Below are positions 1 to 64,000 of a stretch of DNA of 64,000 nt, in pieces (within the stretch, counting starts at the first letter, position 1; every line of letters begins with the position of its first letter). The stretch comes from Cyclobacteriaceae bacterium (lineage in GTDB: Bacteria > Bacteroidota > Bacteroidia > Cytophagales > Cyclobacteriaceae): NCBI GenBank assembly GCA_026129485.1, contig JAHCHY010000008.1, forward strand, positions 120,657 to 184,656, written 5' to 3'. A program made the position numbers and the translations under genes. Under the pieces are notes generated by a model, which had not been told where the DNA came from, made no database searches, and worked only from the letters and a program-made list of their open reading frames with translations.

Positions 1-260
1 ATCATGCTGATGAAGATCAAATCCTGGAAGTAGTTCGCAAACTCAAAGACTCACCCCGCGATAGCGAAGAAGTAGCTATGATATTCGGCCATAACCCCGG
101 GCTTACCGAATTTGCAAACGCATTATTAAATCAAACTATCGACAACATTCCCACCTGTGGCATTGTAGCAGCCCAACTTCCGGTAGCGCGCTGGCAGGAT
201 GTTACATTCGGCTGCGGCAAAATGCTGTTCTTCGATTTTCCGAAAAGGATTGAAGACTAA
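1..260 (+). CDS. SixA-like histidine phosphatase, 3' end only
   Basis: The frame is open from the window edge (first full codon at 3) to the TAA at 258-260, so this is the C-terminal part of a gene starting upstream. The translation contains MIFGHNPGLTEF, the second-histidine motif of the SixA branch of the histidine phosphatase superfamily, small cytoplasmic enzymes that remove phosphate from phosphohistidine. The N-terminal RHG motif that would complete the assignment is outside the window. The stop overlaps the stop of the convergent exbD gene by 4 bp (257-260). The family call is firm from the motif; the exact substrate is not determinable. Confidence 0.8.
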   Translation, partial: HADEDQILEVVRKLKDSPRDSEEVAMIFGHNPGLTEFANALLNQTIDNIPTCGIVAAQLPVARWQDVTFGCGKMLFFDFPKRIED

Positions 261-814
261 TTTACTGCGCGAGTGGGTTCGGCCATTGAAATGTTCATCG
301 GAATGCCCTTTCGCGCAGCATCATATAGCTGCAATTGGCGCTTATCGTTCAGGTCCAGTTCACGAAATGCCTTAGGCGTAATACCGGCACGTTCTGCATA
401 AATGGTGTAGTAAGCAGCCTGTATCGCATCAAGCGCTTCAATGAACGCGCGTTGCGATGTACCCCTGTCTGTTTTTAAGGAAACAACTGCTTTCTCCGGG
501 TTTTCGGATAATGAAGGATCTATATTGTTATTCAAAATAAATTTTTTGATTTCGTCCGTAACGCCATCCAGTGCATTTCGGGGTTCGCCTTCTATCAGGA
601 ACTGGTTTTCTGAATTAACCTGTATGGTAAATACATTGCGCTGGTGTAACTCCGATATAATATTTTCTTCGTTCCATTGCGGCAGCATCAACGTCAAACC
701 TTTTTCATTTTTAATTACCGTAGTCATCAGAAAAAAGGTAAGCAACAGAAAGGCAATATCAGCCATTGAGCTCGTGCTGACCTCAGCACTGCCCTGTTTG
801 CGAAGCAGGCTCAT
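257..814 (-). CDS. exbD: ExbD-type biopolymer transporter subunit
   Basis: A 185-residue protein with the ExbD layout: a short cytoplasmic N-terminus, one membrane segment at about residues 18-35 preceded by STSSMADIAFLLLTFF (the conserved Asp that ExbD proteins use in proton coupling), then a periplasmic domain. ExbD works with ExbB and TonB to energise outer-membrane receptors; some Bacteroidota copies serve other Tol/TonB-type machines. No exbB or tonB gene is adjacent, which is unusual because these genes normally sit together. The periplasmic part is longer than in E. coli ExbD. It is convergent with, and overlaps by 4 bp, the phosphatase gene. The family is clear; its partner motor is unknown. 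Confidence 0.88.
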   Translation of the reverse strand: MSLLRKQGSAEVSTSSMADIAFLLLTFFLMTTVIKNEKGLTLMLPQWNEENIISELHQRNVFTIQVNSENQFLIEGEPRNALDGVTDEIKKFILNNNIDPSLSENPEKAVVSLKTDRGTSQRAFIEALDAIQAAYYTIYAERAGITPKAFRELDLNDKRQLQLYDAARKGIPMNISMAEPTRAVN

Positions 815-1067
815 AAAATTTCGGAGTTTATACTATGGTAAGCCACGAAAGCGATTTTAGTCACAGGTAGCCTCAAACAAGGCACGAGATTTTTTCCAGG
901 CATTGTCATAGCCATGCATAATCCGGTCATAACGGTCTGTAACACAAAGATTTCTTTCCGGGGGGCGCGTTTCCAATGCATTTCAGTAAATAGTTAATTT
1001 TTTTCCTGCCTCCAATATCAATGGATTGCTTTGTACTTTTTTATAAATTTGGATACAAATCAAGAAC
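815..1067. other. Intergenic region between exbD and the 1068 gene
   Basis: About 250 bp between two divergently transcribed genes, so it should hold both promoters. For the plus-strand gene there is a -7-like TAAATTTG at 1044-1051. I do not see a convincing -7 box for exbD, and no ORF or repeat of note. Confidence 0.4.
1044..1051 (+). promoter_or_regulatory. Bacteroidota -7 box (TAAATTTG)
   Basis: Matches the Bacteroidota consensus TAnnTTTG and lies 16 nt before the ATG at 1068. Upstream TTG triplets exist, but not at the preferred 19-21 nt spacing, so the -33 element is uncertain. Confidence 0.5.
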
Positions 1068-1397
1068 ATGACATCACAAGTTGAGTCTGCCTGGAGTACC
1101 GATCGTATTATTGAAGACATCTACGGCAAACGCACTACCTTCATCCAGGAGTTGTTGCAGCATAATGGGCTGGCTGCTTACCTGGAAGAACAGTTTGATA
1201 CCGTTGCCCTTAGCGTAATTAAAACCGAGTTTTTGAAACGGGACCTGAAACAACTGGCGGATTCCACGCTTGACCTGGTACACTACTCCATGTTAATCCG
1301 CAAAGCAAAAGAAACGGATAACTGGCCGGATGTCCTAACGATAGAAGAGTTTGTTCGGGCGGAGATCAGAACCGTGGTGGTCCGGTACATTTCCTGA
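1068..1397 (+). CDS. Conserved-looking hypothetical protein, 109 aa
   Basis: I do not recognise the family. The product is soluble and mostly helical by composition, rich in charged residues, with no signal peptide, membrane span or cysteine. The central part (FDTVALSVIKTEFLKRDLKQL) alternates hydrophobic and charged residues like a helical bundle. It is probably real because it has a -7-like box 16 nt upstream, Bacteroidota-like codon use, and a hairpin terminator shortly after its stop. It stands alone between exbD and tRNA-Pro, so context suggests no role. Confidence 0.6.
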   Translation: MTSQVESAWSTDRIIEDIYGKRTTFIQELLQHNGLAAYLEEQFDTVALSVIKTEFLKRDLKQLADSTLDLVHYSMLIRKAKETDNWPDVLTIEEFVRAEIRTVVVRYIS

Positions 1398-1435
1398 AGA
1401 ACTGGATTAAATCAAATTACCATCTCAAAAAAATA

Positions 1436-1462
1436 AAGCCTTTAAAACAAGTTTAAAGGCTT
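1436..1462 (-). terminator. Intrinsic terminator, bidirectional hairpin
   Basis: A perfect 11-bp stem (AAGCCTTTAAA / TTTAAAGGCTT) closes a 5-nt loop. Read on the minus strand it is followed by a T-rich run (plus-strand 1422-1435), so it should end the tRNA-Pro transcript; on the plus strand the trailing T-run is weak, but the hairpin may also serve the 1068 gene. Confidence 0.75.
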
Positions 1463-1488
1463 ATTAAGGTGTTTGGTAATTATTCTTG

Positions 1489-1563
1489 TCGGGGTGAGAC
1501 GATTCGAACGTCCGACCTCCACGTCCCTAACGTGATGCGCTAACCGGGCTGCGCTACACCCCG
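1489..1563 (-). tRNA. tRNA-Pro with AGG anticodon
   Basis: A 75-nt cloverleaf on the minus strand. The acceptor stem CGGGGTG pairs perfectly with CACCCCG, the D-arm is GCGC/GCGC, the anticodon stem is TCACG/CGTGG, and the T-loop is TTCGAAT, with discriminator A. Overall it aligns with bacterial tRNA-Pro. The anticodon loop reads TTAGGGA, giving anticodon AGG, where bacteria normally carry GGG, TGG or CGG. CCA is not encoded. A terminator hairpin follows. Confidence 0.93.
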
Positions 1564-1710
1564 AATCCGGAACTTCAAAATCCCCGGGCTTGCCAGGGTT
1601 TCTAAAATCAGGGTGCAAGTATACTAAAAAGTGTCCATAAAAAAGCCTGCTTTGTACAAGGGTTTTTATACGATTCTGGCACCAAATAATTTACAGTCTG
1701 GATAAATCCA

Positions 1711-3615
1711 TCAGGAAGCCGGCAACATTACGGTAAAAACTGAACCGGATCCCTTTTCGCTTTTCACGGAAATCTCGCCACCATTTTTCTCAACCATCTC
1801 TTTACTGATGATAAGCCCGATACCAGTACCCCTTTCGTGGTGCGTACCCGCAGTAGAGAAGCTGGTTGTCGCATCAAATAGCAAGGATAATTCTTCATCG
1901 TTCATGCCAACTCCTGAATCTTTTAAAATAATATGAACCCTATCGTCTACCCGGGTTGCCACCAGGCTGATTTCCCCTTTATCCCACGAGAACTTTATTG
2001 CATTGTTTAAAAGGTTTCGCAAAACAATCTCCATCTGATTTTTATCTACCCATATAAACAAATCATCCGGCACTTCGGTTACCAGCGAAATCTGTTTAAC
2101 TGACATGTTTTCTTCAAACTGATCGGCAACCCGGTTAACCAATTCTGCTACATTTACTTTTGATGGCGTGGCATTAATTTCACTTAACTCGCCCATCGCC
2201 CATTGCAAAAGGCTATCCAAAGCATTTCCGGATGCCTTTATGCGATGGTTCAGACGATCGGACAACACGGCAAACTCCTCTTTGTTCAGGTTGCCTGAGG
2301 CATACAGGCTTAGTATAGATTGCAGGTTTGCCAGCGGGCCGCGCATATCATGGCTGATCACCGAGAAAAGCTTATCCTTTAACTTATTTAATCGCTGCAG
2401 TTCCTGGTTGGATTGTTTAAGATACTTATTCAGTTGCTTTCGCTGACGGCTGGTTCTGAATGCATAGAATACCAATGCGCCTAACAATAATATTATTACT
2501 ATAGAACCTGCTACTGCGTAACGCTGCTGCTTTATGATCAACAGGTTGTTCTCGTTAATCTGGTGCGACAACGCCAGCTCATTCTCCTTTTGCTTAAACT
2601 CGTCAGCAAATGTTAGCTGCCGGAGCTTACTGCTATTAATGCGCTGCTGTTTTTCTTCGGCAACCTCATGATACTCCTGGTAGTACGTATAAGCTTTCTG
2701 ATAATCGCCTAACGCGGCATACGCCTTAGCATACGTTTCGTAGAGGTGGTCTTTCGGGTTAAAAAAATCATTCAGCACAACGACCTTACTTGTGATTATA
2801 TGCTCTGCCGTATCCAGGTATTTAATTGTTTGTAAAGGAAGCTCTTTGCCCAAATAGGTTCGGGCAAGCTGAATGTATGTTTCAATTTCATTTTCCAGCT
2901 CATCAACTTTTTTAATGAGCCGGAGGTTCTCCTGATAGTAGTACAGGCTGCTGTCGTATTTTTTTGTTCGCAGGTAAATACTGCCCACATTACCCTGTAA
3001 TATGGCAATCCAGGCTGTGTCTTTATTTTGAATGGCGATGTTTCCGGCTCGCCTGAATCCCTGTAAGGCACTGTCGTACTCAAGCTGCTCGCGATCAATC
3101 AATGCCAGGCCATTGTAACAATTTATTCGGGTTCGGTGATCGAGCGAGTCCCTGCCCCGTTCCAATGCCCGTATATAATTCGCTTCAGCCTCCTGAAAGT
3201 TACCGGCTTTGTGATGAATCAGGGCCACTTCAAACCAGCAAAGCGCCTCAGCCACCTGTTTCTTCTGCCGGGCATACAGCTTGGCGCTCTCAATAAAATA
3301 AGTAGTTGCCTCGCTCATGCGCCCGTCTGCAAACATAATGGCTGCCCAGCTATATACCCGGGGCAAAACCTTCTCGGCATACTTTTTTTGCCGGGCTATC
3401 AGGGTAATTTCGGTTATATCCTTTTCCGATAATTTGAATTCACCTTTTCTGCACAGCAGCACAAACTCTTCAAATGTTTCTTTGAAGTCTTCGCTGGTGG
3501 CAGCATGGGTTAAACGGGTTTTGTAATCTTCCAATGTGGGAGATGCTGAACCGGCCCGGGCAGGCAGAAGCACGAGGGAGAAATACAAAACAAGATTAAC
3601 CGTACCCTTCATCAT
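1711..3615 (-). CDS. TPR-containing sensor histidine kinase
   Basis: A Bacteroidota-style sensor kinase. I chose the ATG at 3615 (or 3612), not the longer frame to 3672, because MKGTVNLVLYFSLVLLPARA then forms a clean signal peptide. The periplasmic part holds several tetratricopeptide repeats (motifs such as ALCWFEVALIHHKAGNFQEA), then one membrane helix (VAGSIVIILLLGALVFYAF), a coiled linker, and a HisKA domain with H-box FSVISHDMRGPLANL. The HATPase domain has N-box LLNNAIKF, G1 DSGVGM and G2 GTGIGL, so the kinase looks active. No response regulator is adjacent, so its partner is unknown. Input is presumably sensed through the TPR region. Confidence 0.9.
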   Translation of the reverse strand: MMKGTVNLVLYFSLVLLPARAGSASPTLEDYKTRLTHAATSEDFKETFEEFVLLCRKGEFKLSEKDITEITLIARQKKYAEKVLPRVYSWAAIMFADGRMSEATTYFIESAKLYARQKKQVAEALCWFEVALIHHKAGNFQEAEANYIRALERGRDSLDHRTRINCYNGLALIDREQLEYDSALQGFRRAGNIAIQNKDTAWIAILQGNVGSIYLRTKKYDSSLYYYQENLRLIKKVDELENEIETYIQLARTYLGKELPLQTIKYLDTAEHIITSKVVVLNDFFNPKDHLYETYAKAYAALGDYQKAYTYYQEYHEVAEEKQQRINSSKLRQLTFADEFKQKENELALSHQINENNLLIIKQQRYAVAGSIVIILLLGALVFYAFRTSRQRKQLNKYLKQSNQELQRLNKLKDKLFSVISHDMRGPLANLQSILSLYASGNLNKEEFAVLSDRLNHRIKASGNALDSLLQWAMGELSEINATPSKVNVAELVNRVADQFEENMSVKQISLVTEVPDDLFIWVDKNQMEIVLRNLLNNAIKFSWDKGEISLVATRVDDRVHIILKDSGVGMNDEELSLLFDATTSFSTAGTHHERGTGIGLIISKEMVEKNGGEISVKSEKGSGSVFTVMLPAS

Positions 3616-3690
3616 ACTTACAAAAGTAGGCAAGTGAAAAGTAAATAGCGGGAGGAGAAATCTACAGAACACTCAAAAATATTACCTGCT

Positions 3691-4305
3691 CTATTTTTTG
3701 TTCTGTTTTAGATCGCGAATGAATTTTGCCCAGTTAAATGGATTAAGAAAGGGGTTAGTGCGCGGCTGAAACCTGTCGGCAGATGATGTGCTCCATTGAT
3801 CCATGTAATATTTGTAGTTCGCGGCCCCATCCATAGGGGTGGTTTTTATCATCAGGGCAATCAATTCGGCATTGATGTTCTTTTGATCTATGCCATTGTC
3901 CATAGGAATATTTAAGGCCAGTACGGCTTCCTTAAAAACTTCTTCGGTAGGGAAAGGCATAATCTGCACCTCCTTCAGGTAAGTAACATCGGTTACCATT
4001 TCAATTACAATCGTCAGGTTTTCGGGCGCACCTTTTGGCACGATATAATGCTGGCGATGGTAGCCCACCGAGCTGACCACCACGCTATCGCCTTCCAGCA
4101 CGGGCATGGAGAAAAAACCTGCCGGGCTTGTGCTGGTCCCTCTTCCTGCCTTGGGCACATAAATGTGCACCCCGGGTAATACGTTTACACTATCGCTTAC
4201 AAAGCCGGAAAGCTGTATAATTCTTCTTTTGCTCTGAGCCAGCGTTTCAGAGGCAGCGCCAGTTAATATGCCCGCAAAAATGATTAAGCCAATTAGTTTC
4301 CGCAC
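3691..4305 (-). CDS. Carboxypeptidase-regulatory-like domain protein, secreted
   Basis: 204 residues with a signal peptide (MRKLIGLIIFAGILTGAASE, cleavage near LAQ). Residues about 30-100 form a carboxypeptidase D regulatory-like beta-sandwich (LSGFVSDSVNVLPGVHIYVP, then GTSTSPAGFFSMPV and VVSSVGY), the module used in TonB receptors but here without a barrel. The C-terminal half is not recognised and ends in a lysine-rich tail. Such stand-alone proteins are common in Bacteroidota and have no assigned function. It lies upstream of the histidine kinase on the same strand with an 18-75 bp gap depending on the kinase start, so the two could be co-transcribed. Confidence 0.75.
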   Translation of the reverse strand: MRKLIGLIIFAGILTGAASETLAQSKRRIIQLSGFVSDSVNVLPGVHIYVPKAGRGTSTSPAGFFSMPVLEGDSVVVSSVGYHRQHYIVPKGAPENLTIVIEMVTDVTYLKEVQIMPFPTEEVFKEAVLALNIPMDNGIDQKNINAELIALMIKTTPMDGAANYKYYMDQWSTSSADRFQPRTNPFLNPFNWAKFIRDLKQNKK

Positions 4306-4402
4306 AATATCCTTAAATTTAAATCAACCAAAGATATGGATTCAGGCCGGTTAAGCCTAATCCGATCCACTAATGGTTTTTGCTATCTTAGCCGCGCTAT
4401 TT

Positions 4403-4792
4403 ATGCGGCTTAAACATTTTAATATTGACCTTGGCGCACAGATTTTCCTGGCTTGTTCCGATACCTCGCGCCTGCGTATTCTTAACCTGATTTTGACAAA
4501 CGGTGAAATGTGCATTACCGATCTTGAGCATATCCTTGAATTTACGCAAACCAAAACCTCGCGCCATCTGCTCTATTTAAAAAATTCGGGCATATTAACT
4601 TCGCGTAAAATCAACCAATGGGTATTCTATCAATTAAAAGAAGAGGTATCTGACATAACCCGGCAGATATTCCAGTTTTTAAGCCGCGACCCGGTACTGC
4701 AGAAAGACCAGCAGGTGTTTCAAACTCTTTATACCAACCGCGAATTATCGCTTAACAAATTACAACTCAAACCGCTGAGCCAACCCCGTTGA
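4403..4792 (+). CDS. ArsR/SmtB-type winged-helix regulator
   Basis: A small HTH protein: LACSDTSRLRILNLILTNGEMCITDLEHIL, then TQTKTSRHLLYLKNSGILTSRK, is the recognition region of ArsR-type regulators. I start at 4403 because the ATG at 4373 lies upstream of a TATCTTAG box that resembles a promoter -7 element. The classical ELCVCDL metal site is represented only by EMCITDL, with one Cys, so metal sensing is doubtful. It overlaps the transcription unit of the next gene almost directly (1-bp gap), suggesting co-expression with the YjjG-type phosphatase. The target genes are unknown. Confidence 0.82.
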   Translation: MRLKHFNIDLGAQIFLACSDTSRLRILNLILTNGEMCITDLEHILEFTQTKTSRHLLYLKNSGILTSRKINQWVFYQLKEEVSDITRQIFQFLSRDPVLQKDQQVFQTLYTNRELSLNKLQLKPLSQPR

Positions 4793-4793
4793 A

Positions 4794-5486
4794 ATGAAGT
4801 ACAAGTGCATTCTTTTTGATTTAGACCACACCCTGTGGGATTTTGAAACCAACTCATCGCGCACGCTGGCCGAGCTATATGAAGCTCACAACCTGCAGGC
4901 ACGTGGCGTTACCGGGTTTTCGGAGTTCCGGAAAGTGTTCTCCGCCATTAACACCGATTTATGGACGAAATACGATGCCGGTTTGATTAGCCGCGATGAA
5001 ATCCGGTTTCACCGCTTCCGGAGTATCCTTGCTCATTTTGACGTTGACGATGAAAAACTATCCATGACACTTTCAGACGAGTATGTGATGCAATCGCCAA
5101 AAAAAGGTGCGTTAATGCCCCATGCAATCGAATCGCTTGAATATCTCGCATCCCGCTATCACATGACAATCATTACCAACGGGTTTGAAGAAATACAGGG
5201 AACCAAGCTTGCCTCATCAGGCATTACACATTATTTCAAAAGTGTGGTAACCTCTGCCCGGGCCGGGCATAAAAAACCCGCACGCGAGATTTTTGATTTC
5301 GCCCTGGCTGAAAATGGCTTTGCCCACCACGAGGCTGTGATGATTGGCGATAACCTGCACACCGATATGGGGGGCGCCCGTAACGCCCATGTAGATACGA
5401 TCTATTATAATCCTGAACAAATCTCGCACGATGAAACCGTAACCTACGAAATTCATGACCTGAAGCAGCTTTGCGCGATTCTTTAA
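4794..5486 (+). CDS. yjjG: YjjG-type noncanonical pyrimidine nucleotidase (HAD)
   Basis: A 230-residue HAD-superfamily hydrolase. Motif I is ILFDLDHTLWDF at the N-terminus with the nucleophile and acid/base Asp, motif II is IITNGF, motif III Lys lies in GHKKPAREIF and motif IV is IGDNLHTDMGGA. The TLWDFETNS sequence after motif I is typical of YjjG, which dephosphorylates noncanonical pyrimidine nucleotides as house-cleaning. It starts 1 bp after the ArsR-type gene, implying one transcript. Length fits the family. Confidence 0.88.
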   Translation: MKYKCILFDLDHTLWDFETNSSRTLAELYEAHNLQARGVTGFSEFRKVFSAINTDLWTKYDAGLISRDEIRFHRFRSILAHFDVDDEKLSMTLSDEYVMQSPKKGALMPHAIESLEYLASRYHMTIITNGFEEIQGTKLASSGITHYFKSVVTSARAGHKKPAREIFDFALAENGFAHHEAVMIGDNLHTDMGGARNAHVDTIYYNPEQISHDETVTYEIHDLKQLCAIL

Positions 5487-5504
5487 AACCCAACATTTAT
5501 CATC

Positions 5505-5512
5505 TAACTTTG
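5505..5512 (+). promoter_or_regulatory. -7 box (TAACTTTG) for pruA
   Basis: Perfect TAnnTTTG match, 38 nt before the pruA ATG and just after the yjjG stop, indicating that pruA has its own promoter. No clear -33 TTG at standard spacing. Confidence 0.6.
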
Positions 5513-5550
5513 CTCCCGAATTTTTTTTGAACGATTAAACGCTACCTGAT

Positions 5551-7182
5551 ATGTCAACCGGCTTTTTCCATGTTCCGCTACCTAAAAATGAACCCGTACT
5601 TTCTTATGCGCCCGGCACTAAGGAGCGGGCTGCGTTAAAAAAAGCGCTTGCCGATGCACGGGCATCTGTTACCGATGTGCCCATGTATATTGGTGCAGAA
5701 GAAGTGCGCACCGGGAATAAAAAGCCGCTCAACCCGCCACATGATCACCAGCATCTGCTGGGCTATTTTCACGAAGGTGATAAAAGTCATGTAGAGCAGG
5801 CTATTAACGCGGCATTAGCGGCAAAAGAATTGTGGGCCGCATTAAGCTGGGAAAACCGCGCCAGCATTTTTCTGAAAGCTGCCGATCTGCTGGCAGGCCC
5901 TTACCGCTATAAGATCAATGCCGCAACCATGTTAGGGCAAAGTAAAAATGCATTTCAGGCAGAAATAGATTCGGCTTGCGAGCTGATCGACTTCCTGCGG
6001 TTCAATGTGTATTTCATGAGCGAGATCTACAATGAACAACCGGAGTCATCGCCCGGGGTATGGAATCGTATGGAATATCGTCCTTTGGAAGGATTTGTAT
6101 TTGCGTTAACGCCTTTCAACTTCACGGCCATTGCCGGTAACCTGCCCACCAGTGCCGCCATGATGGGCAACACTGTAGTCTGGAAACCTTCCAACACCCA
6201 GGTTTATGCAGCCCACGTAATTATGCAGGTATTGAAAGAAGCCGGCTTACCCGATGGTGTAATTAACTTAGTGTATGTAAGCGGACCCGATGCAGGCGAT
6301 GTGATCTTTAATCATAAAGATTTTGCCGGCATTCACTTTACCGGCAGCACAGGCGTGTTCCAGAACATTTGGAAAACCATTGGGAATAATATTCACAAGT
6401 ACCATTCGTACCCGCGTATTGTAGGCGAAACCGGTGGAAAAGATTTTGTGGTTGCGCACAAGAGCGCCAACCCGCGCGAAGTAGCTACCGCGCTTTCGCG
6501 GGGCGCATTTGAATACCAGGGGCAAAAATGTTCTGCTGCATCGCGCGCCTACATTCCCTCCAACATTTGGGAAGAAGTAAAGCAATTTTTAATTGATGAC
6601 CTGAAGTCGTTTAAAATGGGTCCTACCGAAGACTTCGGCAACTTTATTAATGCAGTAATTGACGAAAAAGCATTCAATTCCATTACAGGCTACATTGAAA
6701 AAGCGCGGCAAAACCCGATGAATGAAATTATTGCAGGAGGCAAATACGATAAGTCGAAAGGATATTTTATTGAGCCTACCGTTATTGTTACCAAAGACGC
6801 TTCTTCCGTTACCATGTGCGAAGAAATTTTCGGGCCGGTGCTTACCATTTATGTGTATCACTCCGAAAATTTTGAACAAACCTTAGAGCTTGTTGACAGC
6901 ACTTCGCCTTATGCATTAACCGGATCCGTTTTATCGAAAGACCGGTTTGCAGTTGAGCTGGCTGCCAAAAAATTAGTGAACGCAGCAGGCAACTTTTACA
7001 TCAACGATAAGCCTACCGGTGCGGTAGTAGGCCAGCAGCCCTTTGGCGGTGCAAGAGGTTCGGGCACCAACGACAAAGCCGGGGCAAAAGTAAACCTGTT
7101 GCGCTGGGTAAGCATGCGCACCATTAAAGAAACCTTTGTTACACCTACCGATTACCGGTATCCGTTTTTGGATAAGGAGTAG
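5551..7182 (+). CDS. pruA: L-glutamate gamma-semialdehyde (1-pyrroline-5-carboxylate) dehydrogenase
   Basis: A full-length 543-residue aldehyde dehydrogenase. The N-terminus (PVLSYAPGTKERAALKKAL) is characteristic of ALDH4-type PruA. The catalytic Cys is in GQKCSAASRAY and the catalytic Glu is in VGETGGKDF; the cofactor region AFNFTAIAGNL-type sequence (FALTPFNFTAIAG) is present. It oxidises glutamate semialdehyde/P5C to glutamate with NAD+, the second step of proline breakdown. The proline dehydrogenase partner is not in this window. It has its own -7 box upstream and ends 3 bp before a convergent gene. Confidence 0.95.
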   Translation: MSTGFFHVPLPKNEPVLSYAPGTKERAALKKALADARASVTDVPMYIGAEEVRTGNKKPLNPPHDHQHLLGYFHEGDKSHVEQAINAALAAKELWAALSWENRASIFLKAADLLAGPYRYKINAATMLGQSKNAFQAEIDSACELIDFLRFNVYFMSEIYNEQPESSPGVWNRMEYRPLEGFVFALTPFNFTAIAGNLPTSAAMMGNTVVWKPSNTQVYAAHVIMQVLKEAGLPDGVINLVYVSGPDAGDVIFNHKDFAGIHFTGSTGVFQNIWKTIGNNIHKYHSYPRIVGETGGKDFVVAHKSANPREVATALSRGAFEYQGQKCSAASRAYIPSNIWEEVKQFLIDDLKSFKMGPTEDFGNFINAVIDEKAFNSITGYIEKARQNPMNEIIAGGKYDKSKGYFIEPTVIVTKDASSVTMCEEIFGPVLTIYVYHSENFEQTLELVDSTSPYALTGSVLSKDRFAVELAAKKLVNAAGNFYINDKPTGAVVGQQPFGGARGSGTNDKAGAKVNLLRWVSMRTIKETFVTPTDYRYPFLDKE

Positions 7183-7185
7183 TTC

Positions 7186-7686
7186 TTAACCAAAAAGAAA
7201 TTTTATCATCCACAATAATACTGCGACCAGCCCGACAATGGTTAACGCGATTAGCAATGTCTGGTTGGTCTTTTCATTTTCTTGTACCCTCTGCTTTCTC
7301 ACATTTCCCAAAGAAAGAATTTCATGAATTCTTTTCGCCTCTGTTATCTCCGGATCAACTCTGTTTGCCACAACTTCCTGTAAACGATTTTGATGACTTT
7401 TCTCCTGACGATCAAGTTCAGCAAGTCGTTTTTCAATCTTCAATCTTATTTCCGGATCAATACTTAAAGCTTCCAGAGATTTGGCAACTGCCAGTACTAC
7501 AATTTTTACAGGATCTTCCAAAGCTAATTTAAGGTCTGGTATCGCTTCAATAGCTTTTAACGTTCCCAAATTTTCGGCAGCTAATGACCTGGATTCATAA
7601 TCACCATTTTTTAGCAAGGCTATTAGGCCCCTTATATCACGCTTATTTCGCAGCTTATCGATTTTGGCTGAAACTTTCTTATCCAT
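7186..7686 (-). CDS. HEAT-repeat protein with C-terminal membrane anchor
   Basis: 166 residues. Residues about 15-75 show HEAT-like helical repeats (IRGLIALLKNGDYESRSLAAENLG, then AIPDLKLALEDPVKIVVLAVA). A charged, probably coiled middle follows, and a single membrane helix sits at the extreme C-terminus (LLIALTIVGLVAVLLWMIKFLF). This is the layout of a tail-anchored scaffold facing the cytoplasm. No enzyme motif is seen. It is convergent with pruA and separated from creD by a hairpin terminator. The function is unknown. Confidence 0.7.
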   Translation of the reverse strand: MDKKVSAKIDKLRNKRDIRGLIALLKNGDYESRSLAAENLGTLKAIEAIPDLKLALEDPVKIVVLAVAKSLEALSIDPEIRLKIEKRLAELDRQEKSHQNRLQEVVANRVDPEITEAKRIHEILSLGNVRKQRVQENEKTNQTLLIALTIVGLVAVLLWMIKFLFG

Positions 7687-7718
7687 TATTCAAATGTTCA
7701 CTTAAGAAAGTTAAGAAA

Positions 7719-7752
7719 GAAGCCGCTTCAAACCTAAATCTGAAACGGCTTC
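7719..7752 (-). terminator. Hairpin terminator after creD
   Basis: Stem GAAGCCG/CGGCTTC extended by TTCA/TGAA with one internal mismatch. It lies 13 bp past the creD stop, and read on the minus strand it is followed by TTTCTTAACTTTC, a moderate T-run. Confidence 0.6.
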
Positions 7753-7764
7753 ATAAGCATAAGT

Positions 7765-9177
7765 CTATGCTTTTGCCCCGTACCACTTTATATTTTTTGA
7801 AAAATACATCAGCAATCCTATAATCAGGAACAAGCCAATGCTGCCGATCAGCAAGCTGAAGTCCTGCGCCTGAATGATGATGAAGATAAACGTATAAAAC
7901 GAAGCCATTAAGAGCGAGAACAGCAGCACAATTGATCTGCTCCTGAGAAAGCTGGATGAATACAACGTAACCAGGACGGTGGTAGCCACCGAAGCAATGG
8001 CATAAGCCGCGTTGTACCCAACCTGCTCGGAGAATGACAACAACAGCGTATAGTAAATGATCAACGCGGCACCAATCAATATATATTGAAAAGGATGAAT
8101 GCGGGTTTTGGTAGTGATCTCTACCAGGAATAACGCAGTGAAAGCAAGCAGGATAATCAACTGACCATATTTGGCTGTCCGTGTGCTTTTCTGATATTGA
8201 TCAGCCGGAATCAACAAACGCACGCCAAATTCAGAGCCGGACAAGGATTGTTCCCGATCGACCCACTTCTGTGAAAACGGCCGGTTAAACGAAAGCACTT
8301 TCCATACAGCCGAAAACCCGGAATCTGTTATGTTGTGTTCAGGCAACAGCTTGCCTTCAAAGCTGGGTGATGGCCACGCACTGGTTGATGTAACTTCCGT
8401 TGATTTTCCGGTAGGAACAAAATACAAGCTCTCGCTGCCCTTCAGGTTAAGCTGAAGGCTTACGTGTAATGTTCCACCCGGACGGGTTTGCCAACGCAGC
8501 GGTGAAATAATACCGCTTACCGCAGGTACATCAGCAGTGGTAGCAACCGCGCGGCTGGCAGACCGGTTTACATATTGATTTACCTGGATACCAATATCGC
8601 TGAGCGGCTCCGATACCAGCAAAACATGCCCGGCCTTTACAACCGGGTTTTCACCAATACCCCGCAGGTCAGAAATCCCGTTCAACAGCACGGCTTCATG
8701 CCAGTGCACCTGCTCATCTGGAATGCTCCACGTGGAAAAATCCGGAACGGCAAATTGCGCCTGCATATCAATATCGCTTTTATACAGCACTACTTCGAAT
8801 ATCCCCCGCTTGCGCACCTCCGTGCTGATATCCGTTTTAACCTGGTAATCTTCGGGTAAAAAATAAGCGTCATGATCGCGTTCAATAATCTCCTCCACCT
8901 GTTTGCCCTCATGCCAGGTTTTAATCTTTTCCTTTTTGGTGAACGGAATGCGCAGCACCGGGCCTGATAACATTTGGGGCCCCGACCATTTATCAGATAC
9001 TTCGCGTATCACTTCGTCTGCCCGGTATTGCCGCTCGCGAATCAGGTCTTCAATCCATGAAGCCGGGATGAGCAGGGTGAGAATAAGAAAGCCGATTGAA
9101 AATAGTTTTACCATAATGGATTCTGTAATCCATTGGTTAAAGCGTTCGAACACGCTGGGAGTTGGTTGTGTTTCCAT
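7765..9177 (-). CDS. creD: Cell envelope integrity protein CreD
   Basis: 470 residues matching CreD. A first membrane helix (VKLFSIGFLILTLLIPASWI) is followed by the characteristic ERQYRADEV and GPQMLSGPVLRIPF, a large periplasmic domain to about residue 330, then about five C-terminal membrane helices. CreD is an inner-membrane protein; in enterobacteria it belongs to the CreBC regulon and affects beta-lactam and colicin tolerance. Here no CreBC two-component system is near. Instead it lies downstream of a winged-helix regulator and a membrane protein, a common Bacteroidota arrangement. A TAACTTTT box and an AAAGTACTTT palindrome lie just upstream, so it probably has its own regulated promoter. 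Confidence 0.92.
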   Translation of the reverse strand: METQPTPSVFERFNQWITESIMVKLFSIGFLILTLLIPASWIEDLIRERQYRADEVIREVSDKWSGPQMLSGPVLRIPFTKKEKIKTWHEGKQVEEIIERDHDAYFLPEDYQVKTDISTEVRKRGIFEVVLYKSDIDMQAQFAVPDFSTWSIPDEQVHWHEAVLLNGISDLRGIGENPVVKAGHVLLVSEPLSDIGIQVNQYVNRSASRAVATTADVPAVSGIISPLRWQTRPGGTLHVSLQLNLKGSESLYFVPTGKSTEVTSTSAWPSPSFEGKLLPEHNITDSGFSAVWKVLSFNRPFSQKWVDREQSLSGSEFGVRLLIPADQYQKSTRTAKYGQLIILLAFTALFLVEITTKTRIHPFQYILIGAALIIYYTLLLSFSEQVGYNAAYAIASVATTVLVTLYSSSFLRSRSIVLLFSLLMASFYTFIFIIIQAQDFSLLIGSIGLFLIIGLLMYFSKNIKWYGAKA

Positions 9178-9199
9178 TGATTGATTTTTGATTTAATTA

Positions 9200-9209
9200 A
9201 AAGTACTTT
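9200..9209 (-). promoter_or_regulatory. AAAGTACTTT palindrome, candidate operator of creD
   Basis: A perfect 10-bp palindrome, 22 bp upstream of the creD ATG. On the minus strand it begins 6 nt after a -7-like TAACTTTT (9216-9223), so it should cover the transcription start. The same palindrome occurs at exactly the same spacing upstream of the 9643-10266 gene, which flanks the other side of the regulator gene. Confidence 0.6.
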
Positions 9210-9215
9210 GTATTT

Positions 9216-9223
9216 AAAAGTTA
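9216..9223 (-). promoter_or_regulatory. -7-like box (TAACTTTT) for creD
   Basis: Seven of eight positions agree with TAnnTTTG. It lies between the regulator stop (9238) and creD, implying that creD can be transcribed separately from the regulator gene. Confidence 0.5.
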
Positions 9224-9237
9224 GTGAATAAAATTTT

Positions 9238-9540
9238 TTATTTTCGTTGCTGGCGAATTAATTCTTCCATCGCATCCAGATGCTTTTTAAAAGCCGACCG
9301 GCCCCGCTCGGTGATTTTATAGCGCGTGTTCGGCTTGCGCTCAACAAATGTCTTGTTAACCGAAAGGTATTTCTCCCGCTCAAGCGCCTTCAGGTGGGTA
9401 GCCAGGTTGCCATCCGTTGTATCCAGCAGCTCTTTCAATGCATTAAAATCGTATGATTCATTCGCTACCAGTACCGATACGATGCGCAGGCGTAACCGAT
9501 GTTCCAGGATTTTATCGAGATTATCGAACGGGTTTTTCAT
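9238..9540 (-). CDS. Winged-helix transcriptional regulator of the creD operon
   Basis: 100 residues: LRLRIVSVLVANESYDFNALKELL, then TTDGNLATHLKALEREKYLSVNK and a wing with NTRYKITERGRSAF. This is the winged-helix DNA-binding fold of short MarR/ArsR-like proteins that accompany creD in Bacteroidota. There is no sensor domain or cysteine site. It sits between the membrane protein gene (102 bp upstream) and creD (60 bp downstream), all on one strand. It is the obvious candidate to bind the AAAGTACTTT palindromes found on both sides of it; that link is inference. Confidence 0.85.
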   Translation of the reverse strand: MKNPFDNLDKILEHRLRLRIVSVLVANESYDFNALKELLDTTDGNLATHLKALEREKYLSVNKTFVERKPNTRYKITERGRSAFKKHLDAMEELIRQQRK

Positions 9541-9571
9541 CTGTTACTGATTTCTTGTCTTAGGCCACACA

Positions 9572-9591
9572 CCTGCCTGTCGGCAGACAGG
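9572..9591. repeat. Short imperfect palindromic repeat, REP-like
   Basis: CCTGCCTGTCGGCAGACAGG is an imperfect palindrome in the gap between the membrane-protein gene and the regulator gene. Sequences of this type recur between genes in many Bacteroidota genomes. A related CAGACAGGCAGGTCTG lies near 27904. Confidence 0.5.
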
Positions 9592-9642
9592 GAATGGTTA
9601 AGACTATCATCATACTCTGGGAGTCGACTTATGTTAACTATT

Positions 9643-10266
9643 TCATCCGTCATATTTCTTATACATCAGCGCACCATACAAAATGTGAAGCACACCAAAA
9701 CCGGCAGCCCAGAAAAATAAACCATAACCCGGCAGCATGGCCGACACAAGCCCCAGCACAATTTCGGAATACCCCAGGTACCGGATTTCATCGAACAAAT
9801 TAGCGCTGGCATTCAGCAAAGCTAAACCATAAAATATAAGACATGCAGGTGCAGCCACACCATAATGTCCATTCCATAATAAGATAAGAATAAAAAACGC
9901 ACCGGTTATTAATGGTATGGCCAGGTTAATTACCAATCGCTTGCTGGTCGTATTCCAAACCTGAACGCCCTGCTTTTTTGCTTTACGATTTGCCATGATG
10001 TAGCCGGTTACCAGGGAGAGCGCCAGTACGGCCAGCGCAATGCCCAGTAGCTGGATAACCACATCCCAATCGCGCATAGATTGCTGCCTGTAATCAAGCG
10101 GTGATAACGGATACTGCACCTGTATATAAGCCACCAGCGCACCGGCAAGGGCATATACCCCGGCCAGTATGCCCGATAAACCGCTGAGCGATAAAAACTT
10201 TACCGACCGCTCCATGAGCTGGCGGATGGATTCCAGGTCTTTCTGGTAGGATTCGTTTTGGCTCAT
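9643..10266 (-). CDS. Six-helix membrane protein of the creD operon
   Basis: 207 residues. A short cytoplasmic N-terminus (QKDLESIRQLMERSVKFLSL) is followed by about six hydrophobic segments, with a basic cytoplasmic loop (IMANRKAKKQG) after the second. No catalytic motif is visible and I cannot name the family. It is the first gene of a unit that continues with the winged-helix regulator and creD, so a role in envelope homeostasis alongside CreD is likely by context. It has a very good promoter (TTTG, 18 nt, TAACTTTG) and an operator-like palindrome at the transcription start. Confidence 0.75.
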   Translation of the reverse strand: MSQNESYQKDLESIRQLMERSVKFLSLSGLSGILAGVYALAGALVAYIQVQYPLSPLDYRQQSMRDWDVVIQLLGIALAVLALSLVTGYIMANRKAKKQGVQVWNTTSKRLVINLAIPLITGAFFILILLWNGHYGVAAPACLIFYGLALLNASANLFDEIRYLGYSEIVLGLVSAMLPGYGLFFWAAGFGVLHILYGALMYKKYDG

Positions 10267-10268
10267 AA

Positions 10269-10280
10269 AAAAGTACTTTT
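10269..10280 (-). promoter_or_regulatory. AAAAGTACTTTT palindrome, candidate operator
   Basis: A perfect 12-bp palindrome 3 bp upstream of the membrane-protein ATG. Its core AAAGTACTTT (10270-10279) starts 6 nt after the -7 box, the same geometry as at creD. Confidence 0.62.
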
Positions 10281-10285
10281 AAAAA

Positions 10286-10315
10286 CAAAGTTATTGTACG
10301 TTTCGCGGTTACAAA
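10286..10315 (-). promoter_or_regulatory. Promoter of the membrane protein-regulator-creD unit
   Basis: On the minus strand: TTTG (-33, plus 10312-10315), 18-nt spacer, TAACTTTG (-7, plus 10286-10293). This is a near-ideal Bacteroidota sigma-A promoter. It leaves a very short leader before the ATG at 10266. Confidence 0.72.
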
Positions 10316-10341
10316 GGTTTTGGCCAAAAAAATTTAGCTGA

Positions 10342-10374
10342 TTTGGATAATTGCGGGTCAATCCAGTATTATTG
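10342..10374 (+). promoter_or_regulatory. Promoter of tRNA-Asn
   Basis: TTTG at 10342-10345, 21-nt spacer, then TATTATTG at 10367-10374, ending 20 nt before the tRNA 5' end. Seven of eight positions agree with the -7 consensus. Confidence 0.55.
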
Positions 10375-10394
10375 CACTCCCAAATTTTAAAAAT

Positions 10395-10468
10395 TCCTCC
10401 TTAGCTCAGCTGGTTAGAGCACCTGACTGTTAATCAGGGGGTCCTTGGTTCAAGCCCAAGAGGAGGAG
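10395..10468 (+). tRNA. tRNA-Asn (GTT)
   Basis: 74-nt cloverleaf with acceptor TCCTCCT/AGGAGGA, D-arm GCTC/GAGC, anticodon stem CCTGA/TCAGG, loop CTGTTAA giving anticodon GTT, and T-loop TTCAAGC. Discriminator is G; CCA is not encoded. It is followed directly by a strong terminator. Confidence 0.96.
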
Positions 10469-10472
10469 CAGG

Positions 10473-10499
10473 ATCCCGCGAAAGCGGGATTTATTTTTT
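10473..10499 (+). terminator. Intrinsic terminator of tRNA-Asn
   Basis: Stem ATCCCGC/GCGGGAT closed by a GAAA tetraloop, followed by TTATTTTTT. Confidence 0.85.
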
Positions 10500-10793
10500 G
10501 AAGGTCATCCGGTTCACATTATTCATCCGAACAAATTCTTTTAAAGTCTATAATTCCCATTTCCCAGCAGAGTCTCACGCCTCGTGGACTCTGCCATTTT
10601 ACTATGTTGCGGATGCCTTATTAGTTCACTTCTAAATTGAAAAAATAAGCCATAATGACTGTATTTCAGGCATTTTAAAATCAATTCAAGACAAAAAGTC
10701 CTGAAAAATCACCCGAAAACCCATCGGCACACTTTTCACAGGTAGGGATGATGTGATTTTAAAACACATGTCAAACCTTAAAAAATTAATACT
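10500..10793. other. Intergenic region upstream of hsp20
   Basis: About 290 bp with no convincing ORF. It contains a strong hairpin at 10567-10594 and AT-rich sequence before the hsp20 start. I see no CIRCE (HrcA) element. Confidence 0.4.
10567..10594. repeat. Strong hairpin in the hsp20 upstream region
   Basis: GCAGAGTC, a one-base bulge, CACG, a 3-nt CCT loop, CGTG and GACTCTGC give 12 paired bases. It is not followed by a proper T-run on either strand, so it is not an obvious terminator. It lies 200 bp before hsp20. Confidence 0.5.
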
Positions 10794-11222
10794 ATGAACA
10801 TCATTCGTTATAACACTAACGACTTTGCGCCTGCATCGTTCAGCGCTTTGGTAGATCGTTTCTTTAACGATTCCATTACCCGTGCCGGTGGTTCTGCATT
10901 CGTACCCAAAACCGATGTGGTTGAAACTGCCGATACGTACGAAGTACACCTGGCGGTGCCCGGCCTGAACAAAGAAGACTTTAACATTGAAGTGAACGAC
11001 AACCACCTTACCATCAGTGGTGAGCGTAAATTTCAGAACGAGAAGAAAGAGAAGAGCTATCATGCCATTGAAACACATTTCGGCTCTTTCAGCCGTTCGT
11101 TCACATTGCCTGAAAATGCAGATGCTTCCAAAATCAACGCCCGTTACAACAACGGCATACTGGAAGTAACCATTCCGAAAGACGAAAAGAAAGTATTGAA
11201 GCAGACCATTAAAGTGAGCTAA
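10794..11222 (+). CDS. Small heat shock protein, Hsp20/alpha-crystallin family
   Basis: 142 residues with a complete alpha-crystallin domain: KTDVVETADTYEVHLAVPGL, the LTISGERKF strand, the short N-terminal arm (ALVDRFFNDSI) and the C-terminal GILEVTIPK with an extension ending TIKVS. These ATP-independent chaperones hold unfolding proteins during heat stress, in large oligomers in the cytoplasm. Length and motifs are normal. It is monocistronic: a tRNA terminator lies upstream and a strong terminator downstream. No heat-shock operator is recognised. Confidence 0.95.
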   Translation: MNIIRYNTNDFAPASFSALVDRFFNDSITRAGGSAFVPKTDVVETADTYEVHLAVPGLNKEDFNIEVNDNHLTISGERKFQNEKKEKSYHAIETHFGSFSRSFTLPENADASKINARYNNGILEVTIPKDEKKVLKQTIKVS

Positions 11223-11254
11223 GAAGCCTTAACGTGGGGTTAGGTTAGAGGTAA

Positions 11255-11289
11255 GCGTCCCTTCCGGAAACGGGGGGACGCGTTTTTTT
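11255..11289 (+). terminator. Intrinsic terminator of hsp20
   Basis: GC-rich hairpin GCGTCCC...GGGACGC with an inner CCG-GAAA-CGG, followed by a run of seven T, 33 bp past the hsp20 stop. Confidence 0.85.
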
Positions 11290-11378
11290 ACGGCTCACCG
11301 GATTATTCTTAAAAAAATCTGTTTTGCGTAACATCACTTTTTAACAATAGCCGTACCTTACCTGTAAAGAGAGTTGAT

Positions 11379-12809
11379 ATGAAGCGTTCGTTATTGATCT
11401 TGCTGGTAGGGTGCTCAGCTTTTATTGGCGCCATAATCGGGGCAATATTTACCCTGAAGTATTTTGACGCAGGCCCTGCCTACAGCTCTATTGAAGCGCG
11501 ACAGAACCTGAAGCTTGCCAGCTTCACACCGGATTCTGCACATTATCCCGGGGGAGCTCCCATCAATTTTGAAACGGCTGCCAGGCTGGTTACACCAGCC
11601 GTGGTACACATCAGCACGATTTATGGCGGGGGTAAATTCAGCCTGAATGCATTAGAACAGTATTTCAATCCGCACGCCAAATCATCAGGTTCAGGGGTAA
11701 TTATTTCAGATGATGGCTACATCGTTACCAACCATCATGTAATTGAAGATGCCAATTCAATCGAAGTTGTGCTGAATAACAACCAGCGTTTTTTTGCCAA
11801 GCTGGTAGGCCAGGATCCCAGCACCGACCTGGCGCTGCTTAAAATAAAAGCCCGTAATCTTCCTTTCGTAAAGTATGGTAACTCCGATAACATCACCACC
11901 GGTGAGTGGGTGCTGGCTATCGGCAACCCGTTCGATCTTAATTCAACTGTAACAGCCGGTATTGTAAGCGCCAAAGCCCGCAACATTGGTATTCTTGGCG
12001 ACCGGAATAATTTACAGGTGGAGTCTTTCATTCAAACCGATGCGGCCGTAAACCCCGGCAACAGTGGTGGCGCATTGGTCAATCTGAAAGGTGAATTGAT
12101 TGGCATTAACTCGGCCATTGCTACTGCTACCGGAAATTATAACGGTTATTCCTTTGCGATACCGGTTAGCTTAGTGAAAAAAATAATGGACGATCTGCTT
12201 GAGTTTGGCACCGTGCAACGCGGGCTGTTGGGTGTTCAGATCAACAATGTAACGCCCGACCTGGCCGAAAACCGTAACCTGGATGTAGTGCAGGGTGTAT
12301 TTGTCAGCTACGTAAACAAAGGCAGTGCGGCAGAAGCATCCGGCATTAAATCGGGCGATGTGATCATATCCATTGATAATCACCTGGTGTCAGGTGTTTC
12401 GGAATTGCAGGAGCGGGTAGCGCGCAAACGCCCCGGCCAAACGGTTTTGGTAAAATACCTGCGCAACGGAGTGGAGCAGGAAATAGTTTCGAAGCTAAAA
12501 AGCTTTGACGGATCGGAAGAAGTGCGCGCACGTGCCGTGCGTTATGAAATGGAAGGCGCACACTTTGAAGATGTGCCTTACTCCCGGCTCAATGAGCTTG
12601 GCCTGGATGGTGGCGTGCTGCTGAAAAAACTCGAATCCGGAAAATGGAAAGCAGCAGGAATAAAACAAAACACGATCATTACCCATATTGATAAAGTAGC
12701 TATCGACAATGTGAAAGACCTGAATCGCGCTATGGAAATGAAAAAGGGGGGCGTGCTGGTTGAAGGTATATTACATGGCGAGAAGCAGACCGTTGGGATG
12801 GATTGGTAA
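11379..12809 (+). CDS. HtrA/Deg-type periplasmic serine protease
   Basis: 476 residues. An N-terminal hydrophobic segment (SLLILLVGCSAFIGAIIGAIF) exports or anchors the protein. The trypsin-like domain has the full triad: His in YIVTNHHVIEDA, Asp in STDLALLKI and Ser in VNPGNSGGALVN. Two PDZ domains follow: the first around GLLGVQINNVTPDL to GDVIISIDN, the second (residues about 400-476) shorter and more divergent. Such proteases degrade misfolded envelope proteins. It lies just after hsp20 but is separated by a terminator and has its own 90-bp leader region. The assignment is firm; whether it is DegP-, DegQ- or DegS-like cannot be decided. Confidence 0.93.
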   Translation: MKRSLLILLVGCSAFIGAIIGAIFTLKYFDAGPAYSSIEARQNLKLASFTPDSAHYPGGAPINFETAARLVTPAVVHISTIYGGGKFSLNALEQYFNPHAKSSGSGVIISDDGYIVTNHHVIEDANSIEVVLNNNQRFFAKLVGQDPSTDLALLKIKARNLPFVKYGNSDNITTGEWVLAIGNPFDLNSTVTAGIVSAKARNIGILGDRNNLQVESFIQTDAAVNPGNSGGALVNLKGELIGINSAIATATGNYNGYSFAIPVSLVKKIMDDLLEFGTVQRGLLGVQINNVTPDLAENRNLDVVQGVFVSYVNKGSAAEASGIKSGDVIISIDNHLVSGVSELQERVARKRPGQTVLVKYLRNGVEQEIVSKLKSFDGSEEVRARAVRYEMEGAHFEDVPYSRLNELGLDGGVLLKKLESGKWKAAGIKQNTIITHIDKVAIDNVKDLNRAMEMKKGGVLVEGILHGEKQTVGMDW

Positions 12810-12815
12810 ACTTGT

Positions 12816-12823
12816 TAGTTTTA
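12816..12823 (+). promoter_or_regulatory. -7-like box (TAGTTTTA)
   Basis: Six to seven matches to TAnnTTTG, between the protease stop and the aldehyde dehydrogenase ATG (12843). Confidence 0.35.
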
Positions 12824-12842
12824 CATCAATCCAATTCTACCT

Positions 12843-14384
12843 ATGAAAAACTTTGGCATTGCAGAAGCGCTTGACAAGCTCGGAATCAAAAGATCGAACC
12901 CCGGTACTTCCACCGGGCAAAAATGGCTTCGCTCCAAAGGTAAGCCTATCCCTTCCTACTCGCCTGCTGATGGCAAGCTGATTGGTTCGGTACAGGCAAC
13001 CGATGATGCTGTGTTTGAAAAAGTAGTAAAGCAGGCACATGCCGCTTTCTTAGAGTGGCGCCTGGTGCCTGCACCTAAACGCGGTGAAGTAGTACGCCAG
13101 GTAGGCGAAGCCTTACGTAAATACAAAGAGCCGTTAGGTAAGCTGGTTTCGTATGAAATGGGGAAATCTTACCAGGAAGGATTAGGCGAAGTACAGGAAA
13201 TGATCGACATCTGCGATTTTGCCGTAGGACTTTCCCGCCAACTGCATGGTTTAACCATGCACTCGGAACGGCCGCAGCACAGGATGTACGAACAGTACCA
13301 TCCGCTGGGTGTGGTGGGCATTATCTCTGCCTTCAACTTTCCGGTGGCAGTATGGTCGTGGAATTCGATGCTTGCCTGGGTGTGTGGTGATACCTGCATC
13401 TGGAAGCCTTCTGAAAAAACTCCTTTGTGTGCTATTGCGTGTCAGCACATTGTTAACCGCGTATTCAAAAAGAACGGGGTGCCCGAAGGTGTAAGCTGCA
13501 TTGTAAATGGCGATTATAAGATCGGGCAGCGGTTGTCAGCGCATGAAAATATTCCGCTTGTTTCAGCTACCGGTAGCACCCGCATGGGTAAAGCTGTTGG
13601 CAAAACGGTTGCTGAACGGTTGGGCCGCGCGTTGCTTGAGTTAGGCGGTAATAACGCGATCATTATTTCCGGGCATGCCAACTTAGAGATGGCCGTTCGC
13701 GGAGCGTTATTTGGCGCGGTGGGTACTGCCGGGCAGCGTTGTACCACCACGCGCAGGCTCATCATCCACGAAAGTGTATATGAATCCGTAAAGGAAAAGT
13801 TAAAGCAAGCTTACAGGCAGCTCAGCATCGGCAATCCGCTTGACCTTAACAATCATGTAGGCCCGCTGATTGATACGCTTGCCGTAAAAGCATACCGGAA
13901 TGCATTACAACAGGTAAAAGCACAAGGCGGAAAATTTGTGATACCCGGTGGTTTACTGAAAGGCAAAGGTTTTGAATCCGGATGCTATGTGAAACCCGCT
14001 ATTGCCGAAGTGAAAAACGATTATGAAATCGTGCAGCACGAAACATTTGCACCCATTCTGTACCTGGTCAAATACAAAACATTAGATGAAGCCATCGCTT
14101 ACCAGAACGGAGTTAAGCAAGGACTCTCTTCGGCTATTATGACCACACACATACAGGAAATGGAAAAATTCCTGTCGCATGCCGGTTCAGATTGTGGTAT
14201 TGCGAACGTGAACATTGGCACCTCCGGAGCGGAGATTGGCGGTGCTTTTGGTGGTGAAAAAGAAACCGGTGGCGGACGCGAATCCGGTTCTGATGCCTGG
14301 AAAGCTTATATGCGCAGGCAAACCAATACCATTAATTTTGGTGATTCGTTACCGCTGGCGCAGGGTATCAAGTTTGATGTGTAG
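12843..14384 (+). CDS. amaB: ALDH7-type aldehyde dehydrogenase (piperideine-6-carboxylate / aminoadipate semialdehyde)
   Basis: 513 residues, closest in my reading to the ALDH7 (antiquitin) group. The N-terminal LDKLGIKRSNPGTSTGQKW, ISAFNFPVAVWSWNSMLAWVCG and LGRALLELGGNNAIIIS are family signatures. The catalytic Glu is in LELGGNNAI and the catalytic Cys is in GTAGQRCTTTRRL. ALDH7 enzymes oxidise L-aminoadipate semialdehyde (in equilibrium with piperideine-6-carboxylate) to aminoadipate in lysine breakdown. No other lysine-pathway gene is adjacent, so the substrate rests on family resemblance. Full length. Confidence 0.86.
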   Translation: MKNFGIAEALDKLGIKRSNPGTSTGQKWLRSKGKPIPSYSPADGKLIGSVQATDDAVFEKVVKQAHAAFLEWRLVPAPKRGEVVRQVGEALRKYKEPLGKLVSYEMGKSYQEGLGEVQEMIDICDFAVGLSRQLHGLTMHSERPQHRMYEQYHPLGVVGIISAFNFPVAVWSWNSMLAWVCGDTCIWKPSEKTPLCAIACQHIVNRVFKKNGVPEGVSCIVNGDYKIGQRLSAHENIPLVSATGSTRMGKAVGKTVAERLGRALLELGGNNAIIISGHANLEMAVRGALFGAVGTAGQRCTTTRRLIIHESVYESVKEKLKQAYRQLSIGNPLDLNNHVGPLIDTLAVKAYRNALQQVKAQGGKFVIPGGLLKGKGFESGCYVKPAIAEVKNDYEIVQHETFAPILYLVKYKTLDEAIAYQNGVKQGLSSAIMTTHIQEMEKFLSHAGSDCGIANVNIGTSGAEIGGAFGGEKETGGGRESGSDAWKAYMRRQTNTINFGDSLPLAQGIKFDV

Positions 14385-14414
14385 CTTATGCTTGCAAAGA
14401 AGTGGTAATCGGGT

Positions 14415-14422
14415 TATCTTTA
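14415..14422 (+). promoter_or_regulatory. -7-like box (TATCTTTA) for the response regulator
   Basis: Seven of eight matches to TAnnTTTG, 22 nt before the ATG at 14445. Confidence 0.5.
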
Positions 14423-14444
14423 GAATCTTACAATTACAGTTGCC

Positions 14445-14852
14445 ATGGCTGATCCGAAATTCCGTATTGTAATGCTCATTGACGACAATGAGATTGACAA
14501 CCTGATCAATCAAAAAATGATTGAAGCCGCAGCCATTACCCGACACATTTATACCCATACGGGAGCTAAAAGCGCTATCGAATTTTTGCGCAATGTTGAA
14601 AAGCTGGAGGTAGCCGACCAGGTATTACCCGACCTGATTTTCCTGGATATTGACATGCCCCTGATGGATGGCTTCCAGTTTTTAGATGAGTTTGAAAAGT
14701 TCGGATCGCTGATCAAAAAGAAGTGCAAAATCGTGATGCTTACTTCTTCCATCAACCCACAGGATTTCAACAAATCCAAAAAGTATCTCAACGTAAAACA
14801 GTATGTGAACAAACCGCTTTCGCACGAAAGCATTATGAGCATTAATGTGTAG
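14445..14852 (+). CDS. Single-domain response regulator
   Basis: 135 residues forming one receiver (REC) domain and nothing else. The acidic pair is in MLIDDNEID, the phospho-acceptor Asp in LIFLDIDMPLMDG, the Thr/Ser in IVMLTSS and the Lys in YVNKPLS. With no output domain it probably relays phosphate or acts by protein contact. No kinase is next to it. The tail after the Lys is short, but the core is complete. Confidence 0.92.
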   Translation: MADPKFRIVMLIDDNEIDNLINQKMIEAAAITRHIYTHTGAKSAIEFLRNVEKLEVADQVLPDLIFLDIDMPLMDGFQFLDEFEKFGSLIKKKCKIVMLTSSINPQDFNKSKKYLNVKQYVNKPLSHESIMSINV

Positions 14853-15030
14853 TTAGTTGCCGGATACTGGTTTACCGTTACAGGTTCCCTGTCTGTACGT
14901 TATAATTGTGAAAGCGAATACTGCTTTACTGATTACCGGACACCGATTACTATTTTGCTGATAGCCGATTACTGAATAACGATTTACTGACTACCGTTTT
15001 ACCGAATACCAATTAACAAATAAACCCAAC
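14853..15030. repeat. Degenerate GATTACTGA / TTACCG repeats
   Basis: Between two convergent genes. GATTACCGG, GATTACTAT, GATTACTGA, GATTTACTGACTACCG and TTTACCGAATACC recur within about 110 bp (roughly 14920-15010). The units are imperfect and unevenly spaced. It is non-coding in all frames. Confidence 0.5.
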
Positions 15031-16899
15031 TTACCACCCTATTCCGTAGTCCTCTCCATGATTGCTCGATCCGCCCCAGAAGCTGCCATGCTCCCAATCA
15101 AAATAAATGGCATTGATGGGCCCGCTGGTGCGATCGCCAAACCGCAACCGGTAGCCCATGCCCTGTAATTCCTTGCGCACATAAGGCGGTGTGCTTTCAT
15201 GCAATAACATATTGCCATACTTGGGCTTACGATCTTCCCCACCCAGCGAAAGCCAGAGCTGGTCGGAGTTTACATTAGGCGCTTCGGTAGCTTCCTGCAC
15301 CGTCATGCCAAACTCAACCATGTTTAAAAAGAACTGCAGCAGGTTCTGATCCTGTGTATCGCCACCCTGCACGGCAAATGAAAGGAACGGTTTGCCATCC
15401 TTGAGTGCAAGCGTGGGTGTAAGTGTTACACGCGGCCGCTTGCCCGGCTCCACCACATTGTAAGGATTTTCTTTCGGATCGGTAACAAAGCTCTGCATAC
15501 GCTGGCTAAGACCAATCCCGGTTTTACCAGCAATGCAAGCCGGATTCCATCCGCCACTGGGCGTAATGGAAACCACCCAACCTTCCTTGTCAGCCGCTTC
15601 CACGGAAGTAGTGCCCAGAAATACCTGATGCAGGTAATCTTCTGAAAGCGGTGAAGTATAAGTTGTGCTTGCCGCCTGCGACCATTGCTTCAGGTAATCT
15701 TTATACGGATTGGTTTTGCCTTCAAACGGGTAAGGATCGCCCGGGCCTGCCTTGGTATCGTTGCGTTCCCAGTTAATGGCCTTCACGCGTTCTTTCGCAT
15801 ACTCTTTCGAAAGCAAACCTTTAATGGGTTCTTCCGGGCCAAAGTACGGATCGCCATAATAAAAATCGCGATCGGCAAAAGTCAGGTTCATAACCTGGTA
15901 AAGTGTGTGAATGTACTTGGCAGAATTAAAACCCATTGCTTTCAGATCGATGTTCTCCAGCATATTCAGTGCCTGTAACATAACAGGACCTTGTGTCCAC
16001 TGCTGCATTTTATATACATCAATGCCTTTGTAATTAACCATCAGGGGCTCTTCGGTAATTACTTTCCAGTTAGCCAGGTCTTTTTCGGTAATCAATCCAC
16101 CCTGCTCTTGCGTGCCGCGTGCAATTTCTTTGGCAAGATCACCTTTATAAAACCGATCGTACGCAGCATAGATCGCTTCCTTACGGGATTTTCCTTTTTT
16201 CAATGCCTGTTGCTCCGCATCAATCAGCTTTTGAAGCGTAGCTAATAAATCTTTCTGCACAAATATTTCGCCTGCCACAGGAGCTTCGCGCTTCTCACCC
16301 AAATGCGGAAGGAACACGGCTTTTGAATACGGCCATTGCTTCAATGTTTCTTTTGATCGCTCAAAGCTGTTGGCCGTCTGCGCTTCAATCGGGTAACCTT
16401 CGGCTAACTGCATGGCCGGTGCAAGCACATCTTTCAGGCTCATGGTTCCGTACTCCGCCAGCATCACCATTAGTCCGCCCGGTGTGCCGGGAGTTACCGC
16501 AGCCAACGGGCCATACTGTGGCGGGTAGCCCATGCCTTTGCTTTTAAAGAAATCGGCCGTAGCCCCGGTAGGCGCTACCCCTAAGGCGTTAATAGCTATT
16601 ACTTTTTTAGTTTTCGGATTGTAGATAAGCGCCTGCGTTTCTCCGCCCCAGCTCAACACATCGAACATGGTGCAGGTTGCCGCCAGCATGGCACAGGAAG
16701 CATCCACGGCATTACCGCCTTTGCTGAAAACTATTGCCCCGGCAGTAGCTGCCAACGGTTTTCCGGTAATGGCCATCCAGTGTTTACCGTGCAGCGGAGG
16801 CTTTTGTGTATTTACCGGCAGGTTATTGAATGATTGAGCCATAGCCGCGTAGCTGATCCCGGCTGCCAGTACAATTAAGAAAAGTTGCTTCAGTTTCAT
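15031..16899 (-). CDS. Gamma-glutamyltransferase family protein (divergent)
   Basis: 622 residues with a signal peptide (MKLKQLFLIVLAAGISYAAM, cleaved near MAQ). It has the Ntn-hydrolase architecture of gamma-glutamyltranspeptidase: VFSKGGNAVDASCAM and GTPGGLMVMLAEYGTM in the large subunit, then an autoprocessing site whose Thr lies in FLGTTSVEAADKEGW. In canonical enzymes the small subunit begins TTHxSVVD; here the His is replaced by Ser and the following residues differ. The substrate-loop region is also altered and the C-terminus (FWGGSSNHGEDYGIGW) is typical of a divergent subgroup. Probably a periplasmic enzyme cleaving gamma-glutamyl bonds or a related substrate. Monocistronic. Confidence 0.85.
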   Translation of the reverse strand: MKLKQLFLIVLAAGISYAAMAQSFNNLPVNTQKPPLHGKHWMAITGKPLAATAGAIVFSKGGNAVDASCAMLAATCTMFDVLSWGGETQALIYNPKTKKVIAINALGVAPTGATADFFKSKGMGYPPQYGPLAAVTPGTPGGLMVMLAEYGTMSLKDVLAPAMQLAEGYPIEAQTANSFERSKETLKQWPYSKAVFLPHLGEKREAPVAGEIFVQKDLLATLQKLIDAEQQALKKGKSRKEAIYAAYDRFYKGDLAKEIARGTQEQGGLITEKDLANWKVITEEPLMVNYKGIDVYKMQQWTQGPVMLQALNMLENIDLKAMGFNSAKYIHTLYQVMNLTFADRDFYYGDPYFGPEEPIKGLLSKEYAKERVKAINWERNDTKAGPGDPYPFEGKTNPYKDYLKQWSQAASTTYTSPLSEDYLHQVFLGTTSVEAADKEGWVVSITPSGGWNPACIAGKTGIGLSQRMQSFVTDPKENPYNVVEPGKRPRVTLTPTLALKDGKPFLSFAVQGGDTQDQNLLQFFLNMVEFGMTVQEATEAPNVNSDQLWLSLGGEDRKPKYGNMLLHESTPPYVRKELQGMGYRLRFGDRTSGPINAIYFDWEHGSFWGGSSNHGEDYGIGW

Positions 16900-17056
16900 T
16901 TGTTTCGGATTTAGATTTTAAAGCCGGCATGTGCAGCTGGCGGGTAACTTCATTGTAATTGATTACTTTTCGTTGCTTTTTAAAAGTACTACAACCCATA
17001 CTATAAGTAAAGCCTAAAAGGGCTGAAGGAATGATTGTTCCACTAACGGAAAAAAG

Positions 17057-17530
17057 ATGCATACCGAACTAATTACCCGGTTTTATACGGCCTTTCAGAA
17101 GCTTGACTGGCAGACCATGAGCAGTTGTTACCATGCCGAAGCCACGTTTTACGATCCGGCTTTCCATAACCTGGACAGCAAGGAAGCGCGTGCTATGTGG
17201 CACATGCTCTGCTTGAATGCAAAAGATTTCGCGCTCACCTTTTCGGATGTGAGAGCCGATGGTGATGCCGTGCGTTGCCGGTGGCAGGCTTCCTATACGT
17301 TTTCCAAAACCGGACGCATGGTAGTAAACCGCATTGAAGCCACCTTCGCTTTTAAAGACGGTTTGATCCGGAACCACACCGACCGGTTCGATTTCTGGAA
17401 ATGGAGCCGACAGGCATTGGGCTTACCCGGGTTATTGTTAGGGTGGTCGCCCATTTTAAAGAATCAGGTAAACGCCACTGCGCGTAAAAGCCTTGCCCGT
17501 TTTATAGCCGAGCACCCCGAATACCAATAA
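17057..17530 (+). CDS. NTF2-like (SnoaL-type) protein
   Basis: 157 residues. The pattern ITRFYTAFQKLDWQTMSSCYHAEATFYDPAF, then RCRWQASYTFSKTGRMVVNRIEATFAFKDGLIRNHTDRFD, is the cone-shaped NTF2-like fold, with the usual W/Y pocket residues. Members include polyketide cyclases and isomerases as well as many proteins of unknown role; no specific catalytic set can be recognised here. The C-terminal 45 residues (LPGLLLGWSPILKNQVNATARKS) are a common extension in bacterial members. It is divergent from the gamma-glutamyltransferase gene. Confidence 0.82.
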   Translation: MHTELITRFYTAFQKLDWQTMSSCYHAEATFYDPAFHNLDSKEARAMWHMLCLNAKDFALTFSDVRADGDAVRCRWQASYTFSKTGRMVVNRIEATFAFKDGLIRNHTDRFDFWKWSRQALGLPGLLLGWSPILKNQVNATARKSLARFIAEHPEYQ

Positions 17531-17584
17531 CCGGTAAAAAATACCGAAATCTGCCGCCAAACGAGGATAATTGGAAAAAACCAT

Positions 17585-17592
17585 TACCTTTG
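17585..17592 (+). promoter_or_regulatory. -7 box (TACCTTTG) of the RRM gene
   Basis: Perfect TAnnTTTG match 110 nt upstream of the ATG at 17703, implying an untranslated leader of about 100 nt. Confidence 0.55.
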
Positions 17593-17702
17593 GTTAGTTA
17601 ATGGAATAATCCCACCCGAAAGTAGTTCACCCAACCGAGTTATTATTGGCAGGCCTTATTGCGTTAGCAAGAACATTTATCACTTAATTTCAAAAAACAC
17701 AA

Positions 17703-18008
17703 ATGAACATTTATGTAGCCAACATTCCCTGGAAGGCATCCGAGGAACAACTGAAACAACTTTTTGCCGAGTATGGCGATGTAAGCTCAGCAAAGATTAT
17801 CATGGACAAGGTTACCCAGCGCAGCCGGGGATTTGGATTTGTAGAGATGGCGGATGATTCAGCTGGCCGTGCAGCCATTGCCGGTTTGAATGGTTTCGAT
17901 TTCCTGGGGAAAACCCTGGTAGTGAACGAGGCCCGTCCGCGCGAAGAAGGAGGCGGAAGCCGGGGTGGCAGCCGTGGAGGTTTCCGCGGTGGTTATAACA
18001 AAGACTAA
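17703..18008 (+). CDS. Glycine-rich RRM RNA-binding protein
   Basis: 101 residues: one RNA recognition motif with RNP2 (IYVANIPW) and RNP1 (RGFGFVEM), then a short arginine-glycine tail (GGGSRGGSRGGFRGG). Proteins of this kind occur in Bacteroidota and cyanobacteria and bind single-stranded RNA; several are cold-induced. The aromatic residues of RNP1 and RNP2 needed for RNA stacking are present. It is a single-gene unit with a leader of about 100 nt and a strong terminator, which would allow post-transcriptional control. Confidence 0.93.
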   Translation: MNIYVANIPWKASEEQLKQLFAEYGDVSSAKIIMDKVTQRSRGFGFVEMADDSAGRAAIAGLNGFDFLGKTLVVNEARPREEGGGSRGGSRGGFRGGYNKD

Positions 18009-18028
18009 CCTGAACGGACTCATACAAA

Positions 18029-18060
18029 CAAAGCCACGCCATGCGTGGCTTTGTTGTTTT
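18029..18060 (+). terminator. Intrinsic terminator of the RRM gene
   Basis: A perfect 11-bp stem, CAAAGCCACGC/GCGTGGCTTTG with a 3-nt loop, followed by TTGTTTT. Confidence 0.82.
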
Positions 18061-18150
18061 AGGGCTGAGGGTGCCGCTCCTTAAACACCGGGCGATACTA
18101 AACCCGGTTAGGTAACATAAACTTAACTGCATGAATTGACCGGCTCGTAA

Positions 18151-18158
18151 TATCTTTA
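18151..18158 (+). promoter_or_regulatory. -7-like box (TATCTTTA)
   Basis: Seven of eight matches to TAnnTTTG, 13 nt before the phosphoesterase ATG at 18172. Confidence 0.45.
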
Positions 18159-18171
18159 CCTAAAAAAATAT

Positions 18172-19986
18172 ATGAAGGGTATTCTCGCAGCATGGGTATT
18201 GATACTAATCAGCCCATTTTCCATACAAGCTCAGCGCCTGGACCATCCGCAGCTAAAAATCGATCAGCCCAGCGGGGCTAAACCCTGGACAAATCGGAAT
18301 ATCAACGACAAGTCCGGTCAGTTTCAGTTTGCTATTGTTACTGACCGTACCGGAGGGCACCGGCCGGGAGTGTTTGAAGATGGTGTGCGTAAGCTAAACT
18401 TACTACAGCCTGAGTTTGTCATGAGTGTAGGCGATTTGATTGAAGGCTACACTACCGACACGGTTGAGCTTATTCGCCAATGGGATGAGTTTGACGGATT
18501 CGTGAATCAACTAAGCATGCCTTTCTTTTATGTACCCGGTAATCACGATCTGACAAACCCGGTACAGGTAAAAATCTGGAATAAGCGATATGGGCCCACG
18601 CACTACTCTTTTATTTACAAAGACATCTTGTTTATGGCCCTGAATTCCGAAGATCAGACAAAAGGCTCCGGTAAAGGCACCATTTCAGATAAGCAGTATG
18701 ACTGGATAAAAAACACCCTGGCTGCAAATGCGCAGGTAAAGTGGACGTTTTTATTTATGCATCAGCCCCTGTGGGTACAAGAGGCAGATCCTGCACGGTG
18801 GTTCGATGTGGAGAAATTATTAAAAGACAGGGCGCATACCGTTTTCGTGGGACATCGTCATCATTATGTACAATACGAACGAAACAACTCGAGGTACTAT
18901 ATGCTGGCCACAACCGGTGGCGCTTCTCCGTTACGCGGCCCCCAGTTTGGTGAGTTCGATCATTTTGTCTGGGTAACCATGACCGATCGCGGCCCTATAC
19001 TGGCCAACCTGCAGCTTGAAGGGATTTTTGATGACCAGCTTTATACCGAAAAGACAGAGGCTTTTATATCTAAAGTATGGGCCAGTGAGATTGTACGGGT
19101 GGAGCCATTATATACCGACAACTTTAAACGCGACTCCATCCGGTTTAGACTTACCAATCCATTTGATGTACCCGTTACCATTAAATTAAGCAATGGGTTC
19201 TCGTGGGACATGAAAGCCGATTTACCCAAGCCGGAAATTACATTACCCCCTAACAGCGTAAGCTTTACATCGTTAGACGTGGAGCTTAGAAAATCAAAAT
19301 CGTTAGAATCAATTAAACCGGTGCGGGTAAAAGCAGAAGTAGCCGTAAAAGATGCTACCATAAAATCAGATTTATTTATTCCATTTGAATTTAATGTAGC
19401 TCCCTTAAAAAAATACCAGGTAACCAAAGTAAACAAACCAGTTGTAATAGATGGAAACCTGGGAGAATGGCAGCTCCCTTATACCCTGCCTTCCGCTGAA
19501 AAGGCACACTTCGGTATAGCGTACGACAATCAATATGTTTATCTGGCCGTCCAGGTAAACGATAGTGAGGTTATCGCGCCAGCGCAAAGCACAGCTTTTA
19601 ATCAGGACTTTGTAGGCTTTGTGCTGGATGCTCAACCTTTAGCCAAAAGTGCGGCCGATAAGGGTGAAGCATGGTTTGCCAACTCACTCTATTTCATAAC
19701 CGGTCCCGAAGATGAGACAGGAAAAAACAGCGTATGGGATATGAGTGAGTCCGAAAAAGAACTTTTAAAATGGAAATGCATTCGTAACGGGAAAGGTTAT
19801 GCTTTTGAAGTGGCTATACCCATCACATACGTTCAAAAATTGCAAGGAAACAACTGGCAAACATTAAGGCTAAATGTGGTCGTGCAGGATAAAGACAGCA
19901 ACAGCGAAACGAAACGTGTATTCTGGTACCCCAACTGGCGAGAGGGGGACAACATTCCTGGGTCGGGCATGTTTTTCAGAAAATAA
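18172..19986 (+). CDS. Secreted calcineurin-like metallophosphoesterase with C-terminal CBM9-like domain
   Basis: 604 residues with a signal peptide (ILAAWVLILISPFSIQAQ). The phosphoesterase domain (about 45-290) has MSVGDLIEG, YVPGNHDL, LFMHQPLW and FVGHRHHYV, four of the usual metal-binding blocks. The first block, normally D-x-H, is here AIVTDRTGGH, as in a distinct subgroup. Residues about 300-400 are a beta-rich linker, and about 415-604 (VTKVNKPVVIDGNLGEWQ... to ...FWYPNWREGDNIPGSGMF) resembles a family 9 carbohydrate-binding module. Probably a periplasmic or outer-surface phosphodiesterase; substrate unknown. It ends 84 bp from the convergent helicase gene. Confidence 0.82.
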   Translation: MKGILAAWVLILISPFSIQAQRLDHPQLKIDQPSGAKPWTNRNINDKSGQFQFAIVTDRTGGHRPGVFEDGVRKLNLLQPEFVMSVGDLIEGYTTDTVELIRQWDEFDGFVNQLSMPFFYVPGNHDLTNPVQVKIWNKRYGPTHYSFIYKDILFMALNSEDQTKGSGKGTISDKQYDWIKNTLAANAQVKWTFLFMHQPLWVQEADPARWFDVEKLLKDRAHTVFVGHRHHYVQYERNNSRYYMLATTGGASPLRGPQFGEFDHFVWVTMTDRGPILANLQLEGIFDDQLYTEKTEAFISKVWASEIVRVEPLYTDNFKRDSIRFRLTNPFDVPVTIKLSNGFSWDMKADLPKPEITLPPNSVSFTSLDVELRKSKSLESIKPVRVKAEVAVKDATIKSDLFIPFEFNVAPLKKYQVTKVNKPVVIDGNLGEWQLPYTLPSAEKAHFGIAYDNQYVYLAVQVNDSEVIAPAQSTAFNQDFVGFVLDAQPLAKSAADKGEAWFANSLYFITGPEDETGKNSVWDMSESEKELLKWKCIRNGKGYAFEVAIPITYVQKLQGNNWQTLRLNVVVQDKDSNSETKRVFWYPNWREGDNIPGSGMFFRK

Positions 19987-20069
19987 AGCCGTCTGGTGCA
20001 TAACGTCTGCTTCAGAAGAACCAGTCCGGTCAGCTAAAACAATTTTGAAGGAAACCGGTGAAGCGGCTT

Positions 20070-22136
20070 TCAAGCTAAAAACCCACTCCGCTCCTGCTCA
20101 TACGTAAGCGTTAACCGGTGCATGGCGCGTGTGCAGGCTATATACAACATGCGCTTATCAATGTCCGATTTATAGTTGGTGGCTGATACAAACGGCACCA
20201 GCACTTCGTCAAACTCTAATCCTTTTGATAAGTGTACTGTAGTAACAATAATACCGCTCGAGAATGCAGTGCTGTCCGGGGTAAGTAAATGAATCTTTAG
20301 TTTCTTTTCCTGATCTGCTGCTGTTAATTTTTCAAACAGCATTTGAGCCTGACGCTGGGTTTTGCAAATAATACCCATCGATTGATTGACTGAATTACTA
20401 AACTTCAGGCACTCTATATATATAGCATCTGTCTCTTCCTGCGCATTTGCAAACCCAAGCGCCTGCGGCTCTTCTCCGTGGCGTTCCATCGCAACAAGAT
20501 CCGGGTTCGGGCTGATGCGTAATGAGAACTGCGTGATCTCCCACGTAGAACGATAGCTGCGAAACAATTTCACGATCTCGCCTTGCGGAAAAACTTCTTC
20601 AATGCCTTCTGCCGAGGAAGCGCTGTATGGATTAACCGGCTGGTTCACATCGCCCAGTATGGTTTTCCTGCATTTGAACACACGCGAGAGCACCGCATAC
20701 TGCACCGGTGTATAATCCTGCATCTCATCCACCAGCAAATGTTTGATGTGGTCATAGTTTTGTATGCCCTCCAGGCGGATTTTACAATAGATAAGCGGAA
20801 ACACATCGGCAAACTCTAATTTCATGCCGTGCATCATGCGGAACATTTCCGGCTTACCGATCCATTCATAAAATCCTTTATACACATCAAACGTACTGCG
20901 GATGTTGAACATGCGCGGGACCAGCTCCCACACTTTTGCTTTTTCGCTACCGCTTAGCTTACGGTTGACGCCATTGCGTACATACTGTAATACTTCCTTC
21001 ACTACTTCGGGTATGCGCTTACCCATCGGCATGCGGCTCCACGACCTGAATTTTTCAATTACAAACGGAAAGGGTACTACCACACTGGCAACTTTCAAAT
21101 CCATCGGCCGGAATGAATTGTTTTCGAGGTGTATAAAATATTTATTCAACTGGCTTAAAAACGCAAACGAGGATTTAAAGCGGATGCGCTGAATAAATTC
21201 CGGATGCGGTTGCTCTAACAAAGCGGCTACCTGTTGAAAGAAAGTCTGGAACGGATATTTATTTTCAAGCAATACATTGGCCAATTCTTCCATGCCCGTT
21301 TCCGGGATATACTCTTCACCCAATTCAGGCAACACGTTGCTGATGTAATCGGCAAACACTTTGTTGGGCGACAAGATCAATATATCGTTTGCCTTAATCG
21401 TATCGCGAAAGCGGTACAGCAAAAAAGCAATGCGGTGCAGGGCTATAGAGGTTTTACCGGAACCGGCCACACCCTGGATGATCATAACCGGGGCCGTTTC
21501 GTTACGGATCACCAGGTTCTGGTCGCGCTGAATCGTGGCTACGATATTCTTCATCTTATCGTCAGCCGATTTGCTTAGCTCGCGCTGCAGCACATCATCG
21601 AGGATGCTTACGGAGTTTTCGATCATAAACTCCATGCGGCCCTCACGGATTTTATATTGCCGCTTCAACAGAATTTCGCCTGAAATTTTCCCGGAGAGTG
21701 TTTCATAGGCAGCCTCGCCTAATTCAAAATCATAAAATAAAGACGAGATGGGGGCGCGCCAGTCGAAAATGTAGTTCACTCTTTCGGCATCATCGGTGAA
21801 CGTAGCCAGCCCGATGTAAACAGGGGTTTCCTTTTCTTCTTTGTTCGGTTTGAAATCAATTCGCCCGAAGTAAGGCGATTGCACCAGCTTTAATAATTTA
21901 CGCCTGCGGGCTACTGCCGATTCGCCCGTATTCACCATCCGGTCGATGGATTGCCCGGCTGCCACCCTATCGGCATCATCCAGTCCGCTCTGGTTCTCGA
22001 AAATATATTGCTTCTTCTCTCTAAGCTCTTCCGAATATTCGCGCACACGACTTTCCATGCGGCTCAATGCCCGTGCCAATCGCTCTCTGATCTCTTCCAG
22101 GTAATTCCGTTCGTCCTGTTCGGTAGGGTTAAGCAT
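20070..22136 (-). CDS. helD: HelD-like UvrD-family ATPase (RNA polymerase recycling type)
   Basis: 688 residues. A long charged coiled coil at the N-terminus (EEIRERLARALSRMESRVREY) precedes a UvrD/Rep-type superfamily 1 core: Walker A in IQGVAGSGKTSIALHRIAF, Walker B in LLVDEMQDYTPVQYAV, GDVNQPVNP and the late motif VHLSKGLEFDEVLVPF. This coiled-coil plus split ATPase layout is that of HelD, which in Gram-positive bacteria inserts into RNA polymerase to release it from stalled complexes. The N-terminal block FDWRAPISSLFYDFE is shared by HelD proteins. A TAAGTTTG box (22159-22166, minus strand) lies just upstream. Confidence 0.87.
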   Translation of the reverse strand: MLNPTEQDERNYLEEIRERLARALSRMESRVREYSEELREKKQYIFENQSGLDDADRVAAGQSIDRMVNTGESAVARRRKLLKLVQSPYFGRIDFKPNKEEKETPVYIGLATFTDDAERVNYIFDWRAPISSLFYDFELGEAAYETLSGKISGEILLKRQYKIREGRMEFMIENSVSILDDVLQRELSKSADDKMKNIVATIQRDQNLVIRNETAPVMIIQGVAGSGKTSIALHRIAFLLYRFRDTIKANDILILSPNKVFADYISNVLPELGEEYIPETGMEELANVLLENKYPFQTFFQQVAALLEQPHPEFIQRIRFKSSFAFLSQLNKYFIHLENNSFRPMDLKVASVVVPFPFVIEKFRSWSRMPMGKRIPEVVKEVLQYVRNGVNRKLSGSEKAKVWELVPRMFNIRSTFDVYKGFYEWIGKPEMFRMMHGMKLEFADVFPLIYCKIRLEGIQNYDHIKHLLVDEMQDYTPVQYAVLSRVFKCRKTILGDVNQPVNPYSASSAEGIEEVFPQGEIVKLFRSYRSTWEITQFSLRISPNPDLVAMERHGEEPQALGFANAQEETDAIYIECLKFSNSVNQSMGIICKTQRQAQMLFEKLTAADQEKKLKIHLLTPDSTAFSSGIIVTTVHLSKGLEFDEVLVPFVSATNYKSDIDKRMLYIACTRAMHRLTLTYEQERSGFLA

Positions 22137-22158
22137 GCCGTTCGTTCAAATTAAGCTG

Positions 22159-22166
22159 CAAACTTA
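22159..22166 (-). promoter_or_regulatory. -7 box (TAAGTTTG) of helD
   Basis: Perfect TAnnTTTG on the minus strand, 22 nt upstream of the helD ATG. Confidence 0.55.
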
Positions 22167-22244
22167 AGGGAAACAATCTGAATATAATGAAGCATATCCG
22201 CTCCAATGAGAGCAATTATCGTTAACCGTTATTCCTTATCTTTT

Positions 22245-22252
22245 TATCTTTG
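22245..22252 (+). promoter_or_regulatory. -7 box (TATCTTTG)
   Basis: Perfect TAnnTTTG. It lies 16 nt before the ATG at 22269 and downstream of an in-frame ATG at 22206, so it decides that gene's start. Confidence 0.6.
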
Positions 22253-22268
22253 CATATTCTTAACACAA

Positions 22269-23003
22269 ATGCAAAGATACTATATAATAGAGGCGCTTTT
22301 TGTATTGCTTGGTGCAGCATTACTTGTTGCTATTATTAAATATCCTAAAGACATTTTTTTTAAGCTGCCGTTGGAAATCGTAAAACTGGTTTTAAGCAGG
22401 ATATGGGATTTCGTATCATTTCCGTTTATTATTTTATCGATTCCGCTCTATTACTTTGCCCAAAAATATAATTGGGGAATTGCCCCGGCCCTGGGGCGGT
22501 TTATCGATTGGAGCAGCCGCGATGGTGATGATGAACCTTATGCTTCTGCGAAGAATCTCAACGTAAGTTTTGAAGAAGGCGACAAGCATGTGTATATTAT
22601 AAATTCAGGGCAACGCGCCAAAGAGCTGATACAGGAACTACTGGAAGCGCTTACACAAAAGCACATCATTAATGAATTCCTGTTTACTGAAAGAGGAAAC
22701 GGCATGAGTATATTGTTTCCCAAACATATCCATTTTTATGACTTCCATTTGCTTGTTCAGCATCTGAGCAATGAGCTTGGAACACGAAATAGCTTTGGTA
22801 TATATAAGTCCGAAAAACTTGGTTATTATGTATTTCAGGATAACAAGACCGCCAATAACCTGATTGGTTATACTAATCAAAAAAAATTATTCTCGATTTA
22901 CATGTTGGATGATTTTGAGGAACAATACCTGAAGCTTAATCAAAGACTGAAAGTAGAAACAGGCTGGATAGAACGATTAGACCTGGCTGAGCTAAAAATA
23001 TAG
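22269..23003 (+). CDS. Hypothetical membrane-anchored protein
   Basis: About 244 residues from the ATG at 22269. Two hydrophobic segments open the protein (IIEALFVLLGAALLVAII and FVSFPFIILSIPLYYFA), followed by a soluble cytoplasmic domain of about 165 residues with alternating strands and helices (DKHVYIINSGQRAKELIQEL, then NEFLFTERGNGMSILFP). I do not recognise the family. Its base composition is more AT-rich than its neighbours'. It stands alone between helD and a permease gene. Confidence 0.65.
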   Translation: MQRYYIIEALFVLLGAALLVAIIKYPKDIFFKLPLEIVKLVLSRIWDFVSFPFIILSIPLYYFAQKYNWGIAPALGRFIDWSSRDGDDEPYASAKNLNVSFEEGDKHVYIINSGQRAKELIQELLEALTQKHIINEFLFTERGNGMSILFPKHIHFYDFHLLVQHLSNELGTRNSFGIYKSEKLGYYVFQDNKTANNLIGYTNQKKLFSIYMLDDFEEQYLKLNQRLKVETGWIERLDLAELKI

Positions 23004-23062
23004 ATTTAACCTGCAATATGCGCAGGTCTTCCGACCCCCGTAAGTGCTCCTTGTCAAACTAC

Positions 23063-25456
23063 CTACTCATACCGCAATGCTTTCACCGGGTTTCTGCGGG
23101 CCGAGCGAATGGTATGATAACAAATGGTAAGGAGCGCAATACCCAGCGCCAGCACACCGCCTAATAAAAACAGCAGCGGACTAATGGCTACCCGGTAGGC
23201 AAAGCTATCCAGCCACTTTACAAGTAAAAGATAAGTAACCGGGCTTGCCAATACAAATGAGATCAGGATCAGCAACGCAAAGTTACGCGAGAGCAGCACC
23301 GTAATCTGTGTTTCCGATGCGCCTAAAACTTTACGAATACCAATCTCTTTGGTTTTGCGGGCAGTAGTAATAGCGGCAAGGCCAAACAGCCCCATGCACG
23401 AAACCAGGATAGCAAGACCCGCCATAATAGTTACCACAGCGCTCATCTGCTTATCCGAACGGTAGAGGCTTTCAAAGTGCGCGTCAAGAAAGGAGTAATC
23501 AAACGGATAGGAAACATGCTGCTCCCATACGTTCTTTACATAGGCAATAGCCTCTTCCACATGCGCTTCATCTATTTTAACTGACATTTCATCATAACCC
23601 CAGCCCGGGTGCACCGACATCTGGAGCGTGTTGATCTTATAATGCAATGAGTTGAAGTTGAAATCTTTCGCCACACCTATAATGGTGCCCAGGGTATCGT
23701 TCGCATACCAGCCCATGCCGGCCGGTGTGCCGATAATATCGTCAAGTCCCAGCTCCTTTGCGAACGATTCATTCACGATAAAGGCAAAGTCCTTATCGGT
23801 GCTCACCTCTTTGGAAAACTTACGGCCTTCCTTCAACTGGATGTTATATACATCGAGGTACTCGTAGTCCACGTTCACGTTTGAAGGAACAAACTGGTAA
23901 ATGCCCGTATCGCTTTTTATCTTGAAACCTGTCTGGTGAAAATTCTCGCCCAGCCGTTGCCCGCTTGCCGTAACACCTAATATGTAGGGGCTTCTTTTTA
24001 ATTCGGTGCGCAGCAGCTCAAATTTCTGGTTTGCCTCACCGTTCATATCCACCAGCATCATCTGGTCTTTCGTAAAGCCCAGGTCTTTACTTTGCATAAA
24101 CGAAAGCTGCTGTACTACCACAAACGTGCTCACAATCAAGCCCAGCGCAAGCCCGAACTGCAATACCACCAGGCCCGAACGGAACAATGACTTGCTCCCC
24201 GCCACTTCGCCACCCTTTAGCACCCGCGATAAGCTAAACGAGGTCATGTAAAGCGATGGGTAAATACCTGTAAAAATTCCCAGCGCGAGGGTAGCTGCGA
24301 GTATAGAAAAAATGTTCTGCGGCTCCAGCAGCGGCCACAACGCAAGCTGCCGGTGGATCACTTTGTTAATGAGCGGCAATGCGACAAGGTCAATAACCAC
24401 AGCCAGCGCAAGCGCCATAAAGGCCAGCACCATCGATTCAAAAATAAATTGTCCGAACAACTGAAGCTTTTTTGCGCCTACGGTTTTGCGCACACCTATT
24501 TCTTTCCACCGGTGCGAAGACCGGGCCGTGCTTAAATTCATAAAATTAACTCCGGCAATAAGCAGGATAAACGCCCCAACAACCGAAAACACATCCAGGT
24601 AGCTGCCATTGAATTTGCGGTAATTATTATAGTCGTGCTCAATATCGGTAGATGCCAGGTGCACATCTGCCAGCTTCTGCAGAAAGAGCACATAATAGGT
24701 ATTGATTTGTGGATCGTCCATGTGCCGCCTTAAGAAAGCCGGAAATTTTTCTTCCAGCGCTTTTACATCGGTGCCGGGATGCAGCGCTAAGTAGGTATTC
24801 AGGAAATTACTGCCCCACCGGTCGTTGAATTGCCTGTTCTCGCTGATAACAGTAGTCATGGATACCAGCGCGTCAAACTTCATGTGCGAATTTTCCGGAA
24901 CATCTTTGAGCACCCCGGTGATCTTGTATTCTCTTTCGCGGAGAGTGAGCGACTTGCCCATAGCCTCCTCGATGGTATTAAAAAATTTCAGCGCGGTTCC
25001 CTCCGTAACCATCATCGAGTAGGGCTCGTCCAGTGCGGTGGAACGATCACCAATCAGCACTTCAAAATCAAATAGCTCGAGGAAGGTGCTATCTACTGTT
25101 GCCAGAAAGGGAAGTAAAAATTTCTTTTCACCATCCGCCACCAACTGCTTGGGCCGGCACATAAAACGTGCGTAGCTGGCAACTTCCGGGTATTCCTTTA
25201 GCAGGTTAGGCCCCATGCCCGGCATGCTCAGCGCTACCTTCTGCACATTGGTGCCGGTAAAATTCTGAATTTCATCCAGCCGGTAAATCGAATCTCTCCG
25301 GGTGTGGAAAGCATCAAAGCTTCGCTCATCGCGAATAAACAGGTAAATAACAATGCAGGCCGCAAGACCGATGGCCAAGCTTAAAATATTGATAAATGCA
25401 TAAAGCGGAGTCTGCCGGATATTGCGTAAGGCAATGAGCAAATAGTTTTTCAGCAT
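23063..25456 (-). CDS. MacB/FtsX-type ABC transporter permease, orphan
   Basis: 797 residues with the duplicated MacB-like layout: one N-terminal helix (PLYAFINILSLAIGLAACIVIYLF), a MacB periplasmic core domain, three helices with an FtsX domain (ARSSHRWKEIGVRKTVGAKKLQL), a second periplasmic core, and a second FtsX domain near the C-terminus (TARKTKEIGIRKVLGASETQI). It starts LKNYLLIALRNIRQTPLYAF, the usual opening of this Bacteroidota family. No ATPase gene is adjacent. Family members are annotated as permeases of macrolide/peptide-type or lipoprotein-type exporters; the cargo is unknown. Confidence 0.88.
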   Translation of the reverse strand: MLKNYLLIALRNIRQTPLYAFINILSLAIGLAACIVIYLFIRDERSFDAFHTRRDSIYRLDEIQNFTGTNVQKVALSMPGMGPNLLKEYPEVASYARFMCRPKQLVADGEKKFLLPFLATVDSTFLELFDFEVLIGDRSTALDEPYSMMVTEGTALKFFNTIEEAMGKSLTLREREYKITGVLKDVPENSHMKFDALVSMTTVISENRQFNDRWGSNFLNTYLALHPGTDVKALEEKFPAFLRRHMDDPQINTYYVLFLQKLADVHLASTDIEHDYNNYRKFNGSYLDVFSVVGAFILLIAGVNFMNLSTARSSHRWKEIGVRKTVGAKKLQLFGQFIFESMVLAFMALALAVVIDLVALPLINKVIHRQLALWPLLEPQNIFSILAATLALGIFTGIYPSLYMTSFSLSRVLKGGEVAGSKSLFRSGLVVLQFGLALGLIVSTFVVVQQLSFMQSKDLGFTKDQMMLVDMNGEANQKFELLRTELKRSPYILGVTASGQRLGENFHQTGFKIKSDTGIYQFVPSNVNVDYEYLDVYNIQLKEGRKFSKEVSTDKDFAFIVNESFAKELGLDDIIGTPAGMGWYANDTLGTIIGVAKDFNFNSLHYKINTLQMSVHPGWGYDEMSVKIDEAHVEEAIAYVKNVWEQHVSYPFDYSFLDAHFESLYRSDKQMSAVVTIMAGLAILVSCMGLFGLAAITTARKTKEIGIRKVLGASETQITVLLSRNFALLILISFVLASPVTYLLLVKWLDSFAYRVAISPLLFLLGGVLALGIALLTICYHTIRSARRNPVKALRYE

Positions 25457-25740
25457 GGTATGGCGGGTTTCAGATAATACTGCTTGAACGTGCGTTGGTT
25501 ACACAAGGTATAAAAATCATAAATGAATTTCAGCAGATTGTCCATAACTGAACAACCCAGTTCGGAAATGACCAAGAGAGTAAATCAAAAATTGCAAAAG
25601 CAAGACTGATGATTGGAGGAAACTTGGCATTGAGATAGTGGCTTTTCCGCAATCGTTCGAAACAAATTCGGGTCCTTCTAACCTGTGAAGGTTTTGTTAA
25701 ATCGGAAACCAAAATGCGTGGCGGGCCGTAGTGATTAAGC
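25457..25740. other. Intergenic region, nothing recognised
   Basis: About 284 bp between divergent genes. No plausible coding frame, hairpin or repeat stands out. It should contain promoters for both neighbours, but I see no clear TAnnTTTG box for either. Confidence 0.3.
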
Positions 25741-26061
25741 ATGAGCATGGATAAGGTGTTGGCAGGAAAGCCCGGCAGGAGAATAGCACAGAAGATGCGC
25801 AGGCAGGATTATGAAAAGCTCGCTGTGTTTATTTTGGCCGCGCTTGAACAAGCCGGCAGCGAAGGCATTTCGTTGCACGACCTGGTGCAGGGAGCACAGC
25901 AAAAGTTTAATGCCGACTTTCATGGTAATGTTTCGTGGTATTTGCTGGAGGTTAAGCATGATCTCGAAACCCGGAAGTTGATTCAGAAGACGATTTCACC
26001 ACAGCGGGAACAGGTCATCCGGTTAAACCCTGATCCTGTGAAGAAGTGGTGGTTCAACTGA
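25741..26061 (+). CDS. Small hypothetical protein (DUF6958-like)
   Basis: 106 residues, basic, soluble. The sequence RQDYEKLAVFILAALEQAGSEGISLHDLV, then NVSWYLLEVKHDLETRKLIQKT, looks like a winged-helix type fold and resembles DUF6958 proteins from memory. A second ATG two codons in (25747) is an alternative start. No function can be given and no neighbour suggests one. Confidence 0.6.
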   Translation: MSMDKVLAGKPGRRIAQKMRRQDYEKLAVFILAALEQAGSEGISLHDLVQGAQQKFNADFHGNVSWYLLEVKHDLETRKLIQKTISPQREQVIRLNPDPVKKWWFN

Positions 26062-26147
26062 GATAGTAAAGGCATTTCCCTTTCTATTTATACTTCCTGT
26101 ATAGCGCCTGATTTCTTACCCGGAATAGTCTGATTTGATACAGCCCG

Positions 26148-27023
26148 TTACTGATACGATCGCGGTATAGCCGGATCCGTTACTATTATAAAGTCGCCCA
26201 GGCTTGCGTATTTATCCCAGTCAGGACTTTTGAAATCATTGGCCGGAAAACAGCTTATGTTTAGGATCTTCAATTTCTTATTTTTTCGCTGTAGCTGCGA
26301 CACTGTACCTAATTTTTCATCGCTATGAAACCGCCCGTTCAAATGAAAAATTTTAATTTTCTTATGTCCCTTCCAATATTCATAAATACTGTAAGCCATG
26401 GTTGCATCCCATAAAGCCTGGGCATAATAGCTGTTGCTGCTTCCATGTCCCGCCATCACCTGTCTGAATTTCTGAGCATAGCGTTCATTTAATGTGTCGA
26501 TAGGTAGCGGGGCGAAAAACTTTTGTGAGCTGGCCGGAAATGACTTCAGCGAAGCCAGGCCGTTACGACTCACACTGTTCACGTATCTTCGCGGAGCATT
26601 GGCAGCTATTACCGCTTGCTTGTATTTCCTGGCTGTGTTAACAGGCTTTTTATAGTCTTTATAGTTCTTCCAGGCACGACCTTCTTTAACAAGTTGCTGT
26701 TCTGTGATGAGCCCGCCCAGGTATTCGTCAAGGACTATTTGATTATCACGCTCAAACATTTCGAGGCTAAGCGCCACACGGTCGTACTTTTGAACCAGTA
26801 ATGTGTACAGTGTATCCTGCAAATAATGCGCAACACTGTCATTATGTTCTTCACCAAAGAAAAGTACGTCCCCCTGCTTTAACCTGTCGACTATTGCTGA
26901 AAGATCCTGAACAGTCCGCTCAGCAGTGTTGTAAATCTTATAGTGCAGAGCAAGCGATTGAGCCGGTGCCTCCCATCCCAACATTATTATCAGAATTGCA
27001 ACGCCTGTATTTTTGGCAACCAT
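26148..27023 (-). CDS. ChaN-like heme/iron-associated protein
   Basis: I start at 27023 because MVAKNTGVAILIIMLGWEAP then makes a signal peptide; an in-frame ATG at 27131 would bury it behind 36 residues. The domain contains GDVLFFGEEHNDSVAHYL, VALSLEMFERDNQ, AANAPRRYVNSVSRNGLASL and YWKGHKKIKIFHLNGRFHSD, matching ChaN/DUF399 proteins. Campylobacter ChaN binds heme and is iron-regulated. The E-E-H and Glu/His residues of the family are visible. It has no C for a lipobox, so it is likely soluble and periplasmic. About 1.3 kb upstream of the iron-uptake locus but on the opposite strand. Confidence 0.82.
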   Translation of the reverse strand: MVAKNTGVAILIIMLGWEAPAQSLALHYKIYNTAERTVQDLSAIVDRLKQGDVLFFGEEHNDSVAHYLQDTLYTLLVQKYDRVALSLEMFERDNQIVLDEYLGGLITEQQLVKEGRAWKNYKDYKKPVNTARKYKQAVIAANAPRRYVNSVSRNGLASLKSFPASSQKFFAPLPIDTLNERYAQKFRQVMAGHGSSNSYYAQALWDATMAYSIYEYWKGHKKIKIFHLNGRFHSDEKLGTVSQLQRKNKKLKILNISCFPANDFKSPDWDKYASLGDFIIVTDPAIPRSYQ

Positions 27024-27314
27024 TTCCAAAAGGCGAATTCGGCCACCGGCCAGCATATGCTTCAGCCCTGCTTCACCGGCAAAATTTTTATTGTTTAATG
27101 TATGCATCTTTCTTTGGTAAGCCGTAAGCATTTACCCGGATCGGATTACCTGCTATCGGGTTCTGTTGATAAGGTTGTTGGTTAAAGAGCATTCTGTCCC
27201 CGTTTGCTTTACCCTCTTGTAAATTTTTAAGAAGTGATCTAAACGTAATTTGTAAAAAAGCAGCCATCTGACTCCGCCTGAATCACCGGCCCGGGGCAAG
27301 AATACAATACTATA

Positions 27315-27662
27315 TTATGAAGGCACATTTATAATCCTGCGCGCATCCAGTGCCAGCTTCACTTCCGTGTATAGATGCTTTATTTCTTCCAGCTCATCCT
27401 TCGTATACACCAGGAACATATTAGGCACAGGACCAGTAAAAAAATGTGTCTTACCATTGAGTAACGTGATGTGGTAATGCTGACGATCGCATTGATCAAA
27501 CCACCATTCAAAAAAATGATGGAACTCCGCCTCCTGGAAAGTTAACAGCAGGTTCTTATAAACAAAGTTGAGCTCACCACAACAGGAACACAAGCCAATA
27601 TAGCCTTCACGACATTCCGCCAATACCTGAAAGGGTGATTCATCATTTTCACACATGGTCAA
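27315..27662 (-). CDS. Small cysteine-containing hypothetical protein (DUF6686-like)
   Basis: 115 residues. A CECREGYIGLCSCCGELNF-like N-terminus carries a clustered set of cysteines (GLCSCCGEL) that could bind a metal, followed by FQEAEFHHFFEWWFDQC and the segment LNGKTHFFTGPVPNMFLVYTKDEL. It resembles the DUF6686 proteins of Bacteroidota; no function is known to me. A TAACTTTG box lies 67 nt upstream on the minus strand. It stands alone. Confidence 0.62.
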   Translation of the reverse strand: MTMCENDESPFQVLAECREGYIGLCSCCGELNFVYKNLLLTFQEAEFHHFFEWWFDQCDRQHYHITLLNGKTHFFTGPVPNMFLVYTKDELEEIKHLYTEVKLALDARRIINVPS

Positions 27663-27728
27663 TTAATCGGATTAAGTTATCGATCGCGCTAAAAAATGGA
27701 ATAGCCAATTACTTCCGTTATCGCAGAT

Positions 27729-27736
27729 CAAAGTTA
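27729..27736 (-). promoter_or_regulatory. -7 box (TAACTTTG) of the DUF6686-like gene
   Basis: Perfect TAnnTTTG on the minus strand, 67 nt before the ATG at 27662; no -33 TTG at the standard distance. Confidence 0.45.
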
Positions 27737-27903
27737 GTTTGGGTGCTGCCAAAAAAATACTCCAATTGGGAGGAAAGATAATTTCATCCGGTTCCCGGGT
27801 TTGCCATATCAAGAATTACCGCTTGCACATGCTAACCCGATAGCTACATTAAAATTTATTTGATTAGTTAATTAGCATCAGCACTTGCGAAAACCTTCGA
27901 ATC

Positions 27904-27919
27904 CAGACAGGCAGGTCTG
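27904..27919. repeat. REP-like short palindrome
   Basis: CAGACAGGCAGGTCTG, with 5-bp arms, shares its core with the palindrome at 9572-9591. Both are intergenic. Confidence 0.4.
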
Positions 27920-28308
27920 CGTTTTCTCCTTTGCGTGAAATATTAAAGAACATACGTAAGTCCGGTTAGAGCTATCTCAAAAATACTTTACACTCAAATT
28001 CCAGATCGCAAAACGTTGCCCGCGATGTCCGGCAGCCTCTTGAACAGGCGAGATCAAAATAACTGCATCTGAAATAAACATAGCTGCATCCGAAGTGTCG
28101 GGTGTTGAGATTTTGCAAATCAGCGCTCCGGGTTTAATGTTGCACCGCTTTAATCTACCGGTTTCTCACACAGCAAACGTGTGCAGTTTAATGATTTGGG
28201 AAATTTTCCAAAAGGTTGTCAATCCTTAACATTTTGGCAGCCCTTTGCCTTGCCGGCAGATTGGTCTTTTAGCCCTGGCCACTCAACAGATTTCACCTTG
28301 CTGTTATT

Positions 28309-28324
28309 TATATTTAGTCTAAAT
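28309..28324 (+). promoter_or_regulatory. -7-like box overlapping ATTTAGTCTAAAT operator candidate
   Basis: TATATTTA (28309-28316) agrees with the -7 consensus at seven positions and overlaps the perfect 6-1-6 palindrome ATTTAGTCTAAAT (28312-28324). The palindrome would cover the start of transcription and lies 17 bp before the TonB receptor ATG. By shape it resembles operators of DtxR- or Fur-type iron regulators; the assignment is inference. Confidence 0.5.
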
Positions 28325-28341
28325 TGCAATAAAAATTAGTA

Positions 28342-30816
28342 ATGGAGATCATTTTGAGGGTTTTAGCACAAAACAATACCTGCCCCGTGCTATTGCACTC
28401 CTGTAAATCCCGGCTACACCCCGGCCGTTACTTATCATTCCTGACAATAATAATAGGTATTTCCCTAGGCCCGGGTGCGCAGGCGCAACCAGCTAACGGT
28501 TTGGCTCTTTCGGGCGTGGTGTACGATCTGCAAAACAACCCGGTTTCTGATGTTACCATAATCCTTACTTCCGGCTCAGGAAAAAAATCAGCGCAAACCA
28601 ATCTTCGTGGTGAGTTCAGCTTTTCAAGCCTTGCAGCCGGATCATACGAGCTGCTTACCAGTCATATCAACTATCAATCGCATGCGCAGGTGGTTGAGAT
28701 AACTTCCGGTAAAGCTACTGAATTGACAATCCGGTTAACGGAGACCGTACAGCAATTAGATGACATTGTTATTACCGGCAAAACGCAAACGCAGGAAGTT
28801 AAAGAGCAGATGATCCGCGCGGTTGTAGTCGATACGAAAGTGGCGGAAGTACAGCCCGCTACCCTTACGGAACTGATGAACCGTACAGCCGGTGTGCGCA
28901 TCCGGCAGAGTGGCGGATTGGGCAGTTCATCGGAAGTATCCATCAATGGATTTCAAGGCCGTGCAGTGCGGTATTTTAAGGATGGCATTCCGCTCGATTA
29001 CTTAGGCGATGGTTACAGCATTGCCACCGTCCCGTTGAATGCGCTTGAACGTGTGGAAATATATAAAGGAGTGTTGCCCGTTTCGCTTGGCGCGGATGCG
29101 TTGGGCGGTGCAGTAAATATGGTATCGAAAAAAACAACTGGTGTTGCAGCCGATGCCTCGTATGAGATTGCCTCGTTTAATACACATCGGTTGTCAGCAC
29201 GCGGTTCGTATGCGCCTAAAAATGATCGTTGGTTTGTGGGTGCTGAAGCATTCTATAATTATTCGGATAACGATTACATCGCGAATGTGCGTCTGGGAAA
29301 TAACGTATCCAAAGATTTGCGTATGTTTCACAACGGCTTTGAAAGTTATTATGCCGAAGCATTTGCCGGAATACAAAACAGAGCGTGGGCCGATGAATTA
29401 CGGATAAGTTTGGCTGCCTATGCCATAGAACGCGAGCAGCAGCACCCGGCCATGATGACCTTCCCTTACGGGAAAATCATGGGCAAACAACGCTCGGTGA
29501 TACCAACACTGCGCTATAAAAAATCGGCCTTTAACAAAAAACTTCATTTCGATCAGTTTTTAGTGCTCAATACGATTGTGCGTAACCGCATCGACACGGC
29601 TGGCGGCTCGTACGATTGGTACGGGAATTTTACACGGGTGAGTGGCCGCGTTGGCGAGAGTTCACAACCGGCTAATTCAACCGTTAACTTTCATCACTTC
29701 ATTTCGCGCAGCAACATTCGGTATCATGTAAACGACAACAACGAGCTTGAACTCAATGTGGTACACATGCAGGTAAAACGTGTGGGTTCCGATCCGCTTG
29801 GGCCACGTTTTTTGAATACAACCATTGACGTACTCTCGGTACCTGCCTATTATGAAAAACAAGTCGTAAGTGCAGGCTGGACATTACGGTTGTTTAGTGA
29901 ACGACTAACAAACAACATCATTGGTAAATACTATCGCTTCGGTTCGCGCGGTACCGATGCATGGGATGCAGCCGGTGCTAATTTAGAAGATGAAATTGTG
30001 CATACCGGAAACAGCTTTGGTATAGGCGATGCGATAAAGTTTCAACTGAATGATGTGAGTTCTGTTCGTGTTTCTGTTGAATACGCCAACCGTTTACCCG
30101 AACAGGACGAATTATTTGGCAATGGTATATGGGTTGTACCCAACTTTAAGCTCAAGCCCGAAACCAGCCTGAATGTGAACGCAGGCTATCGGCTCGCAAA
30201 AGAAAATATCACACTGGAAACGAACGGTTTTTACCGTAAAACAAAAAAATTAATACTCCTCATTCCTACACAGCCTCCTTTTGCGCACTACGTAAACCTC
30301 GATAACGTGAACGGTTACGGGTTAGAAACTGATGTGATGTTACATAACCTGTTTCGGTTCTTCACCCTGAGCGGAAATTTTACATGGCAAAGTTTACGCA
30401 TGGCTGATATTGATCGACCACAAGAGAAATGGAAAAACGAAACACGCCTGCGCAACACACCTTACTTCTTTGCCAACCTTGGCCTATCCGCAAACTTTCC
30501 GAAAGTATTTTTTCAACACGATCAGCTAAAGCCATACATCCATTACAACTTTGTGCGTGAGTTCTACATGGATAATATTCCGAGAGAGATGGAGCCAGAT
30601 GGTTTTCTGGGCTTGTTTGGCACAGCAGGCATTAACAAGTTAAACCTTGTGCCCAATCAGCATTTAATAAGCGCTGGCTTTACATACCAGCCTTTGGGCA
30701 GTCATTACACGTTTGGCTTTGAAATAAAAAACATTACCGATAGCGATCTGTATGATTATTACCGCATACAGCGTGCCGGCAGAAGCTTTCATTTAAAAAT
30801 CAGTTATCAACTCTAA
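28342..30816 (+). CDS. TonB-dependent siderophore receptor
   Basis: 824 residues. A signal segment (FLTIIIGISLGPGAQAQ) follows an unusually long basic leader. Then comes a carboxypeptidase-regulatory-like domain (LSGVVYDLQNNPVSDVTI), a plug domain (TLTELMNRTAGVRIRQSGGLG, IEIYKGVLPVSLGADALGG-type sequence at about 230-250) and a 22-strand barrel ending FHLKISYQL with an aromatic-rich last strand. It imports a ligand across the outer membrane using TonB energy. Its neighbours (periplasmic binding protein, FecCD permease, ATPase, siderophore-interacting protein) indicate a ferric siderophore. It is the first gene of a same-strand locus to 38443. Confidence 0.92.
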   Translation: MEIILRVLAQNNTCPVLLHSCKSRLHPGRYLSFLTIIIGISLGPGAQAQPANGLALSGVVYDLQNNPVSDVTIILTSGSGKKSAQTNLRGEFSFSSLAAGSYELLTSHINYQSHAQVVEITSGKATELTIRLTETVQQLDDIVITGKTQTQEVKEQMIRAVVVDTKVAEVQPATLTELMNRTAGVRIRQSGGLGSSSEVSINGFQGRAVRYFKDGIPLDYLGDGYSIATVPLNALERVEIYKGVLPVSLGADALGGAVNMVSKKTTGVAADASYEIASFNTHRLSARGSYAPKNDRWFVGAEAFYNYSDNDYIANVRLGNNVSKDLRMFHNGFESYYAEAFAGIQNRAWADELRISLAAYAIEREQQHPAMMTFPYGKIMGKQRSVIPTLRYKKSAFNKKLHFDQFLVLNTIVRNRIDTAGGSYDWYGNFTRVSGRVGESSQPANSTVNFHHFISRSNIRYHVNDNNELELNVVHMQVKRVGSDPLGPRFLNTTIDVLSVPAYYEKQVVSAGWTLRLFSERLTNNIIGKYYRFGSRGTDAWDAAGANLEDEIVHTGNSFGIGDAIKFQLNDVSSVRVSVEYANRLPEQDELFGNGIWVVPNFKLKPETSLNVNAGYRLAKENITLETNGFYRKTKKLILLIPTQPPFAHYVNLDNVNGYGLETDVMLHNLFRFFTLSGNFTWQSLRMADIDRPQEKWKNETRLRNTPYFFANLGLSANFPKVFFQHDQLKPYIHYNFVREFYMDNIPREMEPDGFLGLFGTAGINKLNLVPNQHLISAGFTYQPLGSHYTFGFEIKNITDSDLYDYYRIQRAGRSFHLKISYQL

Positions 30817-30831
30817 TCAATTATATCTATT

Positions 30832-32100
30832 ATGAAATACCCAACTATATTTCTGCGCACCGCACTGTTATTTTGTGTGGCAGCCGTTACAATCCTTTCT
30901 GCCTGTTCAGACGATGACAAAGAACCTATCGCCACCGGCTCAACCAAGTATGTGCTGGTAACCATGAGCGACCGTGCCAATTCAAACAAGCCCGGTTACA
31001 TCTCTGCATTTAACGAAATCCCCAGCGGCAATATTTCCAACATTACGGCCACTTCATTAGGTGGTTTCGGTATGGGTGGCTGGCGAACGTATGAAAACTG
31101 GATTTTTAAAATGTTTGATGTGGACGCGTACAGTAAAGCCATCGAGCGTATCGCGGTAAGCGAAACCGGTGTGGTAACAGTCGATAATAGCATACTGCCC
31201 GATCAGTCAACCTTTGGTTCGGGCAATTTTGTAATCGTAAACGAAACACAGGGCTTTTACTGGGATGCAGCAAGCCCGCTGGCTATTCAAAAGTTCAACC
31301 CGACTACATTACAAAACACAGGCTCGATTAACCTTGCTTCGGCAGTGAACGAACGTGGTACAGACGAAGAAGCTATTTTGTTCCGTGCCATTGGTCAGAA
31401 ATTTTTAGCCGTTAAAAACGGAAAATTGTTTACCAACATCACATACGCTAAAACCAATGGCGGACAAAAAGGATTCTTCGATGATTTTTATGAAGATGTG
31501 TACATCGCGGTGATTGACATTGCCACCGAAACATACGAAAGCACAACCGTAATTGAAGATACCGGTAGCATTGCCTACATCAACGAAAATGAAATGTATG
31601 ACTTTGATACCAATGGCGATTTATACGTGGTGTGCCAAGGGCGTTCAGCATTGGGCACCAAATCAAAAATTGCACGCATTCGCGCTAACAGCACAGCAGT
31701 AGATCAAGGTTGGGAACTGAATTTTACAGATTATAATGAAACCGATAAAGGTAAGTTTGTTGGCGTATTTGCAAAGGACGGAAAACTGATACTGGTTGTA
31801 AACACCGAAGAACTGACAGGTGGTGCAGCAGGAAACATTAATACTGCGGATATCTGGAAGTTCTATTCCGTAGATGTGGCTACCAAAGTTTTCACAGAAA
31901 TCACAGGTATTCCGGCTGGTACGAACCCGGGTGCAGCAAAGGCTGTTGTTGAAATTGATGGCAAGATACTACTGCGCGGCTCTACCAACACAGAAGCCAC
32001 CAACGGCTATTATGAGTTGAACGGAACCGTAGCTACACAACTCTTTAATGTAACAGCAGGCGGTTCGGTTTCCGGATTCTATAAAATCACATTGCCCTAA
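30832..32100 (+). CDS. DUF4374 surface lipoprotein (XusB-like)
   Basis: 422 residues. A lipoprotein signal ends in TILSACSDDDKE; the acidic residues right after the lipidated Cys fit the Bacteroidota surface-export signal. The rest is a repeated beta-strand pattern (GFYWDAASPLAIQKFNPTTLQ, YDFDTNGDLYVVCQGRS) consistent with a beta-propeller of the DUF4374 family. From memory, the Bacteroides XusB protein of the xenosiderophore-utilisation system XusABC is a DUF4374 lipoprotein that holds ferric enterobactin at the surface. Starting 15 bp after the TonB receptor gene, it probably captures the ligand for that receptor. Confidence 0.8.
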   Translation: MKYPTIFLRTALLFCVAAVTILSACSDDDKEPIATGSTKYVLVTMSDRANSNKPGYISAFNEIPSGNISNITATSLGGFGMGGWRTYENWIFKMFDVDAYSKAIERIAVSETGVVTVDNSILPDQSTFGSGNFVIVNETQGFYWDAASPLAIQKFNPTTLQNTGSINLASAVNERGTDEEAILFRAIGQKFLAVKNGKLFTNITYAKTNGGQKGFFDDFYEDVYIAVIDIATETYESTTVIEDTGSIAYINENEMYDFDTNGDLYVVCQGRSALGTKSKIARIRANSTAVDQGWELNFTDYNETDKGKFVGVFAKDGKLILVVNTEELTGGAAGNINTADIWKFYSVDVATKVFTEITGIPAGTNPGAAKAVVEIDGKILLRGSTNTEATNGYYELNGTVATQLFNVTAGGSVSGFYKITLP

Positions 32101-32113
32101 TAATTAATTATTG

Positions 32114-33280
32114 ATGATGAAACACTTCTTCCTGATTGTACTTGTTGCAGTTCCTGTAAGCTTGTTTGCGCAACACACCGTTACCATTGAGGTAATCGGC
32201 CAGCCTGTTGCCCATCAGGAAGAAGCATTTTTTATCACCGGAAGTTTTAACCGCTGGAGTGTGGCCGAACCAGCCATGAAAATGTTGGCCGATAAAAACT
32301 ACCGCATCGAAATAAAAAATGTGCGCGACAGCTTTTTATTGGAATACAAATTCAACAGAGGAAGCTGGCAAACATTAGAAAGCACAAAAGAAGGAAGATT
32401 AGTTGCCCCGCGCAGCGCTATCATTACCAAAGACACAACCATTGCTTGTGTGATTGAAGGCTGGCGCGATGATTTTCCTGCTTCTACCGCTTCGGCACAA
32501 GTACACGTGATGGACACGGCTTTTTTTATTCCGCAACTAAACCGTTACCGCAGGGTATGGATTTACCTTCCGGCTGATTATAAAACATCAAACAAAAAAT
32601 ACCCGGTGCTGTACATGCACGATGGACAGGATTTGTTTGATGAGGCAACTTCCGAAGGCCGCATCGGCCCGTTAGAATGGGGTGTGGATGAAGTGATTGA
32701 TGCTTCTCCCAGGAAATGTATCGTGGTAGGCATTGATCACGATCCGGATAAGAAGATCAGGATTGAAGAATATTTTGTGAACACCAATCCCGATCAGGCA
32801 AAAGCCGATGGTGCAAAGTATCTTGATTTTATTGTGAATACCTTAAAGCCGCACATCGACAAACAGTATCGTACACAACCCGATAAACGCCACACATTTC
32901 TGGCCGGTAGCTCGATGGGCGGACTGATTACTTTCTACGGAGGACTTCTCTACCCCGATGTATTTGGTTCGTTGGGTGTATTATCCCCATCCATCTGGCT
33001 CGACCACGAAAACATTTATAAACAACTGAACGATCTGAAACAAAAAAAATCAATTCAAAAGCAGCGATATTATTTCTACGCAGGTGATAACGAAAACCGC
33101 GCAAAGCCGACAGGCGGATTTGTGCAGATGCACGTGGATGTAAACGCGGCTACGGCAGTGTTACAGAAAAATTTTAATCCGCAGATAAAGAAAACGATCA
33201 CACCGGGCGGCCGTCACGGAGCATGGCACTGGCGCATTGCCTTCCCTGCTTTTTACGAATGGCTCACCAAAGATTTATAA
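32114..33280 (+). CDS. Secreted esterase, enterochelin-esterase (Fes/IroE) type
   Basis: About 388 residues with a signal peptide (FFLIVLVAVPVSLFAQ). Residues about 20-110 form a beta-sandwich (FFITGSFNRWSVAEPAMKM), the glycogen-binding-like N-terminal domain seen in such esterases. An alpha/beta-hydrolase follows with VLYMHDGQDLFDE, nucleophile Ser in LAGSSMGGLITF and catalytic His in GGRHGAWHWR. Members hydrolyse ester backbones of catecholate siderophores such as ferric enterobactin; others act on different esters. Its place after the receptor and DUF4374 genes supports siderophore cleavage, in the periplasm because of its signal peptide. The ATG at 32117 is an alternative start. Confidence 0.85.
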   Translation: MMKHFFLIVLVAVPVSLFAQHTVTIEVIGQPVAHQEEAFFITGSFNRWSVAEPAMKMLADKNYRIEIKNVRDSFLLEYKFNRGSWQTLESTKEGRLVAPRSAIITKDTTIACVIEGWRDDFPASTASAQVHVMDTAFFIPQLNRYRRVWIYLPADYKTSNKKYPVLYMHDGQDLFDEATSEGRIGPLEWGVDEVIDASPRKCIVVGIDHDPDKKIRIEEYFVNTNPDQAKADGAKYLDFIVNTLKPHIDKQYRTQPDKRHTFLAGSSMGGLITFYGGLLYPDVFGSLGVLSPSIWLDHENIYKQLNDLKQKKSIQKQRYYFYAGDNENRAKPTGGFVQMHVDVNAATAVLQKNFNPQIKKTITPGGRHGAWHWRIAFPAFYEWLTKDL

Positions 33281-33313
33281 CGAACAACAATCAACTATTA
33301 ACTATCAACTATT

Positions 33314-34348
33314 ATGATAAACATAAAACAAAAAACAGCATTAACCCTATCGGCTATGGTATTGGCCGGAGGCATGGCTACCGCCCAAAGCATTGTAAAA
33401 TCCGAACGCATAGCCCCCGGTTTGTACGAGCTGGCCGTAAGCGAAAAAGATAACCACGTATATGTAGCTTCGGTTGGTTCGCGCACCACCCCGGGCGGAT
33501 ATATTTTTAAACTCGATCCGCAAACACTGGCTAAGGTTGATAGCTTTAACCTTAAAGAAACACCTCCATTTGGCGTAACCATCAACCAGAAAACACAAAC
33601 ACTTTACACCTCAAACACACGCACCAACTCGGTAAGTGCTGTTGATCTGAAAACCGGAAAAGTATTGGCGACCATTAAACACGGTAAAGAAAAATCGCAC
33701 ACGCGCGAACTGATTGTGGATGAAGATACCAACACCATTTATGTGTCGGATGTGGGCGACCCCAGCAGCATTTGGGTAATTGATGGCAAGACCAATACCT
33801 TCAGCTACCTGATTGAAAATACGGGTAAGACTACAACAGGCATGGCGCTCGACAAAAAGAAAAAACAAATCTATGTAACCAACATGGGCAGCAACGAAAT
33901 TGCTGTTATTGATGTGGCTTCAAAAAAAGTAGTGCGCACGTTTCCTTCTGTGGGCGAATCGCCAACGAATATTATTTTCGATGCAAAAGGCGACCGCCTG
34001 TTTGTGGTTAACCAGAAAACTGCTGACCTCAACGTTTTTGAGGCTTCAACCGGCAAACACATCCACAATATAAAAACTGGCGAAGGTGCGTTGGGCGTAA
34101 ACTATGATGCCAAAAGAAATCGGATTTATGTAGCTAACCGCACCGCAGGAACGGTTACCGTAATCGATGCAAAAACCTATGCCGTAGTGAGTTCATTAAA
34201 CACGGGCACATACCCGAATACGGTAGCGATCAATCCGAAAACCGGAAATGCGTATGTAACCAACAAAGCGAAGAGTGCGCGCAGAGATGATCCAACTCCG
34301 CAAGCACCCGATTTGAATGGGGATACGGTTACGCTTATTAAACTGTAA
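33314..34348 (+). CDS. YncE-like secreted beta-propeller protein
   Basis: 344 residues with a signal peptide (KTALTLSAMVLAGGMATAQ). The body is a row of YVTN-type beta-propeller repeats: NHVYVASVGS, QTLYTSNTRTNSVSAVDL, NTIYVSDVGD, KQIYVTNMGSNEIAVIDV, DRLFVVNQKTADL, NRIYVANRTAGTVTVID and GNAYVTNKAKS. This matches YncE, a periplasmic protein that in E. coli is de-repressed on iron starvation and binds single-stranded DNA in vitro; its true role is unknown. Finding it inside a siderophore locus agrees with an iron-linked function. Confidence 0.88.
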   Translation: MINIKQKTALTLSAMVLAGGMATAQSIVKSERIAPGLYELAVSEKDNHVYVASVGSRTTPGGYIFKLDPQTLAKVDSFNLKETPPFGVTINQKTQTLYTSNTRTNSVSAVDLKTGKVLATIKHGKEKSHTRELIVDEDTNTIYVSDVGDPSSIWVIDGKTNTFSYLIENTGKTTTGMALDKKKKQIYVTNMGSNEIAVIDVASKKVVRTFPSVGESPTNIIFDAKGDRLFVVNQKTADLNVFEASTGKHIHNIKTGEGALGVNYDAKRNRIYVANRTAGTVTVIDAKTYAVVSSLNTGTYPNTVAINPKTGNAYVTNKAKSARRDDPTPQAPDLNGDTVTLIKL

Positions 34349-34421
34349 CAACTTTTGTAATTCAATCAGCAGATTTCCAGCGCGACTTATTTGCGTTGGA
34401 AAGTTAATAACTGATGTAATC

Positions 34422-34495
34422 TTAACCGCAGAGACGCAAAGAGCGCAAAGAAAATACACAAAGAAACTCAGCGTTCTCAGCGTCTCTGCGGTTAA
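34422..34495. repeat. Large inverted repeat with perfect 16-bp arms
   Basis: Arms TTAACCGCAGAGACGC (34422-34437) and its complement (34480-34495) enclose 42 bp in which GCGCAAAG and CTCAGCG motifs partly pair again. It lies between the YncE-like and binding-protein genes. Repeats of this CGCAGAG type are scattered through many bacterial genomes. It may split the locus into two transcripts. Confidence 0.75.
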
Positions 34496-34538
34496 AAATA
34501 TAACGGAGTGAGGTCAGCATACGAACTAAATTAAACAC

Positions 34539-35639
34539 ATGAAAACATCTTTAAAACAAACATTCCTTGTACTGGCAATTAGTTTGTTTACGTTCAATCT
34601 TTCGCACGCACAAATTACCGTTACCGATATTGTCGGGCGCAAGGTTACGCTCAAGGCTCCGGCCAAACGCATCATTTTGGGCGAAGGCCGTTCACTCATT
34701 ACGCTTTCGTTGTTAAGTGATAATCCGGTGAGTCTTGTTGCCGGCTGGACGGGCGATTTCAAAAAGTCGGGCGGGTTATTGTATAACGAATACCTGAAAA
34801 CATTTCCGGCTATGGCCGGCATTCCGGTAATCGGTACCAGTGGTAAGGAAACAGTATCAACCGAAAAAATCATTTCGCTAAAACCCGATCTTGCCATTTT
34901 TGGTGCAGGCTCACACGGCCCCGATGCCAAATCGGTGGACATCATCAAACAATTGGAAGCAGCCGGTGTGCCGATCATCTTTATTGACTTCCGCTTGCAT
35001 CCGTTTACCAATACCATTCCCAGCATGCAGGTGCTGGGCAAAGTGCTGGGCGCAGAAAAACGAGCCAACGAATATATTGCTTTATATAAAGAAAAGTTCA
35101 ACCAGATTGAACGAAGAGTGGACAGCAAAAATCTGAAACGTCCGAAAGTGTATATGGAAATGATTCGTGGTGAAAACGTGGGCTCACCGGGTAAAGGAAA
35201 CCTGGGCGAGTTTATCGAATTTGCCGGAGGGCATAACATCGGTGCCGATGTATTGCCCGGTGAAGTGGGCACGCTTAACATGGAGTATGTAATTACACAA
35301 CAGCCCGATGTATATATTGCCACCGGCATTGCCACACCGGGCGAACCGGGATTGCTGATCGGGTACGGAATTTCGGAAGCCGATACACAAAAAAGCCTGA
35401 CGCAGCTTTCGAAGCGTTCAACTATTGCTACGCTTCCGGCCGTAAAGAAAGGAAATGTGTTTGCGTTATGGCATTTGTTTTACGATTCACCGCTCAACAT
35501 CCTTGCAGCCGAATCGCTGGCCAAGTGGCTGCACCCCGATCTGTTTAACGATGTAGATGTAGATGCAACATTTAAAATCATCAACGAGAAATTCTTAGCC
35601 GTTCCGTTTAAGGGAACATACTACACCGAATTAAAGTAA
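34539..35639 (+). CDS. Periplasmic iron-siderophore binding protein (FecB/BtuF type)
   Basis: 366 residues with a signal peptide (FLVLAISLFTFNLSHAQ). ITVTDIVGRKVTLKAPAKRIILGEG is the opening of class III periplasmic binding proteins, followed by KPDLAIFGAGSHG, the long backbone helix region (LGKVLGAEKRANEYIALYKE) and QQPDVYIATG. These proteins deliver siderophores or cobalamin to FecCD-type permeases. The FecCD permease and ATPase genes follow directly, so they form one importer. Compared with FepB/BtuF it has an unusually long lobe between about 80 and 120. Confidence 0.9.
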   Translation: MKTSLKQTFLVLAISLFTFNLSHAQITVTDIVGRKVTLKAPAKRIILGEGRSLITLSLLSDNPVSLVAGWTGDFKKSGGLLYNEYLKTFPAMAGIPVIGTSGKETVSTEKIISLKPDLAIFGAGSHGPDAKSVDIIKQLEAAGVPIIFIDFRLHPFTNTIPSMQVLGKVLGAEKRANEYIALYKEKFNQIERRVDSKNLKRPKVYMEMIRGENVGSPGKGNLGEFIEFAGGHNIGADVLPGEVGTLNMEYVITQQPDVYIATGIATPGEPGLLIGYGISEADTQKSLTQLSKRSTIATLPAVKKGNVFALWHLFYDSPLNILAAESLAKWLHPDLFNDVDVDATFKIINEKFLAVPFKGTYYTELK

Positions 35640-35650
35640 ATCACTATTTG

Positions 35651-35693
35651 AACCTGAACAACAGGCGGGTTAACTTGTCCGCTTGTTCAGGTT
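35651..35693 (+). promoter_or_regulatory. Hairpin between binding-protein and permease genes
   Basis: AACCTGAACAA (35651-35661) pairs perfectly with TTGTTCAGGTT (35683-35693), and inside it GCGG pairs with CCGC after a 3-nt bulge. It ends 6 bp before the permease ATG and is not followed by a T-run, so it may modulate expression of the downstream genes or protect the mRNA end, not terminate outright. Confidence 0.5.
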
Positions 35694-35699
35694 GTTACC

Positions 35700-36755
35700 A
35701 TGCAGGATAAGCAGGAAATTTTTGAAGCCGTTGGGGCGCAATACAGAAAGCTCGTACGCAGGCGAATGGTATTGCTCACGGTGTTGTTCGTAAGTGTTTT
35801 AGCTGCATTTTGTGTTGACATAGCCGTTGGCCCGTCCATGCTGAATGTGGGCGATGTGATCAGCATTATTTTATCTCCGGCCCAGGCCGATGCCGGTTCG
35901 CGCGTAATCGTGTGGGACATCCGGCTGCCGTATTCGGTGATGGCCATTCTTGTTGGCGCTGCGCTCTCGCTGGCCGGTGCCGAAATGCAAACCATATTAA
36001 ACAATCCGTTAGCAAGTCCGTTTACGCTGGGCGTTTCAGCAGCAGCTTCGTTTGGTGCCGCACTCTCCATCATTTTAAATATTGGTATTCCCGGTGTACC
36101 GGATGAATGGATGATTGCCGGTAATGCGTTTTTGTTTGCATTCGGATCGGTGTTGCTGTTACAAACACTTTCGCGCCTGCGTGGCGCACGGGTTGAATCA
36201 ATTGTATTGTTCGGTATTGCGATGGTGTTTACATTCAATGCGCTCACGGGAATTGTACAGTACATCGCTTCCGCGGAAGCGTTACAGCAAATGATTTTCT
36301 GGAGCATGGGCAGCCTTGTGCGCTCCGACTGGAATAAAATTCAATTGTTGTGTATTGTGTTGATCGTGATCGTGCCTTTTTCGCTGGCCTCATCGTGGAA
36401 GATGACCGCTTTACGGTTGGGTGAAGACAGCGCGCGAAGCTATGGCGTAAACGTTAAGCGTTTGCGGTTTACTTCGTTGCTGCGTGTCAGTATTTTATCG
36501 GCAACGGCCGTGGCCTTTGTGGGCACGATTGGTTTTATCGGATTGGTCGGGCCGCACATTGCGCGTTTGCTCACGGGTGAAGATCACCGGTATTTTCTAC
36601 CGGCCAGTATTTTATCAGGAGCATTGGTCATGTCGCTGGCATCCATTGTCAGCAAGGCATTGGTATCAGGCGTGGTGATGCCCGTAGGCATTGTTACCGC
36701 ATTAATTGGTGTGCCCGTGTTTGTTGTACTCATATTAAGTAAACGCAGCCGGTGA
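35700..36755 (+). CDS. FecCD-type iron ABC transporter permease
   Basis: 351 residues, about nine or ten membrane helices. The family signature is visible in RLPYSVMAILVGAALSLAGAEMQTILNNPLASPFTLGVSAAASFGA, and IGFIGLVGPHIARLLTGEDHRYFLP is the coupling region that contacts the ATPase. It moves ferric siderophore, handed over by the binding protein, across the inner membrane. The N-terminus (RRRMVLLTVLFVSVLAAFCV) starts after a cytoplasmic leader. Its stop overlaps the ATPase start by 4 bp. Confidence 0.93.
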   Translation: MQDKQEIFEAVGAQYRKLVRRRMVLLTVLFVSVLAAFCVDIAVGPSMLNVGDVISIILSPAQADAGSRVIVWDIRLPYSVMAILVGAALSLAGAEMQTILNNPLASPFTLGVSAAASFGAALSIILNIGIPGVPDEWMIAGNAFLFAFGSVLLLQTLSRLRGARVESIVLFGIAMVFTFNALTGIVQYIASAEALQQMIFWSMGSLVRSDWNKIQLLCIVLIVIVPFSLASSWKMTALRLGEDSARSYGVNVKRLRFTSLLRVSILSATAVAFVGTIGFIGLVGPHIARLLTGEDHRYFLPASILSGALVMSLASIVSKALVSGVVMPVGIVTALIGVPVFVVLILSKRSR

Positions 36756-37531
36756 AAACAACAACGCTACACATTAATAGCATCACAGCAGGGTATCGCA
36801 ACAAAGTGGTTGTGCATAATGTAACGCTGCCGCCTTTACAGGCCGGAACAGTAACAGCGCTTATCGGCCCCAATGCTGCTGGCAAGTCAACCTTTTTGCG
36901 TGCGTTGGCCGGGTTGGTAAAGGCAACCGGGGAAGTGAAGCTGAACGGTGATGGCCTGTTGAATGTATCGGTGCAGGAACGCGCAGGCAAGCTTTCGTTC
37001 ATGCCGCAAACGGTGCCCGGTAATGTAAGCCTGTCGGTGATGGAATCGGTCGTGAGTGCGTTAAAAGCATCGCCCATCGACCAGGTGGATGTAAAACGGA
37101 AAGACATTCACGGTAAAGCCATGAATGCGCTGATGCGTGTGGGCATTATCGATCTCGCATTCGAACAGCTTGATCAGCTTTCGGGCGGACAACGGCAATT
37201 AGCCAGCCTGGCACGGTCTATCGTGCGACAGCCTTCCGTATTACTGCTTGATGAGCCTACCAGCGCATTGGATCTGCAACATCAGATACAGGTAATGAAA
37301 CTCGCAAAGGCTTATGCCCTTTCGGGGAATATTGTGATGGTGGTGTTACACGATCTGAATCTCGCGTTGCGCTTTGCCGATCATTTAGCCGTAATGGAAA
37401 AGGGAAATGTAGTAGCATTCGGTAAGCCGGAAGAAGCGCTCACGCCTGAAATCATTGAACGCATCTATCACGTAAAGGCACGCATTGAACCTTGCAGCAA
37501 AGGAAGACTGCATGTGATTGTGGACGAGTGA
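36752..37531 (+). CDS. Iron ABC transporter ATPase (FepC type)
   Basis: 259 residues. Walker A is LIGPNAAGKSTFLRAL, the Q-loop lies near FMPQTVPG, the signature is QLSGGQRQLASLARS, Walker B is VLLLDEPTSALDL and the switch His is in VVLHDLNLALR. It powers import through the FecCD permease. It starts with GTG inside a GTGA overlap with the permease stop, indicating translational coupling. Note the Ala in GPNAAGKS, where Gly is commoner; the P-loop Lys and Ser are intact, so it should be active. Confidence 0.94.
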   Translation: MKTTTLHINSITAGYRNKVVVHNVTLPPLQAGTVTALIGPNAAGKSTFLRALAGLVKATGEVKLNGDGLLNVSVQERAGKLSFMPQTVPGNVSLSVMESVVSALKASPIDQVDVKRKDIHGKAMNALMRVGIIDLAFEQLDQLSGGQRQLASLARSIVRQPSVLLLDEPTSALDLQHQIQVMKLAKAYALSGNIVMVVLHDLNLALRFADHLAVMEKGNVVAFGKPEEALTPEIIERIYHVKARIEPCSKGRLHVIVDE

Positions 37532-37541
37532 ATCAGTAAGC

Positions 37542-37633
37542 AGTTGACAATTGACAGTAGGCAAAACATTGATAGTTAAAGAGCTCTTTCCGGTTTCTTC
37601 AATCACACATTGTCAATTGCTATTTGTCAACTG
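37542..37633. repeat. Imperfect inverted repeat CAGTTGACAATTGACA
   Basis: CAGTTGACAATTGACA (37542-37557) faces TGTCAATTG-N6-TGTCAACTG (37611-37633), a partial complement. It fills the gap between the ATPase gene and the siderophore-interacting protein gene. Confidence 0.55.
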
Positions 37634-37654
37634 ATTTATGATGAATAAAAATAT

Positions 37655-38443
37655 ATGCAGTTATTTCTATTATCCGTAAAAAGTTACCACGATGTAACCC
37701 CGCACATGCGCAGGATTCGATTTGTAAGCGATGCGCTGATTGGTAAGCCTGAAATGTTTACTCCGGGTATTCATGTAAAAATATTATTGCCGCGCGAAGG
37801 TCAGGCTCGACCCGTGTTACCCACGATTGAAAACGGTCGGCCAACGTATAAGCCAACAGATATTCATCCTGTTGTGCGAACCTATACCGTGCGTGCCTGT
37901 AATTCGCAAACAGGCGAGCTTGATATTGATTTTGTGTTGCATGGCGATGAAGGCCCGGCATCGGCCTGGGCAGAGCGTGTTCAGGCAGGTGATGTGATCG
38001 GGATTGCCGTGCGGCCTGTAAAACCTTTGCCGCAAGCCGATTGGTATTTGTTTGCGGGTGATCACACCGCATTGCCTGCGATCAGCTCTTTTCTGGAACA
38101 GTTGCACGGCACGGCAAAAGGATATGCTTTTATTGAAGTGCCCGATGCTACCGAACAGCAGGCGTTTACGCATCCTGAAAATATAACAGTTACCTGGCTT
38201 CACCGAAATAATCATAAAGCCGGCACAGCGAACCTGTTACACAAAGCCATCCAGCAAATTGAAATTCCTTCAACCGGTACCCGCTATGTTTGGCTGGCAG
38301 CCGAATCAACCGAAACAAAAGCCATGCGGACATTTATTGTTGAGAACACGACCGTGCAACCTGCCGAACTTCACGCGGTAGGCTACTGGCGTTTAGGTGT
38401 TGATGAAGATGTGTACCACGATATGCGGCATAGAGGGGAATGA
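37655..38443 (+). CDS. Siderophore-interacting protein (FAD ferric-siderophore reductase)
   Basis: 262 residues. The FAD-binding domain has HPVVRTYTVRACN and DFVLHGDEGPASAWAERVQAGD. The NAD(P)H-like domain has YLFAGDHTALPAIS, YVWLAAESTETKAMRTFI and the C-terminal YWRLGVDEDVYHDMRHRGE. These are hallmarks of SIP proteins (ViuB/YqjH family), cytoplasmic reductases that release Fe2+ from imported ferric siderophores. As the last gene of the same-strand locus it completes the uptake route. An imperfect inverted repeat separates it from the ATPase gene. Confidence 0.95.
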   Translation: MQLFLLSVKSYHDVTPHMRRIRFVSDALIGKPEMFTPGIHVKILLPREGQARPVLPTIENGRPTYKPTDIHPVVRTYTVRACNSQTGELDIDFVLHGDEGPASAWAERVQAGDVIGIAVRPVKPLPQADWYLFAGDHTALPAISSFLEQLHGTAKGYAFIEVPDATEQQAFTHPENITVTWLHRNNHKAGTANLLHKAIQQIEIPSTGTRYVWLAAESTETKAMRTFIVENTTVQPAELHAVGYWRLGVDEDVYHDMRHRGE

Positions 38444-38611
38444 TTTGTTGTTGCTTATTCCTTAGCCTGTATTTTTCAATTTGAAAATATGAATACCGGC
38501 TTCAAAGGATAGAATTCTTCACAAAGCTGCTTACCGGTAAGCCTGTTACGGAACGTGACAATACGCTTTTGGCCTCCCTGATTAATATCAGAACAAGTTT
38601 ATCGTAAATGG
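38444..38611. other. Gap between the siderophore locus and dinD
   Basis: 168 bp with a perfect 14-bp palindrome, GCTTACCGGTAAGC (38529-38542). A short plus-strand frame around 38510-38606 (LLTGKPVTERDNTLLASLIN) has a protein-like look but no start, so it may be a gene remnant. Confidence 0.35.
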
Positions 38612-39463
38612 TCATTTTTTCTTTTTGCTGATTTTCCTTACTTCTTTTAAGATTTTTTTGTCCTCACTCTCCAGCTTGCGTTTCAACTTGCCAATATCTT
38701 CAGCTGGCGCCAATGCTTCGGGCTTTACTCCTCGTTCGCGCAACATTTTCCGTACAGCCAGGTTGTTATCCACGTGCTCCTTTGAGATGGAAGATTCACC
38801 CTTCAAATCTTTCTCTACCACATTATGACTGGTAAGTTCGGTTGCAAAATCCTTTGCTTTAATCGTAAGCGTAGGAAGGAAGTCCGCCAGAGGTTTACTG
38901 CCGGGCACTTTTAGCTTGTGCTTCATATCACCCGTGCTGAACCCACCGAAGAGTGCGGTATCTCCTTTGCTTCTGATAATGGCAAAACCCTTGTCGTCAA
39001 CACCTCTTTCATAAATGATACCTGAAAGCTTCTTTTCCGATTTAGACAATTTTTCGCGTGCCGCAACCCGGGCCACATCCAGCAGGCGTTGTTCAATAAT
39101 TTCCTGCTTACGGGTTTGTACCGCAAAATAGGTCTGTGCGAAAGATATTTCACTTTTGGAGGGATCGCCATTTTGAGCAACAAGATAACAGGCATACCGG
39201 GTGAGCGCAATGTCAGTTATTTCTCTTTCAGAACCACTGCCCAGCGCAACCATTTTCCTGACATCAGGAAAATGGTTGCTTACTTCTACACCACTGCTTT
39301 CACAGGCTTTTTTTGCTTTATCAATAACCCTGACAAAATTTTCCCACTTAGCGTACCCCAGGATATTTTGCAATTCCCTTGCGCTCCAGCATTCCACTCC
39401 TTCATAGATATAACGGGCATCTTCAAATTTTTTAAAAAGGTCGTTTATCTGTTCTTTTTTCAT
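38612..39463 (-). CDS. dinD: DNA damage-inducible protein D
   Basis: 283 residues with the DinD pattern: ARYIYEGVECWSARELQNILGYAKWENFVRVI, HFPDVRKMVALGSGSEREITDIALTRYACYLVAQNGDPSK and QRLLDVARVAAREKL, then the basic tail. The middle resembles the BRO-N/Kila-type antirepressor fold. E. coli DinD is SOS-induced and inhibits RecA-driven reactions. I see no clear LexA box upstream. The coding sequence holds a perfect 16-bp inverted repeat (39246-39279). Its promoter is at 39574-39607. Confidence 0.9.
   Translation of the reverse strand: MKKEQINDLFKKFEDARYIYEGVECWSARELQNILGYAKWENFVRVIDKAKKACESSGVEVSNHFPDVRKMVALGSGSEREITDIALTRYACYLVAQNGDPSKSEISFAQTYFAVQTRKQEIIEQRLLDVARVAAREKLSKSEKKLSGIIYERGVDDKGFAIIRSKGDTALFGGFSTGDMKHKLKVPGSKPLADFLPTLTIKAKDFATELTSHNVVEKDLKGESSISKEHVDNNLAVRKMLRERGVKPEALAPAEDIGKLKRKLESEDKKILKEVRKISKKKK
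39246..39279. repeat. Perfect 16-bp inverted repeat inside dinD
   Basis: Left arm 39246-39261 (GCAACCATTTTCCTGA) and right arm 39264-39279 are exact complements with a 2-nt loop. In the protein it spans the SNHFPDVRKMVA segment, so both arms must encode conserved residues. Confidence 0.85.
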
Positions 39464-39837
39464 TTGTCAAATAATAGTAAGGGCAGGGTGCTCCTGAATG
39501 GTTATGCGAAAATCTGCAGTATCTCCCTTAAAGGTACTTTCTCTGTTTTTTTCTTTGGCTTGTTCCAGTTAGCCAAAGATATAAACCGTTTATAATATCA
39601 TCACCAACGTGCTCATGTCTTCGGTTCATCCGGTTTACCAGCCGTACCAGCTTCATGTTTTCTCTATTAACAATAACATTAGGCATTCTGAGAATGTAGA
39701 TTCGTTGTCCCGGGTGATTTACCTTAGGTTGTATTTAGTTTGACTTGTCAAATCTAATGAATTAATACCCGACTTCTATTGGGTTAGCTTGGTTCTTTTA
39801 CTTGCTTCGGTTTACACAGCAACCAAATTCAAGCTGA
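39464..39837. other. Region between dinD and hemL
   Basis: 374 bp, no recognisable ORF. It carries the dinD promoter and leader (about 110 nt) and otherwise shows nothing I can name. Confidence 0.4.
39574..39607 (-). promoter_or_regulatory. Promoter of dinD
   Basis: On the minus strand: TTG (plus 39605-39607), 23-nt spacer, TATCTTTG (plus 39574-39581). The -7 box is a perfect match. Confidence 0.5.
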
Positions 39838-41112
39838 TCACGCTGAAAGCAGGCTTTCAGCAGTTTTCAGTGTAAACTCAATGTCCTGATCACCCAACGC
39901 ATCACACACGAACCACGTTTCAAAAGCAGAAGGCGGAAGGTAAATGCCGGCCTCCAGCATGCCGTGAAAGAATTTTTTAAAGGTTTCGTTGTCGCCTGCC
40001 TTTGCAGAAGTAAAATCCGTTACCGACCCGCAGAAGTGTAAGCTGATCATCGAACCTGACTGGTTCACGATGGCTTGTGTTCCATTACGCTTAATAATCT
40101 CGCGCAAGCCGGCAGCAAGCGAAGCAGTTTTATCATTCAGTCGCTGATAAAAGGTTTTATCTTTCGCCAGAACCTGTAACGTAGCATACCCCGCAGACAT
40201 CGCCAACGGATTACCGGATAGTGTTCCTGCCTGGTACACATCGCCTGACGGTGCTATGCGCTGCATGATTTCTTTCTTTCCGCCAAAAGCGCCAACGGGC
40301 ATTCCGCCTCCGATAATTTTTCCAAACGTTGAAAGATCGGGCATGATGTTGAAATAGTGTTGCGCTCCGCCTGGCGCCAACCGGAAACCCGTCATTACTT
40401 CATCAAAGATCAGCACGGTTCCGTATTGTGTACATAACGCCCTCAGCGTTTCGAGATAGCCCGGCAAGGGCGGCACGCAGCCCATGTTTCCGGCAACGGG
40501 TTCAACAATTATGGCTGCCAGGGTTTCGCCCTGTTCAGCAAATATGCTGCGCAAGGCAGCCTCATCATTGAACGGTGCTACAATGGTATCTTTGGTAACG
40601 GCAGCAGGCACTCCGCCCGGTGCATCGAGCTTTAACGTAGCTACCCCACTCCCCGCTTTCTTCAAAAACGAATCGGCATGGCCGTGATAATGTCCTTCGA
40701 ATTTTAAAATTTTTGCCCGATTGGTATATCCACGTGCCAGACGAATGGCCGACATACACGCTTCTGTTCCGGAACTTACCATGCGGATCATCTCTACCGA
40801 AGGCACCATGCCGATGATCAGTTGCGCTACTTCGGTTTCAAGTTCGGTAGGTGTGCCATACGAAAATCCTTTACCGATTTGTTCACGTAATGCCTGCACT
40901 ACTTTTGGATGACGATGTCCCAAAATCATCGGCCCCCACGAGTTGATGTAATCGATGTATTGCCTGCCTTCTGCATCGTATAGATATGCACCTTCGGCCG
41001 ACTGCATAAAAACCGGTGTACCGCCCACTTGCTTAAAGGCACGCACGGGTGAGTTTACTCCGCCCGGAATGTATTTTTGAGCCTCGGTAAAAAGCGATTC
41101 GTTCTTCGTCAT
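39838..41112 (-). CDS. hemL: Glutamate-1-semialdehyde 2,1-aminomutase
   Basis: 424 residues, full length. YIPGGVNSPVRAFKQVGGTP opens the protein, VSSGTEACMSAIRLARGYTNRAKILKFEGHYHGH binds cofactor, FDEVMTGFRLAPGG carries the Asp, and the PLP Lys is in LSTFGKIIGGGMPVGAFGG. It converts glutamate-1-semialdehyde to 5-aminolevulinate, the second step of the C5 heme route. It is the last gene of the minus-strand heme run, 1 bp after hemB. Confidence 0.96.
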   Translation of the reverse strand: MTKNESLFTEAQKYIPGGVNSPVRAFKQVGGTPVFMQSAEGAYLYDAEGRQYIDYINSWGPMILGHRHPKVVQALREQIGKGFSYGTPTELETEVAQLIIGMVPSVEMIRMVSSGTEACMSAIRLARGYTNRAKILKFEGHYHGHADSFLKKAGSGVATLKLDAPGGVPAAVTKDTIVAPFNDEAALRSIFAEQGETLAAIIVEPVAGNMGCVPPLPGYLETLRALCTQYGTVLIFDEVMTGFRLAPGGAQHYFNIMPDLSTFGKIIGGGMPVGAFGGKKEIMQRIAPSGDVYQAGTLSGNPLAMSAGYATLQVLAKDKTFYQRLNDKTASLAAGLREIIKRNGTQAIVNQSGSMISLHFCGSVTDFTSAKAGDNETFKKFFHGMLEAGIYLPPSAFETWFVCDALGDQDIEFTLKTAESLLSA

Positions 41113-41113
41113 G

Positions 41114-42088
41114 TTATAACTTTAGTCTGGCAAAATCTTTTGCAAAATAGGTCGCGATTACATCGGCTCCTGCCCTGCGAATAGCCATCAATGATTCGAG
41201 CATGGCGTGCTGTTCGTTCAGCCAGCCGCGTTCGGCAACTGCTTTGATTTGTGCATACTCACCCGAAACCTGATAAGCCGCTACCGGCACATGCACAGTT
41301 TGCTTTACACGGTGAATAATATCCAAGTAAGCACCGGCTGGTTTTACCATCACCATATCAGCGCCTTCATCCACATCGGTTAATGCTTCTTTAACGGCTT
41401 CTGCGCTGTTGCGGAAATCCATCTGGTATGTTTTCTTATCGCCAAAACCGGGTGCGCTGTCTAACGCATCCCGAAACGGACCGTAATAACACGAAGCATA
41501 CTTGGCAGAATACGCCAAAATGCCGGTATTGATAAAGTCTTTATCATCCAATGCCTTACGGATGTATTTCACGCGGCCATCCATCATGTCGGATGGCGCG
41601 ACAACATCGGCACCGGCTTCGGCATGAGAAACCGACATGCGCATCAATACTTCTACCGTTGGATCGTTTACAATCTGATTATTTTCTACAATGCCATCGT
41701 GCCCGTAACTTGAATAGGGGTCAAGGGCTACATCGGTCATAACGATAATCGACTGATCAAAGGCTTTGATCTTACGGATAGCACGCTGCATTAATCCCTG
41801 CGGGTTAACGGCCTCTTTGCCCGTATTATCTTTTGTTTCATCGAGCGCTTTAACAAAGAGCAATACGGTTTTCAGGTTAAGCTTAACGAGTTCAGTTAAT
41901 TCTTTTTCGAGTTCGCTGATTCGGATACGCTGATAACCCGGCATGGAGGCGATCATTAAATCTTTTTCGCTGTCTTCCACGATAAACAACGGTACAATTA
42001 ATTGTTTAACGGACAACGATGTTTCGGCTACCAGATCACGCATGGTTTGGTTTATGCGAAGCCTACGGTGACGATGTGTTAATTCCAT
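41114..42088 (-). CDS. hemB: Delta-aminolevulinic acid dehydratase (porphobilinogen synthase)
   Basis: 324 residues. The Schiff-base lysines lie in ILAYSAKYASCYYGPFRDA and MVMVKPAGAYLDII. It joins two 5-aminolevulinates to porphobilinogen. The region that binds catalytic zinc through three Cys in zinc-type enzymes reads MTDVALDPYSSYGHDG here, with no Cys, so this is a zinc-independent, magnesium-type enzyme. Gaps to hemF and hemL are 1 bp each, indicating tight coupling. Confidence 0.96.
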   Translation of the reverse strand: MELTHRHRRLRINQTMRDLVAETSLSVKQLIVPLFIVEDSEKDLMIASMPGYQRIRISELEKELTELVKLNLKTVLLFVKALDETKDNTGKEAVNPQGLMQRAIRKIKAFDQSIIVMTDVALDPYSSYGHDGIVENNQIVNDPTVEVLMRMSVSHAEAGADVVAPSDMMDGRVKYIRKALDDKDFINTGILAYSAKYASCYYGPFRDALDSAPGFGDKKTYQMDFRNSAEAVKEALTDVDEGADMVMVKPAGAYLDIIHRVKQTVHVPVAAYQVSGEYAQIKAVAERGWLNEQHAMLESLMAIRRAGADVIATYFAKDFARLKL

Positions 42089-42089
42089 A

Positions 42090-42998
42090 TCAGATCCAGT
42101 TTTTCGGAGTTTGTAAAACGGTTAAAAGTTTCTCTTCGGCACTGTTCTTTTCGGGTGTATCGTGATATTCGAAGCGAACACGGGGCGGCAGACTCATCAA
42201 AATACTTTCTGTTCGGCCATTCGATTTCAGTCCGAAGATGGTTCCCCGATCGTGAATAAGGTTAAACTCAACATACCTTCCGCGCCTGATTTCCTGCCAA
42301 TGCAATTGTTGTTCTGTAAACGATTCATTCTTTCTTCGCTGCACAATCGGCAGATAGGCTTTTAAAAACGCTTCGCCATTGGCTTTTGAAAAATCAAACC
42401 AAAAATCTTTGGTGTGTGAATCATCCGCACGCAGGTAATCGTAAAAAATTCCGCCCACGCCACGGCATTCGTTGCCACGATGTTTGTTTACAAAATATTC
42501 ATCGCACTGTTGCTTAAACTTCGGATAAAAGGAAGCATCAAACGGATCGCAAGCTATCTTGAATGTTTGATGAAAGTGAACAGCATCCTCTTCCACTAAG
42601 TAATATGGGGTAAGGTCAGCGCCTCCCCCAAACCAGCTATCAACAATATTTTTTTGCGCATCGTACAATTCAAAGTAACGAAAGTTAGCATGCACCGTTG
42701 GCACATACGGATTTTTAGGATGGATAACCAATGAAATCCCGCACGCGAAAAACGACTCGCCTTTCGCGGACAACTGTTGTGCTAATGCCGGTGAAACAAC
42801 TCCGTAAACTACCGATGTGTTCACACCGCCTTTTTCAAACACATTTCCGTTTTGAATTACGCGGGTAAGTCCGCCTCCGCCCCCTTCGCGCTGCCATTCA
42901 TCACTCAAAAACTTTGCTTTGCCATCTTCATTCTCTAATGCCGTGCATATCTGCGTTTGTATATCCTGAATGAATGTTATAAAATCTTCCTTCTTCAT
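42090..42998 (-). CDS. hemF: Oxygen-dependent coproporphyrinogen III oxidase
   Basis: 302 residues. GGGGGLTRVIQNGNVFEKGGVN, the substrate-binding SWFGGGADLTPYYLVEEDAVHFHQ, and HRGNECRGVGGIFYDYL, RRGRYVEFNLIHDRGTIFGL are all family signatures. It oxidatively decarboxylates coproporphyrinogen III to protoporphyrinogen IX and requires O2, so this pathway version works aerobically. The hemE stop overlaps its start by 4 bp. Confidence 0.96.
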   Translation of the reverse strand: MKKEDFITFIQDIQTQICTALENEDGKAKFLSDEWQREGGGGGLTRVIQNGNVFEKGGVNTSVVYGVVSPALAQQLSAKGESFFACGISLVIHPKNPYVPTVHANFRYFELYDAQKNIVDSWFGGGADLTPYYLVEEDAVHFHQTFKIACDPFDASFYPKFKQQCDEYFVNKHRGNECRGVGGIFYDYLRADDSHTKDFWFDFSKANGEAFLKAYLPIVQRRKNESFTEQQLHWQEIRRGRYVEFNLIHDRGTIFGLKSNGRTESILMSLPPRVRFEYHDTPEKNSAEEKLLTVLQTPKNWI

Positions 42999-44023
42999 GT
43001 TGTTCGATAATTTTTAACAGCTTCCACAAAAGCGATGGCATTCTCAACAGGCACATTCGGTAAGATACCGTGACCAAGGTTGGCAATGTAACGTTGCGTA
43101 CCAAAGGCAGTTATCATCTTATTTACTTCTTCTGTAATAAACTTCGGTGAGGCTAACAGTTTAGTCGGGTCGAAATTTCCTTGTAAGGTGATTTTGTTTT
43201 GGGTAATCGCACGGGCTTTATCGGGCGGGATAGTCCAGTCCAGGCCCAATGCTGTGGCTCCGCTATCCAACAGGTTTTCCAGACCAAAGCCAATGTCTTT
43301 CGCAAAGAAGATTACCGGCAAACTTGTGTTTAATGCCTGAATGATTTTTTTATTGTACGGAAGCGAATAGGTTTCATAATCATCCGGACTTAATACTCCC
43401 GCCCAACTGTCGAACAACTGAATGGCATGAACACCGGCCTTTACCTTAGCTTGCAGGTATTGAATGGTTGCCTCGGTAATCTTGTTTAACAATAGGTGCG
43501 TAAGTTCAGGTTCTGCAAAGCAAAACTGCCGGGCTTTATCAAATGTTTTACTGCCTCCGCCCTCGATCAGATAACAGAAAATCGTCCACGGAGCACCGGC
43601 AAAGCCAATCAACGGAACGCTTCCGTTCAGTTCTTTTAATGTTAGCTCAATCGCTTTCATTACATAACCCAGGCGATCAGCCATATCGGTTGTAACCAAC
43701 GCTTCAATTTGTTTTTTAGTACGTATTGGGTTGGTAATCACCGGGCCTTTACCTTCTACCATCACTACCTCTACGTTCATCGCCTGCGGAATAACCAAAA
43801 TATCCGAAAACAAGATAGCTGCATCAACACCTACCTGTTTAACAGGCATAACGGTAATCTCGCAGGCAAGCTCCGGATTTTGAACGCGGTTAAAAAATTC
43901 GTGTTCAGTTTTTAACTTTCTGAAATCAGGCAAATACCTTCCTGCCTGGCGCATCATCCATACGGGCGGACGATCAACGGCTTCCCTGCGAAGGGCTTTT
44001 AATAAAAGATCATTCTTTAACAT
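42995..44023 (-). CDS. hemE: Uroporphyrinogen decarboxylase
   Basis: 342 residues. RPPVWMMRQAGRYLPDFRKL carries the substrate-binding Arg residues, then LFSDILVIPQAMN, GFAGAPWTIFCYLIEGG and IQLFDSWAGVLSP with the catalytic-region Asp, Tyr residues; GHGILPNVPVEN closes the protein. It removes four acetate carboxyls from uroporphyrinogen III to give coproporphyrinogen III. It overlaps hemD by 14 bp and hemF by 4 bp. Confidence 0.97.
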   Translation of the reverse strand: MLKNDLLLKALRREAVDRPPVWMMRQAGRYLPDFRKLKTEHEFFNRVQNPELACEITVMPVKQVGVDAAILFSDILVIPQAMNVEVVMVEGKGPVITNPIRTKKQIEALVTTDMADRLGYVMKAIELTLKELNGSVPLIGFAGAPWTIFCYLIEGGGSKTFDKARQFCFAEPELTHLLLNKITEATIQYLQAKVKAGVHAIQLFDSWAGVLSPDDYETYSLPYNKKIIQALNTSLPVIFFAKDIGFGLENLLDSGATALGLDWTIPPDKARAITQNKITLQGNFDPTKLLASPKFITEEVNKMITAFGTQRYIANLGHGILPNVPVENAIAFVEAVKNYRTT

Positions 44024-44705
44024 GGCCGGATAATAAAAAGTGTTGCGCTGCCATGCGAAGTAATTTGCAAGGATCAGGAACAGGTGAAATAATAAGCGTA
44101 TTGGTTACGGTTGCGGGAAATTCCCGCGCGGTTGTATTGCCAATACAGAAAATGCTTGTGCTGGGCGATATTGTGTTCTTCCATAAAAAGCTTTGCACGG
44201 CACTGGGGCTGAAAAATAAAACTCCGTCAAACGTTTCTGAAATTACATGAGGCGTTAGCTCAGTACGGTAAACGACTATTTTGCTTACATCAACACCATG
44301 CTGCATTAATGATTCGGGTAATTCGTTACGGTGTTTATCTCCACAGAAAAATGTTACATGCCTTGCATGACCGTTTATAATTTCCTGCGTTAACGATTTT
44401 GCACGATCAGCCGTGTACAAAACGGTTAATCCAAGATCATGCAATGCTTGCTGTGTTGCTCCGCTCAATGCTGCAATAGAAGCCTTCGAAAGGTTAATGC
44501 CTGCTTCGGCCGCAGCCTTTACCGCGCGGGCGCTGGTAAATATATAGACTTCCGTAGGTGAGATGCTCGTCAACCAATTATTCGGCTCTATTTTCTCCGT
44601 ATGAATAAAATCTATTTGCGTAAGCGCAAACCCCAGGCGCGTTGCTTCTTCCTGTGCCCCGGCAGAAAGTGTTTTGGTGGATAGTAAACGAACATCTGTG
44701 CTCAT
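44010..44705 (-). CDS. hemD: Uroporphyrinogen-III synthase
   Basis: 231 residues. HemD proteins are poorly conserved, and the call rests on weak motifs (STKTLSAGAQEEATRLGFAL, PTEVYIFTSARAVKAA, GVLFFSPSAVQSFL, STSIFCIGNTTAREF) plus position between hemC and hemE. It closes the tetrapyrrole ring and inverts ring D. The two-domain length is normal. It overlaps both neighbours (4 bp with hemC, 14 bp with hemE). Confidence 0.9.
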   Translation of the reverse strand: MSTDVRLLSTKTLSAGAQEEATRLGFALTQIDFIHTEKIEPNNWLTSISPTEVYIFTSARAVKAAAEAGINLSKASIAALSGATQQALHDLGLTVLYTADRAKSLTQEIINGHARHVTFFCGDKHRNELPESLMQHGVDVSKIVVYRTELTPHVISETFDGVLFFSPSAVQSFLWKNTISPSTSIFCIGNTTAREFPATVTNTLIISPVPDPCKLLRMAAQHFLLSGHVKE

Positions 44706-45631
44706 ACCTGAAACCCCGGGCGATTTTGAAGAATTTCTTTCAGGATAGCTGAACCGTTTTCGGTATTCAGAATTTTATGAGCTGCCTCGCTTCCGGTAAG
44801 TTGCCAGTCATCCATGTGTTGTTCAGATTCTACCCGTTCATCGCGGCTTCCATCCATGCTATGCACAGCTCCACGAAAGTGTAACGTATCATTTGTTATT
44901 TCAACCAACGCACTTATTGGCGCAGAACATCCGCCTTTCAATGCATATAAAAACTGACGCTCGGCCATCACTTCACGGTAGGTGGTTTCGTGATTCAGGT
45001 TTTTCAAAATCTGTTTCGCGTGTTTATCATTTTCACGACAAACAATGCCAATGGCGCCCTGAGCCGGTGCGGGCAGCATCCAATCCAATGGAATGGCCTG
45101 CACATACGAAAGATCCAAGCGATGCAGCGCTACTTCGGCCATTAACATACCATCCCAATCGCTTTCTAAAAACTTGGTGATGCGCGTACCGATGTTTCCA
45201 CGCACGTTCACTAATGTGTGTGAAGGATAACGCTGCAACCACTGTGCCTTGCGCCTGATGCTGCTGGTGGCCAGCGTGAAATTATTTTTGTTTTCGGGCA
45301 GGGTGCTTTTGTATAACAATACATCTTTCCAAGAAGCACGTTTCAACACAGCGGCAATGCTCAGTCCGGCTGCCGGAACAATGGGCACATCTTTCAACGA
45401 ATGCACAGCCATATCGGCTTCGTTTTTTAGCAGTGCAGTGTCTAACTCTTTGGTAAACACACCCTGCACGCCTAACTCGTAAATGGGTTTAACCAAATCC
45501 ACATCACCGGTGCTGGTAATGGAAACCAACCGGCACTCATTACCGACTTGCTGCAACTGCATGCAAACCGCATTGGCTTGCCATAACGCAAGCGGACTGG
45601 TTCGGGTGGCAATGCGGATGACAGGTTTCAT
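44702..45631 (-). CDS. hemC: Hydroxymethylbilane synthase (porphobilinogen deaminase)
   Basis: I start at the ATG at 45631 (MKPVIRIATRTSPLALWQAN), the conserved N-terminus; a TTG at 45703 would add 24 unlike residues. It joins four porphobilinogens into hydroxymethylbilane. HSLKDVP, LATSSIRRKAQW and NVRGNIGTRITKFLESDWDG are typical, and the dipyrromethane-cofactor Cys is in LKGGCSAPISALVEI. The start lies 92 bp inside the hemA frame, which is a longer overlap than elsewhere in the cluster. Confidence 0.95.
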   Translation of the reverse strand: MKPVIRIATRTSPLALWQANAVCMQLQQVGNECRLVSITSTGDVDLVKPIYELGVQGVFTKELDTALLKNEADMAVHSLKDVPIVPAAGLSIAAVLKRASWKDVLLYKSTLPENKNNFTLATSSIRRKAQWLQRYPSHTLVNVRGNIGTRITKFLESDWDGMLMAEVALHRLDLSYVQAIPLDWMLPAPAQGAIGIVCRENDKHAKQILKNLNHETTYREVMAERQFLYALKGGCSAPISALVEITNDTLHFRGAVHSMDGSRDERVESEQHMDDWQLTGSEAAHKILNTENGSAILKEILQNRPGFQV

Positions 45632-46835
45632 GCGTTTCTGATTTGTTGTAGGTGCTGTGGATAAGCCTGGCCGATGGAAAGCTGGCTTGAATGGCTTTAA
45701 CAATTGTAGCGGTGGCTTGTGCCGAATACGGTAGTACCGAACCGGATTGAAACGATTTGTGCCATTCGTTAAATGAAGAGGTTAATTCTCTTCGGGGTAA
45801 TCCGTGCCCGGCCACCGATGCCCGGGATGCCACTGAAAAGTAGTGGTGGCGTGCAGCCCATTCCATAAATTTTTCTTTATAGCTGCGGATGATCTTTTTC
45901 ACTTTCGGTATTTCGGCCAGGCGCGATTGAAGCGTGGCGTTGGTGCTCACTGAAATAGAATCGACATTTTGTAATTCAATATGCCGGAGGGTTGCCACAT
46001 CGGCCGATACGTTTTGCGGAACGGATAAATCGTACACGTGCTTTATCGAAGTATTTTTTAACAGGCTGCGTGTAATTAATGGTTGTGTAGCATGGGTAGC
46101 CACCATAACGGCATCGCTGTGCTTAAGCTGCTGTGGCAGCTTGCCAAACGATTGGTATGCAACACCTGCTTCACGTGCAACGCCAATACCCTTTACAGTA
46201 TCGCGGTTAACAAGCGTTACAACGGTGTCGGGCATAAACTTTTTCAGGTAAGTAATTACCTGTTGTGCGGTTTGCCCGGCACCCAGCACCAATACATTAT
46301 TAATACCCTTTTTATTAGCGAGCTGCTGCACGGCCGTGTACATCACCGATACCGTTCCATTCGAAAAGGAAGTAGTTGTTTTTACTTCTTTGGATGCCTG
46401 CAAACCAAAATTGAAAAGCCGTTCCAGATAGCCGTTGGTATGTCGGTGTTCCTTGGCTAACTGAAAGGCTGACTTTATTTGCGCTGTAATTTCATAATCG
46501 CCCGGTATCTGCGAATCCAGTCCGCTGGCTACTGAAAAAAAATGGTGCACGGCTTCGCTGTCTTTCTTTACATACACATACGGCATCAGCTCCTGTTGCG
46601 TCAGGCCGGTGTGCTGTTGCAGCAGGGTTAGCGGCACATACTCGCAGGGGGCAAACCCGTAAAGCTCTGTACGGTTGCAGGTTGACAGGATGAAAAAATT
46701 CTGAAAGCAGAAAATATTTGTGCGCCTGTAAAGCGCTTCGCATTGATCGGGTGTAAAGGCAAACTTACTGCGATGCGCGATGTCGGTTTTCTTGAAACTT
46801 ACTCCTATCGCAAAAAAATTGCCTTGCTCCATCAT
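45540..46835 (-). CDS. hemA: Glutamyl-tRNA reductase
   Basis: First step of the C5 heme route: it reduces glutamyl-tRNA(Glu) to glutamate-1-semialdehyde. ATG at 46835 or 46832 is likely; a GTG at 46847 is weaker. The catalytic Cys is in FILSTCNRTELYGF, then SVASGLDSQIPGDYEITAQIKSAFQLA, and the NADPH domain has VLVLGAGQTAQQVI. About 30 residues at the C-terminus (THETCHPHCHPNQ...) are Cys/His-rich, unlike GluTR tails, because they are read through the start of hemC in another frame. A TACTTTTG -7 box is at 46852-46859. Confidence 0.94.
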   Translation of the reverse strand: MMEQGNFFAIGVSFKKTDIAHRSKFAFTPDQCEALYRRTNIFCFQNFFILSTCNRTELYGFAPCEYVPLTLLQQHTGLTQQELMPYVYVKKDSEAVHHFFSVASGLDSQIPGDYEITAQIKSAFQLAKEHRHTNGYLERLFNFGLQASKEVKTTTSFSNGTVSVMYTAVQQLANKKGINNVLVLGAGQTAQQVITYLKKFMPDTVVTLVNRDTVKGIGVAREAGVAYQSFGKLPQQLKHSDAVMVATHATQPLITRSLLKNTSIKHVYDLSVPQNVSADVATLRHIELQNVDSISVSTNATLQSRLAEIPKVKKIIRSYKEKFMEWAARHHYFSVASRASVAGHGLPRRELTSSFNEWHKSFQSGSVLPYSAQATATIVKAIQASFPSARLIHSTYNKSETHETCHPHCHPNQSACVMASQCGLHAVAASR

Positions 46836-46851
46836 ATTCAAATACACAACT

Positions 46852-46859
46852 CAAAAGTA
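46852..46859 (-). promoter_or_regulatory. -7 box (TACTTTTG) of the hemA-L run
   Basis: Perfect TAnnTTTG on the minus strand, 16 nt before the hemA ATG. The PerR-type palindrome lies 67 bp upstream of it. Confidence 0.6.
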
Positions 46860-46926
46860 GGTGCGATGTCTTTCAGAAAAATATTCCAATCGGGAGAAAG
46901 GATATTGCGATCTGGCCCAACCAGTC

Positions 46927-46945
46927 ATTTATAATGATTATAAAT
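46927..46945. promoter_or_regulatory. PerR/Fur-type palindrome between hemA and hemH
   Basis: ATTTATAATGATTATAAAT is a perfect 9-1-9 palindrome. Its core TTATAATGATTATAA (46929-46943) matches the Bacillus PerR box consensus TTATAATnATTATAA at every position. It lies in the intergenic space of the divergent heme genes and overlaps the -33 region expected for hemH (whose -7-like AACCTTTG is at 46957-46964). In B. subtilis PerR controls heme biosynthesis, which agrees with the position. No Fur or PerR gene is in the window. Confidence 0.75.
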
Positions 46946-46969
46946 AACCGAATCGTAACCTTTGCATGC

Positions 46970-48010
46970 ATGAATGGTACGGCTTTGTTGCTGCTGAATT
47001 TGGGTTCGCCTGATAGTGTAAACGAAAATGATGTACGAAAATACCTGCGCGAGTTTTTAATGGATGAGCGGGTGATTGATGCACCGTATGTTATCCGGAA
47101 AATTATTGTGGAAGGATTTATTCTGCCATCACGGCCCAAACGATCTGCGGAAGCGTATGAAAAAGTATGGACGAAAGCAGGTTCGCCCTTAATTGCTATA
47201 TCGAACCGGTTTCAACATGCGCTGGAAGAAGAAGTTGATTTGCCGATGACGTTTGCCATGCGGTATGCTAATCCAACACCGGCCAATGCCCTGAAAGCGC
47301 TGGAAGCAAAATGCCCGAACATGAAGCGCATTTTAATTGCGCCTTTGTATCCGCACTATGCTATGTCATCGTACGAAACGGCTTTGCTGCATGTGCAGCG
47401 TACAATTCAAAAGCTGCGCAGCGATCTTGACGTAAAAGTGTTAAAACCGTTTTATGAAGAACCGGCTTACATTCAAAACTTAGCAGAAAGCATTAAACCG
47501 CATTTGCCTGACATCGATCATTTGCTGTTCAGCTATCACGGCTTGCCCGTACGGCATCTTAAAAAATCAGATCCTACAGGCGAGCATTGTTATCGTTGCG
47601 CTAATTGTTGCGATACGCCTTCAGTCGCGTGGAACACCTGTTACAAACACCAGGTAACGCGCACGAGTACATTAACTGCCAAAGCGTTAAATCTTTCGCG
47701 TAATCAGTACAGTGTTTCGTTTCAATCACGTTTAGGGCGTGATGAGTGGATTAAACCCTTTACGGTTGAACGATTAGAAAACTTACCAAAAGAAGGCGTG
47801 AAACGCTTAGGGATTGTGTGCCCGGCTTTTGTGGCCGATTGTTTGGAAACTTTGGAAGAGATTGCCATGGCCGGTAAAGAAATTTTTCTGGAAGCAGGTG
47901 GAGAATCACTTACGGTCATTCCCTGTCTGAACGATTCGGCACCGTGGGTAAAAACATTTGCGCAATATGTGAACAAGCACGAGAACGGGTATGCCGCCTT
48001 ATGGAATTAA
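46970..48010 (+). CDS. hemH: Ferrochelatase
   Basis: I start at 46970 because the ATG at 46934 lies inside the palindrome upstream of the -7-like AACCTTTG. TALLLLNLGSPDSVNENDVRKYLREFLMD is the family opening; FSYHGLPVRHLKKSDPTG carries the catalytic-region His, and CPAFVADCLETLEEI follows. It inserts Fe2+ into protoporphyrin IX to make heme. The segment HCYRCANCCDT holds a Cys cluster that might bind a metal centre; its spacing is not that of the C-terminal 2Fe-2S site I know in some ferrochelatases. It overlaps hemG by 10 bp. Confidence 0.95.
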   Translation: MNGTALLLLNLGSPDSVNENDVRKYLREFLMDERVIDAPYVIRKIIVEGFILPSRPKRSAEAYEKVWTKAGSPLIAISNRFQHALEEEVDLPMTFAMRYANPTPANALKALEAKCPNMKRILIAPLYPHYAMSSYETALLHVQRTIQKLRSDLDVKVLKPFYEEPAYIQNLAESIKPHLPDIDHLLFSYHGLPVRHLKKSDPTGEHCYRCANCCDTPSVAWNTCYKHQVTRTSTLTAKALNLSRNQYSVSFQSRLGRDEWIKPFTVERLENLPKEGVKRLGIVCPAFVADCLETLEEIAMAGKEIFLEAGGESLTVIPCLNDSAPWVKTFAQYVNKHENGYAALWN

Positions 48011-49290
48011 AGGATGAATCCATCTTAGTGGTGGGTGCAGGCATTACCGGGTTATCGCTGGCGTATTGGCTAACACAACAAGGCAAACATGTAATACTGG
48101 TTGAAGCAGCCGCTCAAGCCGGTGGCGTAATGGCTACTCACTACAAGGAAGGTTTTGAAATAAACGAAGGCCCGGTTTCGTGCGCATCAACTCCGCTGAT
48201 TGAACAGTTGGCGAACGAGTTAAATCTGACGGTGGAATATCCCACAACAGCTTCCTCCAAACGGTTTATCTATTCTCAAAACAAAATGCACCACGTATCA
48301 CCGCTTACGTTGCTGGCCGGATCGTTGCTATCCGTGCGCGGAAAGATTGCCTTGTTTCGTGATTTGTTTTGCAAAGCATACAATGAGCCGCAGCAAGATG
48401 AAAGCATCGCTTCGTTTGCACGAAGACATTTTGGTGAAGAGGCTCATCAAAAACTACTGGCACCGGTTATAGGTGGCATTTATGCAGGCGATACCGAAAA
48501 GCTGAGCATGCAGTATTGTTTGCCGAAGCTAAGGGAGATTACCCGTAAACATGGTTCGTTACTGAAAGGCTTCCGCAAAGAAGACGTGAAGGGTAATCGT
48601 AAAATAATTTCATTTGAAGGTGGTCTTGTGCGCCTGATCCATGCTTTGGAGCAAAATATAAAACAGCTTATTCGCTATAACGCAAAAGTGATTTCCTTTT
48701 CGAAGGATGACCAAGGTTATCGCGTAACAATCCGTCAGGGCGAACATCATACAACAGGATCATTCAGCAAAATTTACTTTACCGTGCCGGCCTATGCGCT
48801 GGCCGACATCATTAAGCCGGTTAATGAAACATTATCGCAACAACTCCTGAAGGTAAATTATGCGCCTGTAACACAATGGTATTTAACAGCCGATAAAACA
48901 CAGGTTGACGGCTTTGGTTTTTTAGTTCCTCCTGCTGACGGCTTGCCTTTGCTGGGTGCCATAAATCTTTCCGGTATTTTCCCGGCAAAAGCTCCTTCCG
49001 GTAAATCGTTATTCGTAGTATTTACCAACAGCTCCGCGCAAGCGCAGTCAGAAAAAATACTTGCTGATGAGCTGAGCCGGGCTACCGGTGCCCGCCAGGT
49101 GCGTTGCATCCATTCCAGAACATGGCCCCGGGCCATTCCGCAACCTCATGTAGGCCATGCAAATCTGTTCAAACACATTTCTCACTTCGAAGAGCAGCAT
49201 CCGGGTATCCGTTGTCTCGGAAATTTTATTTCGGGTGTATCTGTGGGCGATTGCGTAGCCGCTGCGTACTGGGCGGCACATCAAAAATAG
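48001..49290 (+). CDS. hemG: Protoporphyrinogen oxidase (HemG/HemY, FAD type)
   Basis: The ATG at 48001 gives MELKDESILVVGAGITGLSL; an upstream ATG at 47944 would lie far inside hemH. The N-terminus is a dinucleotide-binding motif (VVGAGITGLSLAYWLTQQGKHVILVEAAAQAGG) of the FAD-dependent PPOX family, followed by KLLAPVIGGIYAGDTEKLSMQ and C-terminal RAIPQPHVGHANLF with GNFISGVSVGDCVAAAYWAA. It oxidises protoporphyrinogen IX to protoporphyrin IX. It overlaps hemH by 10 bp, so the two are coupled and supply the last two steps. Confidence 0.93.
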   Translation: MELKDESILVVGAGITGLSLAYWLTQQGKHVILVEAAAQAGGVMATHYKEGFEINEGPVSCASTPLIEQLANELNLTVEYPTTASSKRFIYSQNKMHHVSPLTLLAGSLLSVRGKIALFRDLFCKAYNEPQQDESIASFARRHFGEEAHQKLLAPVIGGIYAGDTEKLSMQYCLPKLREITRKHGSLLKGFRKEDVKGNRKIISFEGGLVRLIHALEQNIKQLIRYNAKVISFSKDDQGYRVTIRQGEHHTTGSFSKIYFTVPAYALADIIKPVNETLSQQLLKVNYAPVTQWYLTADKTQVDGFGFLVPPADGLPLLGAINLSGIFPAKAPSGKSLFVVFTNSSAQAQSEKILADELSRATGARQVRCIHSRTWPRAIPQPHVGHANLFKHISHFEEQHPGIRCLGNFISGVSVGDCVAAAYWAAHQK

Positions 49291-49344
49291 CCCGATCGGT
49301 ATTATCTGTATCAACATCCGTACAGCCTCGCTCGTCTTTATCTC

Positions 49345-49365
49345 ATTTTGTTATTTTTACAAAAT
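49345..49365. promoter_or_regulatory. Inverted repeat upstream of the AraC gene
   Basis: ATTTTGT, a 7-nt spacer and ACAAAAT form a perfect 7-7-7 inverted repeat that contains a -7-like TATTTTTA. It lies about 57 bp before the AraC-type gene and could be its promoter region or operator. Confidence 0.4.
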
Positions 49366-49421
49366 ACATTCGATTTTAGTGAAATTGATGGTCTTTTTTA
49401 ATACTTATACAGGTATTTTTA

Positions 49422-50306
49422 ATGGATAGAAATCATCAGGCGCATGAGGCATCAGGAACGGTAATCCATGAGTTAATGGTCAGGAATGATGAATACCTGG
49501 CCATTGCATCCGCAGAAGCGAATGCCCGCTTTCAGCATAATATTCAAAAAGACCTGGTGCATTTTTATTTTGCCCTCGATGCCAGCGCCATCTTCGAGTT
49601 TAGTCCGCAGTATAGCCGCGAGCTAACGCAGGGTAAGAGCTATTTCATTTACGATCCCACCCGCGATTACCCGGTTACGTTGCACCTGTCTAAGGGGTGC
49701 CGGTTGGTGATGTTGTTTATCTCGATCGAGAATATGCATCACCTGTTTATTCATGATTCGCACGAGGTATCTTTCCTGAAGTCAGAGAGCATTACGCGAA
49801 AATTTTATGAGGAGCGTGAAACTACCTCTAACCTGCACATCGTTCTGAACAACCTGTTCAGGCCGCTTCAAAATGATTCGTTGCCTAAGCTGTTTTATCA
49901 TGGAAAGGTGATGGAAATACTCAGCTTTTACTTTTCGAACCAGCTTCCCGAAGAATCTTGCCCCTATCTGAGTAATGAGAAAATGATTGGCAAGCTGAAG
50001 CAGGCCAAGGATTTTATACTCGAGCATATCGATTCGCCCCCAAGCCTTAAAGAAGTTGCGCGGGTAGCCGGGTTAAACCAACAACAATTAAAGGCGGGAT
50101 TTAAAAAGGTCTTTGGCAACACAGTCTATAATTACCTGATGGACCACCGGATGGAGCAAGCACGTATATTACTTGATTCAGGGAAATACCATGTTAAAGA
50201 AGTTTCGTACCGGGTAGGGTACACCAATACCAGCCACTTCATATCGTATTTTCGAAGAAAGTATGGCGTTACACCCAAGAAATACCTGATGGGAAGATTC
50301 CGTTGA
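49422..50306 (+). CDS. AraC-family transcriptional regulator
   Basis: 294 residues. The N-terminal half is a beta-rich sensory domain (LVHFYFALDASAIFEFSPQ, FIYDPTRDYPVTLHLSKGCRLVMLFI) similar in pattern to PchR-type regulators of siderophore and heme genes. The C-terminal AraC DNA-binding domain has two HTHs: SLKEVARVAGLNQQQLKAGFKKVFG and HVKEVSYRVGYTNTSHFISYFRRKYGVTPKKYL. Its place after the heme cluster suggests it responds to iron or heme state, but the ligand is unknown. An inverted repeat lies upstream. Confidence 0.9.
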   Translation: MDRNHQAHEASGTVIHELMVRNDEYLAIASAEANARFQHNIQKDLVHFYFALDASAIFEFSPQYSRELTQGKSYFIYDPTRDYPVTLHLSKGCRLVMLFISIENMHHLFIHDSHEVSFLKSESITRKFYEERETTSNLHIVLNNLFRPLQNDSLPKLFYHGKVMEILSFYFSNQLPEESCPYLSNEKMIGKLKQAKDFILEHIDSPPSLKEVARVAGLNQQQLKAGFKKVFGNTVYNYLMDHRMEQARILLDSGKYHVKEVSYRVGYTNTSHFISYFRRKYGVTPKKYLMGRFR

Positions 50307-50348
50307 ATAGCATGCCGGCCTAAGATCTGCGGTTCTGTTCACTCGAAT

Positions 50349-50382
50349 AAAACAAAAAAGCCATCCGGCATTTTGGATGGCT
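50349..50382 (-). terminator. Intrinsic terminator of tRNA-Leu
   Basis: AGCCATCC/GGATGGCT stem with an 8-nt loop; on the minus strand it is followed by TTTTTGTTTT, so it ends the tRNA-Leu transcript. Confidence 0.75.
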
Positions 50383-50408
50383 CTCTAATCATTTGCTTTT
50401 CAGCGTTG

Positions 50409-50490
50409 TACCTAAGGCCGGAATCGAACCGGCACGCCCGAAGGCACACGATTTTGAGTCGTGCGCGTCTACCAGTTCCGCCACTCAGGC
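50409..50490 (-). tRNA. tRNA-Leu (CAA)
   Basis: 82-nt class II tRNA with a long variable arm (GTGCCTTCGGGCGTG region). Acceptor GCCTGAG pairs with CTTAGGT (G-U at the end), the anticodon stem is CACGA/TCGTG with loop CTCAAAA, anticodon CAA, T-loop TTCGATT and discriminator A. The nearby minus-strand hairpin terminates it. Confidence 0.95.
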
Positions 50491-50597
50491 ATTATAACTG
50501 TTTAGCACTGGTAAAACTTCTAAACAGGGCTGCAAAGATGGGCAAATCCTCGTTTTTGCCAAAATCACAACTCAATATCTTGCTACTAACATCTTAT

Positions 50598-51365
50598 TTA
50601 TTCATCAAAAGTAATGTTTACAGGGCTATCGTATTGCAGACCCAGCAATTCGCTGGCATTACCTTTAAAAATACCTATCTCCAGAAAACCGAGACTATTG
50701 AAAATCAAAAAGCAATCGCCCTGCTCGGTTTGGAAGTAATTGGTATGCACCCGCCTGAATTTCTCACCGCCAAACTGCACGGTATAATTTCGTCCCTTGG
50801 TAAGAATATCGAAATCAACCTTACTGATGTTGGTAATCAGGTTTCCATAGTTATCCACCCGCACCACATGGCCGGCAATTATTTTGCGGGTTGCTTTTAC
50901 CTGGCGGTTCAGCATTTTGCGGTATGCCTCTACCGGGGCCCCGATTGCGCTTAGCGTTTCGCCATTCGCTATGCGCGCAGCAGCCGGTGCCAGTATGTCT
51001 TTCTCCGGGAAAGTTACTTCGCCTGTTTTGGGTAGCTGAACTGCCTGCTGGTGAACCTGATCGCTGATCAGGCCGAATAAACCATTATCAACACCTACAA
51101 AAAAATGATCTTCCAGCTGAATGGCCAGGTACTGATCATCCCGGTTACCGGTTGAATCCACCCCCACCAAATGCACGGTGCCTTTCGGGAAATCGCGGAA
51201 CACCGACTTTAGCACGTATGCCCCGTGGGCAATATCGCATGGCATAATGCGGTGGCTGATATCGACCACAGTTACGCCCGGATTCATGCTGATAATTCTC
51301 GCTTTGATGGCGCCTGCGTAATGATCGCTATCCCCACTATCGGTAAGAAGTGTAATAATCGCCAT
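50598..51365 (-). CDS. SAM-hydroxide adenosyltransferase (DUF62 family)
   Basis: 255 residues. IITLLTDSGDSDHYAGAIKARI, VVDISHRIMPCDIAHGAYVLKSVFRDFPKGTVHLVGVDS and the two-domain layout ending GIFKGNASELLGLQYDSPVNI are those of the DUF62/fluorinase-like family. Members hydrolyse SAM to adenosine and methionine with an activated hydroxide; the chlorinase and fluorinase relatives are rarer, and the Asp-Arg-His triad of the hydrolase appears possible in VGVDSTGNRDDQ. It is divergent from phoH. The physiological role is unknown. Confidence 0.9.
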   Translation of the reverse strand: MAIITLLTDSGDSDHYAGAIKARIISMNPGVTVVDISHRIMPCDIAHGAYVLKSVFRDFPKGTVHLVGVDSTGNRDDQYLAIQLEDHFFVGVDNGLFGLISDQVHQQAVQLPKTGEVTFPEKDILAPAAARIANGETLSAIGAPVEAYRKMLNRQVKATRKIIAGHVVRVDNYGNLITNISKVDFDILTKGRNYTVQFGGEKFRRVHTNYFQTEQGDCFLIFNSLGFLEIGIFKGNASELLGLQYDSPVNITFDE

Positions 51366-51389
51366 TGCAGGTAGTTAAGGCGTTTTGGC

Positions 51390-51423
51390 TTGGACCGGAT
51401 TTTTTTACTTTTACGCAACAAAA
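51390..51423 (+). promoter_or_regulatory. Promoter of phoH
   Basis: TTG at 51390-51392, 23-nt spacer, TACTTTTA at 51416-51423. It lies downstream of the ATG at 51385 and supports the later start of phoH. Confidence 0.55.
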
Positions 51424-51450
51424 TTAATTGATTTCAACCACTTTACTTCA

Positions 51451-52413
51451 TTGATAGAAAAAACCATTACACTGGAAGATGTTTCGCTCACCGATTTCCT
51501 GGGTGTAGAAAACAAGAACATCAGCGAGCTGGCTGCCGCTTTTCCCAAAACAAAAATCATCTCGCGCGGAAATGAAATTCTGGTTAGAGGCGAGGCCCCG
51601 GACCTGATCCAGGTAACCGAAGTGCTTAATTCCCTTATCGATCACTTTCACCAGTTCGGACGGGTAACAGAAGAGAACGTGCGCGGCTACATTGCACAGG
51701 AGCGGCAGGAGTTTATACCTGAAGATTCGCCCGATGGCATTATATTATATGGTACAAAAGGCTCGCCTATCAAAGCCAAAACCGTAAACCAGCAACGCCT
51801 GGTTAAGGCCGTTCGCGAACATGACCTCGTGTTTGCGCTTGGCCCTGCCGGAACGGGTAAAACTTTTGTTTCGGTGGCGATGGCGGTAAAGGCATTAAAG
51901 AACAAGCAGGTAAAGAAAATCATTATTACACGCCCCGCGGTTGAAGCCGGTGAAAACCTCGGTTTCCTGCCGGGCGATCTGAAAGAAAAAATCGATCCGT
52001 ACCTGCGCCCGATTTACGATGCGCTGAACGATATGGTGCCGTTCGAAAAGCTGAAGTATTACATGGAGCGCGAGATCATTGAAATCGCTCCGCTCGCCTA
52101 CATGCGCGGCCGCACGCTTAACAATGCGTTTATCCTGCTGGATGAAGCCCAGAACACTACGCCCATGCAAATGAAAATGTTTCTTACCCGCATGGGGCCT
52201 GACTCCAAGATGATTGTTACGGGCGATACCTCGCAGATTGATTTGCCGCCCAACCAGCGTTCGGGCCTGAAAGAAGCTGTGCGTATTTTAAACCGGGTAA
52301 AGGGTATTGGCTTTGTAGAGCTGAACGAACGCGATGTGGTGCGCCATAAATTAGTGCGCGATATAATTGAAGCTTACGGAAAAGTTGTAAACCAATCTAA
52401 AGAACAGGAATAA
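51451..52413 (+). CDS. phoH: PhoH-like ATPase
   Basis: I start at the TTG at 51451 (LIEKTITLEDVSLTDFLGVENKN, read as Met), the family's usual opening, because the ATG at 51385 precedes the promoter at 51390-51423. It has a KH-like N-terminal part and the PhoH ATPase core: Walker A in GPAGTGKTFVSVA, RPAVEAGENLGFLPGDLKEK and Walker B in FILLDEAQNTTPMQMKMFLTRMG. PhoH proteins are RNA-linked ATPases/helicases, often induced by phosphate starvation; the precise role is unsettled. The stop overlaps the next ATG by 1 bp. Confidence 0.92.
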   Translation: MIEKTITLEDVSLTDFLGVENKNISELAAAFPKTKIISRGNEILVRGEAPDLIQVTEVLNSLIDHFHQFGRVTEENVRGYIAQERQEFIPEDSPDGIILYGTKGSPIKAKTVNQQRLVKAVREHDLVFALGPAGTGKTFVSVAMAVKALKNKQVKKIIITRPAVEAGENLGFLPGDLKEKIDPYLRPIYDALNDMVPFEKLKYYMEREIIEIAPLAYMRGRTLNNAFILLDEAQNTTPMQMKMFLTRMGPDSKMIVTGDTSQIDLPPNQRSGLKEAVRILNRVKGIGFVELNERDVVRHKLVRDIIEAYGKVVNQSKEQE

Positions 52414-52706
52414 TGCCAGCCTACCTGATTGTAGAAGTTTCCATTCATAACCCTTCGGAATATGAAGACTACAAAAAGCTCACACCCGGATCGTTAAAAA
52501 ACTACCGGGGAAAGTTTATCGTGCGAGGCGCTAAAACCGAATGCCTCGAAGGCGAATGGAACCCGGAGCGGATTGTGGTTCTGGAGTTTCCAACTGTAGC
52601 GTTGGCCAAAGCGTGGTGGGCATCGGAAGAATATGCTGCCGCCAAAGCGCTGCGCCAGCGTACAGCCCATACCAAAATGATCCTGGTGGAAGGCTACCAG
52701 CCCTGA
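52413..52706 (+). CDS. DUF1330 domain protein
   Basis: 97 residues with the ferredoxin-like DUF1330 fold: PAYLIVEVSIHNPSEYEDYKKLTPGSLKNYRGKFIVRGA and ERIVVLEFPTVALAKAWWASEEYAAAKALRQ. The family is a small alpha-beta barrel with no known activity. It is translationally coupled to phoH (TAATG overlap). No role can be read from context. Confidence 0.9.
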   Translation: MPAYLIVEVSIHNPSEYEDYKKLTPGSLKNYRGKFIVRGAKTECLEGEWNPERIVVLEFPTVALAKAWWASEEYAAAKALRQRTAHTKMILVEGYQP

Positions 52707-52748
52707 TTCTGCCTTTCAGGTCAACGTGCATTTTGTTACCTTCACTTT

Positions 52749-54824
52749 ATGCAAAAGTGGGTTCCCTATGCTATGGTTCGGATAACCCTGTGCCTGGTGT
52801 GTGGCATCCTGTCAGCTATTTACTTCCCAGGACTTTTACCGGCTAAACCGGCAATCGTTATCCTGGCTATTTTGATGAGCGCTTCAATAGCACTCTATTT
52901 CCTTGCCCGAAGAAATAAAAACATAAGATCAGTTTATGGAATCAGCGCACTCGCCACGATAACCGTATTTGGATTCGTTCACCTGAACCAAAGTACCGAT
53001 CGCCACAACCCCGATCATATTCTGCAACATTCCAACATCAGCGCGTACGAATGCATCATACGCAGCGCGCCCGAATCCAAAACAAACTCGTGGAAATTTT
53101 ACGTGGAGATCGTCCAGGTCAAAACAACTGAATGGATCCCCGCATCGGGCAAAGTAGTTGTTTATGTGTCTAAGAAAACCATCGACAAAATTCCGTGGCT
53201 CTATGGCGACAAGCTGTTGATAAAAGGTACTCCACAGAAATTACGCCCGCCCGCCAACCCCAACGAGTTTGATTATAAAAGATTCCTGGGCTTTAAAAAT
53301 GTTTATCACCAGCAATTTCTGAAAGCCGGGCAGGTGCAGTTTGTGGCGCCTTCGGAGCGTAAAGGATTTATCTATTACTCGCACCGCGTACGCGATTGGG
53401 CCGGCACTGTAATAGAAGCCTATATCAGGGGCGATCAAAACCAGGCTGTAGCCATGGCGTTGGTTCTTGGAATAACCGAAGGAATCGACAATGACCTGCT
53501 GAGCGCCTATGCAGCGAGCGGGGCCATGCATGTATTAGCTGTCTCCGGTATGCATGTGGGCATCATCTATGTCATTATTCTCCTCCTGTTTAAGCCCATC
53601 AAAAAATACCAGTGGAGCGCCTGGCTGGTAGCTGCTGTCAGCATCTTCCTGTTATGGACGTTCGCTTTTGTTACAGGCTTGTCGCCCTCTGTGCTTCGTG
53701 CCGTTACCATGTTTTCATTTGTTGCATTGGCTAAACCGTTGGGCTGGCGCACAAATATCTACAACACATTAGCCACATCCGCTTTTGTGTTGCTGCTGTA
53801 CGATCCTTATCTGGTTATGTCGGTAGGTTTTCAACTCTCCTACCTCGCTGTAATGGGTATTGTTTACCTGCAACGCCCGCTATACAATCTTTGGATAATC
53901 GATAGCCGCTTCGGCAACTGGGTCTGGGAGATCACCTGCATTTCCATTGCCGCACAAATCGCCACGTTCGCGCTGGGTATGCTATACTTCCACCAGTTCC
54001 CGGTGTATTTCCTCGTATCCAACTTATTTGTCATTCCATTGTCAACAGCCGTTTTGGTGGGCGGTATCCTGCTGTTGGGCGTAAGCGCTATTACACCATT
54101 AGCTTTCTTAATAGGCCGGGCGCTTGAGTGGATGATTGAGCTGCTGAACGGAACCGTAATGGTAACCGAGAAATTACCGTATAGTATAATTGGCGGTATT
54201 TATGTTACCACGTTTCAATGCTGGCTTATTATGGGCGCATTGCTTTCGCTCATCCTGTTATTGCAACATCGCAACCGGCAGTGGGTATGGTTAACAATCC
54301 TCCTGTGCGGCATATTTATCATTACACAAGAATCTCATCTTTCACAAAATCTTTCAACCAAGCAGGTTGTGGTATACAGCATTTCCAACCATTCGGCTAT
54401 GGAGTGGATCGCGAATGGCAAAAGCTATTACCGGGCCGATAGTGTATTGCGAAATGATTACGAACGTACCCGGTTCCATATAGTACCCAACCGGTTACAA
54501 CACGGTGTAAAAGTAACGCAAGCTGAAATTCCTTTTGAAAGGGTTCACAACAGCGTTTCGTTTTTTGCGTGGAATAAAAAAAGTATAGCGGTACTGGATA
54601 AACGCAACCAACCCCTGCCTCGCGTGCCGGTCGATTACCTGGTGGTTAGTAATCATGCGCTCCAGCTAAAAGATACTGCGTACCTGCAGCCCGGTACTAA
54701 AATAATATTAGATGGTACCAACAGCAGCCGCTATATTGCCCGTTGGAAATCGGCACGGGTAAACCAGTCGTGGCAGGTGCACGCGGTTGCCGATGAGGGG
54801 GCTTTTATATTACAGGATCATTAA
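52749..54824 (+). CDS. comEC: ComEC/Rec2-family DNA uptake membrane protein
   Basis: 691 residues. An N-terminal part with two membrane helices and a DUF4131 domain (about 30-190) is followed by the competence domain with about eight helices, containing AVAMALVLGITEGIDNDLLSAYAASGAMHVLAVSGMHVGII, the family hallmark. The C-terminus after about 530 is soluble. ComEC forms the inner-membrane channel for single-stranded DNA in natural transformation. The C-terminal metallo-beta-lactamase-like nuclease domain of long ComEC proteins is not evident: no HxHxDH motif. A -7-like TACCTTCA sits at about 52738. Confidence 0.9.
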   Translation: MQKWVPYAMVRITLCLVCGILSAIYFPGLLPAKPAIVILAILMSASIALYFLARRNKNIRSVYGISALATITVFGFVHLNQSTDRHNPDHILQHSNISAYECIIRSAPESKTNSWKFYVEIVQVKTTEWIPASGKVVVYVSKKTIDKIPWLYGDKLLIKGTPQKLRPPANPNEFDYKRFLGFKNVYHQQFLKAGQVQFVAPSERKGFIYYSHRVRDWAGTVIEAYIRGDQNQAVAMALVLGITEGIDNDLLSAYAASGAMHVLAVSGMHVGIIYVIILLLFKPIKKYQWSAWLVAAVSIFLLWTFAFVTGLSPSVLRAVTMFSFVALAKPLGWRTNIYNTLATSAFVLLLYDPYLVMSVGFQLSYLAVMGIVYLQRPLYNLWIIDSRFGNWVWEITCISIAAQIATFALGMLYFHQFPVYFLVSNLFVIPLSTAVLVGGILLLGVSAITPLAFLIGRALEWMIELLNGTVMVTEKLPYSIIGGIYVTTFQCWLIMGALLSLILLLQHRNRQWVWLTILLCGIFIITQESHLSQNLSTKQVVVYSISNHSAMEWIANGKSYYRADSVLRNDYERTRFHIVPNRLQHGVKVTQAEIPFERVHNSVSFFAWNKKSIAVLDKRNQPLPRVPVDYLVVSNHALQLKDTAYLQPGTKIILDGTNSSRYIARWKSARVNQSWQVHAVADEGAFILQDH

Positions 54825-54834
54825 ACCCATTACC

Positions 54835-55608
54835 ATGAGCCAGGTGCTATATTCCGTTGCCGGTCAATTGGCCTGCATCACACTCAACAGACCGGAGAAG
54901 CGAAACGCGCTTGGCCCGGAACTGGTTTCTGAATTGAAAGCTGCATTTGATAATGCTGAGCGAGATGAGCACGTAAAAGCAGTAGTACTGAAAGCCAATG
55001 GTGAATCGTTTTGTGCCGGGGCCGATCTGGCTTACCTGCAACAACTGCAAGACTACTCGTTTGATGAAAACGTGGCGGACTCCAATCTTCTGAAAGAGCT
55101 CTTTCTTAAAATCTACACATTAGAAAAAGTTGTGATTGCGCAAGTGCAGGGCCATGCGCTGGCCGGTGGCTGCGGACTGGCTGCCGTATGCGATTTTACC
55201 TTTGCCGTTCCGGAAGCCAAGTTTGGTTACACGGAAGTACGCATCGGGTTTATTCCCGCGCTGGTGTCGGTGTTCCTGATTCGTAAAATCGGAGAACAAA
55301 AAGCCAGGCATCTTCTCCTTACCGGTGAAATTATTAATGCCGAAGCCGCGCTGGCAAACGGGTTGATTACCGAAATCGTGCCTGCAGGCGAGCTTGAAAA
55401 TCGCGTAAAGCAGTTTGCTCAAAATCTCGTTAACCAAAACTCTGCGCAGTCCATGCAGCTAACCAAGCAATTAGTTAACGAGGTACAGAATTTTCCGCTT
55501 AACGAGGCGCTTGCCTTTGCAGCTAATCAGAACGCCAAAGCCCGCGCTACCTCCGATTGTAAAAAAGGGATTGCAGCATTTCTGAACAAGCAGGAAATAA
55601 AGTGGTGA
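54835..55608 (+). CDS. Enoyl-CoA hydratase/isomerase family protein
   Basis: I start at 54835 (MSQVLYSVAGQLACITLNRP), 10 bp after comEC; the ATG at 54787 is inside comEC and adds unlike residues. Crotonase signatures: ITLNRPEKRNALGPELVSELKAAF, NGESFCAGADLAYLQ and the oxyanion-hole region HALAGGCGLAAVCDFTFAVPEAKFGYTEVRIGFIPA. It hydrates or isomerises acyl-CoA thioesters in fatty-acid or amino-acid breakdown; the Glu in TEVRIGF is in the usual catalytic position. It resembles methylglutaconyl-CoA hydratases from leucine breakdown, but no partner gene confirms that. Confidence 0.9.
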   Translation: MSQVLYSVAGQLACITLNRPEKRNALGPELVSELKAAFDNAERDEHVKAVVLKANGESFCAGADLAYLQQLQDYSFDENVADSNLLKELFLKIYTLEKVVIAQVQGHALAGGCGLAAVCDFTFAVPEAKFGYTEVRIGFIPALVSVFLIRKIGEQKARHLLLTGEIINAEAALANGLITEIVPAGELENRVKQFAQNLVNQNSAQSMQLTKQLVNEVQNFPLNEALAFAANQNAKARATSDCKKGIAAFLNKQEIKW

Positions 55609-55618
55609 TTGATATGCC

Positions 55619-57523
55619 ATGTCCGCACCAATTGAAATATTAAAACAATACTGGGGCTACACGCAGTTTCGCTCTCCGCAGGATAAAATCATTGATGCGG
55701 TACTAAGCAGGCAGGATGTACTGGCCATTCTGCCTACCGGTGGAGGCAAGTCCATTTGCTTCCAGGTGCCCGCCCTTATGCAAGAGGGAGTTTGCCTCGT
55801 AATAACACCGCTCATCGCCTTAATGCAGGACCAGGTAAAGCAATTGAAAGAACGTGGCATACCGGCAGTAGCGGTTCATGCCGGCATGCATCATCGTGAG
55901 ATTGATATTACATTGGATAACTGTGTGTACGGGAAACAAAAATTCTTGTACCTCTCGCCCGAACGCCTGCAAACCGACCTGTTCAAAGAGCGTGTAAAAA
56001 AAATGAACGTAAGCCTCGTGGCGATTGACGAGGCGCATTGCATTTCGCAATGGGGGTATGATTTCCGTCCGCCTTATTTAAAGATCGCTGAGCTAAGAAA
56101 TATTCATCCGGACGTACCGTTTATTGCATTAACGGCTTCCGCCACCGGGCAGGTACAGGCCGACATCATGGATAAGCTGCAACTGAAGCAGGCTGCTTTG
56201 TTTCAAAAAAGTTTTGCAAGGGATAATCTTTCACTCGTCATCCGGAAATCAGAGCTGAAAGAAAAAAAGCTGCTGGAAATACTTCGCAAAGTTCCCGGGT
56301 CAGCTATTGTCTATGTTCGCTCGCGCAAAGCCACCGTGGTGCTGGCAACATTCCTAAAAAAGAACAGCATTAGCGCGACATACTATCATGCAGGCCTTAC
56401 CCATGCCGAGCGAACCTCGCGCCAGGAAGAGTGGATTACCAATCGTAGTCGTGTAATGGTAGCTACCAACGCCTTTGGCATGGGCATCGATAAAGCCGAT
56501 GTGCGCGTGGTCGTGCACATGGATTTACCGGAAACCCTTGAAGCTTATTACCAGGAGGCGGGCCGTGCCGGTCGGGATGGCAAACGGAGCTATGCTGCCG
56601 TGCTTTATCACAACTCGGATATTGATTCTTTGCAATTAAAAGTCGAGCAGGCGCAACCCACGTTGGAAGCGTTGAAAAAAATCTACCAGGGGCTGGCCAA
56701 CTTCTTCCAGGTGGCTATGGGCAGCAGCCAGGGCGAAAGTTTCGATTTTGACCTCGAAGTGTTTTGCCACAAATTAAACCTGAAGTCGACCGAAGTATAT
56801 CCTGCGCTTAAAAAGCTGGAAGAGTTCGGGCTGATCGAATTCAATGAAAGCTTTTACAGGCCCACCGTACTTCACTTTGCGTTTGATAACAAAAAGCTGT
56901 ACGAGTTCCAGGTAGCGCACGCCCGGTTCGACCCGTTAATTAAAGCCCTGCTTCGCTTGTACGGTGGTGAGCTGTATGCTGATTTCACGCAGGTATCCGA
57001 AAAGCAGGTTGCACAGATGCTGCGATTACCGGAAGCTGCTGTAAAGCTGGAGCTGGAGCAATTGCACAACCTGCAGGTGTTGGTTTATGAACCACAGGAT
57101 GAACGTGCTAAAGTAACATTTGTAACCGCCCGGCAGGATGCGGAACGCTTATCCATCGATAAAAAAGAATTTGACCGCAGGCGTGCGCTGCACCTGAGCA
57201 AGATGGAGGCTATGGTTAATTATACTACGCAAACCCACCGGTGCCGCATGCAGCTCATACAGGAGTACTTCGGTGAAATTACGGATACCGTGTGCGGCCG
57301 GTGCGATGTATGCATCGAAAAGCACAAACAGCAAAACACCGCGCTGTTTAAAGATTACGAGCAGCAGATCAACTACCTGCTTACGCAAAAACCCATGACG
57401 GTGGACGAGCTGGAGTTAGCCGTTGACCCAACCGAAAAAGAAGTTTTTATTGAAATTGTTCGTGAAATGGTTGATTCGGAAGAGCTGTATTATGATGAGG
57501 TTTGGGTACTGCATAAGAGGTAA
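55619..57523 (+). CDS. recQ: RecQ-family ATP-dependent DNA helicase
   Basis: 634 residues. Motif 0/I: QDKIIDAVLSRQDVLAILPTGGGKSICFQVPAL; DEAH box VAIDEAHCISQWGYDFRPPYLK; motif VI MDLPETLEAYYQEAGRAGRDG; zinc-binding region with CRMQLIQEYFGE...CGRCDVC; winged-helix domain before it. It is a 3'-5' DNA helicase for recombination and repair. The C-terminus differs from E. coli RecQ: there is a degenerate helical tail rather than a clear HRDC domain. It starts 10 bp after the hydratase gene on the same strand. Confidence 0.94.
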   Translation: MSAPIEILKQYWGYTQFRSPQDKIIDAVLSRQDVLAILPTGGGKSICFQVPALMQEGVCLVITPLIALMQDQVKQLKERGIPAVAVHAGMHHREIDITLDNCVYGKQKFLYLSPERLQTDLFKERVKKMNVSLVAIDEAHCISQWGYDFRPPYLKIAELRNIHPDVPFIALTASATGQVQADIMDKLQLKQAALFQKSFARDNLSLVIRKSELKEKKLLEILRKVPGSAIVYVRSRKATVVLATFLKKNSISATYYHAGLTHAERTSRQEEWITNRSRVMVATNAFGMGIDKADVRVVVHMDLPETLEAYYQEAGRAGRDGKRSYAAVLYHNSDIDSLQLKVEQAQPTLEALKKIYQGLANFFQVAMGSSQGESFDFDLEVFCHKLNLKSTEVYPALKKLEEFGLIEFNESFYRPTVLHFAFDNKKLYEFQVAHARFDPLIKALLRLYGGELYADFTQVSEKQVAQMLRLPEAAVKLELEQLHNLQVLVYEPQDERAKVTFVTARQDAERLSIDKKEFDRRRALHLSKMEAMVNYTTQTHRCRMQLIQEYFGEITDTVCGRCDVCIEKHKQQNTALFKDYEQQINYLLTQKPMTVDELELAVDPTEKEVFIEIVREMVDSEELYYDEVWVLHKR

Positions 57524-57599
57524 GTAGAATCGGGCATCGAAATCAATAATTCAAGCTTCAAGCTCACGAATCAATAATCATAAATCTATAAAATTGTAA

Positions 57600-57617
57600 T
57601 TACTTTCAGGAAAGTAA
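57600..57617. repeat. Perfect 8-2-8 palindrome after recQ
   Basis: TTACTTTC-AG-GAAAGTAA in the AT-rich gap between recQ and the convergent DUF1835 gene. A second short hairpin, GGACTT-TTG-AAGTCC, lies near 57642. Neither is followed by a convincing T-run. Confidence 0.4.
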
Positions 57618-57691
57618 ATATCAAAATCTGTCATAGCTGTGGACTTTTGAAGTCCTGTCTAAAGTGGCGCGTATCGCCAAGGAATCCCATG

Positions 57692-58444
57692 TTAGCGGTA
57701 GTGCATTACTTTGTCATAAAGATGTTCTAATTGAGTATCACCGAACCCATAAATACTTTCTCTTTTCCAAAACTCTTTAAACACTTCATGGAGGTCGGTA
57801 GATACATTTTTTATAATGTCTTCAATAACTTTTTCAGGTCTGCCATTTGTGCCATCTTTCGGGAACCGGTCAATATGTGCCTTTACTACTTCCTGCAAGT
57901 ATGGAAAAGTAAAAGATTGATTTTGTGCAAGACGAGTTAATGCTGAAAAGTTATTGTCTTTATAGGCTGCCCATAATTCTTGCCCTAATTGTAAGTCAGC
58001 AGCACTTAAAAGAATTCTATTACTAAAACAAAACTGAAGCTGGCTTGAATTAGCCGGTCCGAATCCATTCCAAAACTGTTTATCGTTTCTATCTAAATAG
58101 GAAGTATAAACAGCGTAAACTTTTTTCTTTACTGACAAATTATTAATGATTGAAATAATGAACCACATATTTACCTGGCAAAACAAGTCATACTCAAACC
58201 AAAGGTTGAATTCGGAATTATCAGGCGCATCCATTATTTTTTTAAATTCACCAGCAACCTTGTCGTGATACTCAGGTTCTGTTAATCCCATGTACTTAGC
58301 TCTTGATTGCCAAAAGTCTTGAAGATTGTCGCCTGACAAATCTCCATCTATAAGACCTTCTCTTACTACAACTACATCGCCTTCAATTTTGGTATCCGGA
58401 AAACTGTAAGCAAGAGAATCGCCATTTAAAATATGGTAAATCAT
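57692..58444 (-). CDS. DUF1835 domain protein
   Basis: 250 residues. The N-terminal IYHILNGDSLAYSFPDTKIEGDVVVVREGLIDGDL is the DUF1835 opening, and the rest (NLWFEYDLFCQVNMWFIISIIN, FGPANSSQLQFC) is helical with no signal peptide or membrane span. DUF1835 proteins have no agreed function; the G-D-S and E-G-L motifs suggest a nucleotide- or sugar-type pocket, but this is conjecture. Its DNA is clearly more AT-rich than recQ, which suggests accessory origin. Confidence 0.8.
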   Translation of the reverse strand: MIYHILNGDSLAYSFPDTKIEGDVVVVREGLIDGDLSGDNLQDFWQSRAKYMGLTEPEYHDKVAGEFKKIMDAPDNSEFNLWFEYDLFCQVNMWFIISIINNLSVKKKVYAVYTSYLDRNDKQFWNGFGPANSSQLQFCFSNRILLSAADLQLGQELWAAYKDNNFSALTRLAQNQSFTFPYLQEVVKAHIDRFPKDGTNGRPEKVIEDIIKNVSTDLHEVFKEFWKRESIYGFGDTQLEHLYDKVMHYR

Positions 58445-58530
58445 AATTGTGATGTTTTTGTATTCTGATTAACGCTGCCGTTCGTCATTCTATGGATATG
58501 TTGGTTTGTAGCGGAACCTTTGTCAATTTA

Positions 58531-58980
58531 TTATAATAAAGCAGAAACCGAGACTAATACATGTGCAACAATTCCTGCTAAGATAGCACCAAGTCTTTGA
58601 CGAGCAGATGTATATCTGCGTTCGTGATAAAAAGCCCATGCCGCAAGTGGTAGCCATAGCACCACGGCTGATATAAGACCAGGTGAGTATGAATACGTAA
58701 ATATGCTTCCCAAAATATGCAGCAAGGTGTTAATCGTAACGATACTTGCTAAAACCAATACAATCCGATGGTCTCGTTGCCAAATGGCGATAGATGTTGC
58801 AATTATCATAATGAACATAAATACTCCATTTAGCAGCAAAAAGCTATCTTCTGTCATATTTGAATTAGCGACACGTGAGAGCCAATTAAAAAAACGTTCG
58901 CCAGCCCAATACTCTTCGGCAATGTGTACAACATAAGTGCAGGGAAAGAGTATTATTAGTTTCGACACAGTCTTTGTCAT
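58531..58980 (-). CDS. HXXEE-motif membrane protein
   Basis: 149 residues, with about four membrane helices. HIAEEYWAGERFFNWL gives the HxxEE motif that names the family, followed by FLLLNGVFMFIMIIATSIAIW and LLHILGSIFTYSYSPGLISAVVLWLP. The motif residues could bind a metal in the membrane, but no activity is known. Like its neighbour DUF1835 gene it is AT-rich and sits in an accessory-looking stretch. Single gene. Confidence 0.8.
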   Translation of the reverse strand: MTKTVSKLIILFPCTYVVHIAEEYWAGERFFNWLSRVANSNMTEDSFLLLNGVFMFIMIIATSIAIWQRDHRIVLVLASIVTINTLLHILGSIFTYSYSPGLISAVVLWLPLAAWAFYHERRYTSARQRLGAILAGIVAHVLVSVSALL

Positions 58981-59064
58981 TTTGGTTATTGTTAATGCCG
59001 TGTCGTTATTACATTGCCGCCAACATCAAATTTATATACTTATTTTCAGTGATTTATAATACTG

Positions 59065-60387
59065 CTAATCGTTTTCTTTAGTAAATACCGCTTCACCCTG
59101 TGGCCGCCTGATGATCATTTGCTTTTTAGCCGTATCGAACTCAACCGTAACCCCGGGGGCAAGGTTAAATTTATCGGGAGCCGTAGCTTCTAACGGTATG
59201 GTCGAACCTCCGTTGTCAATAGAAATGGTTTTACCGGTTTTGATCACCGTCATCTTTGCAGGCTTACCGGCTATCACATAAACGCCCGTATATTGGTCTA
59301 TGAGTTCCTCGCTTACTTCCAGCGCTTCAAATGTGGGAACTTCGTAAGGCTTGTTCCAGTAAATATCGAAAACACCGGCAATAATATCCTTGACAGGATA
59401 AATCTTTGCGTTGGTAGTATATGCCAGGGCCAGTTTTTCCGCAGGTTCATAAGCCAACCATGAACCCGAAACGTTGCTGCCTCCGGTATGACCGTACAGC
59501 GTATGGCCAGCAAAGGAAAAAAGCTCCATGCCCATGCCCTCCCCGTCACGCATGGTTTTCATTTGATCAAGGCTGCCTTTCGAGATCAGTTTTTCATCGA
59601 ACAGTGCCTGAATAAATTTGCACATATCGGTTGGTGTAGAGATGATAGCACCCGCACCGGCCGGGATACTAAGGTCTATTTCAGGCGCTTCTTTCCATGC
59701 GCCCAAATACCGGTACGAAAGGCTTTCGTTATCATCCACATTGTTATTCCCTAAGCCCAGGTAAGTGTTTTTCAGGCCAATCTTATCAGCGATGCGTTGC
59801 TTTAGTATTTCCTGGTAAGGTTTACCGTCAATTTTTTCTAAAATATAGCCCAACAACACAAAGCCGGTATTGCTATAGGAATGTTGGCTGTCGGGTTCAA
59901 ACAACGGTTTTTCTTTTGCAATTGCTGCAATTATTTCCTCATGAGTTCTTGGCTGCGCTCGCCAGCCTGTAGGAACATTCATATCGGGTATGCCGCTGCG
60001 GTGCGAAAGAATGTGAGCAATGGTAATCTTGTCTGCATTGGGAATCTGCGGAAAGAATTGATCTAAGCGGTCAGTCAACTCTAATTTTCCTTCTTCCACC
60101 AACTGAAACGTCATGACAGTGGTATAAGTCTTGGTAATAGAGGCAATGCGGTATTTACTGTCCCCGGTCAGAGGTTTTTTTACTGTTTCAGTAATTTGTC
60201 CATAACCAAATGAACGGGAGTAGAGGATCTTTCCATCTTTGGCGATAGTAATGCTGCCCATACCTTTATTTTTTTCAAGGAGACGGTCAAACAACAGGTC
60301 GAGCTTGGCTTTGTCGAGCTGTTGTGCGTTTCCTGTTACACACAGGGCCAGCCACACGATAGCCACAAATAATATTCTAATGTTCAT
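59065..60387 (-). CDS. Class C beta-lactamase-like serine hydrolase
   Basis: About 440 residues from the ATG at 60387, which gives a signal peptide (NIRILFVAIVWLALCVTG, cleaved near NAQ); the upstream ATG at 60438 does not. The catalytic Ser and Lys are in YRIASITKTYTTVM (S-x-x-K), the Tyr in HSYSNTGFVLLGYIL, and a later GHTGGSNVSGSWLAY takes the K/H-T-G place. Such enzymes act as esterases, D-aminopeptidases or penicillin-binding proteins; whether it hydrolyses beta-lactams cannot be said. It lies 57 bp after an XRE gene and shares its strand. Confidence 0.88.
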   Translation of the reverse strand: MNIRILFVAIVWLALCVTGNAQQLDKAKLDLLFDRLLEKNKGMGSITIAKDGKILYSRSFGYGQITETVKKPLTGDSKYRIASITKTYTTVMTFQLVEEGKLELTDRLDQFFPQIPNADKITIAHILSHRSGIPDMNVPTGWRAQPRTHEEIIAAIAKEKPLFEPDSQHSYSNTGFVLLGYILEKIDGKPYQEILKQRIADKIGLKNTYLGLGNNNVDDNESLSYRYLGAWKEAPEIDLSIPAGAGAIISTPTDMCKFIQALFDEKLISKGSLDQMKTMRDGEGMGMELFSFAGHTLYGHTGGSNVSGSWLAYEPAEKLALAYTTNAKIYPVKDIIAGVFDIYWNKPYEVPTFEALEVSEELIDQYTGVYVIAGKPAKMTVIKTGKTISIDNGGSTIPLEATAPDKFNLAPGVTVEFDTAKKQMIIRRPQGEAVFTKEND

Positions 60388-60444
60388 AATGAGATTTTTA
60401 ATAGTTAAGGTAAAGGAGCTTCCTGACAAACCTGCCATCCCATA

Positions 60445-60669
60445 TTATCGGTTCTTTCCTTTTTTGTCGGGTATATATTCCAGAATATCGCCCGGCTGGC
60501 AGTCTAATGCATTACAAATTGCCTCCAAGGTGCTAAAGCGGATTGCTTTTGCTTTTCCTGTTTTTAAGATAGAGAGGTTAGATAATGTTAAATCAACCTT
60601 TTCTGAAAGCTCGTTCAGCGACATTTTTCGCTTTGCCATCATCACATCTACATTTACAATAATCGGCAT
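60445..60669 (-). CDS. XRE/Cro-type HTH regulator, YozG-like
   Basis: 74 residues, almost entirely a helix-turn-helix: VDVMMAKRKMSLNELSEKVDLTLSNLSILKTGKAKAIRFSTLEAICNALDCQPGDILEY. This is the small Cro/C1-type regulator that accompanies DUF2975 membrane proteins in Firmicutes and Bacteroidota. It starts 3 bp after the DUF2975 stop, so the pair is one unit. It is the natural candidate to bind the inverted repeat upstream of the DUF2975 gene. Confidence 0.9.
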   Translation of the reverse strand: MPIIVNVDVMMAKRKMSLNELSEKVDLTLSNLSILKTGKAKAIRFSTLEAICNALDCQPGDILEYIPDKKGKNR

Positions 60670-60672
60670 GGC

Positions 60673-61152
60673 TTAAATGGTTAGGTCGTTTTCGGATTTC
60701 ATATCAACGGCATTTTGCAGCAGTTTTTCAAATATTGCCGCAGCCGTTGCAACCACAATAGAAGCAAAAGTTGTTACAATACAAATGGCAAGAAAACCTG
60801 CGGGGTCGTCATCCCCATTATGGGATAACATTATGAATAGCCCTGCCGCCACGATTAAAACGCTTAGCACAATGGCACAATACTTTATGCTCTTTAATGC
60901 ATTAACAGCGTTTGAAGAAAATACTTTGTTTTGCCTGATGTAGCCCAGCAACCTGAATGCCTTGTACAGCGCAACAAAAAAAGCGATGGATGCTAAGTAT
61001 CCATACAGGATGAACGGATCAGAATAAATACTGAACCAATCTAAATTTACGGCCCGTCCTTCGGTGGAGGGAAGCCAAATCAAAATGGTAAGCGCTACTA
61101 TGCCGATAAGCACAATAACTGCCTGAAGAAATACGATTGAAGCTCTTTTCAT
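60673..61152 (-). CDS. DUF2975 membrane protein
   Basis: 159 residues with four hydrophobic segments: VFLQAVIVLIGIVALTILIWL, LYGYLASIAFFVALYKAF, YCAIVLSVLIVAAGLFIML and FLAICIVTTFASIVVATAAAIF. It matches the DUF2975 pattern and pairs with the XRE regulator 3 bp downstream, the standard arrangement. Function is unknown; by analogy the membrane protein may sense a signal and sequester the regulator. A promoter and inverted repeat lie just upstream. Confidence 0.85.
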   Translation of the reverse strand: MKRASIVFLQAVIVLIGIVALTILIWLPSTEGRAVNLDWFSIYSDPFILYGYLASIAFFVALYKAFRLLGYIRQNKVFSSNAVNALKSIKYCAIVLSVLIVAAGLFIMLSHNGDDDPAGFLAICIVTTFASIVVATAAAIFEKLLQNAVDMKSENDLTI

Positions 61153-61181
61153 AATGGTTTTACGAGTTTTGGATTGCGCCT

Positions 61182-61220
61182 CAAATGTGATAAATATTTA
61201 TTGATAAACAATAAATATTT
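61182..61220 (-). promoter_or_regulatory. Promoter and operator of the DUF2975-XRE unit
   Basis: On the minus strand: TTG (plus 61209-61211), 19-nt spacer, CACATTTG (plus 61182-61189). A perfect 11-bp inverted repeat, AAATATTTATT (61192-61202) and AATAAATATTT (61210-61220), spans the -33 element. Each arm contains the palindrome AAATATTT, 21 bp apart, two helical turns. Confidence 0.62.
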
Positions 61221-61396
61221 ACTAATTTTAGTAAAAAAACCAAATTGATTTACAAATCCGGAATTTGAATTGTCGCGTGTTGTAATTAGCTGGCTCGTCT
61301 GTTAGTTTCCGCGTACCGCGGACATAGTTGGAAATTTTGATACATTTATACATAAGAAAAGAGCTAAAAGAGTAGAGCAAGTAAATTCAACTCATA

Positions 61397-63814
61397 ATGT
61401 TTACAAATTACCTAAAGGCCACTTACCGACATCTGATAAAGAATAAAATTAACTTCCTTTTCAAGCTCGGTGGGCTCACATTAGCATTGTTTAGTTTTCT
61501 TGTAATTGCCCTTTATGTTTCTTTTCAATTGTCCTTCGACAAGTATCATTATGATTATGAAAACATCTATCGGGTAAATTCAAATCGGGATGAGGACGGA
61601 AAAATGGAGCAATATGCTATGGTTCCTCCGGCAATAGGCCCCGCAATAAAAGCCGGGTTTCCTGAGATAAGATCATTTACGAGACTCAGTGAATCAAACC
61701 GGGCCTTCATTAGATACAATGAAAAGCTAATGAGGTTAAGAGGGTTCGCGGAGGCCGACAGCTCCTTGTTCAATGTCTTTACTTTTGAATTTATAAAAGG
61801 TGATAGACGTGCGCTAAGCAGGCCAGGCACTATCGTATTGACATCATCTCTTTCTATCCGGATTTTTGGTGATGAAGACCCAATCGGCAAGCTGATCTCC
61901 TTTCCTGACAGGCAGAATAAATCTTTAGAGGTAGCAGCAATCATCAAAGATTTGCCCGCCAATACTCACTTAAACTTCAGCGCTGTTATGCCATTCAATG
62001 CATTTGAAGGAGGCAATAATCCTTCAAATGATTCATGGGAAATTACCTGGGATGGATCAGTCCATCTTTATGTTCGATTGAATCATCAGGAAAATCCGAA
62101 TCAATTTTCTGATAAGATTAATCCGGTGATTGCAAAGAATGTTGCTAAAAGGGAAGATGGCGGGGAAAAAAAGTTTAGCGTTTTCCTTCAGCCAATAACA
62201 GAAATTTATCTTGGCCCAAATATGAATATGGAATTTTTTGAGAACGGTAACGGGCTTTACGTCTATATTTTCTCTTTACTCAGTATTTTCTTGCTTGTGA
62301 TTGCCAGCTTCAACTACATTAATCTATCCATAGCTGACTTTCACAGTCGAAGTAAAGAAATAGGAGTTAGAAAAATTCTTGGCGCCCGGAAAAAACAGAT
62401 TGCCTTTCAGGTAACACTGGAGACGCTGTTTCTTTGTTTTTTGGGTTTGCTAATAAGTCTGATTATTCTATACCTCCTATTCCCCAAAGTTTTGGTACTG
62501 CTTGACCCAAATCTCAAGTTAGAGATATTGCTCAATACAAATGTTATGGCCCTGATAATATTCACAGTATTATTTTTGGCTGCTTTTTCAACTGCATATC
62601 CAGCCTTTCAGCTTTCAATGAATAACCCAATAAGTGATCTAAGCAAGGGGGTTGGATTTGGAAATAGCCTGTCTATTAGCAAGACCCTTTTGCTGTTCCA
62701 ATTCATAATCTCCATTATTTGTATTAGCGCAACCTTGATAGTCGGGAGCCAGGTTGATTATATTAATACGAAGGATTTAGGGTATGACCGTACCAACTTA
62801 ATTAGCTTGATTATGCCAGACGAATATCCCCTTGAAAAAGCAGCAGTATTAAAGGATGAAGTAAGCAGGCTTACGGGTGTGGTATCAACATCATATTCTC
62901 ACTATCACATGACCGGAGTTCCCTATTTTAAAGGTGAGTACGAGGTGGAAGCAGATGATGCTATGAAGCAGACGTTGATAAGTGAAGTTTTTGTAGATCA
63001 TGATTTTCTAAAAACTATGGGCGTAAAAACTCTCCTCGGAAGAAACTTTGATATTAATAATCCGGCAGATTCACATAAGGCATTTATTGTGAATGAAACA
63101 GCGGTGAAGGAGTTCGGATGGACTGACCCCCTTGGAAAGAAAATAAGGGTAAAACAAACCAGAGGAGAAATTGAAAAATGGGAAGGTATAGTGGTAGGTG
63201 TTGTTCAGGATTTCAATACAAGGCCCTTGCGTGAGAAAGTAGAACCGGTGGTCATGCGGCTCCCATATGATTCATGGCCGGGCTATTGCCTGAATGTAAG
63301 GATTGACAGGTCCATAAGCGAGGCCCTTCCTTTGCTCAAGACTACTTATGAAAAAGTCATTGAGGGGTTTCCAATCGACTATAGAATTGTAGGGGATATG
63401 TACGACAGTCAATACAGGGATGAGAATAAAGCTCTTGCTGCACTTCAGGTTGGGGCATGGATGGTAGCGCTAATTTCGTCTATCGGGATTTTTTCGCTAT
63501 CAGCTTACATGTCCATCAGGCGCATGAAAGAATTTGGTATCCGTAAAGTTCTTGGGGCAACATCCCGACAAATTACCTTATTACATGTAGGCGGCTTTAT
63601 GAAAATAGTATTAGTTGCAAATGTAATTGCATTACCCATTGCTTATTGGTTAATGAAAGAATGGCTGGTCGGATTTGCATATCGCACCAACCTTGGCGGT
63701 ATAATATTTATAACAGTAACGGCAATTTCATTTTTATTAGTTATTGTTTCTGCCGGTTATTCTTCTCTACGGGCAGGGAAAATGAATCCGGTTGATGTGA
63801 TAAAGATTCAATAG
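61397..63814 (+). CDS. MacB/FtsX-type ABC transporter permease, orphan
   Basis: 805 residues with the same layout as the 23063 gene: MFTNYLKATYRHLIKNKINFLFKLGGLTLALFSFLVIALY, two MacB-like periplasmic core domains, FtsX domains with SRSKEIGVRKILGARKKQIAFQV and RRMKEFGIRKVLGATSRQITLL, and a tail ending SLRAGKMNPVDVIKIQ. No ATPase gene is adjacent. It is noticeably AT-rich compared with the 23063 copy, suggesting separate acquisition. Cargo unknown. Confidence 0.88.
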   Translation: MFTNYLKATYRHLIKNKINFLFKLGGLTLALFSFLVIALYVSFQLSFDKYHYDYENIYRVNSNRDEDGKMEQYAMVPPAIGPAIKAGFPEIRSFTRLSESNRAFIRYNEKLMRLRGFAEADSSLFNVFTFEFIKGDRRALSRPGTIVLTSSLSIRIFGDEDPIGKLISFPDRQNKSLEVAAIIKDLPANTHLNFSAVMPFNAFEGGNNPSNDSWEITWDGSVHLYVRLNHQENPNQFSDKINPVIAKNVAKREDGGEKKFSVFLQPITEIYLGPNMNMEFFENGNGLYVYIFSLLSIFLLVIASFNYINLSIADFHSRSKEIGVRKILGARKKQIAFQVTLETLFLCFLGLLISLIILYLLFPKVLVLLDPNLKLEILLNTNVMALIIFTVLFLAAFSTAYPAFQLSMNNPISDLSKGVGFGNSLSISKTLLLFQFIISIICISATLIVGSQVDYINTKDLGYDRTNLISLIMPDEYPLEKAAVLKDEVSRLTGVVSTSYSHYHMTGVPYFKGEYEVEADDAMKQTLISEVFVDHDFLKTMGVKTLLGRNFDINNPADSHKAFIVNETAVKEFGWTDPLGKKIRVKQTRGEIEKWEGIVVGVVQDFNTRPLREKVEPVVMRLPYDSWPGYCLNVRIDRSISEALPLLKTTYEKVIEGFPIDYRIVGDMYDSQYRDENKALAALQVGAWMVALISSIGIFSLSAYMSIRRMKEFGIRKVLGATSRQITLLHVGGFMKIVLVANVIALPIAYWLMKEWLVGFAYRTNLGGIIFITVTAISFLLVIVSAGYSSLRAGKMNPVDVIKIQ

Positions 63815-63971
63815 GAACTGAATAAAATTACAAAGATCAGCACGCCATTAATTTTCATATTTGTAGTGAGTTTAGAATCCGGCAAGGATAAATTTAGTTA
63901 CCAAAGGTAACGGTAAATTGGTTTTCTTATTTTTACTTACCTTAAATCTTTGTCCTTCAACCCTGCCTCCC
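63815..63971. other. Intergenic region before the last partial gene
   Basis: About 157 bp; a -7-like AATCTTTG near 63945 precedes the partial CDS. Nothing else recognised. Confidence 0.35.
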
Positions 63972-64000
63972 ATGCGACTGATCATTTTATTCACCCTTCT
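63972..64000 (+). CDS. Start of a secreted or membrane protein, cut by the window edge
   Basis: An ATG at 63972 opens MRLIILFTL, a typical start of a signal peptide, and continues out of the window. A -7-like box lies upstream. The product cannot be identified. Confidence 0.4.

Follow-up and report, generated by a model that had tools for sequence, protein, structure and literature searches.

The window analysed here, a stretch of 64,000 nucleotides from a Cyclobacteriaceae genome, carries on its minus strand a gene for a 207-aa membrane protein (9643..10266), here called MP; its model shows an N-terminal helix and six further helices. It is followed by the genes for a 100-aa HTH_34 winged-helix regulator (9238..9540; Pfam PF13601, E 3.4e-28) and for the 470-aa cell envelope integrity protein CreD (7765..9177; Pfam PF06123, E 3.9e-140; NF008712). 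CreD scores 467.9 bits against PF06123 (gathering threshold 23) and 451.1 bits against the NCBIfam equivalog NF008712 (cut-off 275). For MP, no Pfam family passed the cut-off, a scan of 37 members at E values up to 1 returned weak and scattered matches, and no PDB fold matched the model at an E value below 0.33. The MP and regulator genes are separated by 102 nt, and this gap holds a small palindromic repeat, CTGTCTGCCGACAG (9577-9590), of which the genome contains eight exact copies and 14 when one mismatch is included, against one for the reversed control. Divergent from the operon, the region 10395-12809 carries tRNA-Asn and two ORFs that by eye resemble a small heat-shock protein and a DegP-like protease.

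The regulator aligns over residues 16-95 with the complete HTH_34 profile (positions 1-80 of 80; 98.1 bits, gathering threshold 27) and is modelled as a winged helix with a pLDDT of 92.7. HTH_34 is the best of the five Pfam families that match it; LytTR is not among these five. The closest solved structure, both by sequence (E 5.1e-13) and by fold (rank 1, TM 0.82), is the archaeal protein PH1061 of Pyrococcus horikoshii (1ub9). We know of no operator or membrane partner for PH1061, and a search of the open-licence literature found no relevant paper on it. Fold neighbours include the HxlR, PadR (Rv3488) and MarR winged-helix regulators, which are small, dimeric and often autoregulating; winged-helix autoregulators are a known kind. 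Yet the window regulator fits HTH_34 far better than either HxlR (PF01638; 23.3 bits, just above the gathering threshold of 20.8) or PadR (22.9 bits).

Two candidate operators lie on the same strand. Operator 1 (10270..10291), before MP, consists of ACTTTG (10291-10286), a 5-nt spacer, AAAAGT (10280-10275) and ACTTT (10274-10270). Operator 2 (9200..9221), before creD, consists of ACTTTT (9221-9216), a 5-nt spacer, CAAAGT (9210-9205) and ACTTT (9204-9200). The original prediction had described twin motifs with 6-nt spacing on the minus strand at 10293-10270 and 9223-9200, with the winged-helix gene between them. Both motifs do read this way, as TAACTTTG-TTTTTA-AAAGTACTTT and TAACTTTT-AAATAC-AAAGTACTTT, and the gene (9540-9238) is placed as claimed. 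Searching the whole window for TANNTTTN7AAAGTACTTT with up to two mismatches returned these two sites, both without a mismatch, against 0.42 matches expected; two matches were reached in 8 of 100 shuffles. The palindrome AAAGTACTTT itself has two exact copies in the window. A different operator, the CreB box, reads TTCACN6TTCAC. It has no exact copy in the window and none with one mismatch within 4 kb of creD; the five one-mismatch copies in the window (4.06 expected) leave the interval between 3455 and 25684 empty. CreB-box control of this creD was therefore rejected.

Anatomy and promoter position of the site

The first half-site of operator 1 sits on the -7 box of the MP promoter, TAACTTTG (10293-10286, minus strand), as ACTTTG overlaps the -7 consensus TAnnTTTG. 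In the accessible text of PMC9723704, the -7 box of Flavobacterium psychrophilum promoters occupies -12 to -5. This position would place the whole candidate operator at about -10 to +12 and the palindrome at about +3 to +12, a correction to the prediction that the palindrome covers the transcription start. A TTTG at 10312..10315 (minus strand), read from the sequence, is a candidate -33 element of the MP promoter, and in the position profile of the relatives a T/TG peak recurs at roughly this distance, at -23 to -21 relative to the first site base. Promoters after the regulator gene show no TTG -33 peak. They carry (e.g. in L179-L254) a conserved A/T tract whose end, TTTA, lies about 7 nt ahead of the site.

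Position profiles were built from 123 of 125 MP sites and from 113 of 134 sites before the gene after the regulator (at most four mismatches). They define the conserved unit as ACTTTG-N5-CAAAGT-ACTTT: three half-sites, the first of them on the -7 box. The first two form an inverted repeat, with 11 bp from one half-site centre to the other, and the third follows directly, without a spacer. Across the 123 MP sites, 11 of the 17 half-site positions are unchanged, and the five spacer bases are loose. This unit begins 2 nt inside the motif of the original prediction and leaves the -7 TA outside the near-invariant core. Before MP, the second base of the TA varies (T in 86 and A in 34 of 123 sites), and before the gene after the regulator both bases do; the half-site, not the TA, is thus the conserved element.

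This anatomy bears on the palindrome AAAGTACTTT, which had been proposed as the operator: two half-sites belong to it, but the conserved unit is larger. Five natural variants (L219 and L250; L228, L231 and L238) keep ACTTTG-N5-CAAAGT with at least two mismatches in the third half-site, and among the loci examined no variant keeps the second and third while losing the first. The palindrome is therefore probably not the primary dimer site. We doubt it as the primary operator on account of these five variants, while single mismatches point the opposite way, affecting the first half-site in 31 sites (mostly before the gene after the regulator) and the third in 14. The site in L056 has one mismatch in the first half-site and two in the third. 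Variant operators with A at position 12 or T at position 6 make up 23 of 46 MP sites in one regulator clade, 0 of 74 in the other and 1 of 3 unassigned ones, a concentration that is confounded with descent.

The same profiles speak to whether the element might be an extended core promoter, recognised by an RNA polymerase that carries a particular sigma factor, instead of an operator. The overlap of ACTTTG with the -7 consensus and the T/TG peak of the MP promoters would fit such an element. However, the -7 TA is unconserved before the gene after the regulator, while the inverted repeat and the part beyond the start are nearly invariant; furthermore, a sigma factor would explain neither the symmetry of the repeat nor its loss together with one regulator. 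We regard a core promoter as highly improbable.

The distance from the stop codon of the regulator gene to the start of the site is nearly constant (12-16 nt in 102 of 110 sites). The distance from the end of the site to the MP start codon is 1-7 nt in 119 of 123 MP starts, and for creD and other genes it is mostly longer (rows read by eye). An element acting at the RNA level was set aside, because the start-codon distance differs between gene classes while the promoter position is fixed.

Conservation of the site and its link to the regulator

The site was surveyed in 134 loci (L041-L098 and L179-L254) collected via the regulator protein and not via the motif. This set is conservative, since the 76 loci L179-L254 were picked for not carrying the first exact pattern. 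MP adjoins the regulator gene in 131 of the 134; the longest ORFs overlap in 107 of these 131, and a gap of more than 20 nt occurs in six. Nine loci were dropped from scoring at the MP start, owing to no MP match (L057, L217 and L228) or too little upstream sequence. Among the 125 that were scored against a 19-position consensus, 123 have a site with at most three mismatches (none in 17, one in 82, two in 19 and three in 5); the two MP starts without a good site (L249 and L250) have six mismatches in one case and eight in the other. The best of 2500 shuffled regions reached four mismatches twice and never three, most lying at seven to nine. Before the gene after the regulator, a site with at most three mismatches is present in 110 of 134 loci and absent from the other 24; where this gene is creD, it is present in 75 of 82. 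The family also contains a second HTH_34 group (35-40% identical), for which four loci (L255-L258) were read, none with an MP neighbour.

In the own genome (4,075,102 bases, 40 contigs), the full element occurs exactly three times: before MP, before creD and before an ORF for a 190-aa membrane protein (G000:C37:141115). The inner repeat ACTTTG-N5-CAAAGT is confined to these three places, whereas its reversed control occurs at seven. The palindrome AAAGTACTTT occurs at seven places versus 18 for the reversed control, and is thus not itself over-represented; of the five places outside the window, four are without promoter-like context (by eye) and one is the third near-identical copy. The autoregulated two-promoter operon that had been predicted is well supported by the presence of the element at the same place in orthologous operons, by the element's rarity in the own genome and by its tracking of the regulator (see below).

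Site-bearing genes also occur beyond the MP-HTH-creD operon. The 190-aa ORF (L005 1470-898, G000:C37) has no Pfam match, and an ORF downstream of it on the same strand resembles, by eye, the MPAB-type protein found behind a site in L412. In relatives, the site precedes genes for DUF4153, DUF1361, DUF2809 and DUF218 proteins, a YaeF/YiiX-type amidase, a Coq4-like protein, an MPAB-type protein, an XrtN-system VIT protein, a weakly DoxX/MauE-like protein, a TPR protein, small unnamed proteins and (by eye) an ABC ATPase; some of the site-bearing genes encode no membrane protein. A set of 80 family stretches that entered this survey is a sample and no full census, matches not reading TAACTTTG being partly left out; some (e.g. 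L012, L028, L035, L037 and L040) were examined solely as 3-kb loci. The XrtN-system VIT protein lies behind the candidate operator in L139 (TIGR04477 tested) and in L156, L159 and L417 (by eye), which would tie the regulon to the exosortase N system. Two sites close together precede creD or other genes in L103, L111 and L404.

Presence of the site follows presence of the regulator. The 196 family genomes comprise 133 with both, three with the site only, four with the regulator only and 56 with neither, two genomes with a partial regulator match (G095 and G120) being counted as regulator-bearing. The corresponding numbers for 395 phylum genomes, where the regulator was called at 131 bits or more, are 105, 11, 13 and 266, an agreement in 371 of 395. 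In some of these tallies, genomes with no match listed are counted as having none. The Fisher p-values of 2.7e-40 (196 genomes) and 3.3e-67 (395 genomes) overstate independence, because the genomes share descent, and the co-occurrence is partly trivial, as most sites belong to the operon that encodes the regulator. Chance was rejected as the source of the site: it is present in 136 of 196 and 116 of 395 genomes, versus 11 of 196 and 11 of 395 for the reversed pattern. Among the phylum genomes, all 13 with the regulator only carry a one-mismatch site, and in four of the 11 with the site only (G386, G450, G505 and G585) a more distant HTH lies directly at it.

These tallies also weigh on whether the site is bound by another transcription factor, for which the HTH_34 gene would be just one target. 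Three site-bearing family genomes without a detected HTH_34 ortholog would fit such a factor: G093, which is split over 380 contigs and has three perfect sites, G108, whose site is atypical, and G119, which is 60% complete. The link between HTH_34 and the site is, moreover, drawn from sequence. Against it stand the agreement of site and regulator in 189 of the 196 genomes, the site beside the regulator gene even in divergent loci of other phyla, and the state of creD when no regulator is detected. Nine of the 59 family genomes without a detected regulator keep creD, and in all seven that can be evaluated creD has no site, the best match over the whole stretch having five or six mismatches; G093 is one of the seven, its sites lying elsewhere. 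The remaining two are outside this count: G115 is cut at a contig end, and in G069 the contig breaks off at the position of the regulator gene, with a one-mismatch site at this end. Conversely, creD still carries the site in G015 and G611, where it is on another contig than the regulator. On balance, we consider a different factor quite unlikely, and the HTH_34 protein the better candidate.

An exact-site scan with one genome per species gave 117 stretches, 80 of which were listed and read. With phyla taken from the record titles, these 80 hold 103 exact sites, 91 of them in Bacteroidota (68 stretches): 37 before MP, 18 before creD, three before the 190-aa family, 15 before another gene directly after the regulator and 18 before other genes, so that 73 of the 91 fall in the first four classes. 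Outside Bacteroidota, the stretches listed include 12, with one exact site each, and six of these sites lie beside an HTH/MP-like pair, one locus in each of six lineages. These are Ignavibacteria (L351; MP 231 bits, HTH 139 bits), Aminicenantes (L370; HTH 93 bits), an epsilonproteobacterial MAG (L424; HTH 84 bits), an Anaerolineales MAG (L398; HTH 68 bits), a Microbacterium genome (L413; HTH 61 bits) and a Planctomycetota MAG (L367; HTH 74 bits, MP 21.5 bits). In L370, L424, L398 and L413, the MP profile gave no match, and the MP-like gene was assigned from its size, its position and its N-terminus. In L367, the exact site lies just after the HTH ORF, and MP is preceded by one with two mismatches. 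In the loci from Anaerolineales and Microbacterium, the third half-site flanks the repeat on its opposite side, making the inverted repeat the common element. Five of the six regulators are divergent, at 61 to 93 bits versus about 129 to 168 bits for the Bacteroidota matches listed that also carry an MP match, which argues against contamination by Bacteroidota DNA.

Of the other sites outside Bacteroidota, the one in a Thermotogota stretch (L356) falls within an ORF, with an HTH pair 2 kb away. In two Planctomycetota stretches (L392 and L393), neither of which contains an HTH, the site lies at the start of ORFs that are alike by eye. No HTH/MP pair was seen in L352, L355 and L396, whose sites are probably due to chance. 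L367 and a Puia MAG (L373) have an exact site before near-identical N-termini, MKMILPALTEAKSP, and the gene may thus be a shared target.

A candidate envelope repressor and its predicted regulon

We consider it likely that the HTH_34 protein binds the three-half-site operator and acts as a repressor of its own MP-HTH operon as well as of creD and further envelope genes. A dimer would first contact the inverted repeat ACTTTG-N5-CAAAGT, whose 11-bp centre spacing is close to one helical turn, and the third half-site ACTTT may extend or strengthen binding. Because the -7 box and the transcription start lie within the operator, the bound protein would block RNA polymerase there. Besides its own MP-HTH operon, it would repress creD and further envelope-related genes by acting on additional site copies. 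Further predicted targets are the 190-aa membrane protein in the own genome and, in relatives, DUF4153, DUF1361, DoxX-like and XrtN-system VIT proteins, among others. MP, in turn, would be the likeliest partner to relay an envelope signal to the regulator.

Repression is the most likely direction, and the overlap of the operator with the -7 box is the sole pointer to it. Since direction is read from site position, the regulator might activate instead, or bind solely together with a partner, with its link to the site intact. Promoters after the regulator gene, having an A/T tract and no TTG -33 peak, might be weak and need such help. However, a first half-site on the -7 box with the rest on the start region, as placed by the accessible text of PMC9723704, would be typical of a steric repressor, and we hold activation to be unlikely.

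As a repressor of creD, the HTH_34 protein would differ from CreBC, the closest known control of creD. In Gammaproteobacteria, creD encodes an inner-membrane protein that is needed for envelope integrity and is controlled by CreBC, according to the accessible text of PMC4689548. There too creD has its own regulated promoter, but control is by a two-component system, unlike the one-domain winged-helix neighbour and unrelated operator found here.

For the pairing with MP, the LytTR regulatory systems HdrRM and BrsRM offer a parallel: a small regulator is co-produced with a membrane protein that controls it. Their DNA-binding domain is LytTR, in contrast to HTH_34, and that MP would likewise control its regulator is a prediction from conserved adjacency. 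A literature search limited to open-licence papers found, among the papers listed, no description of the regulator, site or regulon, and a narrow search of such papers found no operator assigned to an HTH_34 protein.

The pairing of site and regulator across Bacteroidota and in a few genomes elsewhere is indicative of a circuit that controls bacterial membrane proteins. More tentatively, and somewhat short of an even chance, the circuit may be a cross-phylum, kinase-less switch, in which a six-helix MP and a one-domain HTH_34 repressor, encoded by neighbouring genes, signal from membrane to DNA: they would sense the state of the envelope and, by way of the inverted repeat with its third half-site, set creD together with lineage-specific membrane proteins. 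CreD and many of the other site-bearing genes encode membrane or envelope proteins of unknown role. The near-invariant site predicts, genome by genome, which of these orphan membrane proteins would be switched together (creD, DUF4153, DUF1361, the 190-aa family, DoxX-like and XrtN-system proteins), and it names a candidate regulator behind them. The system would also offer a simple test of whether a small membrane protein communicates with a DNA-binding partner in Bacteroidota.
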